This document shows, in pieces, positions 1-34,242 of a stretch of DNA of 34,242 nt (position 1 is the stretch's first letter; each line of letters begins with the position of its first letter). The translations under genes and the position numbers were made by a program. This stretch comes from Armatimonadota bacterium (GTDB taxonomy: Bacteria > Armatimonadota > Zipacnadia > Zipacnadales > VGFC01), in assembly GCA_016869045.1 (NCBI GenBank), contig VGFC01000026.1:1-34242 (forward strand), read 5' to 3'. The notes below the pieces were generated by a model. That model did not search any database. It saw only the letters and a program-made list of their open reading frames with translations, and had not been told where the DNA came from.

Positions 1-2961
1 CAGGCAGACGGCATGTTCATGGGGGCGGCGGTGCTTGACGAGCGGGCCTCGGGCAAGACTGCGGTCGCGTCAACCGAGCAGAAGGGTGTCGTCATCGAGC
101 TTCCGCAGGGCCGGGAGGCCTTGCTGCTGCAGACCACGTACCACGGCCCGGCGGACCGGTTCGCGTGGGTCATCCCCGTCCCGAGCAAGCCGGGCAAGGA
201 CGACGTGTTCCTGGCGGAGCCCGCGTTCATCGAGGTGCTTCTCAAGGAGACCGCGCCCGAGGTGAAGACCACCATCACCGATCCTCGTGATCGCGCCATG
301 CCCGGCGAGATGATGCAGAAGAGCGCCGCCCCCGGGCCGGCAGGCGGCATGGCGCCGGGCACCGAGGCGGTGACGGTCTACGAGCGCTTCGTGGTCGGGA
401 AGTTCGACGCGACGATCCTGGCCGCGACGGACGCGGGCATCCTGACCGCCTGGCTGCAGCGGAACGGTTACCGCGTGCCTGAGGAGAGCGCAGACATCCT
501 CGGGCACTACGTTCGCGCGAAGTGGACCTTCGTCGCGCTGCGGATGCAGCCGGCGGCGGCCGCCGCGCGCCCGGTCCTGGACGATGTGGACCCCATCGGC
601 ATCCGTTTCCCGGCGAGCGAGCTGGTCTATCCGCTGTACATCTCCCGCGCCAGCTCGCGGCAGAAGACGTCGCTGCTGCTGTTCGTGCTGTCGAGGCAGC
701 CGGTTCAGTGCGACGGCCTGCGCGAGGCGCCGCTGCCGTTGGACAAGCCTCTGCCCAAGGGGAGCTCCTACGCCACCATCCGTCGGAAGGCCATCGAATC
801 CGCCGGCCCCTCGCTGGTCACTGAGTACCGAGCGCGGGGCGGGATGCCTTACCCGGATCTCTACTTCGACAAGGACGCCTGGCTGCCGCGCGAGGGGAAG
901 GGCTGGTCGGCGAAGGAGCTGTGGGCCACCCGCTGCTGGATGCTGCTCGACCGCGAGCAGATGCAGGACCTCACGTTCAGCCCCTCGGCAGATCCCCTGC
1001 CCAGGCAGCTCCTCATCAAGCGCGAGGGCCGGCTCCACCCTCAGCCGGTCTCGGGGTGGACGCGCGAGCGGATCTCCTGGCTGGTGGTGGTCGCGGCCCT
1101 AATCGCCGCCGTCTTCATCGTGCGTGCCGGCGCACGGCGCGGGCCCATGAGCGTTGTCCTGGGCGGAACGCTCCTCCTCGCCCTGATCGCTCTCGCTCAC
1201 TCTGGGAGTCTGGGCTACCTCTCGACCGGCACCCGCGAGCTGGACCAGGCGCTGCAGCAGATCGACGGCCTCATGCAGCGCTTCCACGGCACCTTCGGCT
1301 GCTATCCGGCGAAGCTCCATGACCTCGTCGCAGCCGCGCCTCGCACGGAGGGCGTGGACTCAAGCGACAACCCGGTCGAGATCGCGCCCGGCGCCGCCAA
1401 CTGGGTCGGGTCCGCCGAACTGCCCGTCGATCCGCTCACCGGCCGCCGCGACTCCTGGGTCTACGAGCCGACCGGCGCGCCGATGGTGGACTCCGGCGGC
1501 TTCGAGATCGCCGTGTACTGGGGCAACCCCGGCGCCCGCCGTGACGAGCCCATGTTTCCTCTTTCCGAGGAGGCCGGCCTCGACCACCAGCGCCGCCAGG
1601 CGGGACGTTACTGGCTGCCCAAGTCGACACCGCAGCGGCCCTTCAGTCACGCGCACGGCGGCGCCACCAATGCGGCTCCTATCAGCGGGGGCCCGCATAC
1701 CCTCTGCAAGCTGATCCCTACGGGCCCGGGCGCCCGCCCCATGTTCTCCCCTCCGGACCAGGGCGTTCGCATCATCCTGGCCGCCCCCGGGGCCCGAGTG
1801 GCTGAGATCGGCGAACCGAACCAGACCGTCCACGCCTTCGCCTGGGCGCCCGACCGCAACCGGTATGTGTTCGCAGCAAGCGGCGCGGAGTATCCGTGGA
1901 TCTTCCGAAGTGACCTGGGCGGCTCTTGGATCAGGCCGCTCACACGCCGGCCGTGGTCGGTCGAGGTCATCGACCTGGCCTGGCATCCGAGCGCGGACAA
2001 GTACGCGGTCGTCGCTCGCGCGCCGCAGGACGCCGCTCGCCTCTACCTGATCGGCCCGGAGGGAGTGCCGCAGCCCGTCGGCCAGCCGGACGGGTACCGC
2101 GTTGTCCAGTTCAGCCCAAGCGGCCGGGCGCTGCTGGCCATCGTTGGCCCTCTGCGCGACCAGCCGCACACTCCCCGCCGTGGTCGGCTACGCTACGTGC
2201 CCCTCGATGGCTCTCCGCCGCGGGAGATCGCCGACGAGGTCCTGGTCGCGCCGTTTGAGACCACGGCTGCCGGTTGCGTCGCCATCCGCGCTCATGCGGG
2301 GGCGGATGTCTCCCTGCTCCTCATCGACCCCGAGGACCGCATCCGCGACCTGCCGCTACCCGTGACCCCGGCCACGGTCATCGACACCTGGCTCGGCGCC
2401 GATGAGGTCCTGGTCGCCTTGGACAACCATGCGGGGAAGGTCGGTGAGGTCTGGAGCCACCCGCTACCGGACGGCGAGTGGCGCCTCGTGCTGCGGTGGG
2501 AGCTGCTGAAGCCGGGCACCCACTCCCGCATCGGCGAGGTTGCCCTCCTGGGCCGCGCGCCCCAGACCCGGCCTGGCCATCACGAGAACCAGCCCTTCCT
2601 CCTGGCCCATCCGGATGGCGACTACCGTGTATTCGCGATCACCGACTACCCGAGGCGCCCCTCCGTGGAACGCCTCGCGAGACCCGACTCGGCGGGCACT
2701 CCGTTGGGCAACGTGACAGTCACGCCGGAGGGCGAGTCGATCTCCGTTCGGGCCGGGCCGGTGCTATGGCCGAACGCCTTCCAGGCCGGCGATCTGGCTA
2801 GCGCGGACTGGCTGGTGCAGAACACGGCGACGAGGGTGACGAAGCGCGACCGCACCCACATCACCGTAGTAGCCCGCCGGGTCCCGCTCTGGAACGAGGA
2901 CCCCGTCACCATCCGTCGGAATGCGTATCGGGACTGCCTGCGCCGATTCACCGAGCAGTAG
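1..2961 (+). CDS. DUF2330 / pseudopilin-G-like / beta-propeller fusion protein (5' end missing)
   Basis: The frame is open to the left edge. The window begins with codons for QADG, and the first ATG (13) falls where a mature DUF2330 protein would begin, so the signal peptide probably lies upstream. Residues counted from that ATG: about 1-330 resemble DUF2330, with the typical FAWVIPVPSKP motif near 50. Two hydrophobic helices follow at about 355-371 and 380-398. Residues about 405-490 look like the globular part of type II secretion pseudopilin G (CYPAKLHDLV, then LPVDPLTGRRDSWVYEP). From about 590 to 900 there are WD40/TolB-like blades (FAWAPDRNRYVFAASG, LAWHPSADKYAVVA). DUF2330 has no established biochemical role that I know. 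The layout suggests an envelope protein with its N-terminal domain outside. It is followed after 79 bp by a metallophosphoesterase on the same strand. The domain calls come from motif memory, not a search. Confidence 0.75.
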   Translation, partial: QADGMFMGAAVLDERASGKTAVASTEQKGVVIELPQGREALLLQTTYHGPADRFAWVIPVPSKPGKDDVFLAEPAFIEVLLKETAPEVKTTITDPRDRAMPGEMMQKSAAPGPAGGMAPGTEAVTVYERFVVGKFDATILAATDAGILTAWLQRNGYRVPEESADILGHYVRAKWTFVALRMQPAAAAARPVLDDVDPIGIRFPASELVYPLYISRASSRQKTSLLLFVLSRQPVQCDGLREAPLPLDKPLPKGSSYATIRRKAIESAGPSLVTEYRARGGMPYPDLYFDKDAWLPREGKGWSAKELWATRCWMLLDREQMQDLTFSPSADPLPRQLLIKREGRLHPQPVSGWTRERISWLVVVAALIAAVFIVRAGARRGPMSVVLGGTLLLALIALAHSGSLGYLSTGTRELDQALQQIDGLMQRFHGTFGCYPAKLHDLVAAAPRTEGVDSSDNPVEIAPGAANWVGSAELPVDPLTGRRDSWVYEPTGAPMVDSGGFEIAVYWGNPGARRDEPMFPLSEEAGLDHQRRQAGRYWLPKSTPQRPFSHAHGGATNAAPISGGPHTLCKLIPTGPGARPMFSPPDQGVRIILAAPGARVAEIGEPNQTVHAFAWAPDRNRYVFAASGAEYPWIFRSDLGGSWIRPLTRRPWSVEVIDLAWHPSADKYAVVARAPQDAARLYLIGPEGVPQPVGQPDGYRVVQFSPSGRALLAIVGPLRDQPHTPRRGRLRYVPLDGSPPREIADEVLVAPFETTAAGCVAIRAHAGADVSLLLIDPEDRIRDLPLPVTPATVIDTWLGADEVLVALDNHAGKVGEVWSHPLPDGEWRLVLRWELLKPGTHSRIGEVALLGRAPQTRPGHHENQPFLLAHPDGDYRVFAITDYPRRPSVERLARPDSAGTPLGNVTVTPEGESISVRAGPVLWPNAFQAGDLASADWLVQNTATRVTKRDRTHITVVARRVPLWNEDPVTIRRNAYRDCLRRFTEQ

Positions 2962-3040
2962 CCGCTGGGAGGGCAGCCGTCGAGCGAGGGCGAATCCACT
3001 CCCGGGCGCGCATCCACCTTCCGCCGCCGGAGGCTCTGCC

Positions 3041-3844
3041 GTGGGCTTCGATCGCCTGTCCCGCCGCGAGTTCCTCAAGCGCTCCGGCCTGGCCGTCGCC
3101 GCCCTGAGCCTCGGCGTCGGCCGCGCGCAGGATCAGTCGGAGTTCAGCTTCATCGCGATGAACGATCTGCACTACCTGGACGAGAAGTGCGCGGAGTACT
3201 TCCGCGGGGCGTTCGGGTGGATCAAGGCGAATGCGCAGTATGACTTCGCGCTCGTCTGCGGGGACCTCGCGACAGCGGGCAAGATCGAGGAGCTGCAAGG
3301 CGCCGAGGACGCGCTGGCGCTGCTCGAGAAGCCTGCGTACCCGGTGATGGGCAACCACGACGCCTCGGTGGGCAACCAGAGCTGGCTACAGGTCTTCGGT
3401 GCGGAGCGGATCAACTACCGCTTCGACCACCAGGGCTGGACGTTCCTGGGCCTGGACACCACCGACGACGGCAAGTCCTCCGCCGTCGCGGTGAGCCAGG
3501 CCACAATCAACTGGCTCAAGCAGACCCTCCCCGACATCCCCGCCGACCGCCCGCTGGTCGGCTTCACCCACTTCCCCTTCGGCGAGCTCGTGCCCCTGCG
3601 CCTGACCAACGCCGACGAAGTGCTCGCGCTGTTCGACGGCCACAACCTCAAGCACATCTTCAGCGGCCACTTCCACGGTCTCTCCGAACGCAAGCACGAG
3701 AACGTGGGACTGACGACCTGCCGCTGCCTCTCCCTCAGCCGCGGGAATCACGACGGCTCACCCCAGAAGGGCTTCTACCAGTGTCACGTCAAGGGGGAGG
3801 AGCTGACCTGCGAGTTCGTGGAGTACAAGCCCGAGGGCCAGTGA
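3041..3844 (+). CDS. Tat-exported calcineurin-like metallophosphoesterase
   Basis: Predicted periplasmic phosphoesterase of about 267 aa. I chose the GTG at 3041 because GGAGG lies seven bases upstream and because the protein then opens with a compact twin-arginine signal (SRREFLKRSG followed by LAVAALSLGVG). The longer ATG frame from 2921 overlaps the previous gene and adds a low-complexity leader. The dimetal site motifs occur in family order: NDLHYLD (D-x-H), CGDLA (GD), MGNHDA (GNHD), THFPFG (H) and SGHFHG (GH-x-H). The substrate cannot be told from sequence; the family includes phosphodiesterases, acid phosphatases and nucleotidases. The stop is nine bases from the convergent end of the PPIase gene, so the two transcripts converge with almost no spacer and no clear terminator between them. 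Confidence 0.9.
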   Translation: MGFDRLSRREFLKRSGLAVAALSLGVGRAQDQSEFSFIAMNDLHYLDEKCAEYFRGAFGWIKANAQYDFALVCGDLATAGKIEELQGAEDALALLEKPAYPVMGNHDASVGNQSWLQVFGAERINYRFDHQGWTFLGLDTTDDGKSSAVAVSQATINWLKQTLPDIPADRPLVGFTHFPFGELVPLRLTNADEVLALFDGHNLKHIFSGHFHGLSERKHENVGLTTCRCLSLSRGNHDGSPQKGFYQCHVKGEELTCEFVEYKPEGQ

Positions 3845-3853
3845 GCCGCTACG

Positions 3854-4780
3854 CTAGCTACCCCGCACCGCCTCGAACGCCTTCCGCAAGCCCTCGTCGC
3901 CGATCGTGATCTGAGCCTTCTTGCGCTGCTCGACCGGCCAGGTGGTGCGCAGGTTGACGAGCTTCTCGTTGCGCAGGAGGCTGTCGATGGTATCGCGAAC
4001 CTCTTCGAGGGACTGCTGGCCGGCCGGTTTCTTCGCCTCCACCAGGATGAGCGCATAGCCGTCCGGGTACTGGATGATCCCGGTGTGCTGGCCGGGCCTG
4101 AGCCTGAACGCCGGGTCGGTCAGCTCCTTGGCGTAGCTCTTCCGCTCGATCCACCCCATGTCGCCGCCCTCGGCTTTCGTGCCGGGGTCCTCGCTCAGCT
4201 CTCGCGCCAGTCCCGCGAAGTCGGCGCCCGGCTCGTCGAGCACCTCCAGGATCGCCTTCGCGTTATCGCGCGTGTTGAAGACCATCAGCCGCCCCTTGAT
4301 CATCTCGCCATGCGTGAACTGGCTCTTGTGCGCCGCGTAGTACGCCTTGATCTCGTCCTCCGTCACCTGCAACTGCGTCTCCAGCACCTGCTCGGCCAGT
4401 GCCTGGGACGCGAGGTCCTCGCGCAGCTGCTCCCGTGTCCGGCCTTCCCTCGCGAGCCGCTCGTCGAGCTTCTGTGGGCTCCCGGCACGCATCTCCTCCT
4501 GACTCATCAGGTAGTCGATGCGGGACGGATCGGGCTTCAGGCCCTTCTCCTGGGCCAGTTTCTCCACGATCACGCGATCGGCCAGTGCCTTGAGGCCCTG
4601 CGCCGCGTGTCCGCGCCACAGGGCGGCTTGGACCTCGCCGCGCGTGATGGTGCGACCGTTCACTTGGGCAACCGGAGCGGTATCGGAGAAGCCCCGCCCC
4701 GGGGCCATGAGCGCGTAGACGAGGGCGGCTGCCAATACGGCTGCGAAGACGATGATGACGACGGTGAGAGATCGGGTCAT
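3854..4780 (-). CDS. Membrane-anchored peptidyl-prolyl cis-trans isomerase (SurA/PrsA parvulin type)
   Basis: About 308 aa. The start ATG (4778-4780) gives a short basic N-terminus and one hydrophobic helix (about 5-25), as expected of an anchor or uncleaved signal. The open frame reaches 4975, but the extra part has no matching features and runs over the upstream gene. Residues about 35-155 form the helical SurA-N-like chaperone region (VAQVNGRTITRGEV, YLMSQEEMR, EDEIKAYYAAHKSQF). Residues about 160-250 are the parvulin domain (FAGLARELSEDPGTKAEGGD, then GWIERK, PAFRLRPGQ and GYALILVEAK). It likely acts on the outer side of the inner membrane, folding exported proteins. The start overlaps the upstream stop as ATGA, so translation is probably coupled. 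It is the last gene of the four-gene operon. Confidence 0.9.
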   Translation of the reverse strand: MTRSLTVVIIVFAAVLAAALVYALMAPGRGFSDTAPVAQVNGRTITRGEVQAALWRGHAAQGLKALADRVIVEKLAQEKGLKPDPSRIDYLMSQEEMRAGSPQKLDERLAREGRTREQLREDLASQALAEQVLETQLQVTEDEIKAYYAAHKSQFTHGEMIKGRLMVFNTRDNAKAILEVLDEPGADFAGLARELSEDPGTKAEGGDMGWIERKSYAKELTDPAFRLRPGQHTGIIQYPDGYALILVEAKKPAGQQSLEEVRDTIDSLLRNEKLVNLRTTWPVEQRKKAQITIGDEGLRKAFEAVRGS

Positions 4781-5109
4781 GGGGTTCCGGTGGGCCGGGA
4801 AGGGCGCTTGCGCCGGGAAGCTCGGTGGGTGGGGACCTCCACGTACTGCACGTCCCCGTCGTAGAGAGTGACTCGCCGACCGCGTTGCTGCTCGATGCAC
4901 GCGAGCAGCTCGCGGATGAGATCGTGGTGCCAGAAGTAGCCGGGCGTCTCGTCGCGATACTCGACCAGGAAGCACCCCGACCGCTCGATCACCCGCCCGC
5001 GGAAACAGTCACACCCTGAGCGCACCGACCGCAGCACCACCGGCTTCCCGGTCGCGAGTTCGATCCGACGGATGCGTGCTTCGATGTCAGGGTCTGACAG
5101 GATCGCCAT
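4777..5109 (-). CDS. Uncharacterised 110-aa protein in glycosidase-cupin-PPIase operon
   Basis: I do not recognise this family. The 110-aa protein is soluble, with no signal or membrane segment. It opens with a helical stretch (DPDIEARIRRIELATG) and then has beta-rich sequence with CDCFRGRVIERSGCFLVEYRDE. Within this, FRGRVIERSGCFLVEY has the feel of a small beta barrel (RRM- or SH3-like), but that is only an impression. The tail is basic and proline-rich (RASRRKRPSRPTGTP). That it is a real gene rests on context: its ATG overlaps the cupin stop by one base (TGATG), its own stop overlaps the PPIase ATG by four bases (ATGA), and it fills the gap between them exactly. Function unknown. Confidence 0.75.
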   Translation of the reverse strand: MAILSDPDIEARIRRIELATGKPVVLRSVRSGCDCFRGRVIERSGCFLVEYRDETPGYFWHHDLIRELLACIEQQRGRRVTLYDGDVQYVEVPTHRASRRKRPSRPTGTP

Positions 5110-5480
5110 CAGTCGCAGAAGGTCGTCTGTTCGTGTGTGTACGGCGGCGCGCAGAGGCAGAGGATCTTCAGGGCCTCCGGCCCGTCGCAGCAGGCCGAGT
5201 GCGCCTCCCCGGCCGGCAGAAACAAGCAGCTTCCGGGCTCCACCGCGTATGACTTCGCCCCCAGCGTAACAACACCTTCTCCGCTCAGCACGAAGTAAAC
5301 CTCATCCGACTCCCGGTGCACGTGCCGTCTCGTGCTCTGCCCCGGTTGTACGACGGCCTCGGCAACACTCACGTTCCGTGAGCCGCCGCGCTCGGGGCGG
5401 ACCAGCTCCGTGACGAACGATCCGTCGAGCGTCTGGTAGGGCGTCGCCGCGCGCATCAGGCCGCCTTCAGGCTCACCCAT
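5109..5480 (-). CDS. Single-domain cupin protein
   Basis: Small cytosolic cupin, 123 aa. Cupin motif 1 is complete: G47-x5-H53-x-H55-x4-E60-x6-G67 (HVHRESDEVYFVLSGEG). Motif 2 is recognisable as G83-x5-P89-x-G91-x2-H94. The three histidines and the glutamate are the usual metal ligands, so it should bind a divalent metal. Single cupins of this size include sugar-binding proteins, isomerases and small dioxygenases; the sequence does not decide which. The ATG at 5480 has GAGAGGGAG just upstream and lies inside the end of the glycosidase-like gene (8-bp overlap). Met9 is a possible later start. Coupling to a carbohydrate-active protein makes a sugar-related role reasonable, but that is inference. 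Confidence 0.88.
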   Translation of the reverse strand: MGEPEGGLMRAATPYQTLDGSFVTELVRPERGGSRNVSVAEAVVQPGQSTRRHVHRESDEVYFVLSGEGVVTLGAKSYAVEPGSCLFLPAGEAHSACCDGPEALKILCLCAPPYTHEQTTFCD

Positions 5481-6648
5481 GTCGCTCCCTCTCCGCCTTC
5501 ACTGAGTCCAGCAACAAGGTAGCGCTCGCGACGTATCCCGGAAGCGCGCGTTCCCTCTCGCTGATCCACTCACACGCGCCTCCCTCGCGGAACTCGGCGA
5601 CGAGGTCGCGGATCAGCGCCTGAGCCAAGTCGCCGTACCCCGCCGAGAGCAAGCACCGGGCCACCCACCCCGACGGCACGGCCCAGTAGCCGCCGTTCTG
5701 GTACGTGTCATGGGGCACCGACATTAGCAGCCGCTCCCAGTACTGCCCCGGCGGCAGTTGCCGCACATGCCCGCGCAGCACGCATCCATCGTATAGGTCC
5801 ACGAAGAACTGCGCGATCCGATGGCGCTGGCCGCTGCCGACCGCGCCGATCCGGACCGCGTACGCGCTCGCCCACAGGTCGATCTGCTTGCACTCGTACG
5901 TCGCGGCCAGCATCATGCCGAACTCGTCGTCCCAGAACTGGGTGAACGTCCGCTGCACGCGATCGGCGTTCTCGTACGCCTCGTGGGCTAGCTCATGGTC
6001 CTCCAGCCGCCGCGCCATCCGGCCCATGAGTTGCCACGCCTCCCACAAGAGCAGCGTCGAGAAGCACTCCGCGCCGGTCTTGGCGACGGTGTCCGTGAAG
6101 CCATACCCGGAATGCGGCGCGGCGGGATCAACGTAGGCGGCGCCATCCGCCGAGGTCGGCACCGACCTCAGCCCGCGCCACAGGGCCTCCATCCGCTCCT
6201 CCAGGAAGCCAAAGTCGGTGGTCAGCGCGAAGTACTCACTGACGAGCTTCACCAGGCACTGCGGGTTGTCGGTCGGCGGCTGCAAGCCGAGCGGGCAGTC
6301 CTTCGGCCCCGCGCAGTACACGGGCGTTCCGTCGATCTCGACGCGATCGGGGACGGCCCCGTCCTCTCTCTGTCCGCGGAGGATGGTGTCGATTCCCGCG
6401 GCGACGTGCTCCACGGGAATCAGCTTGGGAGCACCCTCGACCATGTAGCAGAAGTCCCGCGTCCATAGGGCGCCGTAGTGCTTCTGCACATCCGGCGTGT
6501 GCAGGGGCGTCCCGTCGTGCGCCGGCACGCGGCACTCGGCGAGAAGCCTCCGGCACTCCTCGACCAGCCACCCGAAGTCCTCGGGCGGCAAGCTCAGCTT
6601 GGGGATGTTGGTCAGCAGCACGCGACGCGGCCCTCCGAGCGGCCTCAC
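5473..6648 (-). CDS. Six-hairpin (alpha/alpha) glycosidase-like protein
   Basis: About 391 aa, no signal peptide. Features typical of (alpha/alpha)6-barrel glycosidases are LWTRDFCYMVEG (61-72), REDGAVPDRV (94-103), a central DPAAPHSGYGFTDTVAKTGAE segment near 200, and a C-terminal YQNGGYWAVPSGWV. The W-T-R-D and QNGGYW-type motifs recall the glycogen-debranching, GH63 and invertase-like groups, but I cannot assign a GH family, and the substrate is unknown. The start is uncertain: GTG at 6648 opens the longest frame, while an internal GTG at 6621 (codon 10) has GGAGGG nine bases upstream and may be the real one. It heads an operon with cupin, unknown protein and PPIase genes, overlapping the cupin start by 8 bp. 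Confidence 0.75.
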   Translation of the reverse strand: MRPLGGPRRVLLTNIPKLSLPPEDFGWLVEECRRLLAECRVPAHDGTPLHTPDVQKHYGALWTRDFCYMVEGAPKLIPVEHVAAGIDTILRGQREDGAVPDRVEIDGTPVYCAGPKDCPLGLQPPTDNPQCLVKLVSEYFALTTDFGFLEERMEALWRGLRSVPTSADGAAYVDPAAPHSGYGFTDTVAKTGAECFSTLLLWEAWQLMGRMARRLEDHELAHEAYENADRVQRTFTQFWDDEFGMMLAATYECKQIDLWASAYAVRIGAVGSGQRHRIAQFFVDLYDGCVLRGHVRQLPPGQYWERLLMSVPHDTYQNGGYWAVPSGWVARCLLSAGYGDLAQALIRDLVAEFREGGACEWISERERALPGYVASATLLLDSVKAERERHG

Positions 6649-6661
6649 TCCGTAGAACGCT

Positions 6662-6689
6662 CAGGGACGGTGATCTCTCACCGTCCCTG
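6662..6689 (-). terminator. Perfect 12-bp inverted repeat, terminator-like hairpin or operator
   Basis: CAGGGACGGTGA, a TCTC loop and TCACCGTCCCTG form a perfect 12-bp stem with a 4-nt loop. It lies 30 bases past the stop of the copper-amine-oxidase-domain gene and 14 bases before the glycosidase-like gene, both on the minus strand. No T tract follows the stem, so it is not a textbook intrinsic terminator. It may instead end transcripts by another route, protect the 3' end, or act as an operator for the downstream operon. Confidence 0.6.
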
Positions 6690-6718
6690 CGAGTGTCCTG
6701 TCGTCCGTCCGAGCGCGT

Positions 6719-7537
6719 CTACTGCAGCTGGTAGGTCACGTACGCCCGGTCGGTGTAGTAGTCCCAGTCCACCCTGACTCCGTAGAAGCCGCACATCGCG
6801 CGGATCGGGACGTAGGTGCGGTTGCCCTGACGGAACGACGCCACCGGCATCTTGGCGGCCTTGCCGTTCACATAGACCGTCGAGCTGCCCGGCACCACGC
6901 GCACGCTGACCTTGCCCTTGGTCGCCAGGATGAGATCGCCGGGCGGGCCCCACTCGACCGTGCCGCCGAGGTGGCGCATCAGATCGGTGAGCGTGATGAG
7001 GATATGTCCGCGGCGGATGGTGCCGTGGGTTTCCAGGTCGCCCTCACGCCCGTTGAACCACACGATCTCGCGGAGGATCTTCTTGTGGTGCAGCTTGATG
7101 AGCGTCGGCTGGCCGGCGGCCGCCTGCCCAACCTGCGACAAGACGGCGGCATTCGCGACCTCCAACACCACGTCGCCGGTCGTCGCCACGCGCCGGTCGC
7201 CGTCCATGTTGTCGATGCGCAGCGTGTGCTTGCCCTCAGCCAGCTTCGTCGTGTCCAGGCTCAACGTGGGCAGCGGGTTGTTCGTCGAGTACTGGCTCTG
7301 CCCATCGACCACGAAGTGCGTCCAGCTTCCCGGCAGCGTCTCCATCTGCGGGCGTACCGTCAGCGTGCCCTGCACCGCCGTCGGCCCGCCGGGGACCGGG
7401 ATCCGCTCCCCGCCGGAGATGGCAAGCGCCAGGTCGCCGTCACCCCGCAGGACCGTCTCCCCCGCGAAGGCCAGCGAGGTCACAGACAGCGCCAGACAGA
7501 GCCCTACGACCAACAGGAAGGTGCGTCGGATAGCCAT
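6719..7537 (-). CDS. Secreted protein with copper amine oxidase N-terminal-like domain
   Basis: 272 aa, with a clear Sec signal (basic AIRRT, hydrophobic LLVVGLCLALSV, cleavage likely after SLAFA at 25). Residues about 30-150 form a beta-rich Ig-like region (VQGTLTVRPQ, LAEGKHTLRIDNMDG). Residues about 175-272 match the copper-amine-oxidase N-terminal domain, a non-catalytic module common in exported proteins of Firmicutes and Armatimonadota (ILITLTDLMRHLGGTVEW, VYVNGKAAKMPV, RTYVPIRAMCGFYGVRVDW). No amine-oxidase catalytic domain is present, so an oxidase activity should not be inferred. The ATG has AAGGGG about ten bases upstream, and a promoter-like pair lies at 7591-7620. It probably acts in the cell wall or envelope; the partner is unknown. 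Confidence 0.85.
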   Translation of the reverse strand: MAIRRTFLLVVGLCLALSVTSLAFAGETVLRGDGDLALAISGGERIPVPGGPTAVQGTLTVRPQMETLPGSWTHFVVDGQSQYSTNNPLPTLSLDTTKLAEGKHTLRIDNMDGDRRVATTGDVVLEVANAAVLSQVGQAAAGQPTLIKLHHKKILREIVWFNGREGDLETHGTIRRGHILITLTDLMRHLGGTVEWGPPGDLILATKGKVSVRVVPGSSTVYVNGKAAKMPVASFRQGNRTYVPIRAMCGFYGVRVDWDYYTDRAYVTYQLQ

Positions 7538-7590
7538 GCAATCACCGCCCCTTGGTGATCGGATCGCACGCGCAGGACCGACTGCGCATC

Positions 7591-7620
7591 ACGGTAACAC
7601 AAACCGAAAGCGTCCGTCAA
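7591..7620 (-). promoter_or_regulatory. Promoter-like element upstream of the copper amine oxidase-domain gene
   Basis: On the minus strand TTGACG (7615-7620) is followed after 18 bases by TACCGT (7591-7596), a pattern typical of GC-rich sigma70-type promoters. A second hexamer, TACAAT (7625-7630), lies just upstream without a good -35. The leader to the ATG at 7537 would be about 45-50 nt. A perfect 6-bp stem (GCGCAG/CTGCGC, 7570-7587, 6-nt loop) sits at the predicted transcript start. Confidence 0.45.
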
Positions 7621-7679
7621 CGGCATTGTACCACACACGCCCGCATTGCCCCACTTCGACGCGCCCCCGGCGAACACCT

Positions 7680-10600
7680 TCACCGCCGCTGCAGGCCCAG
7701 CGTCCCGACCGCCTGCGACCGTCCGCCATCGGGTGTGAGGCTCGTCACGGTCACCAAGTACAGCCCTGCCGGCGCCGCCGTACCGGCCTCAGACCGGCCG
7801 TCCCACGCGACGCTGTGCACGCCCGCCGCCATCGGCTGCGACACCATGAGCGTCCGCACCGGCCGACCCGCGATGTTCGCTATCTGCACCGTCACCGCCG
7901 CCTCGGCAGACAGCGTGAACGTGACCGAGGCTCCCGCCGCCGTCGGCTGTGCCAGCACGGACGTTACCAGCGCCCTCGTCCCCGCTATCGCCTGCCCAGT
8001 CGGCGTGACCCCGCCAACGACCGGGTCGAAGTCCACGTTGGCCGGGCACTCGATTCGGTTGCGGATCTGCGCCGCGACCGTCGTGCCCCAGTCGTTGTTC
8101 TCCGCCCGGATGGTGAAGCCCGACTTCGCTTCGCAGGCGTTCACCGCCGCGCGCCGGGAGGCGCCGAACCAGTTCTCCCCCCGCTTCCAGGGGATCGAGG
8201 CCCCGTACTCGCCCAGATGGCCGCGCGCCGAGTCGTAGAAGATGATGTGCGCGTCGTTGTCGCGGAACTTGCAGCCCCGGACCCCGACCAAGCAGTCCGG
8301 GTCGGCCTCCGGACGGTCGTAGTTGAGCGCAAGCCCGCAGCCCTGGCCGCGGATGTCGTTGTTGCCCACGTAGGCATGGCAACCCTCGACGATGACGCCG
8401 TACATGCCGTTCCGCGTGACGCCGTTGACGTTGTAGCCGACGCGGTTACCCGTGATAATGTTGCCCTGGTCGAGGTCCGCCAACGCGCCGGTGAACGTGA
8501 GATTGTAGAAGTACACTGCCGCCTGTTTGCCGAACACGCGGCAGTCGCGCACCTGCGCGCGGGCCGGGCCAGCCTGGTACAGGACGCCGCACCGGTTGCT
8601 GAGATTCGGCGCTGTGCCATTGGGGATGAAGTCGATCCCATCCACATCGAGGCCGACGATGCAGCTCGAGAGCAGCACATTGTTGGTGCCCGTGCCGGTC
8701 ACCTCAACGCCGCGCTGGGAGTTACCCGAGATCGTGCCCTTCTTGATCTGCGTGTCGGCGGCGCCGTCGCGCACGGTGACGCCGTTCTCCTTGTTGGGCA
8801 GCGCCGCCTGACCGGCGCCATCCAGCCCGATGACGTTATCCACCACCTGATTCCCGATCGCCTGTGCGCCGTAGATGTCCACGCCGTCGCACTGGTTGCC
8901 AGAGACGAAGTTGCCCTTGTAGCCCCCGCCGCCCACGTAGTTGTGATCCGCCTCGGCGATCTCGATGCCATTGCCGACGTTAGGCAGCGCGACCGTGAGC
9001 GCCTGATCCAGCCCGATCGCGTTGCTCGCGACGTAGTTACCCGAGGTGCCCGCCCCGGAGATCAGCACCCCCGAGGCCGCGTTGTTCCCGATCCAGTTGC
9101 GGTAGGTCGGGTCCGGCCCTCCGACCACGTTGTTCTTGGCGCCAGCGGTGATCTCGACCCCCGCCCCGACGTTGCGCCAGGGCGTCAGGTTCGCGACGGA
9201 CGTGCCGCCGGGCGGGGTCCCGATGTAGTTGAGCACGACCTTGTTCCGGTTCGTGCCCGAGCCCCCAATGCGCACCCCCGCCCCCTGGTTACACGAGATG
9301 AGGTTGCCGGCGACCGTGGTGCCGATCGTGTTCTCCGTCGCGCGGCCGAGGATGTCGACTCCCGGGCCCTCGTTGCCGTCGGGGACGCACTGGCCGCTCA
9401 CTTCGCCCGCCCCGATCGTACAGCGGCTGACCTCGTTCGCCGCGGTTCCCCCATCCCGAATCACGATCCCCGGGCCACGATTCCCCGCGATGTGGCTGTC
9501 CGCCGTACTCCCAATCCAGTTGCCATGCGCGCCTGAGGTGATGAACACACCGCCCCGCGCGTTGCCTGGTGCTTCGTTCTCCGGCCGGCTGCGGCCGATC
9601 CAGTTCCCTGCCACCGTGTTCCCTTGCGCTCCGTGGGAGAGGATGACGCCCGGACCCGCGTTGGCGCAGATCGCATTGGGCGAAGTGCCCCCGATCGTGT
9701 TGCCATAGGCCTGTTGGTCGATGAGCACGCCGCCGAGAGCGTTCGCGCTGGCAGTCCATCGATCGGAGCCTGACCGGGGAGTCACTCCGATCCAGCTCCC
9801 ATCTACGGTGATGCCATGCGCAGTCGCGCCGGCGATTTTCACGCCGTAGCCGCCGTTCCCACCGATGATGCTGGGCCTGTCGGTCGAGGCCCCGATCCGG
9901 ATGGCGCGCGCCTCACCGGCGCTGCCGTCGATCTCCACCCCGTGCTGCTTGTTGCTCTCGATGCGGTTGCCAAGCGCGGTGACGTCGTGTACGCCGCCCC
10001 CGACGAACAGGCCGACCTCTTCGGTCGCGTGACGGATCTGGTTGTTGGACAGGCTCACGTCGTACGCGCCGTACAGCGCCACGTTCGTGCCATTCCGGTA
10101 GATGCGGTTACCGATGGTCCCGCCGATCTTCACGTCATGGCTGCCGGTGCCGACGTAGACCCCCGTCTCCCCAGCGCCCATGAAGGCTGTGCTCTCCCAG
10201 CCAATCGTGTTCCCCTCGACCTGCACGGACTGGCACAGGCCCAACTGGATGCCGATGCACTCCCGCCCCGGCACGATGAGGTTCCCGTAGAGCGCCGACG
10301 GAACGCCCGTCGGGGCATCCCTGGCGGTTGCGGCTGTCGTGACGATGCGCGGGCCGAGCCTGAGGTTGGAGCACCCGTCGGCCGTGACCCCGAAGCCTCG
10401 TCCGCCGGCCGGCGCAGACCGGTCGGGGAGCGCCCCAATCGTGTTGCCCTCGATGACGACCGGCCCCGTGCAGTCGGTCAGGTGAATCGGCACCGTGTAG
10501 CCCACCAGCACGTTGCCCTCGTCTGCACCGCTCTTGTGCGCGCCGCCGATGGTCAGTCGCCCGGCCCCGATGGCCTCGATGCCATGATGGTAGTACCCCG

Positions 10601-11894
10601 CCCCGATGGGCTGGTTGTCCTTGTCGAAGCCCATCCAGTTCCCGCGGATGACCGTGTTCCGCGCGTTCTCCCGGACGCGGATGCCCTGCCGTCCGCAGCG
10701 ATTCCGCTGCGTCGCGTCCGCACTGCCGATCTTGGTGCCTGAGACCCCGCGACCGACCACGATGCCCCACGCCTGCTCCTCCGGCGCCACCGCATTGCCC
10801 CACTGGTTCATGCCGATACAGGTGCCGACGACGGTAGTGTCATCGCAGTTCGGCTCGATCCTGATGCCCGCCTCCGTGAAGTTCACGATGACGTTGGGCC
10901 CATACCCGGGGCTTACCGAGCCGCCGATCACATTGCCGTGCGCCCCGTCCTCGATGACCAGCCCGTACCTGCACTTCGCGCCCGCGTTGTTCTGTCCGAG
11001 GTAGTTCTGGCGGATGGTGTTCTCGTGCCCGTCATCCCCACTGTTGCCGCCGACGTTCATGCACATCTCGGTGGCGTAGATGCAGTTGAAACGGTTCTCG
11101 ATGTCGCCGATGCGGTTGTGCTGGCCGCCGACCCACAGGCCGGACACGGGGGGGTAGGCGAGGGGGGTCCACAGATCGGGCTTGAGCCCCACCACGTTCG
11201 TGCAGAAGACGTTCTCCTCCCCGTTGATGCCAACCGGCCCCCCTGTGCCGGCCTTGCCGAAGTGGTTGCGGTACCACACCCGGTCGCCGCCGACCACGTT
11301 GCGATTCCCGCTCACGTTCAGGCCCGGGGCGAAGGCCGGCGCCCAACTCGTCTCGGCGTCCAGGTCGAGCGCGAAGTGGCAGGCCTGAACCTTGTTCTCG
11401 TCGCCGCTCACCTCGACCCGCAACAGGCACAGCCCCCTCACGAGGCACTGGTTGCCGCTGACCGTCAGTTGATCGGCGAGCTTCACGCGCGGGTTGTAGC
11501 TCCCGAAGTCACCGACGAACGAGTCGCCGTTGCCCGACAGCCCCAGCCCCCACCCCCAGTGGTCGAACACAATCCCGCCCGGCCCGTCCAGGGCCGGGTC
11601 GAACGTGATCTGATTGGCCGCCGCATCCTGTGCCGCGTAGGTGAAGGCCTCGTCGATGTAGATGAACCCATCGGCCTTCGGGTAGAACCCCCAGCGCCCG
11701 AGGGAGTTGACGACGATGGTTCCGCCCACCGGCGGCGGCTCGGGCTGGTCGGCGAGCACCGGCGCGATCCACCGCGGGAGGCCGCCCAGCGTGGCGCTGT
11801 CCAGCGGCATGCGGCTGGGGGTCTGTGGGAGAGAGGGAGACGCGAGAAGCAGCGCGACAACCAGGAGATACGCCGACCGGACCCGCGCAAGCAT
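7680..11894 (-). CDS. Secreted 1404-aa right-handed parallel beta-helix protein with FlgD-like C-terminal domain
   Basis: Sec signal at residues 1-24 (YLLVVALLLASPSLPQ). Nearly the whole mature protein consists of short beta-helix coils of the NosD/pectate-lyase type, with dozens of G-N-x-I/V-x-G repeats (GNRNVVGG, GNTIGAL, GNWIGRS, NAIGLDQALTVALPNVGNGI). Residues about 1320-1404 form an Ig-like FlgD/T9SS-type module (VQIANIAGRPVRTL, GVHSVAWDGRSEAG, PAGLYLVTV). Such tails often anchor or sort secreted proteins, but no secretion machinery is visible here. No catalytic residues can be picked out, so a polysaccharide-binding, lyase or surface role is open. The ATG has AAGGGGGG seven bases upstream. 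The 142 bp between this gene's stop and the next gene hold only that gene's promoter region. Confidence 0.88.
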   Translation of the reverse strand: MLARVRSAYLLVVALLLASPSLPQTPSRMPLDSATLGGLPRWIAPVLADQPEPPPVGGTIVVNSLGRWGFYPKADGFIYIDEAFTYAAQDAAANQITFDPALDGPGGIVFDHWGWGLGLSGNGDSFVGDFGSYNPRVKLADQLTVSGNQCLVRGLCLLRVEVSGDENKVQACHFALDLDAETSWAPAFAPGLNVSGNRNVVGGDRVWYRNHFGKAGTGGPVGINGEENVFCTNVVGLKPDLWTPLAYPPVSGLWVGGQHNRIGDIENRFNCIYATEMCMNVGGNSGDDGHENTIRQNYLGQNNAGAKCRYGLVIEDGAHGNVIGGSVSPGYGPNVIVNFTEAGIRIEPNCDDTTVVGTCIGMNQWGNAVAPEEQAWGIVVGRGVSGTKIGSADATQRNRCGRQGIRVRENARNTVIRGNWMGFDKDNQPIGAGYYHHGIEAIGAGRLTIGGAHKSGADEGNVLVGYTVPIHLTDCTGPVVIEGNTIGALPDRSAPAGGRGFGVTADGCSNLRLGPRIVTTAATARDAPTGVPSALYGNLIVPGRECIGIQLGLCQSVQVEGNTIGWESTAFMGAGETGVYVGTGSHDVKIGGTIGNRIYRNGTNVALYGAYDVSLSNNQIRHATEEVGLFVGGGVHDVTALGNRIESNKQHGVEIDGSAGEARAIRIGASTDRPSIIGGNGGYGVKIAGATAHGITVDGSWIGVTPRSGSDRWTASANALGGVLIDQQAYGNTIGGTSPNAICANAGPGVILSHGAQGNTVAGNWIGRSRPENEAPGNARGGVFITSGAHGNWIGSTADSHIAGNRGPGIVIRDGGTAANEVSRCTIGAGEVSGQCVPDGNEGPGVDILGRATENTIGTTVAGNLISCNQGAGVRIGGSGTNRNKVVLNYIGTPPGGTSVANLTPWRNVGAGVEITAGAKNNVVGGPDPTYRNWIGNNAASGVLISGAGTSGNYVASNAIGLDQALTVALPNVGNGIEIAEADHNYVGGGGYKGNFVSGNQCDGVDIYGAQAIGNQVVDNVIGLDGAGQAALPNKENGVTVRDGAADTQIKKGTISGNSQRGVEVTGTGTNNVLLSSCIVGLDVDGIDFIPNGTAPNLSNRCGVLYQAGPARAQVRDCRVFGKQAAVYFYNLTFTGALADLDQGNIITGNRVGYNVNGVTRNGMYGVIVEGCHAYVGNNDIRGQGCGLALNYDRPEADPDCLVGVRGCKFRDNDAHIIFYDSARGHLGEYGASIPWKRGENWFGASRRAAVNACEAKSGFTIRAENNDWGTTVAAQIRNRIECPANVDFDPVVGGVTPTGQAIAGTRALVTSVLAQPTAAGASVTFTLSAEAAVTVQIANIAGRPVRTLMVSQPMAAGVHSVAWDGRSEAGTAAPAGLYLVTVTSLTPDGGRSQAVGTLGLQRR

Positions 11895-11992
11895 GGCCCG
11901 ACCCCCCTTGTCAACAGGGTGGCGGCAGCACTACCCTACGATTCGGCTCGACGAACGGGGACTCCTTCCGCCGGAGGGACGGCGGCCCATGT

Positions 11993-13600
11993 TCATTGGA
12001 GGCGAATCACGGCGCCGGCGCGCTCCGGCGAGGTCTCTGCGCCACGGGCGGCGACGTGGCCGTTGACGATCACTAGGTCCATGCCGTCCGGGTACGAGTG
12101 GGGGCGGCCATAGTCGCCCCGCTCGGCGATGCGCTCCGGGTCGAAGACCACAATGTCGGCGCAGTAGCCCTCCGCCAGGGCGCCGCGGTCCCGCAGCCGC
12201 AGCCGGGAGGCCGGCAGGCTCGTGCACTTGCGGATGGCGGCCTCCAGGGGGAGCAGGCCCTCGTCGCGGACGTACCTCCCCAGGAACCGCGCGTAGGTGC
12301 CGTAGCAGCGAGGGTGGGGCGCGCCCTCGGAGAGCGGCCCGTAGGGCGCGTAGGCCAGGCCGTCGGTCGCGATGCAGCCGAGGGGGTGCTTCAGGAACTC
12401 GCGTACGTCGTCCTCGCTCATCGCCCACAGCACGCAGCTCACCTCCGCCTGCTCCTCGATCAGCAGGTCGAGCGTGGCGTCGAGCGGGTCCTGGCCGCGG
12501 CGCTCGGCGATCTCATCAAGACGCACGCCCACACACCACGCGTTCGCCTCCGTCCGTACGGAGGTGATCATCGTGTTGTGGAAGTCCAGCGAGAATCCCC
12601 CGCCCGAGTCCATGCCCGCCGCCCAGGCGTTCAGAGACTCGCGCAGCCGCGCGCGCGCCCCGGGCTGTCTCAGCCGCTCCAGCATCGGCCCGATGCCTCC
12701 ATCGACCACCCAGTTCGGCAGCGAGCCGTACAGGTGCCGGCTCCCCGCCGTGTAGGGGTACACGTCATACGTGGCGTCGATGCCCCTCGCCACGGCCTTC
12801 TCCAGGTGCTCCAGAACCCGCTGCGCGCCCCCCCAGTGCGCCTCGCCGATGCACTTGAGGTGGGCGATCTGCAGGCGGCACCCGGTCTCCTCGGCGATGC
12901 CAAGCATCTCGTCGAGGGACTCCATCAGCCGCGGCCCCTCGTTCCGCAGGTGGACTGTGACCAGCCCCTCCTGGATGGCGCAGGTGGCGGCGAGGCGCAG
13001 CGGCTCATCGCTGTCCGAGAACGAGCCCAGCGGATAGCTCAACCCCAGCGACACACCTACCGCGCCGCCTGCGAGACCCTCGTTGAGCGTCCCGCACATC
13101 GCCACCAGCTCGTCCGGCGTCGCCGGTCGCGCGTCGAAGCCCATCACCCACGCCCGCAGGGCGCTCTGCCCTACGAGCGTCGCCACGTTGTACGCCGGCC
13201 GTGCGCGCTCCAGCACTTCCAGATACCCCCAGGTCCGCTCCCACTCCCAGGCCACGGGCGCGTCGATGAACGTGCACACGCTCCGCAGTGCCTCACGGTC
13301 CTCCGGGTGCACCGGGAACGGCGTCATGCCGCACTGCCCGTTCAGCTCGGTGGTGACGCCCTGGTGCAGCTTGCTCTCACCCGAGGGGTTCACGAGCAGC
13401 GTCAGCTCGGAGTGCGCGTGCAGATCGATGAACCCGGGGCACACCACGCGCCCCGCGCAGTCCATTCTCTCCCGCGCCGCCGCCTCCGTCAGGTCCCCGA
13501 TGCGCTCGATCCGCCCGTCCAGAACCCCGACGTCCGCCCGGCGGCTCGGCGTGCCGCTGCCATCCACGACTTGCCCGTTCAGCAGGAGAAGATCATACAT
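11993..13600 (-). CDS. N-acyl-D-amino-acid deacylase (D-aminoacylase)-type amidohydrolase
   Basis: 535 aa, the usual length for this family, with no signal, so cytosolic. It should hydrolyse N-acyl-D-amino acids or related amides. The amidohydrolase frame is complete: N-terminal LLLNGQVVDGSG beta-sandwich, H61-x-H63 in DLHAHSEL, Cys90 in GQCGMTPFP (the bridging metal ligand of D-aminoacylases), His217 in VTVHLRNEG, His247 in QIAHLKCIG, Asp413 in IATDGLAY, then HPRCYGTYARFLGRYVRDE and a GYCADIVVFDPE closing strand. D-amino-acid substrates fit wall or protein turnover, but relatives include dihydroorotase-like enzymes, so the exact substrate is uncertain. It starts 13 bases after the stop of the radical SAM gene with only a weak ribosome site, which suggests coupled expression. 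Confidence 0.92.
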   Translation of the reverse strand: MYDLLLLNGQVVDGSGTPSRRADVGVLDGRIERIGDLTEAAARERMDCAGRVVCPGFIDLHAHSELTLLVNPSGESKLHQGVTTELNGQCGMTPFPVHPEDREALRSVCTFIDAPVAWEWERTWGYLEVLERARPAYNVATLVGQSALRAWVMGFDARPATPDELVAMCGTLNEGLAGGAVGVSLGLSYPLGSFSDSDEPLRLAATCAIQEGLVTVHLRNEGPRLMESLDEMLGIAEETGCRLQIAHLKCIGEAHWGGAQRVLEHLEKAVARGIDATYDVYPYTAGSRHLYGSLPNWVVDGGIGPMLERLRQPGARARLRESLNAWAAGMDSGGGFSLDFHNTMITSVRTEANAWCVGVRLDEIAERRGQDPLDATLDLLIEEQAEVSCVLWAMSEDDVREFLKHPLGCIATDGLAYAPYGPLSEGAPHPRCYGTYARFLGRYVRDEGLLPLEAAIRKCTSLPASRLRLRDRGALAEGYCADIVVFDPERIAERGDYGRPHSYPDGMDLVIVNGHVAARGAETSPERAGAVIRLQ

Positions 13601-13613
13601 GATGGCAGGCGGC

Positions 13614-14804
13614 CTACTCCCAGATCCCCGGGATCTGGACTCCGCAGTGGGTGCAGAGCCCTCGGTGCGGGTCGAAGCTCACCGCGGAGACGTTCGTGCC
13701 GACGCGCCGGATCAGCATCTCACTGCACTTCGGGCAGAGCGTTGACTCACCGAAGTCGCCCGGCACGTTCCCGACGTACGCGAACAGCAGCCCCGCCTCA
13801 TACGCCGCCTCGCGGAAGGACTTCAGCTGCACCGGGTCGGTCGAGGCGGTCTGGTACTGGCGGTGCTTGTACTCGGGGAAGAACCGTATGAAGTGGACGG
13901 GCGTCGCCGGGCCGGCGTTCTCGGCGATCCACTTGCACATGTCCTTCACGACGCTGAGCGTGTTGTTGTAGCCGGGCACCATGAGGCACGTGATCTCCAG
14001 CCACACGGGCGTCTCGCGCGCGGCCTTGATGGCGTCCAGCACGGGCTGCAGCGACCCCTCGCAGAGCGTCTTATACGTCGTCTCCGCGTAGGCCTTCAGG
14101 TCCACGTTCAACGCCGTCAGCACTGAGGCGTAGTCCTTCATCGGCCCCGGCGTCAGGTATGCGCCCGTGTGCGTGATCGGGTAGAGCCCCCGCTCGCGAG
14201 CCGCGAGGGCGACATCGATCGCATACTCGATGGCCGCGGCCGGGTCGGTGTACGTGCACCCCAGCAGCTTTCCGCCCTGCGCCGCCACGTGGTCCACCAG
14301 CGCTTTCGGTTCGATCGGCTGCGTCGGCACCTTCTCTGCGGGGAACTGGGAGATCCGCCACTCGCTGCAGTAGCTGCAGTGCAGGTTGCACGTCGGCGCC
14401 CCGTAGAAGACCGCCTGCGCGCCGGGCAACACGTGGAAGAAGTGGTCCGTTTCGATCTGCTCGACCTTCAGCTTCGCGACCTTCCCGTAGCCCAGCGACT
14501 CCAGCTTGCCCTCGGCGGTGTGCGCGTACGCCTGACACTTCCCCCGCGTCCCCTTCTTGATCTTGCACCCGTGCGGACACAGCCCACAGGGAATCTCCCC
14601 CGTCGCCGCTGTCGGCAGCGCATACCGCGCACCCGGCGGCGGAGGCGGCGGGGCTGGCGGCTCGGCAGGCTTCGTCTCGCCCTCCGCCGGCTTCGGCGCC
14701 TCCTGCCCCAGCAGCGGGCTTGCCAGACCGGCCAAGGCCACGCCGGTCTTCGCAACTCGATCGATGAACTGCCGTCTCCCGAACTGCCTTCCTGACATCC
14801 TCAT
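13614..14804 (-). CDS. AmmeMemoRadiSam-type radical SAM protein carrying a twin-arginine signal
   Basis: 396 aa. The core matches the radical SAM member of the AmmeMemoRadiSam system (PflA-activase-like). It has an N-terminal four-Cys motif (C73-GL-C76-PHG-C80, then GKC90), the cluster motif C139-NLH-C143-SY-C146, and a C-terminal zinc-ribbon-like pair (C357-PK-C360 and C384-TH-C387) ending in GVQIPGIWE. The family's role is unproven; it is thought to act with AMMECR1 and Memo proteins, and neither is in this window. The unusual part is the N-terminus: GRRQFIDRVAKTG plus ALAGLA is a typical Tat signal, followed by a proline-rich linker (about 36-58). Radical SAM chemistry is normally cytosolic, so either the protein is exported with its cluster or the signal acts only as an anchor. 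It is co-oriented with the amidohydrolase downstream. Confidence 0.88.
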   Translation of the reverse strand: MRMSGRQFGRRQFIDRVAKTGVALAGLASPLLGQEAPKPAEGETKPAEPPAPPPPPPGARYALPTAATGEIPCGLCPHGCKIKKGTRGKCQAYAHTAEGKLESLGYGKVAKLKVEQIETDHFFHVLPGAQAVFYGAPTCNLHCSYCSEWRISQFPAEKVPTQPIEPKALVDHVAAQGGKLLGCTYTDPAAAIEYAIDVALAARERGLYPITHTGAYLTPGPMKDYASVLTALNVDLKAYAETTYKTLCEGSLQPVLDAIKAARETPVWLEITCLMVPGYNNTLSVVKDMCKWIAENAGPATPVHFIRFFPEYKHRQYQTASTDPVQLKSFREAAYEAGLLFAYVGNVPGDFGESTLCPKCSEMLIRRVGTNVSAVSFDPHRGLCTHCGVQIPGIWE

Positions 14805-14912
14805 GCTCTCACGGTGCCTTGCTCGTCATCGAACGCGACACCCACTACAAACGCCCAGAGGGCCGTTGCCGTTCTTCCTGTGGCTTCGTGCCTTCTTCGG
14901 GGTCTTCGTGTT

Positions 14913-16919
14913 TCAGCCGTTCCCCCGGCCCTCCACCAACCTCCTCGCTGCCTCCGCCACCACGCTCGAGTTCGGGAGCGCGCAGCTCTCCAGCGGCTGC
15001 GAGTAGGGGAGAGGGACGTCGCGCGCCGTGACGCGCAGGGGTGCGGCCCTCAGCGCACCGAATGCGTTGTCCGTAACCGTCGCGATGATCTCCGCCGCCG
15101 CGCCGGCGGTCTGACAGTCCTCCGTGAGCACCAGCACCCGTCCCGTCTTGCGCACTGACGTCAGCAACGTGTCCGTGTCCATCGGCACGAGCGTGCGCAG
15201 GTCGATCACCTCGGCCTGGATACCCTCGGCCTGCAGGCGCTTCGCCGCATGCAGGGCGATATGGACCGCCCTCGCATACGTGACGATGGTGAGGTCCCGG
15301 CCCTCGCGCTTCACCGCCGCCTTGCCCAGCGGGATGATGTACTCACCCCCCGGCACCGGCCCGACGTCCTGCAGTAGGCCCTTGTGCTCCAGGAAGATCA
15401 CCGGGTCCGCGTCGCGAATCGCTGCGGTCAGCAGGCCCTTCGCTTCGGCGGGTGTCGAGGGGTAGACGACCTTCAGACCCGGCGTGTGCATGAACCACGC
15501 TTCCAGGCTCTGCGAGTGTTGCGCGCCTCGCGCGCGCCCTGCGCAACCGGATGTCGCGCGGATCACCAACGGCACGCTGACCTGCCCGCCGAACATGTAG
15601 CGCATCTTCGCGGCCTGGTTGGCGATCTGGTCCATCGCCACGGTTACGAAGTCCGAGAACATGATCTCGCAGATCGGCCGCAGCCCCTGCATCGCCGCGC
15701 CCACGCCGCACCCGATGATCGCCGCCTCCGAGATCGGCGTATCGCGAATCCGCTCCGGCCCGAACCGCTCCAGCATCCCCGCACTCACCTGGAACGCGCC
15801 GCCGCGCTTCCCCACATCCTCCCCGATCAGCACCACCCGCTCGTCGCGCTCCATCTCCTCCCCGATGGCCTGCCCGAGCGCCTCCACGAAGGTCTTCTCC
15901 GGCGAGCCGTCGGGCACCGGGCCCGAGTCCGCCAGCGGCGCCTGCGGCGTATACAGGTCCGCGCACGTCTCGTCCGTCTCCGGGCAGGGCTCCTCGTCCT
16001 TGGCCCTTCGATGGGCGTCCCGCACCTCGGTCCGGATGGCCTTGCGCAGCGCCTTCAGCTCCTCCTCGGTCGCCGCGCCCCCCGCCGTCAGCAGTTGCCC
16101 CGAGCGCTCGACGGGATCGTTGTTCTTCTCCCACCACTGCCTCTCGTCGCGCGGCCGGTACCGGTCCGGGTCCATCGCGTAATGGCCGGTGATCCGATAG
16201 GTCTTGCACTCCAGCAGCGTCGGCCCTTCGCCCGTCCGCGCGCGCTCGACCGCCTGTGCCGTCGCCTCCCTCACCGCCAGCACGTCGTTCCCATCAACCA
16301 CGACGCCGGGCATCCCGTAGCCCGCCGCGCGATCCGCGACGTTCTCGATCGCCATCGACTCGTTCGCAGCCATCGAGACGGCGTACTGGTTGTTCTCGCA
16401 CAGGAACACCACCGGCAGCTTCCAGATCGCCGCCAGGTTCAGGGCCTCATGGAACGAGCCCTGGTTCGCCGCGCCATCCCCGAAGAAGCTGAGGCACACC
16501 TGCCCCGTGCCCTTCAGCATCGCCGCCAGCGCGATCCCGTTGGCGATCGGCATCCCCGCTCCGACGATGCCGTTGGCCCCGCAGATCCCCAGCGAGAAGT
16601 CCGCGATGTGCATCGACCCGCCGCGCCCCCGGCAGTACCCGCTCGCCTTGCCGTAAAGCTCCGCCATCATCCGGCGGATGTCCGCGCCCTTCGCGATGCA
16701 GTGCCCATGCCCGCGGTGCGTGCTGGTGATCAGGTCGTCCGGGCGCAGCGCCGCCATCGTCCCGGCGGCAATCGCCTCCTGCCCGATGCACAGGTGCGTG
16801 GCGTCGGCGAGGTCCCCCCGCCTTGATGCGTGCAGCAGCTCCGTCTCGAATTCGCGGATCGTCACGATCTGCCGGTGCAGCTCACGCAGCAGATCCACGT
16901 CGATGTGAGTCACGGCCAT
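14913..16919 (-). CDS. Fused E1alpha-E1beta 2-oxoacid dehydrogenase (TPP-dependent)
   Basis: 668 aa from the ATG at 16919, which has AAAGGACC upstream; the frame stays open to 17429, but that leader has no homology signal. Residues about 1-325 are E1alpha: the TPP/Mg motif starts G147-DGAANQG and ends E175-NN, preceded by STHRGHGHCIAKG and GRGGSMHI, and followed by TYRITGHYAMDPDRYR. Residues about 340-668 are E1beta: VVLIGEDVGKRGGAF, DTPISEAAIIGCGVGAAM, and GAQHSQSLEAWFMHTPGLKVVYPS. It should decarboxylate a 2-oxoacid (pyruvate, acetoin or a branched-chain keto acid) and pass the acyl group to a lipoyl E2. No E2 or E3 gene lies nearby, so the complex must be completed elsewhere. Fused E1 chains of this type are known in several phyla. 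The gene is divergent from the broken PadR gene. Confidence 0.93.
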   Translation of the reverse strand: MAVTHIDVDLLRELHRQIVTIREFETELLHASRRGDLADATHLCIGQEAIAAGTMAALRPDDLITSTHRGHGHCIAKGADIRRMMAELYGKASGYCRGRGGSMHIADFSLGICGANGIVGAGMPIANGIALAAMLKGTGQVCLSFFGDGAANQGSFHEALNLAAIWKLPVVFLCENNQYAVSMAANESMAIENVADRAAGYGMPGVVVDGNDVLAVREATAQAVERARTGEGPTLLECKTYRITGHYAMDPDRYRPRDERQWWEKNNDPVERSGQLLTAGGAATEEELKALRKAIRTEVRDAHRRAKDEEPCPETDETCADLYTPQAPLADSGPVPDGSPEKTFVEALGQAIGEEMERDERVVLIGEDVGKRGGAFQVSAGMLERFGPERIRDTPISEAAIIGCGVGAAMQGLRPICEIMFSDFVTVAMDQIANQAAKMRYMFGGQVSVPLVIRATSGCAGRARGAQHSQSLEAWFMHTPGLKVVYPSTPAEAKGLLTAAIRDADPVIFLEHKGLLQDVGPVPGGEYIIPLGKAAVKREGRDLTIVTYARAVHIALHAAKRLQAEGIQAEVIDLRTLVPMDTDTLLTSVRKTGRVLVLTEDCQTAGAAAEIIATVTDNAFGALRAAPLRVTARDVPLPYSQPLESCALPNSSVVAEAARRLVEGRGNG

Positions 16920-17045
16920 CGGGTCAGGTCCTTTCGACAGGCTCGACTCGGGGCATGTCGCCTCGCGTGTGACGGCACAGAAGAGGTACCATTCGTCGAT
17001 CCAGCGCCGCCTGCCTCCTGCGGTTGCGGCGCCCAACCACATCGC

Positions 17046-17074
17046 TTGACCATACATCGGTTCTCGTCTACGAT
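17046..17074 (+). promoter_or_regulatory. Promoter for a leaderless PadR transcript
   Basis: TTGACC (17046-17051), a 17-base spacer and TACGAT (17069-17074) make a reasonable sigma70-type promoter. The expected start of transcription, about seven bases past the -10, falls on the ATG at 17082, and no ribosome-binding sequence precedes that ATG. A direct repeat CGATA-GT-CGATA (17071-17082) overlaps the -10 and the start codon and may be the operator, as PadR genes are usually self-repressed. Confidence 0.45.
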
Positions 17075-17081
17075 AGTCGAT

Positions 17082-17392
17082 ATGAGGGCGCCCTGCAACG
17101 CACTGAACCGCAGACTGCCTCTTGCCCTCCTGAAAGCGCACACGCTGCGCGACGCCGAGGGGGACCAGTCCACGATCCGGGCATCCCACAGGAACCGCGC
17201 TGCCAGGGGTACGCCATGGGCCCTGGAAGGCTCCACCCGTGGTTGCAGTGGTTGGGGCGCGGCGGGCTCCGCGAGCAGGGCAAGGGAGCGGCCGGGCCTC
17301 GCGCGCGCCGTGAGTACATCCTGACCGCGGAGGGTCGCGAGGCCTTCGACGGCCGGCGGGACGAGGTCTGGGAACTGCACGACGAGAGGTGA
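17082..17392 (+). pseudogene. PadR-family transcriptional regulator, frameshifted
   Basis: Two overlapping frames together spell one PadR winged-helix protein of about 103 aa. The first, from ATG 17082, reads LPLALLKAHTLRDAEG. The second, from about 17159, reads GPVHDPGIPQEPRCQGYAMGPG, RLHPWLQWLGRGGL and REYILTAEGREAF, ending WELHDER at TGA 17392. These are the PadR helix 1, recognition-helix and wing regions in order. The join falls in a run of five Gs (17159-17163). One additional G would make a single continuous frame of normal PadR length. It is therefore either a recently broken gene, a sequencing or assembly error, or, less likely, a -1 frameshifting site. It lies divergently from the E1 gene and 85 bp before the polyferredoxin gene. 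PadR proteins sense small ligands and repress nearby genes. Confidence 0.7.
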
Positions 17393-17477
17393 TCCCTAAG
17401 AGGGTGTGTGAGAGGGCCACCGCCAACACAACGACCCACCCCCTTCGCGTAGAGCCTTAGGAGCGAGGAGCCGGGGA

Positions 17478-18887
17478 ATGGCTGAGACTGGACGGTTCGC
17501 CTGGGACTTGCTGAACTCCCGCGTGGGGAGGTTCTTACTGAAGTCGTGGGTCTTCCCGTTCGGGCTCCAGGTCGTCCTCCTGGTCGCGGTCGTCCTGCTC
17601 ACCGCGAACGGCTGGGGGGGCGGTCCGGGCCTGTCGAGCGACGAGATTCTGACGCTCCGCAAGACGAACCTCACGACGCTCCTCGTGTGGGGCCTGTGGT
17701 GGCCGGCGATGATCGCCGCCGCGGTGGCCGTAGGGCGCGGGTGGTGCATGGTCTGCCCGCTGGAGCTGGTCAACCGGGGCGGCGACGCGCTCGCGCGTCG
17801 AGCGGGTTGGCGCCGCCTCCCGCTCGCGCCGTGGATGCGTGCCGGATGGCTCATCGTGGTCGGCTACGTGCTGCTGCAGGTCCTGGTGGCGGGGCTCACC
17901 ATCCATCGCGTGCCCCACTACACCGCCCTTATGCTGACCGCCCTTCTGGGAACGGCGGCGGTCACCGGCCTTCTCTTCCGCGAACCGCGTTCCTTCTGCA
18001 GGAGCTTCTGCCCCGCCAAGGCTCTGCTTACGGCCTACGGTCGCCTTGCGGCGGCCCAGCTCGATGTGCGCGACCCGCAGATGTGCGCGGACTGCTCGAC
18101 CCGCGAGTGCGTGAGCCCGGACCGGCGTCATTGCTTCGAGGGGCGCAGCTGCCCCTCGCTGCTGCAGCCGTGGGCCCGCACGCTGTCGGACAACTGCGTG
18201 CTGTGTCTGGAGTGTGCCAAGGCCTGCCCCTATGGGAACGTGGGGCTGGGCTGGGTGCGGGGAACGCAGGGAGCGCGGCGCCCCCAGCGCCTTGTGCCCT
18301 ACGAGGCCGCGTTCGCAATGATCGCCGCGGGCTTCGTCGCCCACGAGGTGATCGGCGAGGTGAAGCCGCTCGATGCCCGGTTCCACCTCGTGGCCCAGAG
18401 CCTCCACGACGCGCTCCCCGCGGTGGACTTCGCTTGGTTTGAGGCCCTCTGGTTCCTGGGCCTGTTCCCTCTCCTGCTGTGGTCGGCGATCGCCCTGCTG
18501 GCCTTCGGGGTGGGGCAGCGAGGGCGACTGCGGGACCTGCTGATCGCCGCGGCCACCGCCGCGGCCCCCGTCGTGGCCCTTGCGCACCTCGCCAAGGCCG
18601 CCGCCAAGGTCTCCTCGTGGGCCGGCTTCCTTCCGCTCGCTCTGGAGGACACGCGCGGCATGATCACGTTCCGCGCCATCATGGACCACTCCCTGGCGCC
18701 GCCCGCCGCCTTGCTAGGACACCCGGCGATCGGAGGGGCCCTGCTCGCCAGTATCGCGGTGGTCGCCTGGCGGAGCCGAACGTGGATGCGCCAAGCTCTC
18801 CCCGAGCACCTCGGCGCCGCACTGACCGGGGCCGCAGTGCCCGCCGTGCTCTACGCAGCGGTGCTCCTCGCGTGGGTGCTCATGTAG
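17478..18887 (+). CDS. NapH/NosR-C-like polytopic membrane polyferredoxin
   Basis: 469 aa, with about nine hydrophobic helices. After two N-terminal helices come C90-MV-C93-P and C174-RSF-C178-P, the paired membrane-edge C-x-x-C-P and C-x3-C-P motifs of the NapH/NosR/CcoG superfamily. A cysteine-rich loop follows with C203, C206, C211, C219 and C225, then a classic 4Fe-4S motif C240-VL-C243-LE-C246-AKA-C250-P. The protein should move electrons across or along the membrane. There is no N-terminal FMN-binding domain like that of NosR, and no nap, nos, cco or rdx partner nearby, so the redox partner is unknown. The C-terminal half (after about 270) is hydrophobic and does not resemble NapH. The ATG has GAGGAG seven bases upstream. 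It follows the broken PadR gene on the same strand. Confidence 0.82.
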   Translation: MAETGRFAWDLLNSRVGRFLLKSWVFPFGLQVVLLVAVVLLTANGWGGGPGLSSDEILTLRKTNLTTLLVWGLWWPAMIAAAVAVGRGWCMVCPLELVNRGGDALARRAGWRRLPLAPWMRAGWLIVVGYVLLQVLVAGLTIHRVPHYTALMLTALLGTAAVTGLLFREPRSFCRSFCPAKALLTAYGRLAAAQLDVRDPQMCADCSTRECVSPDRRHCFEGRSCPSLLQPWARTLSDNCVLCLECAKACPYGNVGLGWVRGTQGARRPQRLVPYEAAFAMIAAGFVAHEVIGEVKPLDARFHLVAQSLHDALPAVDFAWFEALWFLGLFPLLLWSAIALLAFGVGQRGRLRDLLIAAATAAAPVVALAHLAKAAAKVSSWAGFLPLALEDTRGMITFRAIMDHSLAPPAALLGHPAIGGALLASIAVVAWRSRTWMRQALPEHLGAALTGAAVPAVLYAAVLLAWVLM

Positions 18888-19046
18888 CCCCACCCGTACC
18901 TGTGCGGCAGTCGCACTCGGTCGCGGCCCCCACGCCTTCGGCTCGCATACCCGCCGACGCAGGGAGCGGGCACGAAGGACGCGTCCCCCCTTGCACGGAA
19001 ACCACTCCCGCTGCGTTGAGCTTCCGCCCTTGTGGAGGTGTCCGCC

Positions 19047-21047
19047 ATGCTTCCCATCGTGACTGCCCTGCTGAACGCCACTGCCGGCGCCGCCTCTGCT
19101 GCTGAGCCCATCGTCTTCTTCGTCGCCACCAACGGCAACGACGCCTGGTCAGGTCGCCTCGAGGCACCGGACGCTGCGGGCACCGACGGCCCCTTCGCCA
19201 CGATCCCCCGTGCCGCGCAGGCCGTCGCCGACGTACGCGCAGCCGGCGGCGGCAAGGACCGCGCCGTCCGCGTCTTCATCCGCGCCGGCCGGCACGTGCT
19301 GAAGGAGCCCCTGGTCCTCGCTGCAGCCCACTCTGGCAGTCGCGAGTGCCCTACCACCTTCGCCGCGTACCACGGCGAGCGCGTCGAGGTCAGCGGCGGC
19401 CGCGCGATCACTGGCTGGAAGCCTGCGGAGCTGAATGGCCACGCTGTCTGGGCCGCCGAGCTGCCCGAGGTGAAGAGCGGCGACTGGCACTTCCGCGAGC
19501 TCTGGGTGAACGGCGAGCGCCGCGAGCGCCCGCGGTTACCCAAGGAGGGCATGTACTGGTTCGCCGGGTTCGCCGACAAGCCGGCAGACGCGCCCTGGAA
19601 CGAGGGCAACCGGCAGATGCGCTTCGTGCCCGGCGAACTCGACCCCAACTGGCGCAACCTCTCGGATGTCGAGATCATGGCCTTCACGCGCTGGGTCGAT
19701 TCGCGCCTGCCCATCGAGAGCATCGAAGGCGACCTCGTCACCTTCGCCAAGCCGAGCGTCTTCAAGCTGGAGGACACCAAGAAGGGCGGCCCGGCCCGCT
19801 ACTGGGTTGAGAACGTCGTCGAAGCCCTCGACACGCCCGGCCAGTGGTACCTCGACCGCCCGGCCGGCATCCTGTACTACTACCCGCTGCCGGGCGAGGC
19901 TCCCGAGACCGCCGATATCGTCGCCCCCGTCCTGCAGCAGCTCATCCGCCTCGAGGGCTGCGAGGAGGTCCACCTGCGCGGCCTGACGCTTGCCCACTGC
20001 GAGTGGACGCTTCCGGAGAACGAGTCCGGCGCACCTCAGGCGGCAGTCAATGTGCCCGGCGCGGTGCTGCTGACCAACTGCCGGGGCTGCGGCCTCCGGG
20101 ATAGCACCATCGCTCACATCGGCACCTACGCGGTAGACCTCGTCGAGGCCTGTGAGGGCAACGAGATCGTGGGCAACCTCCTCACCGACCTCGGCGCAGG
20201 CGGGGTGAAGATCGGCCACGGCACGAGGGCGACGGTCGTGGCGGACAACGAGATCACCCACGGTGGGCGCGTGTTCCATCCGGCTGTCGGTGTCTGGATC
20301 GGGGACAGCGGGGACAACGCGGTGGTGCACAACGACATCGGCGACTTCTACTACACGGGCGTCTCGGTCGGCTGGACATGGGGCTACGGGGAGAGCCACG
20401 CCGTCCGGAATGCCATAGAGTACAACCACATTCACGACCTCGGCCACGGGCTGCTGTGCGACATGGGCGGCATCTACTCGCTTGGCATTTCGCCCGGCAC
20501 GCGCCTGACCCACAACCTCATCCACGATGTCGAGTCCTACTCCTACGGCGGCTGGGGGCTGTACACGGACGAGGGCTCCAGCGACATGCTCCTGGAGGAT
20601 AACATCGTCTACAACACCAAGACGGGCAGCTTCCACCAGCACTACGGCCGCGAGAACACGGTTCGCAACAACATCCTCGTCAACAGTCTCGAGCACCAGC
20701 TCCAACGCACCCGCAACGAGGACCACCTCTCCTTCTTCATCGAGGGCAACATCGTCTACTGGACCACAGGCCCCCTGCTCGCCGGCAACTGGAGCAACAA
20801 CCAGTTCCGCCTCGACCGCAACCTCTACTGGCAGGCCGCCGGGCAGCCCATCGACTTCGCGGGCAAGACGTTCGACGAATGGAAGGCTGCGGGCCAGGAC
20901 GAACACAGCCTCATCGCGGACCCGCTCTTCGTAGATGTCGAGAAGCACGACTTCCGCCTGAAGCCCGACTCGCCCGCCCTGAAGCTCGGCTTCCGCCCCA
21001 TCGACCTCTCGACCGTCGGCCCCCGGGGCGCGGTCGGAGCGAGGTGA
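19047..21047 (+). CDS. Exported right-handed parallel beta-helix protein, glycosidase-like
   Basis: About 666 aa. ATG 19047 is preferred over GTG 19032 because GGAGG (19034-19038) then sits eight bases upstream; the start gives a short signal-like N-terminus ending near GAASAAEP. The mature protein opens with [16 protein letters not shown] and [14 protein letters not shown], the usual beginning of large beta-helix carbohydrate-active proteins. It then has [15 protein letters not shown], a beta-sandwich-like insert ([16 protein letters not shown]) and beta-helix coils from about 300 to 600 ([38 protein letters not shown]). It resembles GH141/GH120-type proteins, but I cannot fix a family or catalytic residues. 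The 159 bp upstream show no gene or clear promoter. It leads a unit with an isomerase three bases downstream and a dehydrogenase, so polysaccharide breakdown is likely. Confidence 0.83.
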
Positions 21048-21050
21048 CCC

Positions 21051-21980
21051 TTGCCCGCGCACGCTTCCGCCGGTGAGTACACGCTCAGCATCTGGACCTC
21101 GCTCTACTGGGACCTCTCGCCCGAGGACTGCCTGCGGCACATCGCGGACCTCGGCTGGGCCGCCATCGACCTCTCCTGCGAGCACTTCGGCGAGCTGTGG
21201 CGCTCCGACGCCTCGCGCGGCAATGCCTGGCGGACGCTCGCCGAGGAGCTGGGCATCACGCCCTGGCAGTGTCACCTCTTCATGGACCTGAACCTCGCGA
21301 GCGCCGATGCCGACGAACGCGCGGACATGGTGGAGCGCTGCGCCGAGCACTTGCGCCTGGCGAGCCGCCTTGGCGTCCGCAACGCCGTCCTGCATCCCGG
21401 TTGGCTGCGGCGGGGACAGCTAAGCGCGGTCGGCCAGGTCCGCGCGAACCTCGCGGAGAGCCTTCGCCCCCTCGCCCCGGTCTGTGCCGACACCAGCGTC
21501 CGTCTGGCGGTGGAGAACATGGTGCCACCCGAGTTCGGCGTGCACCCCTCCGAACTCGTCGCCTTGGCCGAGGCCGTCGATCCCACGCACATCGGTATCT
21601 GCTTCGACTCCAGTCATGCGAACATGTCGAAGCTCCCCACCCGCGAGACGGTCGCCGCCTGCGGAACGCACCTCTTCTGCCTGCACCTCAGCGACAACGA
21701 CGGCAGCGGCGACCAGCACCGCGTCCCATACGAGGGCACGGTGGACTGGCCGGGTCTGATGGCGGCCGTACGTGAGATCGGCTACGAGGGCCCGCTCAAC
21801 TTCGAGGTCCCCTCGCTCTCGCCCCGCCCCCTCGCAGTGCGCGATGCCGCTCTTGCATACGTCCAGCGCGCCATGCAGTACGCCGCGACGGGCGGCGACT
21901 GCTGCTATCGGCGCCGTGGGGAGCCGGTGCGCGAGTTCTGCCGCCAGGGCTGGTTCGACCCCAAGTTCGGCTACGAGTAG
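21051..21980 (+). CDS. Sugar phosphate isomerase/epimerase-like TIM-barrel protein
   Basis: 309 aa, xylose-isomerase-like TIM barrel (AP endonuclease 2 superfamily), cytosolic. The metal ligands can be read in order: E155 in LAVENM, D186 and H189 in CFDSSHA, H212 in LHLSDNDG, and E252 in NFEV; H223 follows in DQHRVPYEGTVDWPGL. It should isomerise or epimerise a sugar or inositol derivative. The TTG start at 21051 is inferred: it is three bases after the upstream stop, with GAGGTGA just before it, and no better start exists early in the frame. The tail after about 280 (CCYRRRGEPVREF) extends past the usual barrel. It is sandwiched between the beta-helix and Gfo/Idh/MocA genes, a common catabolic pairing. 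Confidence 0.9.
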   Translation: MPAHASAGEYTLSIWTSLYWDLSPEDCLRHIADLGWAAIDLSCEHFGELWRSDASRGNAWRTLAEELGITPWQCHLFMDLNLASADADERADMVERCAEHLRLASRLGVRNAVLHPGWLRRGQLSAVGQVRANLAESLRPLAPVCADTSVRLAVENMVPPEFGVHPSELVALAEAVDPTHIGICFDSSHANMSKLPTRETVAACGTHLFCLHLSDNDGSGDQHRVPYEGTVDWPGLMAAVREIGYEGPLNFEVPSLSPRPLAVRDAALAYVQRAMQYAATGGDCCYRRRGEPVREFCRQGWFDPKFGYE

Positions 21981-22001
21981 CCGCCAGAAGGGAGAGGCCC
22001 T

Positions 22002-22991
22002 TTGCCCGAGAGACCCCCGAAGAAGCCTCGCAAAGTCCGCATCGCGATGATCGGCGCGGGCGGGATGGCGAACACGGTTCACTATCCCTCGCTCGCCTCG
22101 TTCAGCGATGTCGAGATCGCGGCGATCTGCGACCTTGATGTGCAGCGCCTCAACGCGACCGCCGACAAGTACGGCGTCGAGAAGCGCTACACCGACTACC
22201 GGACGATGGCCGAGGACATCGCGCCGGATGCGGTGTACGCCATCGGCCAGCCGCATCTCATGTATGACATCTGGATGTGGTGCCTGGAGCAAGGGCTGAA
22301 CCTCTACATCGAGAAGCCGATGGGCCTCTCGATCCATCAGGCCCGCGCGCTGGCCCACGTCGCCGAGCAGAAGGGGGTCATCACCCAAGTCAGCTTCCAG
22401 CGGCGCACGTGCCCGATGGTGGTCATGCTACGGGACGAGTGCCTGAAGCGCGGCCCGATCACCCACGCGGTCTGCGAGTTCTACAAGTGCGCGCCGCAGC
22501 CGTTCCTCGGTGCCCGCGATCACATGATGGACGACGGCGTGCACGCCATCGACACGCTCCGCTGGATGTGCGGCGGCGAGGTCGCTGACATCCAGTGCAC
22601 CACGAAGCGCATCGGCACCCCCGACATCAACTTCATCCTCGCGGTCCTCACCTTCGACAACGGCGCGACCGGCCTCCTGGTCAACAGCTGGACCAGCGGC
22701 CGGCGCATCTTCCGCGTCCAGATGCACGCCCCCGGCATCTGCGCCGAGGCCGAGCACGAGGGCAAGGGGCGGCTCTACGCGGATGGCGACGTGACCGGCA
22801 CCGAGTTCGATACCCGCACCGTCGCCGGGAGCGAGGAGTTCCACGTCTACGCGGGTTTCGCCGGGAGGAACCGCGAGTTCATCGACTGCCTGAAGGCCGG
22901 TAAGCAGCCCGGCTCGAACTTCGCCGACGCGGTGAGGACAATGGAGGTCGCCGAGGCGATCCTCGCCGTCGCGCTGCTGGAAGGGCGGTAG
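22002..22991 (+). CDS. Gfo/Idh/MocA-family NAD(P)-dependent oxidoreductase
   Basis: 329 aa, close to the family norm. N-terminal Rossmann fold: IAMIGAGGMANTVHYPSL (14-31) with the dinucleotide glycines, and acidic D44 in ICDLD, which favours NAD over NADP. The family lysine motif is E104-K105-P106. The C-terminal domain carries DDGVHAIDTLRWM (177-189), where H181 and D184 are the usual catalytic pair. It should oxidise or reduce a sugar, inositol or sugar acid. The TTG start is preceded by GAAGGGAGAGG, a strong ribosome site, and lies 21 bases after the isomerase stop. Like the isomerase it begins TTG-CCC, and both probably share one transcript with the beta-helix gene. The exact substrate cannot be read from sequence. 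Confidence 0.94.
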   Translation: MPERPPKKPRKVRIAMIGAGGMANTVHYPSLASFSDVEIAAICDLDVQRLNATADKYGVEKRYTDYRTMAEDIAPDAVYAIGQPHLMYDIWMWCLEQGLNLYIEKPMGLSIHQARALAHVAEQKGVITQVSFQRRTCPMVVMLRDECLKRGPITHAVCEFYKCAPQPFLGARDHMMDDGVHAIDTLRWMCGGEVADIQCTTKRIGTPDINFILAVLTFDNGATGLLVNSWTSGRRIFRVQMHAPGICAEAEHEGKGRLYADGDVTGTEFDTRTVAGSEEFHVYAGFAGRNREFIDCLKAGKQPGSNFADAVRTMEVAEAILAVALLEGR

Positions 22992-23038
22992 GGACGGAGC
23001 GGCCCGGTAATTGCACGGGTTCGAGGAGGGGAGCTACG

Positions 23039-25303
23039 GTGCACTGTGAGACTTGTGGAGGTCCTGTGATCGACCGATTGGCCTCGACCGTGCCGCTGGA
23101 GCGCGCCGCGAAGCGGCCGCTCTTCCTCGACTGGATCGCGGACGAATACCGAGAGGCCTTTGGGGTGCCCGTCGTGAGGGCCGACATGCAGCGGCTGGCG
23201 GAGTGCCTGGGCGGGCATGTCCTGGTTTGCGACACCTGCCGCAAGAGGTTTGGCATTGCCGCCTCAAGCGCTGGTGCGAAAGAGCCTCCTCCGGTGGTGC
23301 ACGACGAGGCCCCAAGCCCGGCCGCAGTGGGCGGAGTCCCCCCTGCGACCATCGACCAATGCCTCGCTGACCTTGGCTCGGCCGATGCCCTCCTGGCCGA
23401 CCAAGCGGTAGAGGCGCTCGTCGCGCAGGGCAGGGCGAGCGTTCCGCCTCTGCTTGAGTGGGTCCGCACCTACGAGGGTGACCGCTCCGCGGGCCTGCGG
23501 GCGCTCGGCGCGCTTCGTGCGTCGGAGGCTGCGGACGTCCTCGTGGACGTGTACCTGCATGGCCGGGCCTGGGAGCAGTTGCATGCCCAACGGGCGTTGG
23601 CGGCGATTGGGCCCGACTGCCTTCCGGCCATCGGAACGATGTTCGCATCCGACGCCTCGACCTCCGAGGATGGTCGCCGGAGGCTGCTCGCGGTGCTGGG
23701 CCACTGGGGCGGCCCGGCGCTGTCGCTGGCTATCGGCCAACTCCAACATGAGCGGCCGCAAGTCCGGCAGGCGGCGGTGATGGCTCTGGAGCTCTGCCCC
23801 GAGCCGAGGTGCGTCGCACCGCTGATCCCTCTCCTGGCCGATCCCGTCAGAGGCATTCGGCGGTCCGTTGCCGTGCTGCTTGGACGTATCGGAGACGGCG
23901 CCGCCGTGTCGGCGCTCGTCCAGGCGCTCGACGACCCGGCGCTCGAGGTGCGGACAGCCGCCATGTGGGCTCTGGTTCGCCTGGGCCAGCCCGTGTCCGA
24001 GGAGCCCGTCCTGCTCGCCGCCGGCAAGAAGGCGGAGCTATGGCTCGCGGCCGCGTTGCTGCAACTGGGAGGGCAAACCAGGCAGCAGACCGAGACGCTC
24101 CTTGCCGACCTCGGGAAGCCTATTCGGCTCGACGTATCGATATCCGAGCGCGTCGCTGCCGGAGTGGCGGCTGCCAGGCAGTCGCTCGTGGAGGGCGCCA
24201 TCGAGGCGGCGATCGAGCAGTCACAGGTCGTGTGCCTGGAGGCGCCCCTGGAGGCTGCGCCACTTGTCGCTCTCGCCCAGTCTCAATCCAAGGCTGGGCG
24301 GTGGGACGGCGCCGTGGACACACTCACCAAGCTGATCTTCATGGACCCCTTCGGTGCCCGCGGGCACCACAACCTGGGTGTAGCGGAGTACCGGCTGGGC
24401 CGGACGTCCGCCGCCGCGGAACAGTGGCGACAGGCACTGCTCTTGGAGCCGGACCACCCAGGGGCGAAGGAGGCGCTATCACGAGCGCAGCCGGACGAGG
24501 TCGCTAGGAGCGTGAGGGTCTGCCTCGCGCACCCTGCGCGCCGGACGGAGGACGAATGCGCCGCCTGCCGCGTGCCCCTGTGTCGCGATTGCTCGTATGC
24601 AGGCCCCCAGGCCCTCTACTGCGAGCGGCACATGCCTCCTGTAGCGGAGGCGAACCGAGCAGTAGCGGCCAGCCACCTTCACGAAGCTCGCACGCAACTG
24701 GTCGAACTGCATTTCGAACTCGCGCCGGAACGGCTGGACATGGCGGCGGAGGTGTTCGGCCCGGCGGCCGCCGTCACGATCGCCATGGCGCTCGGCGTTG
24801 ACGGAGCGCTCGTTCACCGGCTCACCCGCGGGATCAGCGGCAAGACGTCCGACCAACGTGCCCGTGACCTCATGGCTTCCGCCAGAGCCCATGTGCGGCA
24901 CGCTCTGGGCCGGGACCCAACGCTTGAGGAGGCGGCTCTGCTGCTGCTCGACCTGGGCGAACTCGCCCATGCGACCGGGCACCCGGACCTGGTCCCCAAG
25001 GCAGAGCGCGCGAGCGCCCTTCACGCGTGCGCCAGCCACGCCCCAAGGGCTCTGGCCGCGCAATTCCTCTGCCGCTGCGAGTCCAACTGCGACGAGGCCC
25101 TGTGGACCTACTTCGTTCGTCTCTGCCGGCTGCAGCCCACCCCATGGGATGCCGCGACCGGACGGGTCATCGATCAGGCCATCGAGAAGGGCTACGGCCC
25201 CGCAGTCGCCACTTACCTGCGTGGGGTGCTCGAACGCCTCCCGCGCCACTCACCAGAGCGCCGGCAGTGCAGCTCGAGGATCCGCGCCATCGAAGCCGGC
25301 TAG
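23039..25303 (+). CDS. Zinc-finger / HEAT-repeat / TPR / B-box-like multidomain protein
   Basis: 754 aa, no signal or membrane segment. The GTG start has GAGGAGGGGAG upstream. Domains in order: an N-terminal cysteine pair set (C3-ET-C6 and C64-DT-C67), probably one zinc site; HEAT-like repeats at about 105-345 (VRQAAVMALELCPEPRCVAP, IRRSVAVLLGRIGDG, VRTAAMWALVRLG); TPR-like helices at about 380-480 (GRWDGAVDTLTKLIFMDP, GHHNLGVAEYRLGRTSAA); a B-box-like zinc finger with C495-x2-H498, C507-x2-C510, C515-x2-C518, C528-x2-H531; then a helical C-terminal region without recognisable family. This is a protein-binding scaffold rather than an enzyme. B-box fingers are mostly studied in eukaryotic TRIM proteins, although short bacterial examples exist. 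The PQQ-propeller gene follows after 44 bases. Confidence 0.8.
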   Translation: MHCETCGGPVIDRLASTVPLERAAKRPLFLDWIADEYREAFGVPVVRADMQRLAECLGGHVLVCDTCRKRFGIAASSAGAKEPPPVVHDEAPSPAAVGGVPPATIDQCLADLGSADALLADQAVEALVAQGRASVPPLLEWVRTYEGDRSAGLRALGALRASEAADVLVDVYLHGRAWEQLHAQRALAAIGPDCLPAIGTMFASDASTSEDGRRRLLAVLGHWGGPALSLAIGQLQHERPQVRQAAVMALELCPEPRCVAPLIPLLADPVRGIRRSVAVLLGRIGDGAAVSALVQALDDPALEVRTAAMWALVRLGQPVSEEPVLLAAGKKAELWLAAALLQLGGQTRQQTETLLADLGKPIRLDVSISERVAAGVAAARQSLVEGAIEAAIEQSQVVCLEAPLEAAPLVALAQSQSKAGRWDGAVDTLTKLIFMDPFGARGHHNLGVAEYRLGRTSAAAEQWRQALLLEPDHPGAKEALSRAQPDEVARSVRVCLAHPARRTEDECAACRVPLCRDCSYAGPQALYCERHMPPVAEANRAVAASHLHEARTQLVELHFELAPERLDMAAEVFGPAAAVTIAMALGVDGALVHRLTRGISGKTSDQRARDLMASARAHVRHALGRDPTLEEAALLLLDLGELAHATGHPDLVPKAERASALHACASHAPRALAAQFLCRCESNCDEALWTYFVRLCRLQPTPWDAATGRVIDQAIEKGYGPAVATYLRGVLERLPRHSPERRQCSSRIRAIEAG

Positions 25304-25347
25304 CCTGCCCGACGTCCGCCAGTTCCTGTTCCAGGAGGAGGAGCACC

Positions 25348-28300
25348 ATGCCACTGAAGCGTGTCATTGCCGTTGGCGTCCTCATTTCGGGTGCAGCGCT
25401 CGTGCTGCACGCGTTGGCGTCCGCGCAGGACGACGATGTCGCGACACTTGCCCAGCGCATCCTAAAGGCGACGGGCGTCAAGGGCGGTCTCATCGTCCAT
25501 GTCGGCTGCGGGGATGGACGGCTAACGGCTGCCCTCCACGTCAACGACAGCTACATGGTCCAAGGGCTGGAGAAAACCGACGCGGATGTGCAGAAGGCGC
25601 GCGCCGCGATACAGGGGCAGGGGCTCTACGGGCCGGTCGCGGTGGATCGTTGGGACGGCGCCCATCTCCCGTACGCCGACAACCTGGTGAACCTGCTGGT
25701 CTGCACGGACGGCAGCCTGCCCGACATCGCCGAAGTAACGCGCGCGCTCGCGCCGACCGGCATGGCCTTCGTGCGGCGCGACGGGCAGTGGCGCAAGACG
25801 ATCAAGCCCCGACCGAGCGACATCGACGAGTGGACCCACTACCTGCACGATTCCACCGGCAACCCGGTCGCCAGGGACGAAGTGGTCGGCCCGCCACGCG
25901 GCTTGCAGTGGGTCGCCGGCCCGCGCTGGGCCCGTCACCACGACCACATGGCCAGCATGACCTCCCTCGTCACAGCCAACGGGCGCTTGTTCTACGTCCT
26001 CGATGAGGGCCCCACCGCCTCGATCCAGCTCCCCAGCAAGTGGCGGCTCATCGCTCGCGACGCGTTCAGCGGGACGCCCCTGTGGAAGCGCGAGATCTCC
26101 ACCTGGAACACGCAGCAGTGGCCGCTGAAGAGCGGCCCTGCGCATCTCCTCCGTCGCCTGGTCGCGGTGGATGACACGGTGTTCGTGACCCTCTCCCTGG
26201 ATGGCCCGGTCTTGGCGCTTGATGCCGCGACCGGCGAGACCATGCGGACCTTCGCAGGCAGCGAGGGCTCAGGGGAGATCGTCGTCACCGGCAACACGCT
26301 CTTGGCCATCAAGGCCGCCGATGCATCGAAGCTCCTGCAGTGGCGTCGGCGCGATACGTACGTCTGGGACAACTCCAACCGCGCCAACCGCGAGTGGGCC
26401 TGGAACGGCGAGCCCGGCGGCATTACCGCCTATGACCTCGAATCGGGAAGACAGCTCTGGCGGGCTGAGCAGCCCGTCGCCCCGTGCTCACCGGCAGCGG
26501 ATGCGACCCGCGTCGTCTTCTACGACGGCGCGAAGGCCATCGCCCTGAGCCTAACGGACGGCAAGCCGCTCTGGGAGAGTGAGCCGATCAAGGCCACGGT
26601 GCCTGTGGTCACGAGCACGGGCGTCCGCGTGTTGCTCTACCAGGATGTGGTCTTGCTCGCCGGCAACAACGGCACGATGACCGCCCTCTCGGCGACGGAC
26701 GGCCACAAGCTCTGGGAAGCTCCTCAGCTCCCGTCCGGCCACCAATCCCTCAGGGACCTATTCGTCGTCGGTGGGATCGTCTGGACGGGCGCCATCGCGG
26801 CGGGCAACGACCCGGGCAACTTCGTTGGCTATGACCCTCTCACCGGGGAAGTGAAGAGCGAGTTCCCCTGCGACGCGCAGACCTACTGGTTCCATCACCG
26901 CTGCTACCCGAGCAAGGCGACGGATCGCTACCTGCTGACCTCCCGTACGGGCGTCGAGTTCATCGACCCCGCAGCGAAGCACTGGGAGCCTCACCACTGG
27001 GTGCGCGGCGGCTGCATCTACGGCGTGCTGCCGGCCAACGGCATGCTGTACGCACCGATGCAGTCGTGTGGCTGCTACCTCGAGTCAAAGCTGAACGGCT
27101 TCAGCGCCCTGACTCCCGTTCCCGCCGCGCAACCCGACGCAGCGCTATTGACCGACGAAGCCCGCCTGGAGCGCGGCCCGGCCTACGGTTACCAGTCCGA
27201 GGAGGCAACCGCGCCGGGCGACTGGCCGACCTATCGGCACGACGAGGGCCGTAGCGGTGCAACCTCGGCTGCCGCCTCATTGACCCCAGACGCTGCCTGG
27301 AAAGCGCAGATCGGCGGCCGCCTGACGCCGCCCGTCGTCGCGAACGGACAGGTCCTCGTCGCCTCCATTGACGCGCACACACTACACGCTCTCGACGCGA
27401 GAACCGGCACAGCCCTCTGGACCTACACCGCTGGCGGCCGGATCGACTCCCCTCCGACCCTGTATCGCGGCCTCGTGCTCTTCGGCTCGGCGGATGGGCA
27501 CGTGTACGCGCTGCGCGCCTCTGACGGCGCCCTGTCGTGGCGCTACCGGGCCGCGCCGATGGACCGGCGGGTCGTGGCCTTCGATCAGCTCGAGTCCGCC
27601 TGGCCCGTCCATGGCAGCGTCCTGATCCACAACGGTACGCTCTACTGCACGGCGGGCCGCTCGATCTTCCTGGACGGCGGCATTCGGCTGCTCAGGCTCG
27701 ATCCCCTCACCGGAAGCAAGCTCTCCGAGACCGTCATGGACGAGCGCGATCCCGACACCGGGGAGAACATGCAGACCCAGGTGAAAGGCCTGCACATGCC
27801 CGTTGCCCTCTCGGACGTCCTCTCCTCGGACGGGCAGTACATCTACATGCGCTCACAGAAGATCGACCCGGAGGGCAAGCGGCTGGAGATACCCGTCGAG
27901 ACCGTCGATCAGCAGCCCGCCGAGGGCTCGCACCTGTTCTGTCAGATCGGTTTCCTCGATGACTCCTGGTACCACCGCTCCTTCTGGACCTTCGGCCGGC
28001 GGGTGGCCGGCGGCTACGGCGGCTGGTTCCAGGCCGAGCGGATGGTGCCGTCGGGGCGCATCCTCGTGTTCGACGACCAGCGGGTCTACGGCTACGGGCG
28101 CAAGCCCGAGTACTTCGTCAACGCCTCGGTGCTCGAGTACCAGCTCTTCGCCGCCGAGAAGTACGTCACTCCCGAGGCCATCCAGCGCGTGCAGAAGGCC
28201 AATGGCGAGATGAACGCGCGGTTGGACAAGAACGCCGCCAACGTCTCGGACTGGAAGCTGCGGCGCTACTTCCCCATCGAGGACCTGACGGCGGCCCGCT

Positions 28301-29241
28301 ACCCGTGGATCGTGAGTCAGCCCTCGCTGCAGGTGCGTGCGATGACCCTCGCCGGGGACACGCTCTATGTGGCCGGCCATCCGGACTTCATCGACGAGCG
28401 CCAGGCCTTCCGCCTGCCCGACGATCCCGACGTCCAGGCCCGCCTGATCAAGCAGGCCGAAGCCCTCGACGGCAAGTACGGCGGCCGATTCTGGGTCGTC
28501 TCCGCCGCCGAGGGCAAGCCCCTCGCGCGCTACTCGCTCCCCAGCCCGCCGGTCTTCGACGGCCTCATCGCGGCAGACGGGCGGCTGTTCATGGCCACCC
28601 TGGATGGCGCCCTGCTCTGCCTCGGCCCCGGTTCAACGACCGGCCTGCAGCCCCTGGATGAGGCCGAGCCGCTGCAGACCATCTCCGACGAACCCGAGGA
28701 GCCCAACTACCTCAAGCCGCCCGAGGTGGACAAGAGCGCCGACTTTGGGACCGTGTCCGGCTGCCGCGTCGTCGAGGCGCCCCTCGGTTACCGCCTCCAG
28801 GCGAAGGGTGAGAAGACGGTCTGCCTCGCTCTCAACCAGCTGCAGGCGCCCCTGACCGGCAAGATCGTCCTCAGCACCAGAATCCGCGTCAAGGATGGCA
28901 CGGGCTTCCTCCAGAACGGGTTCGTCGCCTTCGGTGACGGTCCGGCGGACGCCCAGCTTGTGAAGTGCGGGATCCGCTTCCGGCCCCAGACCGCGCTCAT
29001 CATTGAGGACGAACTCGCGACCGGCGCCAAGACGACCAGCGCCAAGGTGGACGCGCCTATGGGGAAGGTCACGGACTTGACCGTGACCATCGACCTCGAC
29101 CAGCAGACCGTGTCGTTCACGACCTGCGGCGTGACCCTCGAGGCCAAGCTCGCTCGCCCCCTCGCCTCGATCACGCACGTTGGCTTCGCCGCCGACAGCG
29201 CCATCGTGGAGGTGAGTCCCCTGCAGGTCGGGAAGCCATAG
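25348..29241 (+). CDS. Exported methyltransferase-like / PQQ-type beta-propeller protein
   Basis: About 1297 aa from ATG 25348, which follows AGGAGGAGGAG; an earlier in-frame ATG at 25027 would overlap the HEAT/TPR gene. A signal-like N-terminus (RVIAVGVLISGAALVLHALASAQ) precedes a short class I methyltransferase-like fold: IVHVGCGDGRLTAAL (49-63) resembles SAM motif I, QGLEKT (72-77) the acidic strand-2 end, and YADNLVNLLVCTDG the post-motif strand. The linker DIDEWTHYLHDSTGNPVARD is followed by PQQ/BamB-type propeller blades (LDAATGETMRTFAGSEGSG, LDARTGTALWTYTAGG, GHVYALRASDGALSWRY) to about 1100. The last 130 residues look like a concanavalin/LamG-like sheet (GKIVLSTRIRVKDGTGFLQ). If exported, the methyltransferase fold would lack SAM and may be a relic or a binding domain. 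Related combinations are common in Planctomycetota-like genomes, function unknown. Confidence 0.82.
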   Translation: MPLKRVIAVGVLISGAALVLHALASAQDDDVATLAQRILKATGVKGGLIVHVGCGDGRLTAALHVNDSYMVQGLEKTDADVQKARAAIQGQGLYGPVAVDRWDGAHLPYADNLVNLLVCTDGSLPDIAEVTRALAPTGMAFVRRDGQWRKTIKPRPSDIDEWTHYLHDSTGNPVARDEVVGPPRGLQWVAGPRWARHHDHMASMTSLVTANGRLFYVLDEGPTASIQLPSKWRLIARDAFSGTPLWKREISTWNTQQWPLKSGPAHLLRRLVAVDDTVFVTLSLDGPVLALDAATGETMRTFAGSEGSGEIVVTGNTLLAIKAADASKLLQWRRRDTYVWDNSNRANREWAWNGEPGGITAYDLESGRQLWRAEQPVAPCSPAADATRVVFYDGAKAIALSLTDGKPLWESEPIKATVPVVTSTGVRVLLYQDVVLLAGNNGTMTALSATDGHKLWEAPQLPSGHQSLRDLFVVGGIVWTGAIAAGNDPGNFVGYDPLTGEVKSEFPCDAQTYWFHHRCYPSKATDRYLLTSRTGVEFIDPAAKHWEPHHWVRGGCIYGVLPANGMLYAPMQSCGCYLESKLNGFSALTPVPAAQPDAALLTDEARLERGPAYGYQSEEATAPGDWPTYRHDEGRSGATSAAASLTPDAAWKAQIGGRLTPPVVANGQVLVASIDAHTLHALDARTGTALWTYTAGGRIDSPPTLYRGLVLFGSADGHVYALRASDGALSWRYRAAPMDRRVVAFDQLESAWPVHGSVLIHNGTLYCTAGRSIFLDGGIRLLRLDPLTGSKLSETVMDERDPDTGENMQTQVKGLHMPVALSDVLSSDGQYIYMRSQKIDPEGKRLEIPVETVDQQPAEGSHLFCQIGFLDDSWYHRSFWTFGRRVAGGYGGWFQAERMVPSGRILVFDDQRVYGYGRKPEYFVNASVLEYQLFAAEKYVTPEAIQRVQKANGEMNARLDKNAANVSDWKLRRYFPIEDLTAARYPWIVSQPSLQVRAMTLAGDTLYVAGHPDFIDERQAFRLPDDPDVQARLIKQAEALDGKYGGRFWVVSAAEGKPLARYSLPSPPVFDGLIAADGRLFMATLDGALLCLGPGSTTGLQPLDEAEPLQTISDEPEEPNYLKPPEVDKSADFGTVSGCRVVEAPLGYRLQAKGEKTVCLALNQLQAPLTGKIVLSTRIRVKDGTGFLQNGFVAFGDGPADAQLVKCGIRFRPQTALIIEDELATGAKTTSAKVDAPMGKVTDLTVTIDLDQQTVSFTTCGVTLEAKLARPLASITHVGFAADSAIVEVSPLQVGKP

Positions 29242-29265
29242 AGGACCAGAGGGACCCTTGTCTCT

Positions 29266-30945
29266 ATGAGCGAGACGCCTCCTGACTCACCCTCCACCTC
29301 TTGGCTCGCGCGCTTCTGGCCGCGACATGCCACGCCCGTGGTCTTCGCCGCCTCCTGCCTGGTGTACGGCCTCGGCCTCGGTCGCCTCGGGCTGGTCTCG
29401 CGGGACGAGCCGCGCTACTGCGTGGTCGCCTGGGGGATGGTGGCGAGCGGCGACTTCGTGACCCCTCGGTTCAACGGTGCGGTCTACCTCGACAAGCCCC
29501 CGATGCTGCACTGGATGAACGCGGCCAGCTTCGCGCTGCTCGGGAAGAACGAGTTCGCCGCTCGCCTGCCCACCATGCTGACGGCGGCCCTCTGCACGGC
29601 ACTTGTCTACGCGATGGCGCGCCACGCGTTTGGCCATCGCCAGGGGCTGCTCGCCGCGGCGGTCCTGGCCTCCTGCGGCGTCTGGTTCGGCATGGCCCGC
29701 TATGTCCGCTTCGACACGCCTCTGGCCCTCGCCGTCACCGCGGCCGCCTGGTGGGCCTGGCTGGCGTCGGAGAAGGGCCCCGAGGGCCGTCACTACTACG
29801 TCCTCGCTGCCGTCGCCGCCGCGCTCGGAATCCTGGTCAAGGGTCCCATCGCTCTCGTGATAGCCGGCGGCGCCTTCGTCATCTACCTCGCGCTCGTGCA
29901 CCGGCTCCGCGCCCTCGCCCAGGTGCCCTGGCTCCCGGTACTGGCGGTCTTCGCGCTCATCGTGGTGCCCTGGTTCGCCGTCTGCGAGCGCGCCAATCCC
30001 GGCTCGACGGCCTTCTTCCTCGGCCACGAGAACCTCTGGCGCATCACCCGCCAGGTGATCGCGCCCGGGCAGCAGCCCTGGTGGCATGTCATCGTGTTCC
30101 TGGTCGGCGGAGTCATCCCGTGGACCGTCTGCGTCCCCGGCGCCGTCTGGCAGGCCCTCCGCGAAGCGCGCGGCCCCGACTCCCCGGCGCGCCGGCTGTC
30201 CGTCCTCTTGCTCATCTGGGTCGCGCTCACGGTCCTCGTCTACATCCCGCCGCCTGTGAAGTTCTTCCAGTACATCATCCCCGCCATCCCGGCGCTGGCG
30301 ATGCTGGTTGCCCGGCACGTCGCGGGCCCCGGCGGGCGTTGGAGCCTCCTCGCGCTCGGCGCGTTCCTCGCCGCCGCCGGCGTTGGCGTGCCGTTCTTCG
30401 TCCCGCGGTTCCTGACGTTATGTGGGCTACCCACGGTACCGCTCATCCCCGTGGCAACCGCCCTTGGTCTCCTGGCCGGCGGAGCGGTCATTTGGTCCAC
30501 GCTTCGCGGCCGGCGGGGGATTGCCGTGGCCGCGGCCGCCGTCTGGACCCTCGGCCTGCTGCACCTCGCCTCATACGTCGCGAAGGACTGCAACCCGTAC
30601 TACGTCTCCGACAAGGTCCCCCTCCTCACGGCCGCCCGCTACGCACGCCACGGCGAGACCCTCGTCTGCTATGGCTACACGCCCTGCGCGTCGGTCTTCT
30701 ACTACCCGTACCGCGTCATCACGGTCGGCTACTTCGTCCCCGAGTACGACTATCCGGGCAATGAGGGCCGGCTCGGCGGGCTGTACTACCCCTACGAGCA
30801 GGCGGAGGCCGTCTTCAGCCGCCCGCCTGCGATGGTCGGCATCGTTCGCAGCCGTGAGTGGGCGGAGCTGCAGACCCGCGCGCCGAGTCGGGTGCAGTTC
30901 CTTGAGCGCTGCGAGCCCTACGTGATCTTCCGCACCGTGCCCTGA
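29266..30945 (+). CDS. GT39/ArnT-like membrane glycosyltransferase
   Basis: 559 aa, polytopic inner-membrane protein of the ArnT/PMT superfamily, which transfers a sugar from a polyprenyl-phosphate donor to an acceptor on the outer side of the membrane. The signature is clear: LGLVSRDEPRY with catalytic-type D47-E48, MVASGDFVTPRFNGAVYLDKPPMLHW (56-83) with K77-PP, then NEFAARLPTM. Roughly a dozen hydrophobic helices follow, and a soluble C-terminal part after about 430 (YAKDCNPYYVSD-like, YYPYRVITVGYFVPEYDYPG). The acceptor (lipid A, protein or cell-wall glycan) is unknown. It starts 24 bases after the PQQ-propeller stop with only a weak ribosome site (GAGGGA about 14 bases upstream), so it is probably translated from the same transcript. 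Confidence 0.92.
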   Translation: MSETPPDSPSTSWLARFWPRHATPVVFAASCLVYGLGLGRLGLVSRDEPRYCVVAWGMVASGDFVTPRFNGAVYLDKPPMLHWMNAASFALLGKNEFAARLPTMLTAALCTALVYAMARHAFGHRQGLLAAAVLASCGVWFGMARYVRFDTPLALAVTAAAWWAWLASEKGPEGRHYYVLAAVAAALGILVKGPIALVIAGGAFVIYLALVHRLRALAQVPWLPVLAVFALIVVPWFAVCERANPGSTAFFLGHENLWRITRQVIAPGQQPWWHVIVFLVGGVIPWTVCVPGAVWQALREARGPDSPARRLSVLLLIWVALTVLVYIPPPVKFFQYIIPAIPALAMLVARHVAGPGGRWSLLALGAFLAAAGVGVPFFVPRFLTLCGLPTVPLIPVATALGLLAGGAVIWSTLRGRRGIAVAAAAVWTLGLLHLASYVAKDCNPYYVSDKVPLLTAARYARHGETLVCYGYTPCASVFYYPYRVITVGYFVPEYDYPGNEGRLGGLYYPYEQAEAVFSRPPAMVGIVRSREWAELQTRAPSRVQFLERCEPYVIFRTVP

Positions 30946-31078
30946 CCCTCGCACGAGCAAGGCCGTCGGCAACTGGCGGGTAGAGCGATCGGAGCCCAAA
31001 GCGCGCCTCAGGCAGGAAACTTGCACAGCGACGCAGAAGTGTATCGTAGTCGGGAAGTCAGGTCAGGGGGTGCATGCC

Positions 31079-31150
31079 ATGAGACTGCTCATTGGTCTGC
31101 TGCTCGCGCTTGCGACACTTGGGCTGATACTCGCCGGGTGCTCGCCGTGA
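31079..31150 (+). CDS. Predicted 23-residue lipoprotein
   Basis: A very small frame: ATG at 31079, TGA at 31148-31150, 23 residues (MRLLIGLLLALATLGLILAG then CSP). It is a complete lipoprotein signal: basic second residue, uninterrupted hydrophobic core and lipobox L-A-G-C at 18-21, leaving only Cys-Ser-Pro after cleavage. AGGGGG lies eight bases before the ATG. A weak promoter-like pair (TTGCAC 31021-31026 and TATCGT 31042-31047, 15-base spacing) lies upstream. Proteins this small are often entericidin-like or regulatory, but none of those families is matched. A GC-rich hairpin follows 13 bases after the stop. It could also be a remnant of a longer lipoprotein gene. Confidence 0.6.
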   Translation: MRLLIGLLLALATLGLILAGCSP

Positions 31151-31163
31151 AACTAGCCCCACG

Positions 31164-31179
31164 GCCGGCGGTCGCCGGC
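31164..31179. terminator. GC-rich hairpin between convergent genes
   Basis: GCCGGC, loop GGTC and GCCGGC form a 6-bp perfect stem in the 94-bp gap between the 23-aa lipoprotein frame and the convergent DUF6785-type gene. No T tract follows in either direction, so it is at best a weak two-way terminator. Nothing else is evident in the gap. Confidence 0.3.
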
Positions 31180-31244
31180 TGAGAACGAGACGCATGGCAG
31201 GCGTTCCGCCAAGGGTGGGGCGCCTGTCGGCGTTCTCCGCTCGC

Positions 31245-33176
31245 CTACTGCTGGAAGCTGTACACCGTCCTGCCCATCGCCCAGCCCAGGATCGGCCACG
31301 CACAGCCGAGGAGGTAGTCGCCCATGAGCAGGCCCATGAAGAAGGGGAGCGCGCGCACGTACCACGACTGTCCGCCGAACCGCAGGAGTGTCATCTTCGC
31401 GGTCCAGGCGATGAGCATCGGGCACCACATGGTGGCCATCGAGTAGCTGCCCGCGATCGCGAAGCCCAAGGGGTGCAGCGGCCACCAGAGGAAGCGGGTC
31501 GTCATCTGGTGCAGGCCCGCCGCGAACAGCAGGCCGCCCGCCACGCCCCCCATGGCGGCGAGGTTGGGTGAGGTCGGGTTGTTGATCCAGCCCCGCAGGC
31601 GGTTGAAGGCCTCCCAGCCGAAGCCCGTGGCGTGCCACGCCATCTTGGCCTCCGCCCCCCGCGTGTACCCGAAGTACCCCAGAGCCGCGAAGGTGGCGTA
31701 GGTGCCCACGATGCCCGCGAGGATGACCGCCAGCGTGACGGCCTGGTCCCGGAAGCCCTGTCGGCGCGCGATCGCGAAGCCCTCGAGCATGTGCGGCATA
31801 GCGAGGCTGCGGTAGGCGCGGTTGAACCAGTAGAACCAGGTCAGCAGGCTCAGGTTGCGCGGGCCCATGAGCTTCGTGCCCAGCAGGCTGGTGAGCATGA
31901 AGTCCGGCCCGCCGCGATGCAGATCGTGGGCGGGTGGGCCGAGTTCGGCCCTCATGCGGGTGACCGCGGTCGCCAGGACCCAGTAGATGGCCCAGGCCGC
32001 GATCGCCAGCCACGCCGACATGCCGAAGTAGATGAAGAACCCCGTGAGCGCGACCATCCCGGCGAGCGAACCGAGAACGCACGTGCGCATGGACAGCAGG
32101 TCACGACTCACGGGCGGGCCGCCCGTGCCACGGAACGCCTGCCTCAAGACCTCGGCGAAGTATCTCCTGCCCAGCCAGATGCCGAAGACCGCGACGTAGA
32201 CATACGCTCCGAAGCCCTGTTCCTCAATGTAGGGCGCCTGCGCATCGTACCCGAGCCAGCCAACCGCCGAGGAGAAGATGTGCTCGACCTTCAGAAACCA
32301 GTAGAAGAACCAGCTCGAGAACAGCAGATCCGGCGGCAGCAGGTAGCCCAGTCCAATCCCGAAGGGGTAGAACGAGATCGGCGTCCACCCCATCGCATTC
32401 CACGGACGGCCGACGAAGTAGGGCGAGAGGTCCCAGTACTTCACGCGCACGGTCGGCAGGATGGGGAAGTGGACGGACAGCCCGTTGAGGAGGCTGATGC
32501 CGGCCGCTACCGCGAAGCCGACCCAGAAGAGACGCTCGCGGAACAGGCCGAGGTGCGGATCGGCGACCTGCACCGGGATGTGCGTGATAGGGTAGCTCAG
32601 CCGCTCCTGCTCGATCCACTTGCCCCGCAGGATCCCCGCCAGGCAGAGCATCACCCAGAGCATCACGCACACGAACCCGCCCCACAGCAGCAGCGGCCCG
32701 GCCCACGCGTGCAGTGTCCGCACCGTCCAGAAGCCTCCGCCACCCTCGTGCCAGGCCGTCACGGCGTCGGCATCGCGGACGATGAACAGGTCGGGCACGT
32801 ACGGGAGCAACTCGCGGCCATAGGGCCGCCCGGCCAGCGGATCGTCGTAGCGGTGCAGGTGGGTGAGCATGGGGAACAGCACGTCGAGGCAGTCGATGGC
32901 GTCAACTGCCGAGGCGATGCACAGCATCAGGTAGACGACGATCAGCTCGCTCCGGCGCAACGCCCAGTCCGGCTGCAGACGGTGCAGCAGGGCGTTCAGC
33001 AGGCTCAGCGCCACCAGCAGGAACACCACGTTGGCGAAGAGGCTGAAGGTCGTAGGGTACGGACCGCCCCCGTAGCCCGCCGAGTACTGCGTGGCCATCT
33101 CCATCTGCGACAGCCACACGCAGTTCAGCGGCACCAGCAGCAGCCCGAGAATCAGCGCGCGGGGACGGACATCCAT
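31245..33176 (-). CDS. DUF6785/DUF6784-type polytopic membrane protein
   Basis: 643 aa with at least ten hydrophobic helices. The long N-terminal part carries family-typical features: a helix near the start (LILGLLLVPLNCVWLSQ), VYLMLCIASAVDAIDCLDVLFPM (about 80-102), and KWIEQERLSYPITHIPVQV after the fifth helix. The W-x-E-x-E-R-L-x-x-P element is shared by OPT-like (oligopeptide transporter) relatives. The C-terminal part has the RNLSLLTWFYWFNRAYRS and PHMLEGFAIARRQG segments typical of the DUF6784 tail. These proteins are abundant in Planctomycetota- and Armatimonadota-type genomes, where their transport substrate is unknown. The ATG has no clear ribosome site. It starts 60 bases after the HicB stop, so it may be read from the hicB promoter. 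Confidence 0.75.
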   Translation of the reverse strand: MDVRPRALILGLLLVPLNCVWLSQMEMATQYSAGYGGGPYPTTFSLFANVVFLLVALSLLNALLHRLQPDWALRRSELIVVYLMLCIASAVDAIDCLDVLFPMLTHLHRYDDPLAGRPYGRELLPYVPDLFIVRDADAVTAWHEGGGGFWTVRTLHAWAGPLLLWGGFVCVMLWVMLCLAGILRGKWIEQERLSYPITHIPVQVADPHLGLFRERLFWVGFAVAAGISLLNGLSVHFPILPTVRVKYWDLSPYFVGRPWNAMGWTPISFYPFGIGLGYLLPPDLLFSSWFFYWFLKVEHIFSSAVGWLGYDAQAPYIEEQGFGAYVYVAVFGIWLGRRYFAEVLRQAFRGTGGPPVSRDLLSMRTCVLGSLAGMVALTGFFIYFGMSAWLAIAAWAIYWVLATAVTRMRAELGPPAHDLHRGGPDFMLTSLLGTKLMGPRNLSLLTWFYWFNRAYRSLAMPHMLEGFAIARRQGFRDQAVTLAVILAGIVGTYATFAALGYFGYTRGAEAKMAWHATGFGWEAFNRLRGWINNPTSPNLAAMGGVAGGLLFAAGLHQMTTRFLWWPLHPLGFAIAGSYSMATMWCPMLIAWTAKMTLLRFGGQSWYVRALPFFMGLLMGDYLLGCAWPILGWAMGRTVYSFQQ

Positions 33177-33236
33177 GGCGCGAGGGTTCGGCGAGGAGGA
33201 GGTGGGCGCCTTCAGGCAGTCGGCGGAGCACGGCGG

Positions 33237-33518
33237 CTACGCGGTGGTCGGGGCCTCGACCTCAATCGGCGCCGTCACTCGGAACACGAAGGCCTCCGTC
33301 AGCCCCTCTGCATCGATGCTTAGCACCGAGCCTTCCTCCGGCACCGGCTCGCCCTGAAGCATGAGGCTCTCGACATGGCAGCCGATCGCTTCCTCAGCCA
33401 TGCGCAGCGCCTCGGGGATTGTCTCTCCATATGTGAGGCAGCCTGGTAGCGCGGGCACCAGCACCGTGTAGCTACCCTCCGGCTCGCGGCGCAAGAGCAC
33501 AGTGTACGTGCAGGTCAT
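33237..33518 (-). CDS. HicB-family antitoxin-like protein, no HicA partner visible
   Basis: 93 aa from ATG 33518, with GAGGAGA seven bases upstream; the frame extends to 33698, but the extension is promoter and leader sequence. The HicB partial-RNase-H fold is clear: YTVLLRREPEGSYTVLVPALPGCLTYGETIPEALRMAEEAIGCHVESL is split here as YTVLLRREPEGSYTV, LVPALPGCLTYGET and IPEALRMAEEAIGCHV. The C-terminal part is short and lacks a helix-turn-helix or ribbon DNA-binding domain. A HicA toxin (about 60-80 aa, G-S-H motif) should lie next to it, but neither the 60 bp downstream nor the 171 bp upstream can encode one, so it is an orphan. Orphan HicB-like proteins are common. Confidence 0.88.
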   Translation of the reverse strand: MTCTYTVLLRREPEGSYTVLVPALPGCLTYGETIPEALRMAEEAIGCHVESLMLQGEPVPEEGSVLSIDAEGLTEAFVFRVTAPIEVEAPTTA

Positions 33519-33560
33519 CGTTGGCTCTCCTCGGCGGAGCCGACGCCATCCGCCAACCAC

Positions 33561-33589
33561 ATTGTACCCACTCCTCCTGACGTTGTCCA
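33561..33589 (-). promoter_or_regulatory. Sigma70-type promoter for the HicB-like gene
   Basis: Minus strand: TGGACA (33584-33589), a 17-base spacer and TACAAT (33561-33566). Each hexamer matches the consensus at five of six positions and the spacer is optimal, which makes this the best promoter in the window. The leader to the HicB ATG would be about 35 nt and includes its GAGGAGA ribosome site. Confidence 0.7.
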
Positions 33590-33649
33590 CCGCCACCGTG
33601 AGCCCGCCCCGGGAGGTTGCCCTCGGTGCCCGCTCGAAAGACGGGCCGA

Positions 33650-33663
33650 CCGAACGAGTTCGG
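33650..33663. promoter_or_regulatory. Operator-like 14-bp palindrome
   Basis: CCGAAC-GA-GTTCGG is a perfect 6-2-6 inverted repeat, 27 bases before the symporter start and about 60 bases upstream of the hicB -35. A 2-base loop makes a hairpin unlikely, so a protein-binding site is more plausible. The regulator is unknown. Confidence 0.4.
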
Positions 33664-33689
33664 GGCCGCGCGAAGGGACTGACCCACGG

Positions 33690-34242
33690 TTGAGCCACTT
33701 CACCTGGCTAGATTACGCGCTGTTCATCGTCTATCTGCTCGCCTCGGTGGGAGTGGGGGCGCTGTTCGTCAAGGAGCAGAAGACGACGAAGGACTACTTC
33801 CTCGCCGGGCGGAGCATGGGGTCGGTGGTGGTGGCGGTTTCGGTGATCGCGGCGCTCTTCTCGGGGATCACGTACCTGGGCGCGCCGAGCGAGGTCTACG
33901 CGCATGACATCTCGTTTGCGCTGGTATCGCTGGCGTTCTTCATTGCCACGCCCATCGCCACGCTGGTCTTCCTGCCGCTGTACTACCAGTCGCGCTTCTA
34001 CACGGCGTATCAGTACCTCGAGGAGCGCTTCTCCATCGGAGTGCGCACGCTGGCGTCGGCCCTCTTCATCATCCGCGTGCTGCTGTGGCTTGGGCTGGCG
34101 ACCTACGCGCCGGCGCTGGCCCTGCAGCAGGTGACGGGCTTGCCGCTGTGGTTCACGATCGTCTCGACCGCCGTGCTGACGACGTTCTACACCACGCTCG
34201 GGGGAATGAAGGCGGTCATCTGGACCGATGTCATGCAATTCG
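33690..34242 (+). CDS. Sodium:solute symporter (SSS family), 3' end missing
   Basis: Reads from TTG 33690 to the right edge without a stop (184 codons). TTG has AAGGGA about eleven bases upstream. The start is inferred, but it gives the usual N-terminus (SHFTWLDYALFIVYLLASVGVG, helix 1), then the family motif KTTKDYFLAGRSMG, a second helix with FSGITYLGAPSEVYAH, a YYQSRFYTAYQYLEERFS loop and the conserved GGMKAVIWTDVMQF of the sodium-binding core. The family couples Na+ entry to uptake of sugars, sugar acids, amino acids or similar; the substrate is unknown. It is divergent from the HicB-like gene across 171 bp that hold the hicB promoter and a palindrome. Confidence 0.9.
   Translation, partial: MSHFTWLDYALFIVYLLASVGVGALFVKEQKTTKDYFLAGRSMGSVVVAVSVIAALFSGITYLGAPSEVYAHDISFALVSLAFFIATPIATLVFLPLYYQSRFYTAYQYLEERFSIGVRTLASALFIIRVLLWLGLATYAPALALQQVTGLPLWFTIVSTAVLTTFYTTLGGMKAVIWTDVMQF

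Follow-up and report, generated by a model that had tools for sequence, protein, structure and literature searches.

The window, the whole 34,242-nt stretch of DNA analysed here, carries on its minus strand a gene, P0001, which we consider probably to encode a Tat-exported AmmeMemoRadiSam enzyme, a diverged paralogue that lacks partners and belongs to a large branch of exported family members; the enzyme would act at the outer face of the membrane. Radical SAM (rSAM) enzymes are regarded as cytosolic because SAM and low-potential electrons are found there. The family of P0001, its signal and the conservation of that signal, its intact catalytic motifs and the co-export of the proteins encoded beside its relatives come directly out of the computations, which give the following features for the gene and its downstream neighbour:

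13614..14804, minus strand: Tat-signal AmmeMemoRadiSam-type radical SAM gene P0001, 396 aa (TIGR04337, AlphaFold2 core)
14703..14804, minus strand: twin-arginine signal region, residues 1-34, RR at 10-11 (sequence rules)
14628..14702, minus strand: Pro/Ala/Glu-rich linker, residues 35-59 (sequence; pLDDT below 50)
14535..14588, minus strand: N-terminal CxxCPxxC-x9-C cluster, residues 73-90 (Cys kept in 111/111 relatives)
14367..14390, minus strand: radical SAM CX3CX2C, residues 139-146 (kept in 71/71 exported and 40/40 cytosolic sequences)
13644..13736, minus strand: C-terminal CxxC...CxxC, residues 357-387 (conserved in nearly all relatives), probably a metal-binding ribbon
11993..13600, minus strand: amidohydrolase (Amidohydro_3), 13 bp past the rSAM stop (linkage not conserved)

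The reading frame runs from an ATG at 14804 to a stop at 13614, and an in-frame stop lies a few codons 5' of the ATG, so that a longer N-terminus is impossible. Residues 67-396 match TIGR04337 with 269.1 bits (cut-off 220), which places the protein among the AmmeMemoRadiSam rSAM proteins, and PF04055 is matched with 43.6 bits against 29.5; the CX3CX2C heads a partial TIM-barrel domain, the hallmark of the radical SAM superfamily. The earlier note, made from the sequence alone, had described an intact core of this type with CX3CX2C at 139-146, which proved exact. AlphaFold2 folds the core with pLDDT above 90, residues 1-59 being of low confidence except for a helix at 10-19. The closest solved fold is that of the pyruvate formate-lyase activating enzyme (PFL-AE; 3c8f, E 1e-11, TM 0.80 over the target), which was likewise the best match in a PDB profile search with the family; a phmmer search of the PDB with the P0001 sequence alone gave no match. 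P0001 resembles PFL-AE, whose target is a polypeptide, in fold and in CX3CX2C, but differs from it by an identity of 12%, by the extra N- and C-terminal cysteine clusters and by the export signal; no glycyl radical enzyme was seen as a partner.

The Tat-like signal of P0001 is GRRQFIDRVAKTGVALAGLASPLLGQ. The N-terminus (MRMSGRQFGRRQFIDRVAKTGVALAGLASPLLGQ) shows RR at residues 10-11, F13, a charge-free hydrophobic stretch (TGVALAGLASPLL, residues 20-32) and then the Pro-rich linker, in agreement with the twin-arginine signal, hydrophobic stretch and proline-rich linker read earlier. Under the simple rules by which signals were called throughout this work, in place of SignalP/TatP or other trained predictors, 2 of the 122 ORFs of the window satisfy the strict Tat rule, namely P0001 and a spurious ORF that lies antisense to a real gene; when residues 2-60 of P0001 were shuffled 20,000 times, 0.5% of the products satisfied it. 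Six of the 41 other rSAM genes of the genome pass a loose Tat rule, all of them with charged or internal stretches, and thus none is convincing by inspection. TatC is encoded in the same genome and, together with the RR and a moderately hydrophobic stretch, corresponds to what is expected from sequence of a Tat substrate. A chance N-terminal extension was ruled out by these shuffles and by the conservation of the signal: in the survey of orthologues that the earlier note had called for, of 53 sequences drawn from the same class and phylum, 42 have an export signal and the other 11 belong to the separate cytosolic branches, so that the objection of relatives with a later start or no N-terminus fails. 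We regard it as highly probable, on these sequence features, that P0001 is an exported protein.

The family as a whole was examined with 125 homologues, taken from relatives and from 80 named contigs that span many phyla, and classed by their N-terminus; 5 of them form a related PflX-like outgroup. The tree contains a large branch of 80 sequences, of which 62 are Tat-like, 9 Sec/TM-like and 9 signal-less, two of those counted as Tat (L097 and L136) resembling Sec/TM more by eye. An export signal is therefore a property of 71 of the 80, vs none of the 40 remaining, cytosolic AmmeMemo sequences. The branch spans Bacteroidota, Planctomycetota, Omnitrophota, Chloroflexota, Thermodesulfobacteriota, Lentisphaerota, KSB1, Poribacteria and others, and Tat forms also occur in Altiarchaeota and Aenigmatarchaeota bins, many of the family sequences being derived from metagenome bins. 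Since the signal is conserved across the family, beyond P0001, the trait belongs to the family and not to a single gene. The large branch is, as far as signal rules and gene order tell, a widespread and hitherto unrecognised group of signal-bearing rSAM enzymes encoded beside exported proteins. P0001 itself falls in an all-Tat branch of 25 sequences (SH-aLRT 99), on the longest end branch of the tree (1.36); its best match besides itself has about 40-43% identity, and it has no close orthologue.

Two sister sequences on the tree (L103:3108-4472 and L135:4657-5898) are Tat AmmeMemo rSAMs in which a CxxCH, where haem c might be attached, lies in the linker that joins signal and core; they are the only such members found, the loci from the phylum search having yielded none. 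These sequences bear on the orientation of the group. The RR and hydrophobic stretch might merely form an N-terminal membrane anchor with the catalytic domain facing the cytoplasm, where the supply of SAM would be unproblematic, and plain N-terminal TM segments without a Tat motif are indeed present in L096, L116, L124 and L138. We judge this arrangement improbable, however, as the RR motif is conserved across phyla, the partners bear lipoprotein, Sec or Tat signals and CxxCH is a motif for c-type haem, which is matured outside.

The gene neighbourhoods of the exported rSAMs support an outward location. A recurring set was found near them, made up of a Memo-AMMECR1 fusion, often a DUF362 protein, the rSAM and a Spermine_synth membrane protein of about 720-750 aa, and this operon order is seen in many phyla, archaea included. 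The signal of the Memo-AMMECR1 protein tracks that of the rSAM (31/5/3/18, Fisher p=1e-7), 3 of the 5 exceptions on one side of this table being Memo ORFs truncated by a contig end; the Memo partner of a signalled rSAM has a Sec, lipoprotein or RR-type signal and that of an unsignalled rSAM mostly none. Moreover, 19 of the 21 DUF362 partners bear a Tat signal. The Spermine_synth membrane protein was present at 24 of 41 exported named loci vs 2 of 39 others (p 2e-7), a comparison in which flank lengths differ and related loci are not independent. Possible carriers for the outward passage of electrons are encoded at some loci: a CcdA/DsbD protein, a DsbD-FMN_bind-Fer4 protein or a nitroreductase whose membrane part resembles cytochrome b. 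A DsbD_2-family gene lies directly 5' of the exported rSAM at L116:7787-9712, L124:1735-3432, L125:9155-9817 and L138:5576-7249 (all plus strand); the L124 protein additionally has FMN_bind and Fer4_5 domains and is a candidate trans-membrane electron route. At four other loci a second, different rSAM with a Tat-like or hydrophobic N-terminus, which we take to be PflX-like, is convergent beside the Tat rSAM (L094:5273-6322, L095:2936-4096, L141:8891-10000 and L144:11210-12331, all minus strand).

The membrane partner is a 13-14-TM protein with a spermidine-synthase-like (Spermine_synth) soluble domain. With loops averaged over 20 sequences, the positive-inside rule is obeyed in both bundles when the soluble domain is placed outside. 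AlphaFold2 folds the protein confidently, and the soluble domain matches polyamine aminopropyltransferases. The protein is similar to the fused MFS/spermidine synthases (NF037959, PF01564) in this fold and in score (45.6 and 59 vs 40 for NF037959 in the two cases tested), but differs from them by its domain predicted outside and by loss of the Asp of GGGDGG, absent from 20 of 20 aligned members. The first Asp of DSxDP is kept in few of the 20 sequences, and the ELDP and D-x-R motifs of the nucleoside site mostly remain. In the catalytic and binding residues of aminopropyltransferases, the protein thus falls short of a spermidine synthase.

In the genome of P0001, Memo, AMMECR1, DUF362 and Spermine_synth membrane genes are all present outside the window, and a scan of the 34,242 nt of the window found none of them. 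The absence of Memo and AMMECR1 partners from the window, which had been noticed earlier, is thus confirmed, the two being fused at the end of contig C393 in a protein with a lipoprotein signal. Immediately behind the fusion gene, within the final 122 bases of C393, another gene opens with MTSRRRFLQIVAGAGAALGGC, a Tat lipoprotein signal, and contig C87 opens inside an rSAM gene that is followed by the Spermine_synth membrane protein. From the operon order, the two contigs sharing no sequence overlap, we infer that C393 and C87 adjoin. Contig C486 carries a second Tat rSAM and then a Tat DUF362, and contig C33 an unsignalled AmmeMemo rSAM copy. An rSAM gene adjoining Memo/AMMECR1 is found in many exported relatives and probably at C393/C87, and not at P0001; a context shared with the sister locus L055 was looked for and rejected, as it turned up no family partners. 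A second, distant Memo-family gene lies on C393 (L048:3785-4645, minus strand), divergent from the Memo-AMMECR1 lipoprotein gene.

The gene that follows P0001 begins at 13600 and is, as first read, of D-aminoacylase type and 13 bp downstream. The short gap and common strand might indicate that the two form a functional pair, which the earlier note had proposed to examine by co-occurrence. The survey showed no such linkage: orthologues of the amidohydrolase, with up to 56% identity, occur in many relatives on contigs other than those of AmmeMemo rSAM genes, and the pairing is therefore local to this genome. As the amidohydrolase also lacks an evident export signal, we find the pair scarcely credible, and the amidohydrolase was rejected as the partner of P0001. 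Three further genes of the window were noted. Downstream of the amidohydrolase, 7680-11894 (minus strand) encodes a 1404-aa right-handed beta-helix protein with a C-terminal FlgD-Ig domain. Upstream of P0001 and on its strand, 14913-17429 encodes a fused pyruvate/2-oxoacid dehydrogenase E1 alpha + beta, the long N-terminal extension of this ORF being probably non-coding. At 25345-29241 (plus strand), a Sec-like signal (MPLKRVIAVGVLISGAALVLHALASA) precedes a class I methyltransferase domain, whose motif (GLIVHVGCGDGRL) is intact, and PQQ/BamB propellers; several relatives have both the signal and the methyltransferase motif, and the product seems to be a second SAM-type protein leaving the cytoplasm.

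P0001 looks most like an exported orphan paralogue, fast-evolving, diverged and partnerless, which probably has another substrate or relies on partners whose genes lie elsewhere. It departs from the family at the near-invariant sites T119, H121, S147 and E148, and D187 stands for the Glu of the xEP motif. A degenerate SAM site owing to D187 was considered and rejected, Asp being present in 20 of 40 cytosolic members. These unusual residues, together with the long end branch and the lack of family partners in the window, might suggest that P0001 is decaying or neofunctionalised and that its function has moved away from that of the family, a reading compatible with our main explanation. We hold such drift to be rather unlikely, though worth keeping in mind, given that the open frame is intact, that all cysteines and the signal are kept and that D187 is a common state among cytosolic members.

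For the exported group, the following mechanism is proposed. P0001 would fold and gain its [4Fe-4S] cluster in the cytoplasm and cross the membrane in folded form by Tat. Whether its signal remains in place as a tether or is cleaved off to release it, the protein would stay at the outer face of the cytoplasmic membrane or close to it, and might there abstract hydrogen, much as the PFL activase does, from an envelope polypeptide or a membrane lipid, which we infer to be the substrate. Work of 2019 by Burroughs and colleagues reportedly suggests links of these systems to base and isoprenoid modification, and may already note signal peptides; the isoprenoid link would agree with a membrane location. 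In complete systems, the exported Memo-AMMECR1 fusion (often a lipoprotein) and the exported DUF362 would share the substrate of the rSAM, the extracytoplasmic spermidine-synthase-like domain of the 13-14-TM protein would handle SAM or the adenosyl product, and electrons might reach the rSAM via membrane carriers of the CcdA/DsbD or DsbD-FMN-Fer4 type and, in two cases, perhaps via c-type haem. The external or membrane-tethered radical SAM function that had been thought possible gains support from the family-wide signal; as to catalysis outside the cytoplasm, we lean slightly in its favour, and the details of SAM and electron supply are put forward tentatively.

We know of no SAM pool established outside the cytoplasm, which counts against our main explanation. 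It also speaks for an exported protein that does not turn over, leaving the cell interior with a bound cluster and perhaps one SAM and serving a redox, metal-binding or scaffold role; Tat is suited to prefolded cofactor proteins, and both extra cysteine clusters are conserved, with two of the exported and cytosolic sequences compared as the only exceptions for the C-terminal CxxC pairs. Under such a role, the SAM site should be under weaker selection, whereas the exported branch has kept the rSAM cysteines and SAM-site motifs just as strictly as the cytosolic one, and in complete systems a neighbouring protein has a SAM-family domain that is predicted to lie outside. A non-turnover role therefore appears unlikely to us, and we retain a Tat-exported enzyme as the preferred explanation.

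Known systems offer partial parallels. Hydrogenase small subunits and other proteins are carried by Tat as prefolded Fe-S proteins and are not SAM-dependent; P0001 is similar as a presumptive prefolded Fe-S protein but differs in belonging to a SAM-dependent family. The exported sets have the same three components as the AmmeMemoRadiSam system (TIGR04337, TIGR04336 for Memo and TIGR04335 for AMMECR1), with Memo and AMMECR1 often fused, and the one exported fusion tested passes both TIGR04336 and TIGR04335. They differ from it by their Tat/Sec signals and by the added DUF362 and spermidine-synthase-like membrane protein, and P0001 differs by standing alone. To our knowledge, the function of the AmmeMemoRadiSam system is not known; human homologues of Memo and AMMECR1 are linked to disease. 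In the open-licence part of PubMed Central, we found no paper that describes a radical SAM enzyme as exported, nothing relevant on AMMECR1 with flavinylation or DUF362 with spermidine synthase, and incidental mentions of 'AmmeMemoRadiSam'. A passage of the eLife paper PMC7159879 cites Burroughs et al. 2019 for 'Memo-Ammecr1 systems'.

To conclude, the conserved, multi-gene and co-exported set described here points to where the AmmeMemoRadiSam system acts and with which partners. It makes the cell envelope the place in which to look for the substrate, and offers a direct test of extracytoplasmic SAM chemistry. If the exported group works outside the cytoplasm, a chemistry so far assigned to the cell interior alone would occur in the envelope. 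We suggest, as a conjecture still short of even weight, that many bacterial phyla and some archaea have a complete rSAM modification system on the outer face of the cytoplasmic membrane, whose dedicated membrane protein, with its extracytoplasmic spermidine-synthase-like domain, delivers SAM or removes the adenosyl product; if this is true, both radical SAM chemistry and a SAM pool would exist outside the cytoplasm.
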